NCBI GenBank assembly: GCA_030668485.1
Contig: DAOUTW010000041.1
Coordinates: 1-40,526 of the forward strand
Length of the DNA stretch: 40,526 nt
Reading direction: 5' to 3'
Source: Candidatus Zixiibacteriota bacterium
Lineage (GTDB): Bacteria; Zixibacteria; MSB-5A5; GN15; JAAZOE01
Both the position numbers and the translations under genes were made by a program. Below the pieces are notes generated by a model. That model was not told the origin of the DNA. It made no database searches and worked only from the letters and a program-made list of their open reading frames with translations. This document shows, piece by piece, positions 1 to 40,526 of this stretch. Positions within the stretch are counted from its first letter, which is position 1, and every line of letters starts with the position of its first letter.

Positions 1-660
1 ACCATGATGGTTGAAAAAGGTGACGCCGATGCTTCCCTGATGGGTGTGACCAACAACTATCCGATCAGCATCAAACCGGCTCTTGAGATTATTGATATGC
101 AGGAAGGTGTTTCTCGAGCCGCCGGATTGTTTATGATGATCTACAAGAACAAGACGTACTTCCTGGCCGACACGGCGGTCAATATCGACCCGACGGCCGA
201 ACAACTGGCGGAAATAGCTGAATGTACCGCCAACGAAGCGATCAAATTCGGGGTCGAGCCGAAAATCGCGATGCTCTCATTCTCCAATTTCGGCACCGTC
301 GATCATCCCAGCGCGAATAAGGTGCGCGAGGCCACGGAGATAATCAAGGAGCGCCGTCCGGAGTTGATCGTCGAAGGCGAAATGCACGCCGACGTGGCGA
401 CCAATCCTGAATTCCTGAAAGAGAATTTTCCTTTCTCGAAACTGCAGGAAGCGGCCAATGTATTGATTTTCCCCGATCTTAATTCCGGTAATATCGCCTA
501 TAAGATGATGAAGGAAATCGCCGGCGCCGACACTATTGGCCCGATCTTGATGGGGCTGAAAAAACCGGTGCATATTCTGGTCCGCACGCAGGATGTCAGT
601 GAAATCGTCAATCTGGCCGCAATCGCAGCGGTTGAGGCGGAAGCCAGCAATAACCACTGA
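1..660 (+). CDS. maeB: NADP-dependent malic enzyme, C-terminal phosphotransacetylase-like domain (5' partial)
   Basis: The reading frame is open from the first base, so the gene begins outside the window and only about the last 219 residues are present. The residues match the C-terminal phosphate acetyl/butyryltransferase-like domain that is fused to the malic-enzyme core in long (about 750-residue) MaeB proteins. Visible landmarks are MLSFSNFG, VEGEMHADVA, NVLIFPDLNSGNIAYKM and GPILMGLKKPVHI. In the full enzyme, malate is oxidatively decarboxylated to pyruvate with NADP; the PTA-like domain is thought to be regulatory (acetyl-CoA) rather than catalytic. A stand-alone phosphotransacetylase cannot be excluded, because the malic part is not in the window. 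A perfect hairpin terminator follows 24 bp after the stop, so transcription probably ends before mreB. Confidence 0.82.
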   Translation, partial: TMMVEKGDADASLMGVTNNYPISIKPALEIIDMQEGVSRAAGLFMMIYKNKTYFLADTAVNIDPTAEQLAEIAECTANEAIKFGVEPKIAMLSFSNFGTVDHPSANKVREATEIIKERRPELIVEGEMHADVATNPEFLKENFPFSKLQEAANVLIFPDLNSGNIAYKMMKEIAGADTIGPILMGLKKPVHILVRTQDVSEIVNLAAIAAVEAEASNNH

Positions 661-683
661 TTTCATACGCGTTATTAGGTGAA

Positions 684-716
684 CTAAGGCGGAAATTCAA
701 TTTCCGCCTTAGTTTT
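684..716 (+). terminator. Rho-independent terminator after maeB
   Basis: The arms CTAAGGCGGAAA (684-695) and TTTCCGCCTTAG (701-712) are exact inverted complements around a 5-nt gap, and a short T run follows. It lies between the maeB stop and the mreB promoter. Confidence 0.75.
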
Positions 717-772
717 GGCGAAACGGTTTTTGCACTGCCTAACAGAATATCGTACCGGGAAAGAAATTTTTG

Positions 773-800
773 TTGATTTGTGCGATCCTGCCGATAATAT
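773..800 (+). promoter_or_regulatory. Candidate sigma70-type promoter of mreB
   Basis: TTGATT at 773-778 and TAATAT at 795-800 are separated by 16 bp. The predicted transcript start near 807 leaves a leader of about 40 nt that contains the mreB ribosome site. Confidence 0.5.
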
Positions 801-811
801 TCAACAGTTAG

Positions 812-1876
<1,065 letters not shown>

Positions 1877-1903
1877 GCTGCTCTCAATGATTTTGATTTA
1901 CGG

Positions 1904-1937
1904 CCCGTCCGTCTGATTTGAGATGGACGGGTTTTTT
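1904..1937 (+). terminator. Rho-independent terminator after mreB
   Basis: The arms CCCGTCCGTCT (1904-1914) and AGATGGACGGG (1921-1931) pair with one G-T wobble around a 6-nt loop, and six T residues follow. Confidence 0.8.
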
Positions 1938-1958
1938 ATTGTCCAATTTATCGCGCCA

Positions 1959-1976
1959 TCAGGAACCCCTTCCTGA
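1959..1976. repeat. TCAGGAA palindrome (dispersed intergenic repeat)
   Basis: TCAGGAA and TTCCTGA are separated by CCCC. The same core occurs as a longer palindrome at 39995-40018 and as a decayed copy at 39372-39410, so it appears to belong to a REP-like repeat family. Confidence 0.5.
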
Positions 1977-2006
1977 CGATGAAAAAGACCGACCCTATAA
2001 TATCAT

Positions 2007-2035
2007 TTGACAATAGAGATAGTTGGGATTATAAT
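2007..2035 (+). promoter_or_regulatory. Consensus sigma70 promoter upstream of the small barrel gene
   Basis: TTGACA at 2007-2012 and TATAAT at 2030-2035 both match the consensus exactly, with a 17-bp spacer. The predicted start is near 2042, at the foot of a hairpin, giving a leader of about 180 nt before the ATG at 2223. Confidence 0.75.
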
Positions 2036-2040
2036 AATAT

Positions 2041-2090
2041 TACCGGGCGAAGTTGAAGGTAAGGGAGCGGTTCGAGTCCCGCCCGGGGTA
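2041..2090 (+). other. Leader hairpin with tRNA T-arm-like core
   Basis: TACCGGGCG (2041-2049) can pair with CGCCCGGGGTA (2080-2090) with a small bulge. Inside lies GGTTCGAGTCC (2069-2079), which looks like a tRNA T-loop next to a 3' acceptor strand. The element is only 50 nt and has no D or anticodon arm, so it is not a working tRNA. It may be a tRNA remnant (for example an old attachment site) or an unrelated leader structure. Confidence 0.35.
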
Positions 2091-2222
2091 TTTGAATTAT
2101 CGGACAGGCATCGGGGCATTGACAACATATTTAAAACAATGCGAATCGATAGCGGGGTCTACTCGAGCCTGAAAGGCAGGCAATGGGTGGGATACATATC
2201 GGTAGAAAAAAGGAGACGCAAA

Positions 2223-2906
2223 ATGAAAAGACTATTTGTGTTCACCGGGTTGGCGCTGTTGCTGGCGACAGCATCATTGGCTGACAAAGGAGATCATGCT
2301 CTGTATTTGGGAATTAGCTACTCTATTATTGCCGGACCAGACGAGGCGCAAAATCTGATTGGCGGCGGATTTGGTTTCAAGGGAGGCATCGGTTTTGGTT
2401 TGAATCCCCAAACAGAATTGATTGTTAATATGCAGTACACAGGATTCCCCTTGAAGCGTGAGGGATACCTAGACAAGCTAGAGGAGAATCTCAATGGGTC
2501 TCTAACAGTACCCCGGTCCGAGATAAGCATGAGCGGGGGCAATATTCAAGCTTACGGGATCATGGTGGATCTGAAACACACTCTTCCTTCCGAAGCCCCG
2601 GATACGACTGTCTACCCCTATCTGATTGCAGGATTAGGATTCTTTCATTTTGAGAATCCGGATAAAGTCACTCTGAGCGCTCCAGATTACTATGATTTGG
2701 TGATTCCCAGTTCGGAGATGGGTGAACCATCGACTGATCCGGCGGTCAGCCTGGGTTTGGGAGTAGATATCGAGATGTCCAACAGTACGAGCTTAATTCT
2801 TGAGGGTCGGTATATGGTGGTGTTTAACCACAACTATCCCGAGAATGACGGAAATTCAAAACTGTTCAACATCAGTGGCGCGTTAAGGATCCTGCTTGGG
2901 AAGTGA
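2223..2906 (+). CDS. Small outer-membrane beta-barrel-like protein
   Basis: The product is about 227 residues. It has a typical signal peptide (MKRLFVFTGLALLLATASLA, cleaved near ADKG) followed by alternating glycine/aromatic beta-strand segments such as GGGFGFKGGIGFGLNP, YPYLIAGLGFFHFENP and SLILEGRYMVVF, ending in a strand-like ALRILLG. This fits the OmpA/OmpW-like eight-stranded barrel class (OMP_b-brl type), but no specific family is recognised. The ATG at 2223 was chosen because AGGAG lies 7 nt upstream and it gives a clean signal peptide; the frame extends upstream to 2007, but that TTG is part of the -35 box. The gene is probably transcribed alone from the consensus promoter at 2007. 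Its role is unknown. Confidence 0.7.
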   Translation: MKRLFVFTGLALLLATASLADKGDHALYLGISYSIIAGPDEAQNLIGGGFGFKGGIGFGLNPQTELIVNMQYTGFPLKREGYLDKLEENLNGSLTVPRSEISMSGGNIQAYGIMVDLKHTLPSEAPDTTVYPYLIAGLGFFHFENPDKVTLSAPDYYDLVIPSSEMGEPSTDPAVSLGLGVDIEMSNSTSLILEGRYMVVFNHNYPENDGNSKLFNISGALRILLGK

Positions 2907-2923
2907 ACAACGGTATTTGTATT

Positions 2924-2966
2924 AAAATTCAAATCTAATGGTTCGAAAATCGTTCAGTACGGGGTA
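2924..2966. repeat. 43-bp direct repeat, copy 1
   Basis: Nearly identical (two substitutions) to 3810-3852, including the core GGTTCGAAAATCGTTCAG and the end ACGGGGTA. The following bases (about 2961-3004) also resemble 2085-2126, with shared blocks GGGGTATT, GGCATC and GGGCAT. The two copies bracket the orphan gene at 3061. Confidence 0.7.
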
Positions 2967-3025
2967 TTTTATTTGATTGGGATTGGCATCCGGGCATCGA
3001 CATCTATTGTATTGAATTAGTCTAT

Positions 3026-3043
3026 CCCACAGCAAGCTGTGGG
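3026..3043. repeat. Perfect palindrome CCCACAGC-AA-GCTGTGGG
   Basis: Two perfect 8-bp arms with a 2-nt centre, 17 bp before the start codon of the orphan gene at 3061. It is probably a REP-like hairpin; it could also affect expression of that gene. Confidence 0.5.
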
Positions 3044-3060
3044 GCACCCGGGGGATCAAA

Positions 3061-3699
3061 ATGATCATTAGTGACTCGAAAAATCCAATTCTAACGAGCG
3101 AGCTGAATTTATCTTGGGTGTTGGGGTTGGTATTTGCATTTATAATGTATGGCATATTAACCGTACTATTTCCGGGGTATTATGAAGATCAAAAATGGCC
3201 CCCTTCGTGCAAATCTTGTCGTTCTGTGGATCAAGAAATACACGGATCGATGAATATATATGATTTGCAGAATACATATACTTCTGAAAACACCTGTTGT
3301 ATTTATCGAAATGAAACCAAAAAAGACACACTGGGATTAGGCATAATGATAACTGAAGGCAGATACCACATACCAATATCGCTTTTCGGTATTACTCAAG
3401 CTTCTCCAGGCTACTCTAACATCTCTTATGAAGTCATTGCGGTGGATGAGCAGAATACTATTATCGAGCTGAAAGGGGACAATGATGATTGTATCTGTGT
3501 ATGGCCGGCGGGACGAGGAACCAATGGAGGTGATGAATACTTGTCAGATATATTTACCCGCGTTGGGACTAAAGTGCGTTATGGCGGCCATGTATTTCAA
3601 ATCCGTGGGGCTGGTTGGTATCGTCTTGATGGAAAATACTGGTTGAGCTGGTTGCCTTTTTTTGGCTCAACAAATCCGGTACACTCATTTTACCGTTAG
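3061..3699 (+). CDS. Orphan membrane-anchored protein
   Basis: The product is 212 residues with one N-terminal hydrophobic helix (about residues 18-38, LSWVLGLVFAFIMYGILTVL) and a soluble remainder. The soluble part carries a cysteine cluster (CKSC near residue 50, then CC and CIC) and is rich in Tyr, Gly and Trp toward the C terminus. No family is recognised. GGGG at 3050-3054 may serve as ribosome site 6 nt before the ATG. The codon mix looks more AT-rich than in the housekeeping genes, and the gene sits between the two copies of the 43-bp direct repeat, so acquisition as a cassette is possible. Function unknown. Confidence 0.5.
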   Translation: MIISDSKNPILTSELNLSWVLGLVFAFIMYGILTVLFPGYYEDQKWPPSCKSCRSVDQEIHGSMNIYDLQNTYTSENTCCIYRNETKKDTLGLGIMITEGRYHIPISLFGITQASPGYSNISYEVIAVDEQNTIIELKGDNDDCICVWPAGRGTNGGDEYLSDIFTRVGTKVRYGGHVFQIRGAGWYRLDGKYWLSWLPFFGSTNPVHSFYR

Positions 3700-3735
3700 T
3701 TAAAGGGAGAAATAATTAAGCCGGTTCTAATCAGG

Positions 3736-3797
3736 TAGGTCGAAATCCTTCGAGGCTTCGACAATTGCGACATTACAGGCCTGAAATCTTCGACCTA
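3736..3797. repeat. Inverted repeat TAGGTCGA ... TCGACCTA
   Basis: Eight-bp perfect arms (3736-3743 and 3790-3797) enclose 46 nt that contain further TTCGA blocks. It is located after the orphan gene and could act as a terminator or a palindromic repeat; no T run follows. Confidence 0.4.
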
Positions 3798-3809
3798 TTA
3801 ATTAACGCG

Positions 3810-3852
3810 AAAATTCAAACCTGATGGTTCGAAAATCGTTCAGTACGGGGTA
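3810..3852. repeat. 43-bp direct repeat, copy 2
   Basis: Second copy of the element at 2924-2966; the two differ at two positions. The bases after the shared block diverge, though CATCGGGATT is still recognisable. Confidence 0.7.
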
Positions 3853-3983
3853 GATGCAATAGAATCTTTTCTGTATCGCATCGGGATTTCGATAGTATAT
3901 AGGGAAAAGCGGGAACCCACCCTTGTCCGCCAAAGATGGCCCACGAGAGTCTGAACTATAGTCTATTTTATGGAAAAGAGGAA

Positions 3984-4163
3984 ATGATGTCATCTCAGGA
4001 GATCGGAAAAGTTAAATCGGGTAAGGGCAATACATATTATGTCAAGTGGGATAGTTCATCGCATGATGTATATGTGTCGTATGCCGGCTGGGCAAGCTGC
4101 GGGAAAGCGTCGTCGGCAGGCGATGCCATGAATCGGGCTGAGGCATACCTTTACGACAAGTAG
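3984..4163 (+). CDS. Small orphan protein, 59 residues
   Basis: The product begins MMSSQEIGKVKSG and contains NTYYVKWD, followed by a Gly/Ala/Ser-rich helix-like end (AGDAMNRAEAYLYDK). It has no signal peptide or membrane segment and is probably a soluble beta-beta-alpha mini-domain. AAGAGG at 3976-3981 lies just before the two tandem ATG codons (3984 and 3987), with best spacing to the second. The frame is open upstream to 3936, but that start has no ribosome site. I do not recognise the family. It is preceded by copy 2 of the direct repeat and followed by a strong promoter, so it is probably a single-gene unit. Confidence 0.5.
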   Translation: MMSSQEIGKVKSGKGNTYYVKWDSSSHDVYVSYAGWASCGKASSAGDAMNRAEAYLYDK

Positions 4164-4216
4164 CGCCACGCCGGGGGCCGCACTGCTTTAGCTGTGTGAT
4201 ATGAGCGATAAATCTC

Positions 4217-4244
4217 TTGACAGGCACTAAAAACTTTGTAACTT
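4217..4244 (+). promoter_or_regulatory. Candidate promoter of the LVIVD-repeat gene
   Basis: TTGACA at 4217-4222, a 16-bp spacer, then TAACTT at 4239-4244. The second box also fits the Bacteroidetes-style TAnnTT pattern, 19 nt after the TTG. The leader to the ATG at 4328 would be about 77 nt. Confidence 0.5.
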
Positions 4245-4327
4245 ATATATGGCAATATAAATATATCAAACAGAGTTTTTTCGCTCTTGCAATGCGGCAA
4301 ATGCTGCTTTTACCTTGGGAGGGTATT

Positions 4328-6412
4328 ATGCAATGCAATATCTCTAATGGAATATTTCTTTATATAGTATTTTCAATACTACTTTGCTCGATGATCTCTG
4401 CGGAGGAGATTAATATTACTCATGTCGGCAGTGCGCTTTGGGGGGATGTCAACGATTTTGACATTCGGGGCGATTATGCCTTCTTGGCGATGGGACATGG
4501 TTTGATGGTTCTTGATATAAGCGATCCGGAGTATCCGACCGAAGTATCGCGATCGTTCTTTGGAGATAGAGGGCCCAGATCGATTGACATTGAAGGTGGT
4601 TATGCCTATGTGAGTCGAGGCATAGAACCGGCGTATATTGTTGATATATCAGATGTCTATGCCCCTCAAATAATCGGCAGTTACCAGGCGGGATGTCCGG
4701 TTGATGAAATAATCCCTCATGGTGATTACGCCTTCCTTGTCCATGGATGCGGTACGGTAATTCTTGATATCACCGACCGAGCCAATCCGGATTCAATTGG
4801 GGGCGTTTTTCTCGTCGGTCCCATCGGTGTGACCATTTCCGGAAATTTAGCCTTTTTGTATTCTTTTGACGGAGTAATGATTCTCGATATGACCGATCCG
4901 TCGTCGCCGGTGGAGTTGTCTGTTTTCGAGACCGATGAATATCCGCGCTTGACCACCGTCGATGGCGATTATGCTTATCTGACCTGCGGGTATGATGGTT
5001 TGATAATCCTCGATGTCTCAGATCCGGCCAACCCTGTCCAGGTAGGGCAGTATGGCTCCAGCGCAGGCGGATTTGCCATTGATGGAAATATCGCGTATCT
5101 TGACATGGGTGGCGCGCTTGGACTTGATATCCTCGATATCAGCAATCCCGCCAATCCCCAGTTTCTGGCCCATTCCGATATAACTTCCTGGAACATGCAT
5201 CTTAGTAACGATAACCTGATTTTAGGTCACGGAGATTCCGATATAGATATTCTTGATATCTCAATTCCCGCCCAGCCGACTATTGCAGGTCAGTACGATC
5301 TCCCTGAATACTGGGCTTATGTTCATAACGAACATATTCGTACCGATGGTCGTTATGCTTATGTGCCATACGGCAGAGAGGGAATGGTAATCGTCGATGT
5401 GTTCGACCCCGCCCTACCCTCTGTGATGGCAGATGATATTACCCATCGCTCAGGTGATGTAATCGTCAAAGATCAGTATGCCTATGTCACCGATATAGGC
5501 GGCGATTACTGGGAAAATGGGTTGAAAATTTTCGATATCCGGGATATTGATAGCCCCTCGATGGTCGGATTTATTCATGATGGTGCAGCCCATGCCGTTA
5601 ATTTATTCGATCACTATGCGCTGTTGTTCGGCAGCTTCCCCAACATGCGGATCATTGATGTCGCTGATCCCGCTAATCCGGCGGTGGTCAGCAGTCTCGA
5701 TTCGGTCGCTCACGTCAATGCCTCGGTCATAGTGGATGATTATGCCTATCTGGCGGGGTCGTATATATTGCAACAGAGTACTGAACACTTTGAGATAATT
5801 GTCATGGATTTGTCAGACGCGCTTGATCCGATTGTCGTAAAGCGAGTCAATCTTGAGAAAGAACCTGATGACATCGCCGTTCGAGGCGATTATTTATATG
5901 TTGCCACCAATAATATGATTCAGGTTTATAGCCTGAGTGATAATCCCGCCGATCCGGTTTTCGTGACTGAATTGGATACCGATGGAAGTGACGCCATTGA
6001 TATTTATAACGATTTTCTCTTTGCCGCCACCGGTTCCAACGGGCTTAAGGTGCTTGACATTTCCGACCCGATCAGCCCGGTCATTGTCGGTTCCGCAGAC
6101 TTTCCCGGGGCCTACGGTGTGGCCGTGTACTACGAAACAGTCATTGTTTCCAGCAGTTGCGGTATCGAACTGTTTCACTGCGACCTGCCGACCTGTTGCC
6201 AATGTCCCGGCGACGCCAACTATGACGGGAAAACAGATGTTGGCGACGCCGTCACTATCATTGATTATGTCTTTAGGCAAGGGTCGCTTCCGATGTGCCC
6301 GCCCTCGGCCGATGCCAATAATGATTGCTCGGTCAATGTGGCCGATGCCGTAACTTTGATCAACTACATATTCAAAGACGGCTCAGTCCTGCTCTGCGGT
6401 GAGTGTGAATAA
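4328..6412 (+). CDS. Secreted LVIVD-repeat beta-propeller-like protein with C-terminal dockerin-like domain
   Basis: The product is about 694 residues. An N-terminal signal peptide (hydrophobic IFLYIVFSILLCSMISA) is followed by roughly a dozen repeats of about 45 residues. Each carries a GDYAYL-like strand and an xxxLDISDPxxP strand, the hallmark of LVIVD repeats that fold into beta-propellers on the cell surface. The last 70 residues form a dockerin-like pair of calcium loops: GDANYDGKTDVGDAVTIIDY and then ADANNDCSVNVADAVTLINY. Cysteines flank the loops (CCQCPGD and LLCGECE). The ATG at 4328 has GGGAGGG 4 nt upstream and gives the signal peptide; the frame upstream starts at the -35 box and is not used. 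It is probably exported and anchored or assembled through the dockerin-like region. The ligand is unknown. Confidence 0.88.
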   Translation: MQCNISNGIFLYIVFSILLCSMISAEEINITHVGSALWGDVNDFDIRGDYAFLAMGHGLMVLDISDPEYPTEVSRSFFGDRGPRSIDIEGGYAYVSRGIEPAYIVDISDVYAPQIIGSYQAGCPVDEIIPHGDYAFLVHGCGTVILDITDRANPDSIGGVFLVGPIGVTISGNLAFLYSFDGVMILDMTDPSSPVELSVFETDEYPRLTTVDGDYAYLTCGYDGLIILDVSDPANPVQVGQYGSSAGGFAIDGNIAYLDMGGALGLDILDISNPANPQFLAHSDITSWNMHLSNDNLILGHGDSDIDILDISIPAQPTIAGQYDLPEYWAYVHNEHIRTDGRYAYVPYGREGMVIVDVFDPALPSVMADDITHRSGDVIVKDQYAYVTDIGGDYWENGLKIFDIRDIDSPSMVGFIHDGAAHAVNLFDHYALLFGSFPNMRIIDVADPANPAVVSSLDSVAHVNASVIVDDYAYLAGSYILQQSTEHFEIIVMDLSDALDPIVVKRVNLEKEPDDIAVRGDYLYVATNNMIQVYSLSDNPADPVFVTELDTDGSDAIDIYNDFLFAATGSNGLKVLDISDPISPVIVGSADFPGAYGVAVYYETVIVSSSCGIELFHCDLPTCCQCPGDANYDGKTDVGDAVTIIDYVFRQGSLPMCPPSADANNDCSVNVADAVTLINYIFKDGSVLLCGECE

Positions 6413-6446
6413 TTATTGTCCTTCGACAATTCATTGATAAAGTGTG

Positions 6447-6475
6447 CGGGATCGGGCTCTGGCTTGATCCCGTTT
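6447..6475 (+). terminator. Weak terminator-like hairpin
   Basis: CGGGATC (6447-6453) pairs with GATCCCG (6466-6472) around a 12-nt loop, followed only by TTT. The rest of the 347-bp gap to 6760 holds a promoter (6551-6579) and a small GCCCG/CGGGC hairpin at 6712-6727. Confidence 0.4.
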
Positions 6476-6550
6476 GAATACCTTCGATAACCCAAAACAA
6501 AAATAATACTTGACCCAAGTGGTGCCAGACCTTAAATTAAATATAAGAGT

Positions 6551-6579
6551 TTGACACCTTTGACGATTCACCGAATAAT
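6551..6579 (+). promoter_or_regulatory. Candidate promoter of the IPTL-CTERM-like gene
   Basis: TTGACA at 6551-6556 and AATAAT at 6574-6579 with a 17-bp spacer. The leader to the ATG at 6760 would be about 170 nt. Confidence 0.4.
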
Positions 6580-6759
6580 ATTCAAATTAATGCTCGGTTC
6601 ATTCCAGGGGATATTCCTTAGAGCAGGAGCAATGTATCAAATTAACCTCACCATTGCAGGTCGATAAGCCGTCATGTCAGCGGACTGACAAATAAAACAT
6701 TATATATTCGAGCCCGAATGTGCGGGCAAAAGTCTTAACCCTTTCTCAGGGAGAGCCGA

Positions 6760-7650
6760 ATGAAAATAAGATTAATAATCTTACTTGCGGCCGCTTTGAT
6801 GATCGTCGCGCCGAATGTTGCATTGACGCAAGTTTGCGGAGATTTTACCAATGATGGATTTGCCGACGTCTCGGACTTGACCGCCTATGTGGATTTCCTG
6901 TGGAAGGGCGGTCCCGCTCCGGTAAATTATTCGTATGCGGACATTGACGATTATGAAGTTATCACATTAAGCGATTTGGTGGGGTTTCTTCGGTTCATGT
7001 TTCTTGGTTCCAGTTCGCCGACTTGTCCGCCGACCTATCAGAAGATTGGACCGATACCTAATCCGAACATATACCTGGATCTGGATAAAAAAAAGTACAC
7101 CAACTACCCCACCCCGGAACCGATTAACATATACTTCGTGACCAATAAGGATTTTGTCTGCCTTGATCTGCCTTTCTATATCAAGGTCGGTAATCAGACA
7201 GCCACGATCGGAACGGTTACCATCGATCCGGTTTACAGCGACTGGACGACTATCAGCGAGGATTATACTCTTAATGCATCCGGAAGTTTGCTTCTGACCT
7301 TCGGTGATCATACGGGGAATGCGTTGGGTCCATTTCCGCAAAGCCAGCCCCAGCAATTGATGGCTACGGTAGAAATAACTACTCCTGCAGACCCGGGAAC
7401 GGATAATAAAATCAAGCTGGTTTGGGACCGGAGTGTTCCGCCGGTGGTATCGCCTTATGGGTCTTCACATTATCCGATGATTATAACCTCGGCCTGGCCG
7501 CTAAAAAACGTCATGGAGGCGTATGAACCTGCCCTGGCGCCAATGGTGGGCGTGCCGTCACTGACAAACTGGGGACTGATTGCCCTGCTGGTTCTACTTC
7601 TGGGATCGACTGTCTGGGTAGTGATGAGGAGAAAAAAGGCGACCGTCTGA
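6760..7650 (+). CDS. Secreted protein with N-terminal dockerin-like domain and IPTL-CTERM-like membrane anchor
   Basis: The product is 296 residues. A signal peptide (LIILLAAALMIVAPNVALTQ) is followed directly by a dockerin-like segment (about residues 26-95) with CGDFTNDGFADVSDLTAYVD and a second, poorer loop DIDDYEVITLSDLVGFLRF. The middle (about 100-250) is a beta-rich domain resembling secreted cohesin or Ig-like folds. The C terminus has VPSLTNWGLIALLVLLLG, then a short hydrophobic helix and RRKK, matching the IPTL-CTERM sorting signal pattern (IPTLxxWG, helix, basic tail). AGGGAG sits about 6 nt before the ATG. A dockerin at the N terminus combined with a CTERM anchor is unusual. The family functions in surface anchoring or proteolytic sorting; no sorting enzyme is in this window. 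Confidence 0.8.
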   Translation: MKIRLIILLAAALMIVAPNVALTQVCGDFTNDGFADVSDLTAYVDFLWKGGPAPVNYSYADIDDYEVITLSDLVGFLRFMFLGSSSPTCPPTYQKIGPIPNPNIYLDLDKKKYTNYPTPEPINIYFVTNKDFVCLDLPFYIKVGNQTATIGTVTIDPVYSDWTTISEDYTLNASGSLLLTFGDHTGNALGPFPQSQPQQLMATVEITTPADPGTDNKIKLVWDRSVPPVVSPYGSSHYPMIITSAWPLKNVMEAYEPALAPMVGVPSLTNWGLIALLVLLLGSTVWVVMRRKKATV

Positions 7651-7676
7651 TAAATATTCTCATACAATCATAAATC

Positions 7677-7707
7677 GCCCCGCCTCGAATGAGACGGGGC
7701 TTTCTTT
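7677..7707 (+). terminator. Rho-independent terminator
   Basis: GCCCCGCCTC (7677-7686) pairs with GAGACGGGGC (7691-7700) with one mismatch around a GAAT loop, then TTTCTTT. Confidence 0.75.
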
Positions 7708-7876
7708 CATATCAATTTAAGAGAAAACCATATTGTAGCATTGACTTAGTATATGGCGGCTCCGCGGAAATAATTAGTTTGCATTTGGCAGTTAATGAGA
7801 TTTTCTTAAATGACCTGAATATTTTTGGTCTTTTGGCCGGATTGGTTGTCATAATTATAGAAAGAACAAATAACGG

Positions 7877-8404
7877 ATGATGCCGGACGAACAAGGATTG
7901 ATTGAAAAGGCTATAAAAGGAGACAAAGAGGCTTTTGCCTCGCTTGTCCGGCAATATCAAAATAGGATATTCGGGTTTATTATGAGAATGACAGCCAACA
8001 GAGAAACCGCCCTCGACCTGACCCAGGACACCTTCCTGGCGGCCTACCAGAACCTCAGCGGGTTCCGGCAGGAGGCGTCGTTTTCGACCTGGCTGTATCA
8101 GATCGCGGCCAACAAGACCAGGAATTTCATTAAAAGATCGAAACGGGAAGTGTCTTTACCGGTAGGATATGATCAGGCTTCTGAAGATGATCGCCCCGAT
8201 ACCGGGTTGGAGAAGAAAGAGCAGGAAGCGCTTCTTGTCGAGGCTATTTCTGGTTTACCGCATAAGCAACGGTTGACCTTTAACCTGCGCTATTTCGAAC
8301 AGATGAAATTCAAGGAGATCGCCGGAGTCATGGGCGTTTCAGTCTCGGCGACCAAAACCAATTTTGCCGAAGCATTGGCAAAATTAAAAAAGAGGCTGGG
8401 TTAG
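7877..8404 (+). CDS. ECF-type RNA polymerase sigma factor (sigma-E-like)
   Basis: The product is 175 residues, the size of group IV (ECF) sigma factors. Region 2 covers about residues 20-90 (FASLVRQYQNRIFGFIMRM, the DLTQDTFLAAY core-binding motif and FSTWLYQIAANKTRNFIK). Region 4 covers about 120-170 (ISGLPHKQRLTFNLRYFEQM, FKEIAGVMGVSVSATKTNF). It directs transcription of a stress regulon when released from its anti-sigma factor. ATG codons at 7877 and 7880 are both possible and the ribosome site is weak. The stop overlaps the next gene, a zinc-finger anti-sigma factor, and two Spy/CnrX-like periplasmic genes follow. This is therefore very likely a four-gene envelope or metal stress operon. 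Confidence 0.93.
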   Translation: MMPDEQGLIEKAIKGDKEAFASLVRQYQNRIFGFIMRMTANRETALDLTQDTFLAAYQNLSGFRQEASFSTWLYQIAANKTRNFIKRSKREVSLPVGYDQASEDDRPDTGLEKKEQEALLVEAISGLPHKQRLTFNLRYFEQMKFKEIAGVMGVSVSATKTNFAEALAKLKKRLG

Positions 8405-8406
8405 TG

Positions 8407-8988
8407 ATGGATTGCCAGAAGGTCAAAGATTTTATCCGGGACAACTTTATGTCGACCGGTTACGATCTGCCGCGGGATATTACGGGACATCTCGATGAAT
8501 GTACCGAATGCCGGGCCTATTTGGAGGAGATGAATATCCTCGGCGCGAAATTGGATCCGATTGCCGAGATATCGATGTCACCAGAGGAAACGATCGATTT
8601 CGAAACCGGTTTGAACCGGGCTATCGAGGCGGCGGACGCCGAGCAGTCCACGTATGTACCGGAGAATAGGATATTCTCGCTGACACGGATGGCCCTGGCA
8701 GCGGCAGCGGTGCTGATCATGATGGCGGTCTCTTTTAATTCGGATATGACAAACGGCCTGGCGGTACTTCAAAATATGGATGCCTTGCAGTTATCGCAGG
8801 TCGATACCGATGATATGGCGATGATGTTCGTCAACGGCGATTCGGATCTGCTCCCGTCGCTGGTGGAAGATGAGTCGGCGGCGTATCTGACCGATCAGAT
8901 AAAGCCGGGGCAGGCGGATGACATCCTCGATGCGGTGACGGCGGAAGAGTTGGAATGGTTGATGGAAAACCTTACAATGGAGATATAG
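8407..8988 (+). CDS. Zinc-finger (zf-HC2) transmembrane anti-sigma factor
   Basis: About 193 residues. The N-terminal cytoplasmic part carries the HxxxCxxC motif of zinc anti-sigma factors (GHLDECTECRAYL; H28, C32, C35). A single hydrophobic segment follows (about residues 90-107, MALAAAAVLIMMAVSF). The extracytoplasmic part of about 85 residues is acidic and contains many Asp and Met residues (DTDDMAMMFVNGDSDLLP). It should bind and hold the ECF sigma encoded just upstream, with release triggered from the periplasm. The start could instead be the GTG at 8404, which overlaps the sigma stop by 1 nt; either way the two genes are translationally coupled. Confidence 0.87.
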   Translation: MDCQKVKDFIRDNFMSTGYDLPRDITGHLDECTECRAYLEEMNILGAKLDPIAEISMSPEETIDFETGLNRAIEAADAEQSTYVPENRIFSLTRMALAAAAVLIMMAVSFNSDMTNGLAVLQNMDALQLSQVDTDDMAMMFVNGDSDLLPSLVEDESAAYLTDQIKPGQADDILDAVTAEELEWLMENLTMEI

Positions 8989-8989
8989 C

Positions 8990-9529
8990 ATGAGACGATT
9001 ATTGAACACATCGTTTCTGGTCCTGATGGTCGGTGTCCTGACGGCCGTGGTGGCGGCTCAACCGCCGGCGCCTGATGATAGCAGTCACAGGGGATTTCGC
9101 CCGCATAAATGGGGGAAGATGTCGGCCAATATTGAAAACCTGCGGATGTTGAAGCTTCTGGAAACGCTGGATCTCAGCGAGGAGCAATCGGAGAAATTTG
9201 TCCCGATCTTCCACAGTTTCAGGAAAGATAACAAAGCCTTGCTAGAAAAGAAAAACAGTCTGATAGACGGGATAAAGGATCTGCTCGCCAACGATGGTCC
9301 CGATGATCAGATCATAGCTGAGTTGAATAAACTAAAGATGAACCGGTCGCAAAGCGATACCCGGCAGGAGGAATTCTTTTCCAAATGCCAGGGTATTCTG
9401 ACCACACCGCAGCATGCTCGCCTGATCATCTTCCATGAACGTTTTGAGCGGGAGATGCTGGAATCGCTACGCGAATTCCGCAAGCATCAGGGAATGCGAT
9501 CGGGAATTAATCGACCGGGAAAAATTTAG
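8990..9529 (+). CDS. Periplasmic Spy/CpxP/CnrX-like protein 1
   Basis: The product is 179 residues. It has an N-terminal signal peptide (LLNTSFLVLMVGVLTAVVAAQ), then a mainly alpha-helical domain with LDLSEEQSEKFVPIF, long charged helices (about residues 60-140) and RQEEFFSKCQGILTTPQHAR. The LS-EEQ and LT-PQHAR spacing matches the helical-hairpin metal-resistance/Spy family (Pfam Metal_resist type). Family members are periplasmic chaperones or metal sensors, such as CnrX, which controls an ECF sigma through an anti-sigma. The gene starts 1 nt after the anti-sigma stop, so it is co-transcribed. Sensing of metal or misfolded protein is inference from family and context. Confidence 0.72.
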   Translation: MRRLLNTSFLVLMVGVLTAVVAAQPPAPDDSSHRGFRPHKWGKMSANIENLRMLKLLETLDLSEEQSEKFVPIFHSFRKDNKALLEKKNSLIDGIKDLLANDGPDDQIIAELNKLKMNRSQSDTRQEEFFSKCQGILTTPQHARLIIFHERFEREMLESLREFRKHQGMRSGINRPGKI

Positions 9530-9552
9530 ATAATTAGAAGAAAGGAAGTATC

Positions 9553-10164
9553 ATGAAAAGGATTCTTATTCTCACCGGGATACTGATTTTCGTAGCCGGC
9601 ATGAACACCGCCGTCTTCGCCCAGCGCGGGCACGGAATGATGGCTCCCAAAGCCGACGGCCATGGTCAATGGGATAAAGGTGGCATGATGGGGCATGGTC
9701 CCATCCTCGGCTGCCAGAAGGAACTGGAATTGACCGACGACCAGGTTGCCAAAATCAAGGATTTCAGTTTCGCGCACCAAAATGCGATGATCGATTTGCG
9801 AGCCGACCTCAAGAAGGCTCAGCTTAAAATGAAGCAGGAAGCGCATGTCGATAATCCCAGCAAGGCGGCTGTCCTTGCCGGGACAAAAGAAATCAATGTC
9901 ATCAAGGGTCGGATTGCCGAGGCCCGGGTGAATCACCGGTTCGATGTCAGAGCGGTTCTGACGGCAGAGCAACTCGACAAATGGAAAGATTGTCAAAAGA
10001 ACTTTGCTGGTAAGCACGGCCGGGGCGGTCGTGGTGTTAAGGGCCATCCTGGATTTCATGGAAAGCGTGGTTTCCAAGGCAATTCCGGGGTGCCATGCGA
10101 TCCTGCCGACTGTGTTTATCATGGTGACGGCCCGCGCGATGGTACTGGCCGTAAAGGCAGATAG
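9553..10164 (+). CDS. Periplasmic Spy/ZraP-like protein 2, His/Met/Gly-rich
   Basis: The product is 203 residues with a signal peptide (ILILTGILIFVAGMNTAVFAQ). A His/Met-rich segment follows (about residues 25-55, with GHGMM and GGMMGHG), then a helical Spy-like core (LELTDDQVAKIKDF near 58, LTAEQLDKWKDCQ near 137). The C-terminal tail is rich in Gly, Lys, Arg and His, with two late cysteines (GVPCDPADCVYHGDG). The two LTxxQ motifs place it in the CpxP/Spy/ZraP group. The His/Met-rich ends suggest metal binding, as in ZraP, though this is inference. AAAGGAAG precedes the ATG. It is the last gene of the sigma/anti-sigma operon and is followed by a strong terminator. Confidence 0.77.
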   Translation: MKRILILTGILIFVAGMNTAVFAQRGHGMMAPKADGHGQWDKGGMMGHGPILGCQKELELTDDQVAKIKDFSFAHQNAMIDLRADLKKAQLKMKQEAHVDNPSKAAVLAGTKEINVIKGRIAEARVNHRFDVRAVLTAEQLDKWKDCQKNFAGKHGRGGRGVKGHPGFHGKRGFQGNSGVPCDPADCVYHGDGPRDGTGRKGR

Positions 10165-10191
10165 CCAAACCCTTCTGTCCATACCCTTCTC

Positions 10192-10221
10192 AAAGGCCGG
10201 CATTTTTGCCGGCCTTTTTTT
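10192..10221 (+). terminator. Strong Rho-independent terminator
   Basis: AAAGGCCGGCA (10192-10202) pairs perfectly with TGCCGGCCTTT (10207-10217) around a TTTT loop, and more T residues follow. It ends the ECF operon. Confidence 0.9.
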
Positions 10222-10302
10222 CTGCCATATTGGCAGGTTTGCGCCGATTTTGCTTGACTTTTTCCGTTGTAATTAGCGATTTTGGTTTGAGAAGGAGATA
10301 AT

Positions 10303-12465
10303 ATGACCCAAAAAGATAAAACCGCGTGGATTCTCGAGTATATCAGGGATCATTCCGATCGACCGATGAAAATCAAGGAACTGGCTAAGGCGATTGGGAT
10401 CAAGCAGCAAAAGTACACTCAATTTCGACATTCGGTAAAAAACCTCCTCGATGAAGGCAAGCTGGTCAGATTGAAACGAAACCGGATCGGATTACCGGAA
10501 GAGATGGATCTGGTGACCGGATCGATCATGATAACCCGGGCGGGGTTCGGTTTTGTGAAATGCGAAAATCGCGACGAGGAGATATACATTGCCGCTACTG
10601 ATTTACACACCGCCTTCAACGGCGACCGGGTTATGGTGCGTCTCAAGCCGGGAGTTGGTTTCAAGGGAAAGCGTGAAGGAATTGTCATCAAAGTTGTCGA
10701 GCGTAAGTCATCCGAACTGGTGGGGACTTTCAGAACCGGGCGCCGTTACGACTATGTTATTCCTGATGTGAAAAATGTAGGCCGAGATATATATATCGTC
10801 AAGGGCAAAACCGGACAGGCTAAAGACAGTGAAAAAGTGGTTGTCAGGCTCTACGAGTGGGATGATCCCTGCCTGAATCCTGAGGGGGAGGTGATCGAAC
10901 GACTCGGTCGCCCGGGTGATCCGGGCGTCGATATGCTGGCGATCATAAGGCAATTCAAACTCCCGACAGAATTTCCCGATACGGTCGAGAGCGCGGCTGC
11001 CCAGGTGGTCGATAATTGGACGGAAGAGATAAAAAATCGTCCGGACCTGACTAAATTGACGACCCTGACAATTGATCCGGCCGATGCCAAAGATTTTGAC
11101 GATGCCGTTTCGATTGAGATGAAAAATGGGCATTATCGTCTCGGTGTACATATCGCAGATGTTTCTCATTTTGTACGTGGCAATACAGTGTTGGATAAAG
11201 AGGCTTTTGAGCGCGGGACATCGGTTTATTTTCCCGATCGCGTGATTCCGATGTTGCCGGAATCGTTGTCGAACGATGCCTGTTCTCTGCGTCCCAATCG
11301 CAAGCGACTGACATATTCGTTGTTTATGGATTTCGATAAAAACGGCAAGGTGGTCGATTACGAATTGTATCCGGCGGTTATCAAATCGAGGGCGCGGCTG
11401 AGTTATGATGAGGTTCAGCAGCTTTTCGACGGTGGTGAGGTTACGGCCCGGGTTGAAAAAGTGGCCGACAGCTTGATGATGATGAGGAAACTGGCTCAGA
11501 TCCTGCAACGCCGCAGGATAAAGGCGGGGTCACTCGATTTCGATTTACCGGAGGCGAAAATCATCCTTGATAAAAAGGGGAATGTGATTGAAATCGGTAA
11601 TCGGATCAGAACCGAATCGCATCGCCTGGTCGAGGAATTCATGCTGGCGGCCAATTGCCAGGTGGCGATGCATTTTTCCCGCCACGCTCAGCCGATTCTT
11701 TATCGGGTTCATGATCGTCCCGATATGGAGAAACTGGAGGGGTTTGCTCACGTGGTAGCCGGATTCGGATACCGGTTTGCTGTTTCGCCTAATATGCCGA
11801 CCGGTGATATTTCGCGGTTCCTTGAAAAAGTGAAAGGGAAGCCGGAAGAGGAATTGATCAATGAGTTGCTGCTTCGTTCGATGATGAAGGCGGTGTATCA
11901 GCCGGAAAATATTGGTCATTTCGGATTGGCCTTTTTGCATTACCTGCATTTTACCTCGCCGATCCGCCGTTATCCCGACCTGCTAGTTCACCGATTGTTG
12001 AAGCAATTGAAAAACGGTAAATACCCGGTACGGCTGGCGCAGAAATTGAGTGTAGTCCTGACTCATGCGGGTAATCAATCGTCGGATAGGGAACGGCGGG
12101 CGACGGAAGCCGAGCGGGTGGCGGTCAAGGCAAAACAGGTAGCCTACATGGCGGGGCAGGTCGGTTCGCAATATGACGGCATTATCTCGGGCGTGGTTAA
12201 TTTCGGATTTTTCGTGCGCTTGGTCGGTCCGGAATGCGAGGGGTTAGTAAGGGCCTCGACCATCGACGATGATTATTATCGGTTCGACGAGGAAGGATTC
12301 AAGATGGTTGGCCGGCGGAGCGGCCAATCGTTTCGCCTCGGGGACAAAGTGCGCGTGGGAGTGATGAAGGTGGATGTCGAGAAGCGCGAAATCGATCTGT
12401 TTCTGGTGCCATCGGAAACTCCGAAGAAAAAATCATCCGGACGAACGAGGAAGAAGATCCGATGA
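10303..12465 (+). CDS. rnr: Ribonuclease R
   Basis: The product is 720 residues, typical of RNase R/VacB, a processive 3'-5' exoribonuclease that digests structured RNA. In order: an N-terminal winged-helix-like region (about 1-65), cold-shock OB domains (about 70-230) and the RNB catalytic domain. The RNB acidic site is TIDPADAKDFDDAVS (257-271; the clustered aspartates bind Mg2+), followed by HIADVSHFVRG and the late motif HFTSPIRRYPDLLVHRLL. A C-terminal S1 RNA-binding domain (about 620-705) and a Lys/Arg-rich tail follow. GAGAAGGAGA precedes the ATG. The stop overlaps the start of a sigma-54-type activator gene by 4 nt, an unusual pairing. Confidence 0.96.
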   Translation: MTQKDKTAWILEYIRDHSDRPMKIKELAKAIGIKQQKYTQFRHSVKNLLDEGKLVRLKRNRIGLPEEMDLVTGSIMITRAGFGFVKCENRDEEIYIAATDLHTAFNGDRVMVRLKPGVGFKGKREGIVIKVVERKSSELVGTFRTGRRYDYVIPDVKNVGRDIYIVKGKTGQAKDSEKVVVRLYEWDDPCLNPEGEVIERLGRPGDPGVDMLAIIRQFKLPTEFPDTVESAAAQVVDNWTEEIKNRPDLTKLTTLTIDPADAKDFDDAVSIEMKNGHYRLGVHIADVSHFVRGNTVLDKEAFERGTSVYFPDRVIPMLPESLSNDACSLRPNRKRLTYSLFMDFDKNGKVVDYELYPAVIKSRARLSYDEVQQLFDGGEVTARVEKVADSLMMMRKLAQILQRRRIKAGSLDFDLPEAKIILDKKGNVIEIGNRIRTESHRLVEEFMLAANCQVAMHFSRHAQPILYRVHDRPDMEKLEGFAHVVAGFGYRFAVSPNMPTGDISRFLEKVKGKPEEELINELLLRSMMKAVYQPENIGHFGLAFLHYLHFTSPIRRYPDLLVHRLLKQLKNGKYPVRLAQKLSVVLTHAGNQSSDRERRATEAERVAVKAKQVAYMAGQVGSQYDGIISGVVNFGFFVRLVGPECEGLVRASTIDDDYYRFDEEGFKMVGRRSGQSFRLGDKVRVGVMKVDVEKREIDLFLVPSETPKKKSSGRTRKKIR

Positions 12466-13892
12466 AGATTATTGATCCCGCGATACTGTATTTTTCGGAA
12501 ATGGAATATCCGTTTATACGCTCAACTCTGGAAGGCGAGCGGGCGATCCGGGTCGGTGAACCATCGGAGCTTATTGAGGCGGTGAAGCAGAAATCATTTT
12601 CGATAATAATCTTCGATACCACTCATCCGCAATTTTCTCGGTCGCTGGTCAGTCGGGTTTATCGCCGGACACCGTCCAGCGAATTCTGGCTGGTATCGGG
12701 TGATGAAGAACATGAGTTTCCCGAATATTTGATCGATGCTGGTTTTCCCTCATCAATAAAGAAAGCCGAGTTCCAAAATCGTGTCGATTCCTGCCATGCG
12801 ATAAGATCGTTGCTGGATGATTATCATATGGTCGGCAAGTCAGTCGACCTCAAGCGTGTCGCCAATATGATCGCTCAGGTGGCGCCGACCGATATGTCAA
12901 CGCTGATAATCGGGCCGTCGGGATCGGGCAAGGAACTGGTGGCGCAGGCGGTGCATAAATTTTCAAAACGTAAGGATAAAACCTTCATTGCTCTTAACTG
13001 CGGCGCCCTGGCCGAGACGTTATTGGAGTCGGAACTGTTTGGATATGAGAAAGGGGCCTTTACCGGCGCGGCTGGCCTCCGTGAGGGGATTTTTAAAAGA
13101 GCCGACGGCGGGACGGTATTTCTCGATGAAATTGGGGAGACCTCACCGGGGCTTCAGGTCAAATTGCTCCGCGTTCTGGAAGAAGGGAGTTTTTATCGGG
13201 TCGGTGGCAGTGAACTGGTTCATACCGATATCCGGGTGGTGGCGGCCACCAATCGCGAATTGACCGAAGCAATAAGCGATGGCGATTTCAGAGAAGATCT
13301 TTATTTTCGACTGGGGGCGGTGCGGATCAATCTGGCCGGACTGGTTGAGAGGAAGGCTGATATTATTCCTCTGATCAATCATTTTTTCGTGGAAGAGACC
13401 GATAATCAGCGAGGGATTTCGGAAAAGGCGATGGAGCTTTTGCTCGATTACGGATGGCCGGGCAATGTGCGGCAGTTGCGTAACTTTGTCAATCGGATGA
13501 TCGTCGCCTCCGATACCGGAGAAATTTCCGAGAACCTGGTGATGCAGTTCATCGAAGAACAAGGCTACGCCAACCGCACTCTTCCGGTAGTCACCGGAAA
13601 AATGCCGCAAGAGGCGGAGTTCCAATTGATCTATCAGGCGTTATTATCGCTGGGGCAGGAAGTGCGGATGTTGCGCGATCTAATCCTGACTCATGTTCCG
13701 GGGCGGCATGATGAAGTGACGCCGGAGGATGTGGGGCAGGGACGGACGGTTAAGACCGTTGATGAGATGGAAGAGGATTTAATCAGAAAAACCCTGGCAT
13801 CGGTGGGAGGTAACCGCCGCGAGGCGGCAAGAAAACTGGGGATCGGTGAACGAACCTTATACCGGAAACTTAAAAAATACGGTGAAATTTAG
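12462..13892 (+). CDS. Sigma-54-dependent transcriptional activator (NtrC-like AAA+, Fis HTH)
   Basis: The product is 476 residues. Residues 1-120 look like a degenerate receiver-like fold (the SFSIIIFDTTH strand occupies the usual phospho-Asp region) without clear conserved acidic residues. The AAA+ domain contains Walker A GPSGSGKE (151-158), the sigma-54-contact loop GAFTGA (198-203), Walker B VFLDEIGE (219-226) and an arginine-finger region around FREDLYFRL. A Fis-type helix-turn-helix closes the protein (about 435-476, NRREAARKLGIGERTLYRKL). It should open sigma-54 promoters by ATP hydrolysis. The start overlaps rnr (ATGA) and the end overlaps the next barrel gene, so expression is coupled. 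I saw no convincing -24/-12 site, so its targets may lie elsewhere. Confidence 0.93.
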   Translation: MKIIDPAILYFSEMEYPFIRSTLEGERAIRVGEPSELIEAVKQKSFSIIIFDTTHPQFSRSLVSRVYRRTPSSEFWLVSGDEEHEFPEYLIDAGFPSSIKKAEFQNRVDSCHAIRSLLDDYHMVGKSVDLKRVANMIAQVAPTDMSTLIIGPSGSGKELVAQAVHKFSKRKDKTFIALNCGALAETLLESELFGYEKGAFTGAAGLREGIFKRADGGTVFLDEIGETSPGLQVKLLRVLEEGSFYRVGGSELVHTDIRVVAATNRELTEAISDGDFREDLYFRLGAVRINLAGLVERKADIIPLINHFFVEETDNQRGISEKAMELLLDYGWPGNVRQLRNFVNRMIVASDTGEISENLVMQFIEEQGYANRTLPVVTGKMPQEAEFQLIYQALLSLGQEVRMLRDLILTHVPGRHDEVTPEDVGQGRTVKTVDEMEEDLIRKTLASVGGNRREAARKLGIGERTLYRKLKKYGEI

Positions 13893-15525
13893 GGTAGCAG
13901 TAACGGTCCTTATTATTGCAACAGGCACGACATCTTGGGGGGCGGACAATCAAAACCAATCTTTCCGGATACCCGATCCGGAGGAAATCTATGAGGCTTA
14001 TGAAAACGGCTTCATAGATTATCAGGATTATCTTGAGCTGCTCGAGATATCAAGGGGGAAATCCGTCTCATCCGGCGACTCGATTTTCCTGATGCAATTC
14101 CCCGATCTTTTGGCGGGGATTTCGCCCAATCCGCTTCTCAATCCTGCCGAAGATACGGTATCGACTGAGCCTGTGGAAAAGAGTGTCCCAATCGGATGGA
14201 CGCAGGCGTTTTTAGTTCGTCAATACCATCAATTCGAAGAGGATGATCGGCACCGCCAATTTTATCGGATTAAGGGAGGGTATCATCGGTATTCTTACTA
14301 TGGCGAAGTCGAGAGGGGATATACCGGATATCAGAAATGGGGGCGCAGGTCGTTGGAGTATACATTTTATTCTAATGATAAAAAGACAGGTAGCTGTCTG
14401 ATTTTGGGAAACTACAAAGACAAGTTTGGGATGGGACTAATCTATGGATATCATGGACGGTTGTTGTCGAAGGCAAGCGACCGCGATGGTGGGGAGCAAT
14501 TTTTATATCCGGCGTATGGAGGGGGCAACGGGGTTCTTCTGATAGTCAAGCGATCATCGGGGGATTTGAAATTGCTTTATGATGCCGACCGCAATGAATT
14601 GTTTGCCAAAAATGTGTTCGGGGTTACGATTCCATTAAGAGTATACTCAACTCGCTTTGCCCTGTCTGCGGTGCACGGGTATCTGCGGAATCGGGAAACT
14701 GATATTTCCGAGTCGTCCTCCCTGGTCTCGATCTTCGGTTATTCAGACAAAAAAACCATCCAGGCGACTTGGGAGGTGGCTGTGGCGGAGACGGACGGCA
14801 GAATTCCGATTGCGGCTGCGATGCAGGTCAAGTGGCGACGGCGGAAAGTGAGTCTGAATATGATCGGATGGAGTTATGGCAGCCGTTATCCATCGTATTT
14901 TTCCGGCGGGCCGTCATCGCGGCGGTCGCAGACTCATCGTCTGGATGATCTTGATCTCTCGTACAGTGATCGTTATGCCGGCGAGACCGGGATTGTCGTC
15001 AAGACATCATATCCGATAGCTGATCGGATGACTCTCCATTCGGCTGCCGGTTGTGCGCGGCGGGGTTTTGATGATGACCGAATTGAGGCGCGGATCGGGT
15101 TGAAGAACCGGCTGGGGAAGCATTATGCGGCGAAAATCGATTGCTATTGGCGCAGTGATCGTCTATATTCGGATATTCGCAAACAACGCAGAATACAATT
15201 GGAGATCAGTCGAGCCGGGGGGATGGCAAAGAATCGACTGGTCCTGGGATATCGTAACGAAAAACATAATAATCGGGATGACTTTCTGGCTCTGGCCGAA
15301 ATTAAAATATTACATCGAACAGGATCGCTGGCGGTATTGTGCAAATTCGATCGCCTGCGCCTGAATGACATAAATGATCGGTATATGTATCTGACCGGAT
15401 GGTATGAGGCGAAAATGAACGGGAATCTCAGCACATATGTTAAGTACACCTATAGGTATCGCAAAGGCGATCCGGGAAACAGTTACGGTACAATACGTGT
15501 CGACTTGAACTGGATCATTCAATGA
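13882..15525 (+). CDS. Putative outer-membrane beta-barrel protein
   Basis: About 547 residues from the GTG at 13882. This start gives a signal peptide (MKFRVAVTVLIIATGTTSWGA) and overlaps the activator's stop by 11 nt. A short helical segment follows (PDPEEIYEAYENGFIDYQDY), then a linker. The remaining ~400 residues alternate polar and aromatic residues in beta-strand style (QFYRIKGGYHRYSYYGEV, CLILGNYKDKFGMGLIYGYH, TYVKYTYRYRKGD), ending in a terminal strand VDLNWIIQ. This fits a large outer-membrane barrel; no exact family is recognised. Arg and Tyr are abundant. The frame stays open upstream to 13846, inside the activator gene. The next gene overlaps by 4 nt, so it belongs to the same operon. 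Confidence 0.65.
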   Translation: MKFRVAVTVLIIATGTTSWGADNQNQSFRIPDPEEIYEAYENGFIDYQDYLELLEISRGKSVSSGDSIFLMQFPDLLAGISPNPLLNPAEDTVSTEPVEKSVPIGWTQAFLVRQYHQFEEDDRHRQFYRIKGGYHRYSYYGEVERGYTGYQKWGRRSLEYTFYSNDKKTGSCLILGNYKDKFGMGLIYGYHGRLLSKASDRDGGEQFLYPAYGGGNGVLLIVKRSSGDLKLLYDADRNELFAKNVFGVTIPLRVYSTRFALSAVHGYLRNRETDISESSSLVSIFGYSDKKTIQATWEVAVAETDGRIPIAAAMQVKWRRRKVSLNMIGWSYGSRYPSYFSGGPSSRRSQTHRLDDLDLSYSDRYAGETGIVVKTSYPIADRMTLHSAAGCARRGFDDDRIEARIGLKNRLGKHYAAKIDCYWRSDRLYSDIRKQRRIQLEISRAGGMAKNRLVLGYRNEKHNNRDDFLALAEIKILHRTGSLAVLCKFDRLRLNDINDRYMYLTGWYEAKMNGNLSTYVKYTYRYRKGDPGNSYGTIRVDLNWIIQ

Positions 15526-16370
15526 ATTACAAAGGCATCATATTATCTTTGATACTGTTCGGGATGATCGGAGCGGCCGGAGCGCAGATACCTGATGATG
15601 CACCGATTTTGTCAGAGTTTATCTGCAATCCGATGGGCGAACTGGAGACCGAATGGATCGAGCTTTATAATCCGACCGAGATCTCATTGAATCTTACTCA
15701 TTATCAGATCGGCGATGCCTTAGGGCTGCGCAACATTTCGGATACCGGGATTATTCTGGCACCGGGAGAGTACATTGTACTGGCTGAAGACCCCATAAAA
15801 TTCGTTGATTTCTATACTGATTTCTCGGGAGTGGTTATATCACCCATAGGGTGGCAAACGCTAAACAATTATGGTCCGGAAACTGTCCGTCTGGCTGACA
15901 ATACTGGCGAGACAATCGATAGTTGCTACTATGATGACGGCTTTGCCGACAATCGCAGTTGGGAAAGGTATGTCAATGCCACAGAGGAGTCATTTTGGGG
16001 CGGGTCGTTCGCGGCGACAGGATCGACTCCCGGAGAGCAGAATGCCTTCTATTATCCCCGGGCTGAAGCAATCGATCTTGCCGTGACGCCTGATCCGTTC
16101 TCTCCCGACGGCAACGGTTTTGAGGATGTGACGGTGATCAGTTTTGGAATGCCGGAGGCGGATGATTTCGAGCTGGCGATCTATGATATCGCCGGTCGCA
16201 AGGTGAGGACATTCTATCAATCGGACGCCACGATCCCCGGTGAGGTAGTGTGGGATGGACGAGGTGACGGTGGGGAGACATTACCGATCGGGATTTATAT
16301 AATCTATGCCCGAATCGAGGGCGGTCGTTCGATTGAGGCGAAAAGAACTGTGGTCATAGCGCGGAATTAA
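15522..16370 (+). CDS. Secreted lamin-tail-domain protein with FlgD-like C-terminal domain
   Basis: The product is 282 residues. A signal peptide (IILSLILFGMIGAAGAQ) is followed by a lamin-tail-like domain (about residues 25-140), recognised from ILSEFICNP, EWIELYNPT, LNLTHYQIGD, ILAPGEYIVLAED and the DSCYYDDGF segment. The C-terminal 95 residues form an FlgD/Ig-like tail: PDPFSPDGNGFEDVTVISFG, LAIYDIAGRKVRTF, WDGRGDGGETLPIGIYIIYA. Such tails are common on exported FCB-group proteins. The ATG overlaps the previous stop (ATGA). A small CAGGC/GCCTG hairpin with a T run (16370-16393) separates it from the next gene. It probably decorates the cell surface or binds DNA or polysaccharide outside the cell; this is inference. 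Confidence 0.82.
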   Translation: MNYKGIILSLILFGMIGAAGAQIPDDAPILSEFICNPMGELETEWIELYNPTEISLNLTHYQIGDALGLRNISDTGIILAPGEYIVLAEDPIKFVDFYTDFSGVVISPIGWQTLNNYGPETVRLADNTGETIDSCYYDDGFADNRSWERYVNATEESFWGGSFAATGSTPGEQNAFYYPRAEAIDLAVTPDPFSPDGNGFEDVTVISFGMPEADDFELAIYDIAGRKVRTFYQSDATIPGEVVWDGRGDGGETLPIGIYIIYARIEGGRSIEAKRTVVIARN

Positions 16371-16402
16371 CAGGCAGGCAGAAGCCTGTTTTTGGGAAGA
16401 AT

Positions 16403-17254
16403 ATGAATTTGGAGAGAATGAAAATAGTTGTACTTGTTTTTGTTCTGGTGTGGATGATCAATCCCTGCTTATCTCTGGCGGTGGGGCTGTCATATGCCGA
16501 TGAACAGATATTTCCGCATGGGTATGTCGATCTTGACCGGATCGGACCGCTGGCTATGTCCGATTACCCGTTTGCCTCGACCGGTCGCAAGATGGTATTT
16601 CAGACTTCATATCGGTCGCTTTATGGCATGAAGGAACTGACCGACAACCGGGCGGCATTTGCAATCACTAGAAATCGCTTAAATGGAGGGGTGGCCATCT
16701 CCACCTTTGGCGAAGGTAATTATTTTCATCAGTTGGGGCTGGCGGTATTTGCGTCGTATCGTCGCGACAGCCTTTCGGTGGGTGGATCGATCATTTACAG
16801 CAAGCTGTCATTCAACGACAAGTATGATTATGTGAGCACCATCACGGCCAATTTTGGAGTCGCATATCATCGCAATAATTTAACGGGATATATTTTGATG
16901 CGGTCGTTCAATCAGCCAAAATATTATACTGCCAGTGCGCCGGTGATGCCGGAGGCGGAGATCGGGGTGTCGTACAAATCGAGCGAGGGGCTCGACAGCC
17001 AGGCCAAGGCGTTGTTTGTCCGCCATCAGAAACCGACAGCGGAATTGTCGCAGTTTTTTCAGTTGAATGAATATGCCCGGATCAGTTGGGCACTGGTATT
17101 GTTACCGGCACGTTTCGGGGGCGGACTTCATCTTGAAAAGGGGCAGTTCGGATTCGATTATAAAATATCCCATCACCCGGTGCTGGGCCTGACGCATATG
17201 GTGATGTTGACATGGTGGCAGAAGCTTATCTCTGGCGATGATCAGATTAAATAG
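16403..17254 (+). CDS. PorV/PorQ-like outer-membrane beta-barrel protein
   Basis: The product is 283 residues with a signal peptide (MKIVVLVFVLVWMINPCLSLA) and a beta-barrel-type body. Visible strands include NRAAFAITRNRLNGGVAISTFG, HQLGLAVFASYR, SLSVGGSIIYSKL, TANFGVAYHRN and FGGGLHLEKGQFGFDYKI. Opening with a signal peptide and then a short bent strand set resembles PorV/PorQ/UPF0164-type proteins linked to type IX secretion, but I cannot prove the family. A start at 16418 (ATG with GGAGAG just upstream) is about as likely as 16403. It is the last gene of the rnr operon, 32 bp after the lamin-tail gene. Confidence 0.6.
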   Translation: MNLERMKIVVLVFVLVWMINPCLSLAVGLSYADEQIFPHGYVDLDRIGPLAMSDYPFASTGRKMVFQTSYRSLYGMKELTDNRAAFAITRNRLNGGVAISTFGEGNYFHQLGLAVFASYRRDSLSVGGSIIYSKLSFNDKYDYVSTITANFGVAYHRNNLTGYILMRSFNQPKYYTASAPVMPEAEIGVSYKSSEGLDSQAKALFVRHQKPTAELSQFFQLNEYARISWALVLLPARFGGGLHLEKGQFGFDYKISHHPVLGLTHMVMLTWWQKLISGDDQIK

Positions 17255-17322
17255 TCGTTGCAAGCCGCGGGTAGACGAGGACGTTAGCCGCCCACAATGC
17301 CTTTCAATTCCATTAACCAGAC

Positions 17323-17350
17323 TTGACTATTGAATATATTATGATATAAT
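17323..17350 (+). promoter_or_regulatory. Promoter of dgt, adjoining the start codon
   Basis: TTGACT (17323-17328), a 16-bp spacer, and a perfect TATAAT (17345-17350). The ATG of dgt begins 8 nt after the -10 box, so the expected transcript start falls at or within about 2 nt of the ATG. No Shine-Dalgarno sequence is available. Confidence 0.78.
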
Positions 17351-17358
17351 AGCGCTCT

Positions 17359-18498
17359 ATGAGTTCGTTCGATATTTATCAGTCGGAACATCTGCGCTTT
17401 CCCGCACCCTATGCTGCGCTATCGGAAGACAGCCGGGGACGGAAACATACCATCCCACGAAATAAATATCGCACGGAATACCAGCGCGACCGTGACCGAA
17501 TTATTCATACCACTGCCTTCCGGCGCCTTCAGCACAAAACGCAGGTATTCGCCAGCCATGGTGAGGAGAACGACCATTACCGCACCAGATTGACGCATAC
17601 TATCGAGGTAGCTCAGATAAGTCGAACTATCGCCAGAATTCTGGGACTGAATGAAGACCTTACCGAGGCGGTGGCTTTGGCTCATGATCTGGGGCATACG
17701 CCGTTCGGGCATGCCGGGGAGGATGTCCTCAATGTACTAATGGCGGAGCACGGCGGGTTTAATCATAACGGGCAGTCATTAAGGGTCGTCGATTATCTCG
17801 AAAAGAGATACCCCAATTATTTCGGCCTCAACCTGACTTATGAATTGCGCGAAGCGATTATCAAACATGAGACCGATCATGAGCTTGGTATCCCTGAGGA
17901 ATTCAATCCCGATGAAAAGCCGCTTCTGGAGGGCCAACTGGTTAATCTGGCCGATGAGATCGCCTATAACGGGCATGATGTCGATGACGGATTGTCATCG
18001 GGTCTGCTAACGCTGGACCAATTGCGGGAAACCGATTTTCTGTCAGATATTATGAGCGATATTGATAATAATTTAACCGAGAAATCTCCGGACATGATCC
18101 GGTTTGCACTGGTGCGGTATTTGGTGAATCAGCTGGTACTCGACTTGAGACAGGAAACAGCCCGAAGGCTGAGCGAAAATAATATCGAGTCCGTCGATGA
18201 TGTCCGCAAATCGACGGCCCGGCTGATGACCTTTTCCGATGAGCAGGATCAATTCAACCGTCAGTTGAAATCGTTCCTGCGGGAGAATATGTATCGCCAT
18301 CCTCATTTGGCCGAAATGAAAGAACGGTCCGAGAAAATTATTACATTTTTATTTCATCATTATCTCGAGCATATTGTTGCCTTACCGGACAATTTCCGAT
18401 TCCGATACCCCGATCAGAATCATTATACTCTTGTCAGCGATTATATCGCCGGGATGACCGACCGGTTTGCTCAGAATGAATTCGCCAACCTGACTTAA
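17359..18498 (+). CDS. dgt: Deoxyguanosinetriphosphate triphosphohydrolase-like protein (HD domain)
   Basis: The product is 379 residues. It hydrolyses dNTPs to the deoxynucleoside and triphosphate, helping balance nucleotide pools. The N terminus has the family signature (SRGRKH, RTEYQRDRDRIIHTTAFRRLQHKTQVF). The HD metal site is intact: H80, H109-D110 (LAHDLGHTPFGHAGE) and D199 (NLADEIAYNGHDVDDG). The length is in the usual range for short Dgt homologues. The start is fixed by the promoter, whose TATAAT ends 8 nt upstream; the mRNA is probably leaderless. No other start lies before the conserved SRGR motif. The gene is apparently monocistronic; the next gene has its own ribosome site 178 bp later. 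Confidence 0.93.
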   Translation: MSSFDIYQSEHLRFPAPYAALSEDSRGRKHTIPRNKYRTEYQRDRDRIIHTTAFRRLQHKTQVFASHGEENDHYRTRLTHTIEVAQISRTIARILGLNEDLTEAVALAHDLGHTPFGHAGEDVLNVLMAEHGGFNHNGQSLRVVDYLEKRYPNYFGLNLTYELREAIIKHETDHELGIPEEFNPDEKPLLEGQLVNLADEIAYNGHDVDDGLSSGLLTLDQLRETDFLSDIMSDIDNNLTEKSPDMIRFALVRYLVNQLVLDLRQETARRLSENNIESVDDVRKSTARLMTFSDEQDQFNRQLKSFLRENMYRHPHLAEMKERSEKIITFLFHHYLEHIVALPDNFRFRYPDQNHYTLVSDYIAGMTDRFAQNEFANLT

Positions 18499-18676
18499 GC
18501 CCTAAACATAAAATCTGCATTTGGCTGCATCAATATTCGGTAATAGTTGTCACTCTCTCCGCTTTCAGTCGCACTCCGATGTTATATCTGTCTGATTCCT
18601 AACAGCTTTCTGATAATTGACATTGCAAATATCTACGGGCACAGGCTTTGCAGGAGGAGAAGCCGGAGGTTATGAT

Positions 18677-19039
18677 ATGGAATTATATTTTGGATCACTA
18701 AAGGGCTTAAATACCGACATCAAGCCGCATAATCTGGTCACTTTTAACATTCCCGATCTCGGAGTGAAATTCAAGGCGCCGTTTCCGGCTGAAGATATGG
18801 CCCTTGATTATGCCTCGCTTCTGACTCTTCTTGAATTCGTCGAAATCAATCCGCAGTTATTTACCAACCGGGCGCTGGAATTATATTCCAACAATTCCGA
18901 GCTGGTCGATCAGATCGAAAATAAACAGGTGAACCGGACGGAACTGATACCGTTCCTCAAAAAGGCACTTCATTACCGCTCCAAATTGAATTATTCGTTG
19001 AATTGGACTCCCGGAACAAACGGCGAACAGCAGCTCTGA
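18677..19039 (+). CDS. Conserved-looking protein of unknown function
   Basis: The product is 120 residues with no signal peptide or transmembrane segment. It starts MELYFGSLKGL and appears alpha-helical, with LDYASLLTLLEFVEINPQLF and NRTELIPFLKKALHY in the middle and C-terminal parts, ending NWTPGTNGEQQL. I do not recognise a family. The ATG at 18677 has GGAGGT 6 nt upstream, a strong ribosome site; the frame upstream to 18617 begins with a TTG inside a TTGACA and is not used. TTGACA at 18617 lacks a good -10 box, so its promoter is unclear. It runs convergent with the minus-strand regulator at 19093. Confidence 0.6.
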   Translation: MELYFGSLKGLNTDIKPHNLVTFNIPDLGVKFKAPFPAEDMALDYASLLTLLEFVEINPQLFTNRALELYSNNSELVDQIENKQVNRTELIPFLKKALHYRSKLNYSLNWTPGTNGEQQL

Positions 19040-19092
19040 ACCGCTAATATATTAACTCTGAGTTTTATTAAGGAATGAAAGCAAGCTTGTCT

Positions 19093-20823
19093 TCAACTGA
19101 CGCCGGGTTTTTTGGCTTTCTCATCCATAAGGCGACAACCCTCCATTAGAATTGCCTCATTTGGAAGTTCATTGTTGGGTTCGGGCAGATCTTCCTGACC
19201 TATCTGCTCAATAAACCAGGTTCCGTTCTCCCATTTCAAGGCCTTATGGATGGCGGTTTCTCCCTCCATCTCACCCAGTTTGGCAAAGATGATTGCGCCC
19301 TGATCCAAATACATCATCAGAGGGTCGGAGGCTGGATTTTCCGTTTTCACCGTAATACGTGTCGTTCGTCGGCTGGGGCCCAGCGCCTGCAGGAGGTCGA
19401 TTATGTTCATTTCACAAAGGTTGCCCCTGGATCCGGACTGTTGATTAGCAGAGCCACGGTTTGTCCCGGGCATTACCCCGGAAGATGTCTGGTATTTTTT
19501 GATTTTTAGAATCAGCACATCAAGGTCGATTCCCAAGTCGAAAATATCCTCGATGCCCAGTTTGTGCAGAGAAGCCAGCCGTTTGATGATCGAGCTCTTG
19601 ACCAATAGGAAAGTGGGGGTGACGTTGATGTCGATCCCGTTGGTGGATAGAAATTGTAAAGCCTTGACGACATCATTGGGCGTGGAATTGATACGCATGA
19701 TGAGCATGTCCGGTGGTTTACGCCGGCACTGTCCCGCCAGCGACGCCAGCGATTCGGTCATAACGGCCTTAATCCCTTCGTTCCTGAGTCGGGTTTGCAG
19801 CGGGTAAAGATTTGACGATCGGTTAGAATAAACTATAATCCGGAAACGATTTTCATCCGATTCGAGTGCTTGAGATTCAATCTCCAGAATGGAGATGAAG
19901 GCCTCGACCACATTATCCAAAAACAGTTTTCCTGACAACTTTTTTAATTCGCGGGAAATGACAACGAGAATATCCTCGGTAAGGTGACTGTCCTCATGGA
20001 CGGTACCACAGTAAAGGTCGACCAGGGTCAGGATATTGGCTCCCACCAGTTCAAGAGAGGTCTGATCGGGATGATCCTTTTTCAGACTGCGGTACATCAT
20101 CCTGATAATTTTGATTATTGGTGGATTCTCCTTGAGAAACTGGAGTAGGTTGACGCTGGCATCGGCCGAGGTTTTGATATTGCCGGTGGGACGGTGCGAA
20201 TGGCCGATTTTGGCCAGTACATGAATATCGCCCGCGCCGGAAATCACTTCTTTGTCATGGGGCGATAGTTTCAAGCGGTCGCAAAGTTTATTTATGAATC
20301 GACGCGCCCTGATCAGCAGGTCGTTGGCAGGGCTCTGCTTGGTTGTATAAATAACCCTGGTTTCCGGTGATTTACTTCTCAGTCTTTCCACCAGAGGCAT
20401 AGGTATTCGGGACGTATCCCTCAGCGGGGTTTTGGGTCCTTTCCGGGGCATATCTCCGGGATGGATACCTTTGGTACCACGGCTGAAATCTTCCAGATAC
20501 TTACTGGAATTCCTATCCTTGATGAAAAAGGCATGAAAGTCTTTATTGGCAATAACTTCAGTGGTATCTTCGGCGTCATCGATAATACTGAATTCGAAGT
20601 TACCCGGCGTCAGGGCGATCTTGATATCCGGTTCGGATTCGATTTCATCGGATAAGGGCAAATCGTTGTGGTTTGTTTCAATTGTTTCAGAATTATCAGG
20701 GTTTGGCTTTGAATCGTCCACGTCCTGATGGTTTTCATCATTGACAGGAATCTGAGATTGAGGTTCTGTGCCGTTTTTAGCAGACATTCCGATCGACCAT
20801 TGTTTATAGATCAAGTAAGACAT
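19093..20823 (-). CDS. Regulator with degenerate HD-GYP, receiver-like and DUF4388 domains
   Basis: About 576 residues from the chosen start at 20823 (AGGCGGG nearby; ATG at 20787 is the alternative). Residues 1-130 are acidic and probably disordered. The middle (about 160-310) follows the HD-GYP outline: AGDIHVLAKIG aligns with the usual LLHDIGKIG, so the HD aspartate is Val, and ANILTLVDLYCGTVHED aligns with the ARILAVADVYDALTSD region, while the HHE and GYP motifs are missing. It is probably a non-catalytic relative of cyclic-di-GMP phosphodiesterases. A receiver-like fold follows (RIIVYSNRSSN, PDMLIMRI). The last about 110 residues match DUF4388 (GNLCEMNIIDLLQALG, GAIIFAKLGEMEGE). No membrane helix is seen. 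It is divergent from holA. Confidence 0.72.
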   Translation of the reverse strand: MSYLIYKQWSIGMSAKNGTEPQSQIPVNDENHQDVDDSKPNPDNSETIETNHNDLPLSDEIESEPDIKIALTPGNFEFSIIDDAEDTTEVIANKDFHAFFIKDRNSSKYLEDFSRGTKGIHPGDMPRKGPKTPLRDTSRIPMPLVERLRSKSPETRVIYTTKQSPANDLLIRARRFINKLCDRLKLSPHDKEVISGAGDIHVLAKIGHSHRPTGNIKTSADASVNLLQFLKENPPIIKIIRMMYRSLKKDHPDQTSLELVGANILTLVDLYCGTVHEDSHLTEDILVVISRELKKLSGKLFLDNVVEAFISILEIESQALESDENRFRIIVYSNRSSNLYPLQTRLRNEGIKAVMTESLASLAGQCRRKPPDMLIMRINSTPNDVVKALQFLSTNGIDINVTPTFLLVKSSIIKRLASLHKLGIEDIFDLGIDLDVLILKIKKYQTSSGVMPGTNRGSANQQSGSRGNLCEMNIIDLLQALGPSRRTTRITVKTENPASDPLMMYLDQGAIIFAKLGEMEGETAIHKALKWENGTWFIEQIGQEDLPEPNNELPNEAILMEGCRLMDEKAKKPGVS

Positions 20824-20998
20824 CGGCCCGCCTGCTGTATATTTTATGGCTATACTCTGGCGCGGCCTGATATAAATATACCCTTGACTTGAGGGCCTTC
20901 TATTGATTATCGGATTATTGGGATATCTCTTGAGGCAAAGCTCGCCAAGATTGAATCCCCGGAAAATTGTGTCGGGTATCCTAATCATCTAAAATTGA

Positions 20999-21026
20999 TT
21001 GACTTTGGTGGCGGTTGGGATATACC
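20999..21026 (+). promoter_or_regulatory. Candidate promoter of holA, nearly leaderless
   Basis: TTGACT (20999-21004), a 16-bp spacer, then TATACC (21021-21026). The holA ATG at 21035 begins 8 nt after the -10 box, and no Shine-Dalgarno sequence is possible in such a short leader. Confidence 0.5.
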
Positions 21027-21034
21027 TTGACGGT

Positions 21035-22000
21035 ATGACTCCGACACAACTGCTCAAGGAAATCGGTTCCGATAAGTATAAACCGGTTTATTATTTCTTC
21101 GGTGATGAAGATTACCGCAAGACCGAAGCGGTCAAGTATATCCTAAGCAACTATATCCCGAAACAACAACGGGCGCTCAATTTCACCAAACTCTCGGCGG
21201 CCAAAAACGATTTTGAAGCGATTTGTGGGGAAATCGCCGCGATCCCGATGTTGGGAGAGAGGCGGTTCGTTTTTGTCGATGAAGTCCAGAAACTGAAGCC
21301 GACCCAGCAGAAGAAATTCTTTGCCTTTTTGAAGGGGCTGCCGCCCAATATTCTGGTGATTTTGTCCAGCCCGGCAGCACATACACCGGACAAAAAATCG
21401 GCGTTTATGCGCGAGGTAAACAAAATATCCGAACCGGTTAAATTTACCAAACTGGGACCAGAGGCGGCCAGGTCCCGGATCGAACGGCATCTGGTAGCGG
21501 CCGGGTTTACCTATGATCGGGAAGCGGTCGATCTGCTTATTTCTTTGACCGGTGGCGATTTTGGAGGGCTGGCTGGCGAATTGGAGAAATTATCGTTATC
21601 ATCGGAAGAAGGGGCTCATATCGGATTGGAACAAGTCAAGGTGCTGGTCAGCTCTCATGAAGATTTCACCCTTTTCGAACTAATCGACCTGATTGCAGCC
21701 AAAAAAGCCGACCGGGCGCTGTATGTTTGCAATGATTTAATGCAGCGGGGAGTCAAACCGGTGCCGATATTGCGGATGCTATCGGGGCATATGATGAATC
21801 TGACCAAGGCGCACGCGGGTAAAAAGATAGCCGGGCATCCATATTTTGTTGATAAACTGCGTCGCCAGGCTCGTCAATTTGAAGAAAGCCGGGTTACAGA
21901 GGCTATTTCAAGTATAGCCGGGGTTGAGCGAGATATCCGCCATTCAAAAGTCAAAGACTCGATTCTGCTGGAAAACATGATTCGCAAAATTTGCAGATAA
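21035..22000 (+). CDS. holA: DNA polymerase III delta subunit
   Basis: The product is 321 residues. Delta is the clamp-loader subunit that opens the beta sliding clamp. The N-terminal part has the expected KYKPVYYFFGDEDYRKTEAV opening, then RRFVFVDEVQKLKPTQQKKFFAFLKGL and ILVILSSPAAHTPDKKS. The C-terminal collar has FTLFELIDLIAAKKADRALYVCNDLMQRGVKPVPILRMLSGHMMN and VERDIRHSKVKDSILLENMI, typical of HolA. The ATG at 21035 gives a standard N terminus; the frame upstream to 20999 covers only the promoter. The ECF sigma gene follows after 3 nt, so the genes are co-transcribed. Confidence 0.9.
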   Translation: MTPTQLLKEIGSDKYKPVYYFFGDEDYRKTEAVKYILSNYIPKQQRALNFTKLSAAKNDFEAICGEIAAIPMLGERRFVFVDEVQKLKPTQQKKFFAFLKGLPPNILVILSSPAAHTPDKKSAFMREVNKISEPVKFTKLGPEAARSRIERHLVAAGFTYDREAVDLLISLTGGDFGGLAGELEKLSLSSEEGAHIGLEQVKVLVSSHEDFTLFELIDLIAAKKADRALYVCNDLMQRGVKPVPILRMLSGHMMNLTKAHAGKKIAGHPYFVDKLRRQARQFEESRVTEAISSIAGVERDIRHSKVKDSILLENMIRKICR

Positions 22001-22003
22001 ATT

Positions 22004-22585
22004 GTGGAAGAAAACGAAGATATCAGGGTATTGAATAAGAAGGCCGATCTGGAAGAGACGGTTCTGGTGGCTCAGGCCCGAAAAGGCGACAAGACCGCTT
22101 TCGGGAAACTTGTTAAAACTCACCAGCGCCGGGTTTTGAGAATGGTGGTCGGCATGACGGGAGATCTCGATACCGCTATGGATATCGTACAGGACGCATT
22201 TATAAGGGCCTACAAAGCCCTCGACCGGTTCGAAGAAGGGAAGCCTTTTTATCCCTGGCTTTCGACCATCGCGACCAACCTGACCCTGAATCATTTCAAG
22301 AAAAGCCGCCGGGAAACCAGCCTTGATCCGGTCAAACATGACCAGATCGACAACGCTGCCGATCCGCTCTACAAAATGCAAATAGATGAAAATAACCGGC
22401 GCTTGATGGCGGCGGTCAGGGAATTACCAGAACAGTACCGGGTCGTTTTTATCCTGCGTAATTTCGAGGATTTGAGCTATGAAGAGATTGCAACTCGCCT
22501 TGATATATCGGTCGGGACGGTCGATTCCCGACTTTATCGTGCCCGAAGGCGTCTGATGGAACTATTAAAGGATTTGTTGGAATAG
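22004..22585 (+). CDS. ECF-type RNA polymerase sigma factor (second)
   Basis: The product is 193 residues. Region 2 (about 25-100) shows AFGKLVKTHQRRVLRMVVGMTG, DIVQDAFIRAYKALDRF and FYPWLSTIATNLTLNHFKK. Region 4 (about 130-185) shows RELPEQYRVVFILRNFEDLSYEEIATRLDISVGTVDSRLYRARRRL. It is a SigW/RpoE-like ECF factor. The start is a GTG, 3 nt after the holA stop. The zinc-finger anti-sigma gene follows after 2 nt. Being co-transcribed with a replication gene (holA) is probably incidental. Confidence 0.94.
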   Translation: MEENEDIRVLNKKADLEETVLVAQARKGDKTAFGKLVKTHQRRVLRMVVGMTGDLDTAMDIVQDAFIRAYKALDRFEEGKPFYPWLSTIATNLTLNHFKKSRRETSLDPVKHDQIDNAADPLYKMQIDENNRRLMAAVRELPEQYRVVFILRNFEDLSYEEIATRLDISVGTVDSRLYRARRRLMELLKDLLE

Positions 22586-22587
22586 AT

Positions 22588-23994
22588 ATGGGAAGCAAAT
22601 GCGGCAAATATGAAGAATGGTTGTCGGCCTATCTGGACGGCCGGTTGACGCCGGACGAAATGGCCGAAACAGCCGCGCACCTAGACGGGTGCTCCGAATG
22701 TTCGGCTTTGCTGGAAAAGATGCATCGTTTGGATGGTCTCGCTTCTGATACTTCGCTTGATTTCGACGATGTCCTGATGGAAGGCCTGAGCGAGAGGATA
22801 GCCGTCGGTATTGAAAATATCGAGGATACCAAGGTGAAGCCGGTCGAACGAAAGTCGAAGATTATCCCGATCTGGTATCGCTATGTCGCTGTAGCAGCTT
22901 CGATCGTGGTAGTATTTTTTGCCGGGCGAACGGCGTTCAGGGAAACCGGGATGGAACCGACCAGACACCGGTTGATCCCCACGCCTTCTCAAATGAGCAA
23001 ACCTCAACCGAGCAAAGAGAAGAAGAGCGAACCGGTCGAGAGTTCCAAACCTCAGGTCGAGTCGGTGATTACAGAGGACGAGGCAATATCGGATCAAATG
23101 ACTACACCGGATGTGGGGCGACAAGAAATTATCGAGATGCATCCGCAAAAGGAAAAGAAGGATGCTGATCCGACTGGCGAATCTCGAAGCAAGTCCGAGG
23201 CGGGAGAAATATCGGCGCCCAAGATAGCTATCCCCAAGCCGGCGATGATCGAAACTACAGCATTAGAAGATGGCAGCCAGCATGATTTAGCTGAGATAGT
23301 TGATAGTGACAAACTGGCTGCAACTCCGGCAAGTGCGGAAGGCGGGCCGAGCGATATGGCTGACCTTGTCGTGACTCCCGACGATGACGAGTCAACACCG
23401 ACCGATGTGAAAATTGCGGGACAAATAGTTGATGAAGAAACCGATGTTTCGAATGAATCTGAAACGGTAATCCAATTGAACAAGCGGACTGATAAGGTGA
23501 TCTTTGACACGATAGCTTCTCCCGGGATTGTGGATTCGCGCAAAGGGGTTAATTATCATTCTGTCTCAGAGTCGCCACCACCACCACCACCACCGCCCGA
23601 TAAGGAGCAGGGGAAAGGCCTGTTAACCGTTGATAGTCTCGAAGTCCTCTATGCCCAGGCGGTTTCCGGGTCTGATAGGGGTATGTATAATTTCAAGGCC
23701 GAGGCATCACAGGCGATACAATCGCGGAGTAAGGTTGATAAATTTATTGCCCTGATTGACAGTGTCGAGGCGGTATCAGAGTCGAGGAAGTCTGACCGGC
23801 GCCTGGAAAATTTGTACATTCAGGCGCGGGCCAATTATGATTTATACCGGCAGACGAGAGAGAAAGACTATCTCGACCGCGCTCGTGAATTCAAGAGCGC
23901 TCTTTCGGAAATTATCAATCAGAAGCTGGAAGTCGATGAAAATAACACCATTCTGCTGGACTATAAGGCGAAAATAGAGCGTTGGAGATTTTAA
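22588..23994 (+). CDS. Zinc-finger anti-sigma factor with large proline-rich extracytoplasmic domain
   Basis: The product is 468 residues. The cytoplasmic N terminus carries the zf-HC2 site (AHLDGCSECSALLEKM; H31, C35, C38). A single membrane helix lies at about 92-112 (WYRYVAVAASIVVVFFAG). About 350 extracytoplasmic residues follow: a Lys/Glu/Ser/Pro-rich linker, an eight-proline run (SESPPPPPPPPDKE, encoded partly by a CCA repeat) and a helical C-terminal part (about 350-468, DSLEVLYAQAVSGSDRG, LENLYIQARANYDLYRQ). The C-terminal helices resemble tetratricopeptide-like packing, but I cannot prove it. It should hold the upstream ECF factor. The extracytoplasmic part is much longer than in the first anti-sigma, suggesting a different signal. 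Confidence 0.86.
   Translation: MGSKCGKYEEWLSAYLDGRLTPDEMAETAAHLDGCSECSALLEKMHRLDGLASDTSLDFDDVLMEGLSERIAVGIENIEDTKVKPVERKSKIIPIWYRYVAVAASIVVVFFAGRTAFRETGMEPTRHRLIPTPSQMSKPQPSKEKKSEPVESSKPQVESVITEDEAISDQMTTPDVGRQEIIEMHPQKEKKDADPTGESRSKSEAGEISAPKIAIPKPAMIETTALEDGSQHDLAEIVDSDKLAATPASAEGGPSDMADLVVTPDDDESTPTDVKIAGQIVDEETDVSNESETVIQLNKRTDKVIFDTIASPGIVDSRKGVNYHSVSESPPPPPPPPDKEQGKGLLTVDSLEVLYAQAVSGSDRGMYNFKAEASQAIQSRSKVDKFIALIDSVEAVSESRKSDRRLENLYIQARANYDLYRQTREKDYLDRAREFKSALSEIINQKLEVDENNTILLDYKAKIERWRF
23575..23592 (+). repeat. In-frame CCA trinucleotide repeat (6 units)
   Basis: Six CCA codons followed by CCG and CCC encode eight prolines in the anti-sigma extracytoplasmic domain. A change in unit number would stay in frame. 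Confidence 0.85.
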
Positions 23995-24033
23995 GCCAAA
24001 TTTAATTACGGAGGTATTTCCGGTCTCGATTAT

Positions 24034-24699
24034 ATGATGGGTCTGTTTTCTAAATCAAAAGACTGGACCGATGAAGATTTCCGTCGGGCGCGGCTGAACA
24101 TGGTCAATAACCAGATTGTCGGTCGCGATGTAAAAAACCCGGAGGTGATTGAGGCGATGGAGAGGATCCCTCGACATCTGTTTGTCGAAGAGAACCAGCG
24201 CCGAGAGGCTTATGACGATAATCCTCTGCCAATCGGCTACGGACAGACCATCTCTCAGCCTTATGTCGTTGCTTCGATGACCGAACATCTGATTCCTTCC
24301 AAAGATAAAACCGTCCTCGAAATAGGGACCGGGTCGGGATATCAAACGGCGGTCCTGGCAGAACTTTTCGCCTGTATCGATACGGTAGAGTTCGTCGAGC
24401 AATTATCGAAAAGCGCCCGGATCCTATTGGATCGTATGGGATACACCAATATCACTTATCATGTCGGCGACGGGCTGGTCATCCCGGGGCCTGATATTAA
24501 ATTTGATGCCATCATTGTCACTGCGGCGCCGGAGACATTTCCGCAAACTCTGGCCGAACGTCTTAATCCCGGCGGGCGTCTTATTATTCCGGTCGGCGGT
24601 TCGGTTCAGGATCTCGAATTAGTCTCCAAAGACCCTAAGGGAGGGGTGAGTTTCAAAACACTTTACCCGGTCAGATTTGTGCCACTCCGGAGCGATTGA
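24034..24699 (+). CDS. pcm: Protein-L-isoaspartate O-methyltransferase
   Basis: The product is 221 residues, the usual PCMT length. The enzyme repairs isoaspartyl residues using S-adenosylmethionine. The N-terminal substrate side shows RIPRHLFVEENQRREAYDDNPLPIGYGQTISQPYVVASM. Methyltransferase motif I is VLEIGTGSGYQ (94-104), then VEFVEQLSKSARI (motif post-I) and FDAIIVTAAPETFP. The C terminus has LNPGGRLIIPVGG and FVPLRSD. The GGAGGT at 24010-24015 lies 18 nt upstream of the ATG, too far for best use, so translation start efficiency may be low or the start imprecise. It probably belongs to the holA-sigma-anti-sigma operon. Confidence 0.94.
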   Translation: MMGLFSKSKDWTDEDFRRARLNMVNNQIVGRDVKNPEVIEAMERIPRHLFVEENQRREAYDDNPLPIGYGQTISQPYVVASMTEHLIPSKDKTVLEIGTGSGYQTAVLAELFACIDTVEFVEQLSKSARILLDRMGYTNITYHVGDGLVIPGPDIKFDAIIVTAAPETFPQTLAERLNPGGRLIIPVGGSVQDLELVSKDPKGGVSFKTLYPVRFVPLRSD

Positions 24700-24786
24700 T
24701 TCCTCTCTTGAAATAAAGCAAAAAACTTTTCCTCTGATCCTTCGTAATAGAAACCAGGTACGGTAGTGAGGAATAAGGAGGACACT

Positions 24787-25227
24787 GTGGATAAGAGATT
24801 GTACAGGTCCCGTAAGGATTGCACCATTGGCGGCGTCTGCGGAGGACTCGGAGATTACTTCAATATTGATCCGGTCTTTATCAGAATCGTGATGGTGCTG
24901 TCGATTTTCGCCGACGGCGTCGGTATTCTGGCCTACCTGATAGGCTGGATTGTCATACCGCGTGCCCCCTATGAGGGGGAAACCACTGGCGAATTGAAAC
25001 CGGAAACACCGGAGAAGGTCGAATATGCCTCCTGGAATAAATATATTCCGGGCGGGTTTTTGATCCTTCTGGGAGTATTCTTTATTGTCCGGGATCATTA
25101 CTGGTGGTGGGATGTAGAGCGGTTCTGGCCGCTTTTGCTGGTTGTCTTTGGAGTATTTCTGCTTCTAAGGCTGGGGCGTAAACAGCAAAAACTTGAGGAG
25201 GGAACCAATGAGTCCGGCCAAATTTAG
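24787..25227 (+). CDS. PspC-domain membrane protein
   Basis: About 146 residues from the GTG at 24787, which has AAGGAGG 5 nt upstream; the frame is open to 24766 but that start lacks a ribosome site. The PspC domain is in the first 65 residues (KRLYRSRKDCTIGGVCGGLGDYFNIDPVFIRIVMV). Three membrane helices follow (about 36-58, 87-101 and 110-128). PspC-type proteins respond to membrane stress and sit in the inner membrane. The gene overlaps the next by 20 bp, so the two are coupled. Confidence 0.88.
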   Translation: MDKRLYRSRKDCTIGGVCGGLGDYFNIDPVFIRIVMVLSIFADGVGILAYLIGWIVIPRAPYEGETTGELKPETPEKVEYASWNKYIPGGFLILLGVFFIVRDHYWWWDVERFWPLLLVVFGVFLLLRLGRKQQKLEEGTNESGQI

Positions 25228-26122
25228 GTGGGGGATTTTATTTATACTCGTCGGCGTTCTGCTGCTGCTGAACAATATCGGTCAACTGGACTGGTGGGTT
25301 TGGACAGAAATATTGTCTCTCTGGCCCCTGATCCTGATTGCGATCGGTCTGGAAAAGATTTTCACCAAGTCAAAGGTGGAATTCATTGCTTATCTGCCGA
25401 TTCTCGGGCTCTCAGCGGCCGTGCTGTGGGTAGCCTTCAGCGGCTGTTGCGGAACCGACGATTCCAATCTGATCCGGCGCGGCAGCACTTATCGATACAC
25501 CCTCGACATGGAGGCTGATATCGACAGGATCGAAGCTAAATTCGATCTCGGCGATATTGATATCTCCCTGGGTAATACCGGCACCAGGCTTTTCCGGGCT
25601 CGTACCGATGTCTGGCGTCAGGTTCCTAAAGTCGATTTCGACGAGAGCGGGGGAGTGGCTAAGCTGGAATTATCATCTCAGAAGAAGCGAATTCCCAACT
25701 GGATCAGGATTGAAAAGTGGGGCAGAGAAGGCGACTGGGATCTGTATCTCAATGATGGCGTTCCGATCAGCCTTGAGTGTTCCGGAGACAAATCGGATAT
25801 GACTCTCGATTGTCGCAACCTCCTTCTTGAGGAACTTTTTATCGATTCTGATGAGGGAGATATACGAATAAAGATTGGCGACTTAAAGGAATATGTTAAT
25901 GTAAAACTCGAAGGGGCTGAGGCTGATTACCGGGTCTTGGTTCCGGATGGTTGCGGATTAAAAATATCGGGTGCAGGCGATGAAATGACTCGGTTGCTGG
26001 AGAGGTTGGAGCTAATAGAAGCGGACGGATTTTATACCAGCGAAGGTTATGATACGCTGACTCCCAGGATTGAGCTTGATCTGGCCGATGACCTAACTCA
26101 GTTTTCACTCGATTACCAATAG
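25208..26122 (+). CDS. LiaF/DUF5668-like membrane protein with C-terminal extracytoplasmic beta domain
   Basis: About 304 residues. Three hydrophobic segments lie near the N terminus (about 9-24 GILFILVGVLLLLNNIG, 33-53 TEILSLWPLILIAIGLEKIF, 61-77 IAYLPILGLSAAVLWVAF). They are followed by SGCCGTDD and a beta-rich domain (about 90-304) with repeated ID-x-I-x and DLG strands (IDRIEAKFDLGDIDISLG). This matches the LiaI-LiaF-like/toastrack architecture often paired with PspC in envelope-stress units. GAGGAGGG lies 4 nt before the ATG, and the start overlaps the PspC gene. A strong terminator follows 32 bp after the stop. Confidence 0.75.
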   Translation: MSPAKFRWGILFILVGVLLLLNNIGQLDWWVWTEILSLWPLILIAIGLEKIFTKSKVEFIAYLPILGLSAAVLWVAFSGCCGTDDSNLIRRGSTYRYTLDMEADIDRIEAKFDLGDIDISLGNTGTRLFRARTDVWRQVPKVDFDESGGVAKLELSSQKKRIPNWIRIEKWGREGDWDLYLNDGVPISLECSGDKSDMTLDCRNLLLEELFIDSDEGDIRIKIGDLKEYVNVKLEGAEADYRVLVPDGCGLKISGAGDEMTRLLERLELIEADGFYTSEGYDTLTPRIELDLADDLTQFSLDYQ

Positions 26123-26154
26123 ACCTTCGATGTAAATGGTTCATATATTTCCGG

Positions 26155-26190
26155 ACCCTCATGCAGCATCTGTATGAGGGTTTTTTTTTG
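26155..26190 (+). terminator. Strong Rho-independent terminator
   Basis: ACCCTCAT (26155-26162) and ATGAGGGT (26174-26181) are perfect complements around an 11-nt loop, followed by a run of T residues. It closes the PspC/LiaF unit. The 463 bp from here to the giant gene hold the palindrome, promoter and structured leader listed below. Confidence 0.9.
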
Positions 26191-26298
26191 GCATTTTGTT
26201 ACCCCAGACCGTTTGCAGGGTGCGAAATATTATTGCTGAAAATGTGCAAAAGGCTGGCGAGTGTTGCAAAATGCAAGGGCCATAGAACGTAATTAACA

Positions 26299-26317
26299 CT
26301 TAAAGTATCACTTTAAG
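26299..26317. promoter_or_regulatory. Palindrome CTTAAAG-TATCA-CTTTAAG, possible operator
   Basis: Perfect 7-bp arms around 5 nt, about 97 bp upstream of the -35 box of the giant gene. It could bind a dimeric regulator; this is inference only. Confidence 0.35.
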
Positions 26318-26413
26318 CAAAGGGCTTGGCCGGGACCTGAGGTTGACCGTCACATCGTTTCTGTAATCCATTGGAATATATGATGATATTTAGTCTTGGA
26401 AGGCATAAATCGC

Positions 26414-26441
26414 TTGACAATATCTGGATTAATTTTATATT
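26414..26441 (+). promoter_or_regulatory. Promoter of the giant surface-protein gene
   Basis: TTGACA (26414-26419), a 16-bp spacer, then TATATT (26436-26441). It also fits the Bacteroidetes-like TTG-N19-TAnnTTT pattern. The predicted start near 26448 gives a leader of about 205 nt. Confidence 0.65.
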
Positions 26442-26502
26442 TCAAGTGGAAAATTTACTCGTACCCCCCACCGATTTCTCGGGTAAATTATGCTTTTGTA
26501 AA

Positions 26503-26588
26503 ATAACTCCGCTTTACGCATCCGGTATGCTACATGTTAGTGTGATGACCATATTACCACGTATGTCTTTCGAGACAGTCGGAGTTAT
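26503..26588 (+). ncRNA. Structured 5'-leader element (multi-stem, unassigned)
   Basis: ATAACTCCG (26503-26511) pairs perfectly with CGGAGTTAT (26580-26588), enclosing 68 nt. Inside are GCAT/ATGC (26518-26521 and 26527-26530) with a 5-nt loop, ACAT/ATGT ends (26532-26535 and 26563-26566), and GTCT/AGAC closed by a TTCG tetraloop (26565-26576). The last two share two bases and so may be alternatives. This is a junction-like fold in the leader, with features of a cis-regulatory RNA. I do not recognise a known riboswitch. Pairing was done by eye. Confidence 0.4.
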
Positions 26589-26594
26589 AAATGA

Positions 26595-26630
26595 CGCACC
26601 GGCCACCGAGGGCCGGATATATAAAGTGCG
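26595..26630 (+). promoter_or_regulatory. Second leader hairpin before the giant gene's ribosome site
   Basis: CGCAC (26595-26599) can pair with GTGCG (26626-26630). Within it CCGGCC (26599-26604) pairs with GGCCGG (26611-26616). Eight A residues follow, then the ribosome site GGAGGA and the ATG. It could modulate translation or act as an alternative fold to the first element. Confidence 0.4.
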
Positions 26631-26653
26631 AAAAAAAACCTATTGGAGGACTG

Positions 26654-29600
26654 ATGCTTAGGTTTGGATATAAATCCCTGCTGGTGGCATTATTTATTTT
26701 TGCAGGAACGGTACCTTTGGCTGCTTATTATTATTCTCCCGATAATCAGCCACCTGGAACCCCTCCCAATTACAACCAGATTGATCCCGAATATTTTTAT
26801 GGTGTACCGTCATTGGCCGAGCTTGGACCGGCTGAAATGGACGGGTACTTCATGTACTTCGACAGCGTCGAAACGCGCTGGTCGATAATGCGGGCGATAC
26901 CGTTTGGGACTTATGCTTATGAGCAATTCCACGGATCAATGCTGGTACAGTTGGATGGCGAACCGGAACCGGGTGTCAATGTCTGGCCGCAAGGTTTTGA
27001 TTTGACCGACGACCTCCATAGGAATGACCGCTGGGGCTGGGTAAAATGGCCCGATTCGATCGCGCCCAATCTTTATGAAGTCTGGTGGGATATAACCATC
27101 GAGTGCCCGGAGCCGGTTGTTAATCTGACCCGAACCATCGGGTTCTGGAAAAATCACACTGGAGTGGGACCTCAGGATGATCTGGTGTCCCAATTTTTGC
27201 CGATCTCGCTGGGAACGGCCGATGGCGCCAAGTCTCTTCTGGTTTCAGACGTACAGATCGCCTTTGATGTTTTGTCGATGTCGCTTATCGTAGATCAGCT
27301 CGACGGAATCAGTAAACTTCGGGCGCAGTTGCTGGCGGCCAAACTGGATATTGCCAGTGGAACCGACGGCACGGTAGTGGCCGATGTTATCGAATTGGCC
27401 GATCTTTTCCTGGCCGATCACGAACCGGCCGACTGGTGGAGTTTGGATGATGCAACCCGGCAGATGGTGCTGGATTGGAAAAATATCCTCGACAGCTATA
27501 ACAACGGTTATATCGGTCCCGGTCATGATGACGGAAATATCATTGTTGACTGCGGCGAAGATGGATGCCCTCCCTGTGTCGTCGGAATGTCGTTTTCCGG
27601 CTGCGCTTTCGATTTTAACCTCTGGAGTTCAAGCTATAATCAAGTTTTCAGCGCCGACAAGATTTATCTCGGCGAGCAAAGAATGCCCCTTTCGACTATC
27701 CCCGGATATTTGGACACTTTCGAGGGAATCGATGATCCTTATGGTCATCCTTTCGATTGTCCCGATAGTCCGGTTTTCAATAAACTGACCGGCACCGGTA
27801 TGCTGGAATGCAATGAACCTAACCTTTCGGTCTTTGCACCGGTAATGTTCCCCGGGGCGGCCTATAATGCCGATGGTATGATTGTCGCTGGTGATGAGTA
27901 TGGCGATAGCTACAGCGGCAGCCGCGTTTATGAGGGGAACGGAATCCAGTTTTCGCTCAATGATTGCGGGGAGAACAATCCTCCCGAATTCGATCCTCCC
28001 GTCGGATACCTCAAGCCGGTCAGGCTCTGCCTTGATGGTACTATTTATGATACCATCGTGGCTAACGATTTTGACCCGGGCGCCTATGTTACCCTGACGC
28101 AGATCTCAGGCCCCGGCGATTTCACATCTACACCGGGGGCTCCTCCGGTGTATGGATATTTTTCGTGGACACCGACCGCTTCCGGCGAATACGCGATTGT
28201 TTTCGAGGCGGTCGATAATTTCGGCGCCTCGGTGATCGATTCGATCATCTACGATATTTCTTTCAATACCGCTCCCGATATTACGGCTCAGGATACGACG
28301 ATTGTCGCCTGCTGGGGATTGCAGCAGATTTGTTATACGGTCCCGGTATTCGATCCGGATGACGATTCGCTGACCTTTACTTTAATATCAGGCATGGGCG
28401 AGATCAACCCGGTAACAGGGGAGATATGTTTCACGCCGGAGGTTGAAGGCGAATATTCGTTTGAAGTTGAGGTTGCCGACAGTTGTGCCTTCGATACGGC
28501 CATGTTCACGGTTACCGTGACGCTCAATAACGATCCCTGGATAAATCCCTACGATACGATTATTGCTCTCTGTGAAACCGATACGATCTGCTTTGACGTA
28601 ACTGCCTTTGATCCCGATCCGGGCGACAGCCTGGAAATCAATTTTGTCTCCGGTCCCGGAGAATTCAATCAGACCGGCAATGGCGTCGGTACTCATTGTT
28701 TCCTGCCGGACGGAATCGATTCGGCGCGGTATGTTTTTGTATACAATGTGACCGACAATTGTTGGAGAGAGAGTTTCAAGACTTCGACGCCTCCGGTCCC
28801 GACCGATTCCATTGTTATTATTGTCATCACCGAAGAACCGCCGGTGATTACCTGTCCCGACGGGCCGATCATGGAATTTTTGTGCGGTCCCGATTCGCTT
28901 TGTGTCGAGATTCCGATTGAACCGGCTGATGCTATTATTACTGTGCTCGAACAGGGTGCGGTCTACGAGAATGGAAAACTTTGTTTTTATGCCGACGAAC
29001 CGGGCATCTATGAATTCACTCTGGTAGCCTCCAATGAATGCGGCGACGATACATGCGTAGTGACCTTTGATGTCAATATGGATGAGGCTCCGCAATTAAC
29101 CTGCCCGCCGTCTCAGTCGATTCATCTCTGCGAAGCGGGTGATATTTCCCTGCCGTTGGGCTGGATGCCGGAGTCGGCTGTAATCACTATTGTGCCTGAG
29201 GCCGAATATGCCGACGGATTGATGACCTTCTTTGCCGGCGAGCCGGGCGATTACGAATTTACAGTTTCTGCCGAAACCGGGTGCGGTGTCGATTCCTGCA
29301 ATTTCACGATTACGGTTACCTTTGATTCGCCTCCGGTGGTTACGATTTCCGACAGTACGCTTCTGCTTTGTGAACTGGAGGAGATCTGTATCCCGTTCAG
29401 TTATTCCGATCCCGACGGTAATGTCGACCGGGTTATTATTCAGCCGGTCAGTTTCCAAAAAGTTAATGACAGCATTGTTTGCTTTACGCCGTTTGGTTCC
29501 GGAGACTATGAAATCATTGTGACGGTAACCGATTCCTGTCAAAATTACACTTCCGATACGGCGATAATCACGGTCGAGTTGAATCAGGAGCCGACGGTTA

Positions 29601-32600
29601 CGGTCGGCGATGATAGTTTCTTCCTTTGCGAGCCGACCGAGGTCTGTTTACCGGTAACCATGTTCGATCCGGATAGCAAGATCGAGTCGGTGATAATTTC
29701 GGAACCGGGTTATCTTGATGCCGAAAATGGGCAGGTTTGCCTGCCGGTTTCAGAATCGGGTAATTATCAGATTATCGTAACCGTTTATGACGATTGCGGA
29801 GCGATGGCGGTCGATACCGGAGTGGCTGAAGTGACTTTCGGCGCGGCCCCGATAATTTACTGCCCGCCCAGCGGCGCGATGCATCTCTGCGGTCCGGATT
29901 CAATTTCGGTACCTCTATCGGTGGTACCCGTATCGACTATGCTGAATATCAGCCCCGAGGCGATGTATGCCGATGGAATGCTGACCTTCTTCGCCGATGA
30001 ACCGGGTGAATACTGTTTTGAAGTTTCCGCCGGTAGTGATTGCGGCGCCGATACCTGTAATTTTTGTATCACTGTTACTATGGATTCGCCTCCGACGGTG
30101 ACCATCGCCGATACGGTAGTCTACTTGTGCGAGTTCGAGGAAATATGCCTGCCGTACAGCTACCACGATCCCGATGGCAATGTTGTCAGTGTCACCGTAG
30201 CGGGCATGAAAGATTATCTCGATCCGTCTCAGACCGAAGGCGAAGTCTGTTTTGTTCCTTGGAGGAAAGGCATCAACGAACTTGAAATAATAGTGACCGA
30301 TGCTTGCGGGCATAGCGCCTATGATACTTCGACGGTTATTGTCGTTTACAATATGGACCCACAGGCCAGCCTTGAAAATGCCACCTTCAACCTGTGTGAG
30401 CCGGACAATATCTGTATGCCGCTGACGATGTCTGACCGGGACGGCGTAATTGATTCGGTAGTCGTGATGGCTCCGGCCTATTATGACGCCGATAATCAGC
30501 GGGTTTGTATGCCGGTGGATGAGACCAATCTGTATCAGATTACCGCCATCGTTTATGACGATTGCGGCGCTTCCGCTATCGCCACGGCGATTGCCAGGGT
30601 GATTGTAAACTACACTCCCGAGGCCACCGTTCCCAATGACACCACCGTATTCCTGTGCGAGTTATCCGAGATTTGTCTTGACGGTTTTGAGTTCCTAGAT
30701 AGAAACCAGAACCTGGCCAATATAGAATTTACCCCCGATATCGGTACTTACACCGACGGCCGGTATTGCTTTATGCCGGAAGGGGAAGGCACCTTTATGT
30801 TTGTCGTCAGGGCTACTGATTCCTGCGGAGCTCTCGACGAAGATACGATTAATGTGACGGTCGAACTGGGCGAAGGCGTAGTCATCGATTGCCCGGTCGA
30901 AATACCGCCAATGACTTTGTGCGGCCCCGATTCGGTTTGCTTAGATATGCCGATTAGTCCGGTCACTGCCGAAGTGCGGATTGTTGAAGAGGGCGCGGCT
31001 TACGCCGATGGCAGACTCTGCTTCTACGCCGATGAATCAGGCACATACACCTATACAGTGATCGCCACCGGAGATTGCGGCGAGGATACCTGCCAGGTTT
31101 CGGTCGATATTACGATCGATGAAGCCCCGCAGATTGTTTGCCCGCCATCTGATACGATTGACCTTTGCGGACCGGAAATGATCAGCGTCCCGCTCGGATA
31201 TTCTCCGGAATCGGCCGAGTTGCTGATTGATCCCCAGGTTGAATATTCCGATGGTATGCTGCATTTCATGGCTGAAGAGCCGGGTGATTATTGTTTCGAC
31301 GTCGTGGCAAGTAATTCCTGCGGTGCCGACACCTGCCATTTCTGCATCACGGTTACGTTCAACTCCCCGCCGGAACTGGCTGTTACCGACAGCACTCTGT
31401 TCCTTTGCGCTATGCAGGAAATTTGTGTTCCGGTAAGTTACTCCGATCCTGATGGTGATACACTTGCTGTGATTTTTTCGCCGGAAGGGCTGTTTGAACT
31501 CCGGGACGGGGAAGTTTGCCTTAATGCCGATGCTCCCGGTACCTATGAATATTCCATACAGGTGACTGATCCCTGCGGCCTGACTATTGCCGATACCGGT
31601 ACGATCACCGTGACTCTGAATGAAGGGCCGACGGTGGTTGTGCCCGACAGTTCGATTTTCCTTTGCACCCCATCCACGATCTGTCTCCCGGTGACTATCA
31701 CCGATCCGGATGAAGATATAGATTCAATTATAGTTTCCGAGCCGGCCTATTATGATTCCGAAAAGGGTGTTGTCTGCCTTGAGGTGGCCGAAGCCGGCAC
31801 GTATGAAATAACTGTGACGGTTTATGACGATTGCGGCGAGATGGCGACCGACATGGGAACCATCACCGCCGAATTCGGAACCTTCACGCAAATCACCTGT
31901 CCTGAATCACAGACTATCCACCTTTGCGAACCCGAAATGATTTCGCTGCCGCTCGGTGTGGTTCCGTCGAATGCGACAGTCACTATCGATCCCGCGATTG
32001 AATATGCCGACGGCATGATTAGCTTTATGCCCGATACGGCCGGAATGTACTGCTTTACGGCCATTGCCGAGAGCGATTGCGGAGCCGATTCCTGCGGCTT
32101 CTGCATCACTGTTGAATATGATTCGCCCCCGACGATTACCGCCACCGATAGTACTGTTAATCTTTGTGAATCAGAGGAAATCTGTATTCCGTTCACTGTT
32201 TCCGATCCCGATGATAATATCGACACGGTCACGGTGAGCCCCGATATATTCTCGATTGTCGATGGTAAGGTGTGCTTTACTCCGGTCGAATCCGGGACCT
32301 TTAATTACTACCTTTCAGTTATGGATGAATGTGGCAATCCGGACACGGCCATGGGCGTGATCGAAGTCAATTTCAATCAGGGACCTTCGGTCGAAGTTGG
32401 CGATGATTCCGTCTTTATCTGCGAACCTACCATTGTTTGTCTGCCCATTATGGCACTCGATAATGACGGTGTTATCGATTCTGTGATTGTCTCCGAACCC
32501 TGGTACTACAACCCTGATACTTCAGGTGTCTGCCGCGAAGTCTCCGAATCGGGCGTTTACGACGTCACGGTCACAGTCTATGATGATTGCGGAGCTTCAG

Positions 32601-35600
32601 CCTCTATGCTGGGCACGGCGGTCGTGACATTAAACAGCGCCCCGATAGTTACTCTCCCTGCTGATACTTCGCTGTTCCTCTGCGAACCGCAGCAGCTCTG
32701 CTTCCCGTTCGAGGTCACCGATATCGACAACAATCTTGCTGATATCACGGTTCTGCCGGAAGGATTTGAAATCACCGATGGCGATATTTGCTTCTTTGCT
32801 GATGAATTAGGCGTTCATGAGGTGATCCTCACCGCAACCGATTCCTGCGGCGTCAGCGATGCGGATACGTTCATGGTAACGGTTGCAATAAACGAGCCTC
32901 CGGCAATCCTGGTAGGGGATACGACGCTGTTCAGTTGCGAGCCTCTGGAGGTTTGCGTTCAGGTGAATGTCGCTGATACCGATGGCGATATCGATTCGGT
33001 TATCGTATCGATGCCGGCATATTATAACGAAGTAAACGGTACTGTTTGTCTGCCGGTCGAGGAATCGGGATCATTCGATATCACTGTAACGGTTTATGAC
33101 GACTGCGGCGCTCCGAACTCCGATATAGCCACTTTTGATGTGACAATCAATAGCACGCCGGTGGTAGATGCTCCGGCCGATTCCAATGTCTTTGTTTGTA
33201 CTCCGGGTGAGATTTGCCTGGATGGTTTTGAAATCTTCGATGTTGATCAAAACATCGTAAACATAGAATTTATGCCTGATCTCGGCACTTATGTCGAAGG
33301 CACCTATTGCTTCATGCCGGATCAGGAAGGGCAGTATTGTTTCGTCGTCCGGGCTACCGATGAATGCGGCCTGGTTGCCGAAGATACGGTATGCGTCAAC
33401 TACCAGCTTGGAACCGATGCTGTAATCGCCTGTCCCGAGGGTATTCAGCCGGTCAGTTTGTGTAGCCCCGATTCGGTCTGTTTCGAAATTGCAATCGAAC
33501 CGGCCACGGCGATAGTGAGTGTACTGGAACAAGACGCCGTTTATGCCGATGGCAAACTCTGTTTCTTCGCTGAAGGCGAAGGACTATACACCTATACGAT
33601 CGTCGCTCAGGGTGATTGCGGCGCCGACACCTGCCAGGTGACTTTCGATGTCAGCCTGATGGCCGGACCGCAACTGACCTGCCCGCAAATCGATTCAATG
33701 CATCTCTGTGATCCCGGCATGGTCTCGGTGCCTCTCGGTGTCATGCCCGGAACAGCCATCGTGACGACTACACCGGAAGCGGAATATGCCGACGGTATGC
33801 TGACCTTTATGGCCGAAGGTCCGGGCGAGTATTGCTTCGAAGTCGTGGCCACTAACGAATGTGGCAGCGATACCTGCAACTTCTGCCTTACCATCACAAT
33901 GGATTCGCCGCCGGTGGTGACCATCTCCGACACGACGCTGTTCCTCTGCAACCTTGAGGAAATCTGCCTGCCGTACCAGTATTCCGATCCGGACGATAAT
34001 GTCGTCAGCGTAACGGTCGGTCCCAACAAGTTCGATGTAACCGATGGATTGGTCTGCTATACTCCGATCGGAGCCGGGACTGAAGAGATATATATCACGG
34101 TAACCGACTCCTGCGGCCACAGCGCCGTCGATACTGCCACAATCGTGATTACGCTCAATCAGGATCCTCAAGTGACAGTCGGCGATACCGCTGTCTTCCT
34201 CTGCGATCCGGCCGTGCTCTGCGTTCCTGTCAGCGCCTTTGACTCGGACGGGACCATCGATTCCATAGTCGTTGTCGAACCGGCTTATTATGACACTGAA
34301 AACGGAACCGTCTGCATGAGTGTCAGCGAATCGGGCAACCATGAAGCGATTGTCATGGCTTATGACGATTGCGGCGTTGTGGCTGTCGATACCGGGATCA
34401 TTACAGTCAGGTATAATTTCCCGCCGATGGTCGATGCTCCGGCGAATAAGACAGTTCTTTTCTGCGAGCCGACTGAAATCTGCCTCGATGGTTTCGTGGT
34501 CATTGATATCGATAGGAATCTGGAGTCGATCCAGTTTACTCCCGATATCGGTACCTTTAACGATGGAACCTATTGCTTCACCCCTCAGGAAGCGGGCGAG
34601 TACTGCATTGTTATGAGGGCAACCGATTCCTGCGGGGCGATCGGTGTCGATACCGTTTGTGTCAGCGTCATCCAGGGCAGCTATGTCTCCCTGGCTTGCC
34701 CCGAAGGAATAATAGAGAGAAGTATCTGCGAGCCGGATACGGTTTGTATAGATGTTCCTGTCACCCCGGCCGATGCCGACGTAATAGTGCTTGAAGATGG
34801 CGGTTATTACAGCGGCGGTCAATTGTGCTTCTTTGCCGATCATTCCGGTACATACATCTATACTGTGATTGCCACCGGCGACTGCAATGCCGACACCTGC
34901 GTTGTCACCGTCGATCTCTCACTCGGTGAACTGCCGGTGATAACTTGCCCCGAGCCGCGTAACGAACATCTCTGCGGACCCGATTCGATTTCGGTACCGC
35001 TAACCATTTCGCCCGCCGATGCTGAGCTGCAAATCAGCCCTGACGCTTCTTATGCCAATGGGATGCTGACCTTCTACGCCGATACCGAAGGAGAGTACTG
35101 CTTCGAGGTTATCGCTTACGGTCCGTGCGGCGATGATACCTGCAACTTCTGTGTCACGGTGACCTTCGACGATCCGCCTCTGGTTTCGGTTACCGACAGC
35201 ACCATGTACCTGTGCAATCTTGAAGAGATATGTATCCCGGTCGATATCTCCGACCCGGATAACAATATAAAGACAATTGAAATCTATCCGCCTGAATACA
35301 GCCTGGTCGACAATGCCGTCTGCTTCACTCCGACGGCGACCGGTACCTATGAAATCATTGTGACTGTCACCGATTCCTGCGATCATCAGACGGTCGATAC
35401 CGGTACGGTAGACCTGTCCCTGAATCCGGAACCGTCGGTGATTGTACACGACAGCACCATCTTCCTCTGCGAGACCGGCGATGTTTGCCTGGCGGTCGAA
35501 ATGTCCGATCCGGACGGGACCATCGATTCTATCGAGGTCTCCGAACCGGCCTACTACGACGCTGCTAACCAGCGGGTCTGCCTTGCCGTTGACGTTGCGG

Positions 35601-38281
35601 GATCTTATGAAATTACTGTCACGGTTTATGATGATTGCGGCGCTTCGGCCACCGATGCCGGTACCGCTACGGTGATGATTAATACCGGCCCGACAGTCGA
35701 GTTCGGTCCGTTTGACAGCCCATTGTATCTTTGTGATCTGACCGAGGTCTGTCTCCCGATTATCGTCGGCGACGCCGAGGGCAATATTGTCAGCCTGACC
35801 GGCAGCACGACCTGCGGCGGCGGAGTAACCTTCAATGAGGCTCAGGATGTTATCTGCTGGGCGCCGAATACCTTCGGACCGTGTACTATCACCGTGTTTA
35901 TCACCGATGATTGCGGCGTCTCGGATACCGCCACAGCCGAGGTAGAACTGATTGAATCTCCCGGACCGAGGCCGCCGTGTCCCGACGACACGACCATTTT
36001 TGTCTGTACCCCTGGTCAGCAGACCTGTGTCGATCTGGGCGACATTCAGCCCGGCAGCAATATCACCATCCGGCCTTCGATGTACAGTTTTGTTCCCGAC
36101 CTGGGTCAGTTGTGTTATTTCCCCAGCGGCGACCAAAGCGATCTTATAACCGTTATCGATTCCACCGAATGCGGTATTGATTCCTGCCAGTTCGTTCTGA
36201 CGACGGTCATGAATCGTCCCCCGGTGATTACCGGGGAGGCTCCGGGTGAGATAGAATTCTGTCACGAGGTCAATATCTGCATCGATTATGCCGCCAGCGA
36301 TCCCGATAACAATATTGAGACGATCAGGGTTCTCGGGGACTGCACCGGTGTTATTCTCGATGCCGCCAATAATCGAGTCTGCCTGGAAATCACTACCGAG
36401 GTTGATTGTACGCTCGATATTATCGCCATCGACGTCTGTGGCCTGGCCGATACTCTGACGATTCCGATCGTTGCCACGCCGAATCAGCCGCCGGCGATCA
36501 GCCTGCCTGATATTGAAACGGTGGTTCGCTGCAACGACGACGATACCCCGATCTTCATCGCCGATATCTGTGTCGGCGACGGTGATTATGACGAGGTGAC
36601 GCTGGTTATGGATTCCGGGCTGGGCGAGTTCAGCTTCAATCCGGTATTCAATTGCGGCGATTTGACTTTCACGCCGCCGACCAACGATACCGCACAATAT
36701 TGCTTCCGCTTCCGGGCCGAGGATGCCTGCGATACGGTTTATGAAACCTGGTGCCTGAATGTTCTACCGGCGTTGGTTTGTTCTACTTGTATCGAGGTGT
36801 CGATTGAAGATCGCGGCTGTACCAACTCCGGCCAGGTGACATCGGTCGATATTATCGCCAATGTGACCAATGATATTGCCGCCTATGATATGTTGATCGC
36901 TTATGATGCTTCGGCACTCAGTTTCCTCAGGGCCAATATCGGCACCGCCATCGAAGGATGGGAATACTTCACCTATCGCTTCGGTGATCAGGGCAATTGC
37001 GAAGCGCCCTGCCCGTCCGGTTTGATCCGGATGGTCGCTATCGCCGACGTCAACAACGGTCCGTTCCATCCTCCGGCCGAGCAACTCAATCCGGACGGCA
37101 CCATCGCCTCGATAACCTTCCGTGTATCCAATGACCTGAATTTGGGCGGCCAGAATATTCCGATCCAATTCTTCTGGATGGACTGCGGCGATAACGGCTT
37201 CTCCGATCCTACGGGGCAGTACCTGTATGTCGATAACATCATCTACAGTCCGGAAGGGAATATCATCTGGGATGAGTCCAACGATGCCGCCTATCCCGAG
37301 TCGGCGCGTTTTCCGCATGTCGGCGTTCCCGATGAATGTCTTATCGGCGATAAATTCGAACCGGTCCGCTGCATCAGCCTGCATAATGGCTACTTATGTA
37401 TCACCCATCCTGACTCGATCGATGCCCGCGGCGATTTGAACTTGAACGGTGTCGCGTATGAAATCGCGGATGCGGTTGTTTACACCAACTACTTTATCAG
37501 CGGTCTGAGCGCCTTTACTATCTCGGTGGCCGGACAAATTGCCGCTTCGGATGTCAACGCCGACGGCATGACACTTTCAATTGCCGACCTGGTATACCTG
37601 ATCCGTGTAATTATCGGCGATGCCCCGCCATATCCGAAGAAACTTATCAATAGCGATCCCGTTATCGGTATATGCAGCCAAACCGGGTCTAAGGCAACGG
37701 TCTCGCTCGATTCCGAGCATGATGTCGGGGCGGCGCTGCTGATCTTCAATTGCGAGGGTGGTACGCCGAATGAACCGGTACTGGCTGAAGCGGCAGAAGG
37801 TATGGAGATCAAATCGGGCTGGCTCAATGATGAATTCCGAGTCCTGGTATACAGTTTCGAAGCCGGAGCGATGATCAAAGCCGGAACCTCCGATCTGGTT
37901 AATATCTCAATGTCTGAGGGCGGTACCATTGAATTGGTTGAACTCGATGTCGCCGATTACTATGGCCGGGTCCTGGGATCTGAAATCGGCAACGCCATGT
38001 TGCCTCTGGCGCTGGAGTTGTCTCAGAACCAGCCCAACCCGTTCAATCCGACGACGACCTTCAGCATGGCTCTGCCGACTGCGTCCGATTACAATGTGAC
38101 GATATTCAATATCACCGGTCAAGTGGTCAAACGCTGGATCGGCTACGCTGAGGCCGGCTATATCACTTTCGAGTGGAACGGCCGCGATGAGAACGGTCAG
38201 ACGGTTGCCTCCGGTATCTACTTCTACCGCGCCCAGGCAGTTGGCACCGAAGCGATAAAGAAAATGATTTTGCTGAAATAG
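26654..38281 (+). CDS. Giant secreted multi-modular surface protein (Ig/cadherin-like repeats, cohesin-like, dockerin-like, sorting tail)
   Basis: About 3,875 residues. A signal peptide (LLVALFIFAGTVPLAA) starts at the ATG at 26654, which has GGAGGA just upstream. Residues about 155-300 contain RTIGFWKNHTG, a motif common in exported repeat proteins. From about residue 442 to 3,376 there are about 34 modules of about 85 residues, mostly with four or more cysteines and signatures such as LCELEEIC, SDPDGN and VTVYDDCGA. At least five types alternate in an ordered way. A cohesin-like domain follows (about 3,377-3,560, DMLIAYDASALSF), then a dockerin-like pair (about 3,592-3,660, DVNADGMTLSIADLVYL), a beta domain and a type IX/FlgD-like tail (NQPNPFNPTT, GIYFYRAQ). 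Role: probably cell-surface adhesion or a scaffold; the partner is unknown. It is monocistronic, with a terminator after. Confidence 0.92.
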   Translation: MLRFGYKSLLVALFIFAGTVPLAAYYYSPDNQPPGTPPNYNQIDPEYFYGVPSLAELGPAEMDGYFMYFDSVETRWSIMRAIPFGTYAYEQFHGSMLVQLDGEPEPGVNVWPQGFDLTDDLHRNDRWGWVKWPDSIAPNLYEVWWDITIECPEPVVNLTRTIGFWKNHTGVGPQDDLVSQFLPISLGTADGAKSLLVSDVQIAFDVLSMSLIVDQLDGISKLRAQLLAAKLDIASGTDGTVVADVIELADLFLADHEPADWWSLDDATRQMVLDWKNILDSYNNGYIGPGHDDGNIIVDCGEDGCPPCVVGMSFSGCAFDFNLWSSSYNQVFSADKIYLGEQRMPLSTIPGYLDTFEGIDDPYGHPFDCPDSPVFNKLTGTGMLECNEPNLSVFAPVMFPGAAYNADGMIVAGDEYGDSYSGSRVYEGNGIQFSLNDCGENNPPEFDPPVGYLKPVRLCLDGTIYDTIVANDFDPGAYVTLTQISGPGDFTSTPGAPPVYGYFSWTPTASGEYAIVFEAVDNFGASVIDSIIYDISFNTAPDITAQDTTIVACWGLQQICYTVPVFDPDDDSLTFTLISGMGEINPVTGEICFTPEVEGEYSFEVEVADSCAFDTAMFTVTVTLNNDPWINPYDTIIALCETDTICFDVTAFDPDPGDSLEINFVSGPGEFNQTGNGVGTHCFLPDGIDSARYVFVYNVTDNCWRESFKTSTPPVPTDSIVIIVITEEPPVITCPDGPIMEFLCGPDSLCVEIPIEPADAIITVLEQGAVYENGKLCFYADEPGIYEFTLVASNECGDDTCVVTFDVNMDEAPQLTCPPSQSIHLCEAGDISLPLGWMPESAVITIVPEAEYADGLMTFFAGEPGDYEFTVSAETGCGVDSCNFTITVTFDSPPVVTISDSTLLLCELEEICIPFSYSDPDGNVDRVIIQPVSFQKVNDSIVCFTPFGSGDYEIIVTVTDSCQNYTSDTAIITVELNQEPTVTVGDDSFFLCEPTEVCLPVTMFDPDSKIESVIISEPGYLDAENGQVCLPVSESGNYQIIVTVYDDCGAMAVDTGVAEVTFGAAPIIYCPPSGAMHLCGPDSISVPLSVVPVSTMLNISPEAMYADGMLTFFADEPGEYCFEVSAGSDCGADTCNFCITVTMDSPPTVTIADTVVYLCEFEEICLPYSYHDPDGNVVSVTVAGMKDYLDPSQTEGEVCFVPWRKGINELEIIVTDACGHSAYDTSTVIVVYNMDPQASLENATFNLCEPDNICMPLTMSDRDGVIDSVVVMAPAYYDADNQRVCMPVDETNLYQITAIVYDDCGASAIATAIARVIVNYTPEATVPNDTTVFLCELSEICLDGFEFLDRNQNLANIEFTPDIGTYTDGRYCFMPEGEGTFMFVVRATDSCGALDEDTINVTVELGEGVVIDCPVEIPPMTLCGPDSVCLDMPISPVTAEVRIVEEGAAYADGRLCFYADESGTYTYTVIATGDCGEDTCQVSVDITIDEAPQIVCPPSDTIDLCGPEMISVPLGYSPESAELLIDPQVEYSDGMLHFMAEEPGDYCFDVVASNSCGADTCHFCITVTFNSPPELAVTDSTLFLCAMQEICVPVSYSDPDGDTLAVIFSPEGLFELRDGEVCLNADAPGTYEYSIQVTDPCGLTIADTGTITVTLNEGPTVVVPDSSIFLCTPSTICLPVTITDPDEDIDSIIVSEPAYYDSEKGVVCLEVAEAGTYEITVTVYDDCGEMATDMGTITAEFGTFTQITCPESQTIHLCEPEMISLPLGVVPSNATVTIDPAIEYADGMISFMPDTAGMYCFTAIAESDCGADSCGFCITVEYDSPPTITATDSTVNLCESEEICIPFTVSDPDDNIDTVTVSPDIFSIVDGKVCFTPVESGTFNYYLSVMDECGNPDTAMGVIEVNFNQGPSVEVGDDSVFICEPTIVCLPIMALDNDGVIDSVIVSEPWYYNPDTSGVCREVSESGVYDVTVTVYDDCGASASMLGTAVVTLNSAPIVTLPADTSLFLCEPQQLCFPFEVTDIDNNLADITVLPEGFEITDGDICFFADELGVHEVILTATDSCGVSDADTFMVTVAINEPPAILVGDTTLFSCEPLEVCVQVNVADTDGDIDSVIVSMPAYYNEVNGTVCLPVEESGSFDITVTVYDDCGAPNSDIATFDVTINSTPVVDAPADSNVFVCTPGEICLDGFEIFDVDQNIVNIEFMPDLGTYVEGTYCFMPDQEGQYCFVVRATDECGLVAEDTVCVNYQLGTDAVIACPEGIQPVSLCSPDSVCFEIAIEPATAIVSVLEQDAVYADGKLCFFAEGEGLYTYTIVAQGDCGADTCQVTFDVSLMAGPQLTCPQIDSMHLCDPGMVSVPLGVMPGTAIVTTTPEAEYADGMLTFMAEGPGEYCFEVVATNECGSDTCNFCLTITMDSPPVVTISDTTLFLCNLEEICLPYQYSDPDDNVVSVTVGPNKFDVTDGLVCYTPIGAGTEEIYITVTDSCGHSAVDTATIVITLNQDPQVTVGDTAVFLCDPAVLCVPVSAFDSDGTIDSIVVVEPAYYDTENGTVCMSVSESGNHEAIVMAYDDCGVVAVDTGIITVRYNFPPMVDAPANKTVLFCEPTEICLDGFVVIDIDRNLESIQFTPDIGTFNDGTYCFTPQEAGEYCIVMRATDSCGAIGVDTVCVSVIQGSYVSLACPEGIIERSICEPDTVCIDVPVTPADADVIVLEDGGYYSGGQLCFFADHSGTYIYTVIATGDCNADTCVVTVDLSLGELPVITCPEPRNEHLCGPDSISVPLTISPADAELQISPDASYANGMLTFYADTEGEYCFEVIAYGPCGDDTCNFCVTVTFDDPPLVSVTDSTMYLCNLEEICIPVDISDPDNNIKTIEIYPPEYSLVDNAVCFTPTATGTYEIIVTVTDSCDHQTVDTGTVDLSLNPEPSVIVHDSTIFLCETGDVCLAVEMSDPDGTIDSIEVSEPAYYDAANQRVCLAVDVAGSYEITVTVYDDCGASATDAGTATVMINTGPTVEFGPFDSPLYLCDLTEVCLPIIVGDAEGNIVSLTGSTTCGGGVTFNEAQDVICWAPNTFGPCTITVFITDDCGVSDTATAEVELIESPGPRPPCPDDTTIFVCTPGQQTCVDLGDIQPGSNITIRPSMYSFVPDLGQLCYFPSGDQSDLITVIDSTECGIDSCQFVLTTVMNRPPVITGEAPGEIEFCHEVNICIDYAASDPDNNIETIRVLGDCTGVILDAANNRVCLEITTEVDCTLDIIAIDVCGLADTLTIPIVATPNQPPAISLPDIETVVRCNDDDTPIFIADICVGDGDYDEVTLVMDSGLGEFSFNPVFNCGDLTFTPPTNDTAQYCFRFRAEDACDTVYETWCLNVLPALVCSTCIEVSIEDRGCTNSGQVTSVDIIANVTNDIAAYDMLIAYDASALSFLRANIGTAIEGWEYFTYRFGDQGNCEAPCPSGLIRMVAIADVNNGPFHPPAEQLNPDGTIASITFRVSNDLNLGGQNIPIQFFWMDCGDNGFSDPTGQYLYVDNIIYSPEGNIIWDESNDAAYPESARFPHVGVPDECLIGDKFEPVRCISLHNGYLCITHPDSIDARGDLNLNGVAYEIADAVVYTNYFISGLSAFTISVAGQIAASDVNADGMTLSIADLVYLIRVIIGDAPPYPKKLINSDPVIGICSQTGSKATVSLDSEHDVGAALLIFNCEGGTPNEPVLAEAAEGMEIKSGWLNDEFRVLVYSFEAGAMIKAGTSDLVNISMSEGGTIELVELDVADYYGRVLGSEIGNAMLPLALELSQNQPNPFNPTTTFSMALPTASDYNVTIFNITGQVVKRWIGYAEAGYITFEWNGRDENGQTVASGIYFYRAQAVGTEAIKKMILLK
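28835..35683 (+). repeat. Higher-order protein super-repeat within the giant gene
   Basis: Five module types can be told apart by eye. D begins near LCGPDSVC and ends CGADTCxV. E has YADGMLTF and CGADTCNFC. A has LCxLEEIC and SDPDGN. B has SVIVSEPAYYD and VYDDCGA. C has EICLDGFE and PDIGTY. Read in order: D E A B E A B C; D E A B E A B A B C; D E A B C; D E A B. D modules start at 28835, 30872, 33413 and 34679. The units differ at the DNA level, so the duplications are old. Confidence 0.8.
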
Positions 38282-38300
38282 AAAAGCCCATCTCTACTTC

Positions 38301-38334
38301 AAGGAGTCTGCCGCAAAGCAGGCTCCTTTTTTTT
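38301..38334 (+). terminator. Terminator of the giant gene
   Basis: AAGGAGTCTGC and GCAGGCTCCTT pair with one mismatch around a short loop, followed by a T run of at least eight. It lies 20 bp after the stop. Confidence 0.85.
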
Positions 38335-38353
38335 AAATTATTCGGAGGGGTGA

Positions 38354-38833
38354 TTACTTGTGGTAGCTGCCGCCGGCATTTAGATTCAGGACACGATATA
38401 GTTGCTCCAGCAGTACCAGCCGGGTTATCTGATGCGACATTGTCATAGCGGAGAAGCTGAAGCAGAGGCCTTTCGGCTCTCTGATCGATTTGAGAGCCGG
38501 GGCGAGGCCATAGGGGCCACCAATGACAAATTCAATCAGGGAATGCCCGTCCACCTGCAGCTTTTCGATTTTCCTGGCAAAGATTTCGGTGGGACAGGTT
38601 TTGCCTTTGACATCGAGCAGAAACAGGTAACCGCCTTTGAGATTGGCCTCAATCGCTTCGGCCTCCGCGATCAGGGCTTTGCTGATATCGGTTCCCTTTG
38701 CATATTTCGCCTCAGGAACAACTGTAAATTCAAGGCGGGCGTACTTTTTTATCAGCTTGTCGTAATGTTCAATATGTTCGGAGACCCAGCGGTTTTTGTC
38801 GCGCCCGACAGTGATTATATGAATGGTCAGCAT
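38354..38833 (-). CDS. rlmH: 23S rRNA (pseudouridine1915-N3)-methyltransferase
   Basis: The product is 159 residues, the usual RlmH length. It methylates pseudouridine 1915 in helix 69 of 23S rRNA using S-adenosylmethionine. The SPOUT-fold signatures are visible: FLLDVKGKT, IGGPYGLAPA (the SAM-binding GGPxG, 105-109), and SFSAMTMSHQITRLVLLEQLYRVL near the C terminus, ending NAGGSYHK. The ATG at 38833 (minus strand) has CGAGGG about 5 nt upstream; the frame is open to 38857, but those residues precede the normal start MLTIHIITVGR. It overlaps the stop of the YjbQ gene by 1 nt (TAATG), so the two form one operon. Confidence 0.95.
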   Translation of the reverse strand: MLTIHIITVGRDKNRWVSEHIEHYDKLIKKYARLEFTVVPEAKYAKGTDISKALIAEAEAIEANLKGGYLFLLDVKGKTCPTEIFARKIEKLQVDGHSLIEFVIGGPYGLAPALKSIREPKGLCFSFSAMTMSHQITRLVLLEQLYRVLNLNAGGSYHK

Positions 38834-39231
38834 TATCCCTCGATTATTTTGAGCCATACCTTGCGGGAGCGAGGCCCGTCGAATTCACAGAAATAGATCC
38901 CCTGCCAGGTACCTAGGCATAGCCTTCCTTCTGCGATAAACACTGTGGCTGACGATCCCATCAGGCTGGCTTTGATATGGGCCGGTGAATTGCCCTCGGC
39001 GTGGCGGAATTTGCCCGATTGCGGGACCATCTCATCGAGATGCATGAGGATATCGCTTTTGACGCTGGGGTCGGCGTTTTCGTTGATAGTAATACCGGCG
39101 GTGGTGTGGGCGACATAGACGATGACGAAACCTTCATTGATTTTACAGTCAGAGACCGCCGTTTGCACCTCGGAAGTGATATCGACCAGTTGTGTTTGTC
39201 CCGAGGTCGGGACCTTGATGGAGCCGTTCAT
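38833..39231 (-). CDS. YjbQ/UPF0047-family protein
   Basis: The product is 132 residues, the family length. Visible motifs are VYVAHTTAGITINENAD (about 38-54, with the conserved His-Thr-Thr) and KFRHAEGNSPAHIKASL (74-90), followed by LGTWQGIYFCEFDGPR. The conserved His and Glu residues suggest a small metal-binding enzyme; some homologues are annotated as a secondary thiamine-phosphate synthase activity, and the true role is unsettled. It is the first gene of the minus-strand operon with rlmH. The upstream 1 kb (39232-40232) holds no other clear gene on either strand apart from the candidate small ORF. Confidence 0.9.
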   Translation of the reverse strand: MNGSIKVPTSGQTQLVDITSEVQTAVSDCKINEGFVIVYVAHTTAGITINENADPSVKSDILMHLDEMVPQSGKFRHAEGNSPAHIKASLMGSSATVFIAEGRLCLGTWQGIYFCEFDGPRSRKVWLKIIEG

Positions 39232-39326
39232 ACGTTTTTCCCGTTTGAGTTTCTATTGCCAAGTTAGTGTGATTTGCAGCCTCTAACAAGACAATTGTTG
39301 GCGTCTAGGGGAGGGATCACCCAGCG

Positions 39327-39350
39327 CGGTCGGGAATCCTTTCCCGACCG
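39327..39350. repeat. Perfect palindrome CGGTCGGGAA / TTCCCGACCG
   Basis: Ten-bp perfect arms around TCCT. It has the same layout as the GCGTCAGGAA palindrome at 39995, so it probably belongs to the same REP-like class. Confidence 0.6.
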
Positions 39351-39371
39351 GATCGATATAGCACTAAAATG

Positions 39372-39410
39372 GCGTCAGGAAAGAATTACTGGCGCCGCGC
39401 AAAAATTTGC
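39372..39410. repeat. 39-bp direct repeat, copy 1
   Basis: Begins GCGTCAGGAAAGAATT and ends AAAAATTTGC. It matches 39995-40034 at roughly 33 of 39 positions. Its right arm has drifted, so the palindrome is imperfect here. Confidence 0.65.
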
Positions 39411-39439
39411 TGTTCTGCAGGGTTGCTGTTCTGCAGGGT
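39407..39439. repeat. Two tandem copies of TTGCTGTTCTGCAGGG
   Basis: An exact 16-bp unit starting at 39407 and 39423. The second copy runs into the hairpin at 39431. Confidence 0.7.
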
Positions 39440-39473
39440 CCTGATCCGCTTTTTGCGGATTGTGACCCTGCAG
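39431..39473. repeat. Nested palindrome CTGCAGGGTC / GACCCTGCAG
   Basis: The outer 10-bp arms (39431-39440 and 39464-39473) are perfect. The inner arms ATCCGC and GCGGAT (39444-39449 and 39455-39460) enclose TTTTT. This makes a long stable hairpin on either strand. Confidence 0.7.
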
Positions 39474-39492
39474 TAAATGATTATGCCATCTA

Positions 39493-39527
39493 ACGATCAC
39501 ACCGCCGTAAAGCGGCGGCAGGATCGT
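39493..39527. repeat. Palindrome ACGATC / GATCGT with CCGCCG / CGGCGG core
   Basis: Outer 6-bp arms (39493-39498 and 39522-39527) and an inner core (39502-39507 and 39513-39518) with loop TAAAG. Confidence 0.6.
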
Positions 39528-39582
39528 GAGAAACATCTAATATCTGCTTTTGAGACGGACTCAAGGCGGTGGGCTATCAATA

Positions 39583-39627
39583 TTCCGCAGGGCTGAAACA
39601 CACGGCGGCAGATCAATCCCTGCGGAA
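39583..39627. repeat. Palindrome TTCCGCAGGG / CCCTGCGGAA
   Basis: Perfect 10-bp arms (39583-39592 and 39618-39627) around a 25-nt loop, just downstream of the candidate small ORF on the minus strand. Confidence 0.6.
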
Positions 39628-39650
39628 CAGTTAAGAGACGTTACCGATAA

Positions 39651-39758
39651 TTACGGTAGGGGCCATACGACAACCCCATAAAGCGGGCTGATAACTATCT
39701 TACAGAAGTCCTGACATCTGTTCTTCGATACTTCCGTGGGATCGATTAAATAAATCAT
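39651..39758 (-). CDS. Candidate 35-residue small protein with consensus ribosome site
   Basis: On the minus strand GAGGAGGTGAATTC directly precedes an ATG (39758), giving AGGAGGT with 7-nt spacing, the best ribosome site in the window. The frame encodes 35 residues: MIYLIDPTEVSKNRC, then QDFC, then a hydrophobic end with PLYGVVVWPLP. It has two cysteines (C15, C19) and no signal peptide. A consensus-like promoter (39924-39952, minus) and a folded leader lie upstream; stable hairpins lie downstream. It could be a small regulatory or precursor peptide, or the start region of an RNA-only gene. No maturation enzyme is visible. The short length means chance cannot be excluded. Confidence 0.4.
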   Translation of the reverse strand: MIYLIDPTEVSKNRCQDFCKIVISPLYGVVVWPLP

Positions 39759-39917
39759 GAATTCACCTCCTCTCGGATGGGATCGGTCGGCAAGACATTG
39801 GAAAGGACGATGCCGAGGAAGAGCAGTCTTGCCGTCTGTGTCTGTTAATCATCCGCTGTTGCGGATGGTGATGCCACTCACAACACATAGACAGCCCGCA
39901 AGCCTATCTATGAGACC
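39759..39917 (-). ncRNA. Folded 5' leader of the candidate small ORF
   Basis: Read on the minus strand, CATCCGC pairs with GCGGATG around a 4-nt loop (39850-39867). CGGCAAGAC pairs perfectly with GTCTTGCCG (39788-39796 and 39826-39834, 29 nt between). A partial outer pairing joins CTGTCTATGTGTT with AACAGACACAGAC. No known RNA family is recognised; the fold was found by eye. Confidence 0.35.
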
Positions 39918-39923
39918 CAATTC

Positions 39924-39952
39924 AGTCTATAAAAATCGCCTTACAGTGTCAA
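39924..39952 (-). promoter_or_regulatory. Minus-strand promoter for the small ORF
   Basis: On the minus strand TTGACA (39947-39952) is followed after 17 bp by TAGACT (39924-39929). The predicted transcript start is near 39917. Confidence 0.5.
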
Positions 39953-39994
39953 GGTAAAGATTGGTGGTAGGTGGGCGGGCCGTCAATAGAGAGA

Positions 39995-40034
39995 GCGTCA
40001 GGAAAGGGTTCCTGACGCCGCAGAAAACATTTGC
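39995..40034. repeat. 39-bp direct repeat, copy 2, with perfect GCGTCAGGAA palindrome
   Basis: GCGTCAGGAA (39995-40004) and TTCCTGACGC (40009-40018) form a perfect palindrome. The trailing CGCAGAAAACATTTGC matches copy 1 at 39372. The pair brackets the small-ORF segment. Confidence 0.65.
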
Positions 40035-40122
40035 AAAGAAAGGCCGCCTGATTATCGTGAATACACTTTTTTACACACTAATCTTGACATTACCCGGTGG
40101 GGTACGCATTCCTATAAAACTC

Positions 40123-40150
40123 TTGACATATGGCCACAAACCGCTATCTT
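40123..40150 (+). promoter_or_regulatory. Promoter of the last, truncated gene
   Basis: TTGACA (40123-40128), a 16-bp spacer, TATCTT (40145-40150). A second TTGACA at 40084 has no good -10 box. The leader to the ATG at 40233 would be about 76 nt. Confidence 0.5.
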
Positions 40151-40232
40151 GCATTTACATAATAGATTTTATCCAGTTCAGATTTGCAGTTTGCATTACA
40201 GTTTACATATCATATCGCGTGGGAGGGAAACC

Positions 40233-40526
40233 ATGAGATACATCAAAACTATCATATTAACCCACGCCCTTTGCTGTATGGCGTTGGGTACAATTGTCGA
40301 GGGGTCTCAAAACATCAATTATCCTCCGGAGATTCTTCCGATTGACTCAGTAGTGGCGCAAGAAACTCATGTTATACATTTTGTCGTCAATGCCACAGAT
40401 TCCGATATGGTCGTGCCAATCCTAATGGCGTCAGGTCTCCCGGATTCGGCCGTTTTTACTGATAATCAAGATTTCAGCGGGACGTTTCATTGGCCAACCG
40501 ATTACGATGATGAGGGAGTATATGAC
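40233..40526 (+). CDS. Secreted Ig-like protein (3' truncated by the window end)
   Basis: The ATG at 40233 has GGGAGGG 5 nt upstream. The first 98 residues are visible: a signal peptide (TIILTHALCCMALGTIVEG) and then an Ig/cadherin-like start with PPEILPIDSVVAQETHVIHF, VNATDSDMVVPILM and GTFHWPTDYDDEGVYD. The pattern resembles the first modules of the giant protein (PP-x, DPD, W-P, G-x-Y). It is probably another exported repeat protein of the same surface system. The remainder lies outside the window. Confidence 0.72.
   Translation, partial: MRYIKTIILTHALCCMALGTIVEGSQNINYPPEILPIDSVVAQETHVIHFVVNATDSDMVVPILMASGLPDSAVFTDNQDFSGTFHWPTDYDDEGVYD

Follow-up and report, generated by a model that had tools for sequence, protein, structure and literature searches.

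Ordered super-repeats, in which domain types recur in a fixed sequence along a protein, are best known from muscle proteins. In the A-band of titin, the super-repeats read -AC-ABC in the D-zone and -AC-ABC-ABC in the C-zone (PMC10665226). Titin is a giant chain of beta-sandwich domains of the eukaryotic Ig and FnIII kinds and is found in muscle cells, where the filament that it partners is known; each of its domains is more similar to those at the equivalent position in other super-repeats than to the domains beside it, and it has grown by duplication of super-repeats, including that of sub-blocks.

In bacteria, the closest kinds are fibrillar adhesins and Periscope Proteins. Fibrillar adhesins have a head and a surface anchor joined by a stalk of many domains in tandem (PMC8286594, whose text mentions neither type IX secretion nor Zixibacteria), while Periscope Proteins have stalks of tandem modules in which the number of highly similar DNA repeats changes the length (PMC8201768). 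Adhesins and hooks secreted by the type IX secretion system (T9SS) have also been reviewed (PMC11205867).

Here we describe a giant gene from an uncultured bacterium of the phylum Zixibacteria. Its product shares the working principle of titin, namely the recurrence of types in fixed order through block duplication, and is thus a variant of a known super-repeat principle with a syntax comparable to that of titin. It resembles fibrillar adhesins and Periscope Proteins in its tandem-module stalk, and a defining feature of each is either absent or not established here. Our search of one open-access library, which lacks most subscription papers, found no paper on this protein family.

Results

Gene and protein layout

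At positions 26591-38281 of the window, which is the whole stretch of 40,526 nucleotides that we analyzed, one ORF runs without interruption. The start at 26654 in the original prediction is preferred over the first ATG at 26591, because a GGAGG motif occurs at 26645-26649 and a signal-peptide-like start follows. The protein begins with a head, which is followed by 34 Ig-like modules; towards the C-terminus come a cohesin-fold domain, a dockerin-like segment and a second beta-sandwich, and a T9SS sorting domain ends the chain. The features of the locus are as follows:

26654-38281, + strand: gene for the giant secreted surface protein, with 3,875 aa when counted from M22 of ORF 26591-38281, single open frame
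26654-26725, + strand: predicted signal peptide, MLRFGYKSLLVALFIFAGTVPLAA, a hydrophobic stretch recognized by eye from the translation
26726-27949, + strand: N-terminal head, kept in family orthologues except for an insertion (phmmer against relatives)
27104-27553, + strand: "RTIGFWKNH" domain of ~150 aa inserted in the head, absent from the heads of four relatives compared
27950-28840, + strand: N-terminal cap modules N1-N3 (N1 99/96, N2 99/85, N3 100/94 across genera)
28841-30877, + strand: block 1, D E A B E A B C (module split and tree)
30878-33418, + strand: block 2, D E A B E A B A' B C (module split and tree)
33419-34684, + strand: block 3, D E A B C (module split and tree; predicted structure with pLDDT 91)
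34685-35689, + strand: block 4, D E A B (module split and tree)
35690-36775, + strand: C-terminal cap modules K1-K4 (K1 95/75, K2 100/99, K3 100/99, K4 100/100 across genera)
36779-37405, + strand: cohesin-fold domain (match to 5nrk_A with Z 15.9, rmsd 1.9, 140/143 residues, 19% identity)
37412-37630, + strand: dockerin-like segment with two D-x-N-x-[ND] loops and a helix after each
37661-37990, + strand: second beta-sandwich domain (predicted structure of the C-terminus)
37997-38281 including the stop codon, + strand: FlgD-Ig-like T9SS C-terminal sorting domain (FlgD_ig 43.2 bits, cut-off 27)
38354-38857, - strand: rlmH (SPOUT methyltransferase; Pfam), a convergently oriented neighbour by which the locus can be recognized throughout the order

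With the exception of the first Ig-like module, no known domain was found in the head using Pfam, and no known adhesive domain using Pfam and PDB sequence searches, so "adhesin" would be a tentative label. As far as these searches go, the lack of a recognized adhesive domain and single modules that fall under every Pfam cut-off set the protein apart from fibrillar adhesins. The GFWKNH domain also occurs elsewhere: 33 of 60 genomes of the order have matches, which form part of other ORFs, most of them 350-500 aa long.

An ordered array of module types between conserved caps

The 34 Ig-like modules, each of ~85 residues, span residues 454-3395 in the order N1 N2 N3, DEABEABC, DEABEABA'BC, DEABC, DEAB and K1 K2 K3 K4. 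The original prediction had assigned its ~34 modules to types A-E, which holds for 27 of them, whereas the other seven are the conserved caps N1-N3 and K1-K4. Its blocks of 8, 10, 5 and 4 modules were recovered as described, and its spacings of 2,037, 2,541 and 1,266 bp between D modules are exact, with D starts at residues 751, 1430, 2277 and 2699. The module at residues 2017-2101 (m18) is a divergent A-like module, denoted A'; we rejected its interpretation as a C/A recombination scar, because the gain of 14.8 is below the 20.4 seen with a true module.

We assigned labels to the window's modules by eye before building their tree, in which clustering into the five predicted types was supported for B (98/98), C (97/89), D (96/90) and E (90/91), but A was loose and formed no supported clade. 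Mean amino acid identity within the window is 51% between modules of the same type and 28% between types. Only eight kinds of adjacency occur in the array, and none of 100,000 shuffles produced as few. Because the types had been labelled by eye beforehand, type-free collinearity provides the independent test, and this was likewise far above shuffled order (r = 0.43, z = 10.4; 0/500 shuffles). The modules therefore follow an ordered rather than a random grammar and cluster by type, the reverse of the two outcomes that the original prediction had named as counting against it.

Five single modules, one per type, were compared with Pfam, and the best score was 16.9 bits against a cut-off of 27 (Big_9 / PKD), although Big_9 sums to 68 bits over the whole protein. 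That no described family has this grammar, as was proposed, is thus correct in that no Pfam or NCBIfam model fits the modules individually, but the principle itself is known from the titin A-band. Tandem Repeats Finder detected a single 40-bp repeat alone in the gene.

Paired cysteines follow the module types

The array contains 16.6% Asp+Glu, 1.5% Lys+Arg and 5.6% Cys, a composition that differs from that of the cytosolic proteins encoded in the window. Across 906 modules, cysteine columns 40 and 217 are each occupied in ~90%, and other columns covary in pairs (59-159, phi 0.94; 23-227, phi 0.92; 19-203, phi 0.82; 75-104, phi 0.71), with phi values that are inflated by common ancestry since the modules are mutually related. 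In the window, D modules always have six cysteines and A and B modules have four, while E and C modules, where they lose any, drop two jointly; pairs vanish together in modules m04 and m10. That the module types follow paired cysteines predicts type-specific disulfides. In the numbering of the individual modules, these would be 15-71 and 21-52 in A, B and C, displaced by about one residue in modules with an indel; 15-67, 21-48 and 5-72 in D; and 15-66, 6-71 and 57-74 in E, with a further 62-80 pair in those C modules that carry its cysteines. We know of no type-specific disulfide code in titin. Pairing of three-disulfide modules was rejected as an order-wide rule (0 proteins with P < 0.05).

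Predicted structure and C-terminal domains

The AlphaFold model of a DEABC block (pLDDT 91) is all beta, in keeping with five beta-sandwiches, and its pTM of 0.46 leaves the angles between modules, and hence the straightness of the chain, uncertain. Foldseek matches of this model include tandem Ig and cadherin stalks, titin I-band 3b43, bacterial GhpA, RTX adhesin arrays and S-layer proteins. At 10-16% identity, these modelled fold matches would mean "stalk-like" and nothing further: the match to 3b43 (TMq 0.32, 11% identity) reflects a common bead-on-string fold only, and that to GhpA of Aureispira, which is also a giant T9SS-secreted protein with Ig-like arrays, is at the level of the fold (13-14% identity).

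The sequence of the cohesin-fold domain scores below the Pfam Cohesin cut-off (15.2 bits vs 24.1). In the adjoining dockerin-like segment, the loop residues are invariant or almost so among 22 homologues; pLDDT is below 50 over most of its length, and Pfam Dockerin has no match across it. Both loops are one residue longer than what we take to be the standard dockerin motif. The segment is degenerate, and a duplicated calcium loop with the standard spacing is lacking. The sorting domain scores 37.8 bits with TIGR04183 (cut-off 23), and its model superimposes on the PorU C-terminus 6za2_A (Z 11.6, rmsd 2.2, 91 residues).

Export machinery and genomic context

The genome encodes SprA (597.2 bits, cut-off 200) and PorU (646.6 bits, cut-off 420), and 79 T9SS signals can be found in it at E 0.001 or better. 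With a sorting domain over the cut-off, a signal peptide, and translocon and sortase genes in the genome, the protein has the features of T9SS type A cargo, to which it adds a cohesin fold and an ordered array of 34 modules. Judged from sequence, predicted export by the T9SS is well supported, which upholds the initial description of a surface protein.

The neighbours of the giant gene are housekeeping genes (holA and rlmH, and those for an ECF sigma factor, PCMT, and PspC- and LiaF-like proteins), so that a dedicated operon is not indicated. Elsewhere in the window are an LVIVD beta-propeller protein with a C-terminal dockerin (4217-6412), with an outer-membrane barrel protein and MreB nearby, and a lamin-tail-domain protein with a CHU_C-type T9SS signal (15522-16370). 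At least nine further ORFs of the genome (on contigs such as C54, C65, C93, C96 and C110) share most of the cassette from the cohesin to the sorting domain, and there are at least 150 Dockerin_1 matches, which together make up a large cohesin-dockerin repertoire. The genome also encodes a shorter paralogous giant of 2,415 residues (L032, G000:C51:44352-51599), in which adjoining modules are up to 86% identical and the cysteine pattern is unlike that of the giant in the window.

Relatives and age of the array

Relatives of the modules are present in 55 of 60 genomes of the order. The collection scan used an alignment of the C-terminus, an earlier alignment having had no stretch conserved enough; its named matches are mostly Candidatus Zixiibacteriota, and the plasmids searched gave no match. 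In 17 further genomes from several families, rlmH lies immediately downstream of the giant gene, giving at least 18 Zixibacteria genomes in total, and the orthologues at this locus have super-repeats with periods of their own. K1-K4 were found together in the window's family only, while N1-N3 are found more widely.

A tree built from 105 modules of six proteins in the family recovers E, C and each of the caps N1-N3 and K1-K4 as single groups, while D, A and B require two or three changes. Because modules of other genera group by type, the types and caps predate the genera of the family, between which identity is ~46%. The arrays between the caps differ among relatives:

G006: D A D E A B C D E A B C B
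G002: D D D D E A B C D E A B
G003 (start missing): E A B C D E A E A B
G001 (start missing): D D D E A B

In G002, one adjoining D pair is almost identical and represents one recent tandem duplication. Within the window, DNA identity between modules of the same type is 47-65%, unlike the highly similar DNA repeats of Periscope Proteins, and where residues are identical their third codon positions have reached saturation, so the window holds no recent block copy; recent block duplication in this genome is ruled out by the saturation of synonymous sites. The original prediction of block duplication with gain and loss of sub-blocks agrees with the different block numbers of family members, but the duplications are old, mostly before the genera, and the grammar is therefore no recent product of this genome. 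Individual steps may have been either insertions or losses.

In a survey that mixes proteins linked and unlinked to rlmH, several of them from paralogous groups, the strongest self-similarity lags of family proteins were 3, 4, 5, 10, 12, 13, 14 or 15 modules, and most of the proteins exceeded shuffled order. Type letters applied to other families denote the nearest match to the types of this family and imply no homology of types. Five family giants from Zixibacteria (L076, L102, L103, L109 and L125) are plain tandem arrays whose modules are almost identical, with a mean neighbour identity of 68-78%, unlike the ordered ones.

Discussion

We consider it probable that the giant protein is a T9SS-exported rod, or stalk, anchored at the cell surface, with a module order that is inherited. 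Its N-terminal head, possibly the binding part, would be held away from the cell by the 34 strongly acidic Ig-like modules with their predicted disulfides, while at the C-terminus the cohesin-fold domain and the T9SS signal would place the protein on the outer surface. A rod with an outward head on the surface is what we infer from the architecture. Ig-like domains generally suggest a length of ~34 x 4 nm. The array could lengthen or shorten when blocks of several modules (DEABC, EAB, AB) recombine unequally while the end caps stay fixed, and, since recombination of blocks copies their order together with the modules, the order would be inherited. The fixed caps, the shared types and the differing block numbers are most simply explained if the order is inherited as blocks are duplicated and lost.

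An unlikely but possible alternative is that the protein is a structural scaffold or surface-layer component, in which the cohesin fold of the giant and of its paralogues binds dockerin proteins of the same cell and the rod serves as a spacer or lattice strut, and not as an adhesin. The additional ORFs with most of the cohesin-to-sorting-domain cassette, the abundance of Dockerin_1 matches, and the S-layer proteins among the Foldseek matches of the block model would fit such a role, but the dockerin-like segment of the giant is poorly predicted, and cohesin-dockerin binding here is putative, being proposed from sequence. Dockerin domains are, moreover, common outside cellulosomes.

It is also conceivable, though we regard it as quite unlikely, that the order itself is functional, with a fixed partner of equal period docking onto the rod in register, in the way that thick-filament proteins do on titin. 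An in-register partner would place the order of types under selection, beyond inheritance. The types have indeed kept their identity and their order even though synonymous sites are saturated and the genera have diverged, and ordered super-repeats recur across the taxonomic order. However, the period varies by lineage (3, 4, 5, 10, 12, 13, 14 modules), which argues against one universal partner; the relatives G001 and G002 tolerate runs of D D D and D D D D; and inheritance by block duplication suffices to explain the order. A more far-reaching version, which we consider very unlikely, is a bacterial counterpart of titin, in which partners arranged periodically, perhaps surface proteins with dockerins that join cohesin-bearing stalks, would read the disulfide-coded order of types. 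If this were true, the array would act at the cell surface as a ruler or as a strand of a lattice, and lineages would alter its period.

A role as a gliding or predation adhesin, comparable to SprB of Flavobacterium or the T9SS-secreted grappling hook of Aureispira, is highly improbable: the protein is a giant T9SS cargo and its block model matches three GhpA fragments, but Ig-like arrays match many unrelated stalks just as well. Finally, the suggestion that the order keeps similar modules apart and prevents misfolding of neighbours, in line with the rule of <50% neighbour identity quoted in PMC8201768, is scarcely credible. The window's adjoining pairs are all at most 42% identical where shuffling expects 3.25 pairs above 45%, but 36 family proteins have 141 adjoining pairs above 45% identity against 126 expected, some of them >90% identical, and neighbour avoidance as a family-wide rule is unsupported.

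A bacterial phylum that is represented in these data by metagenome-assembled genomes only has retained one giant gene beside rlmH. The predicted disulfide pairs could be checked using one recombinant block. The gene combines a constant frame, consisting of the caps, the cohesin fold and the sorting signal, with an array whose period varies between lineages, so that how module order arises, is maintained and disappears can be traced over many orthologues.
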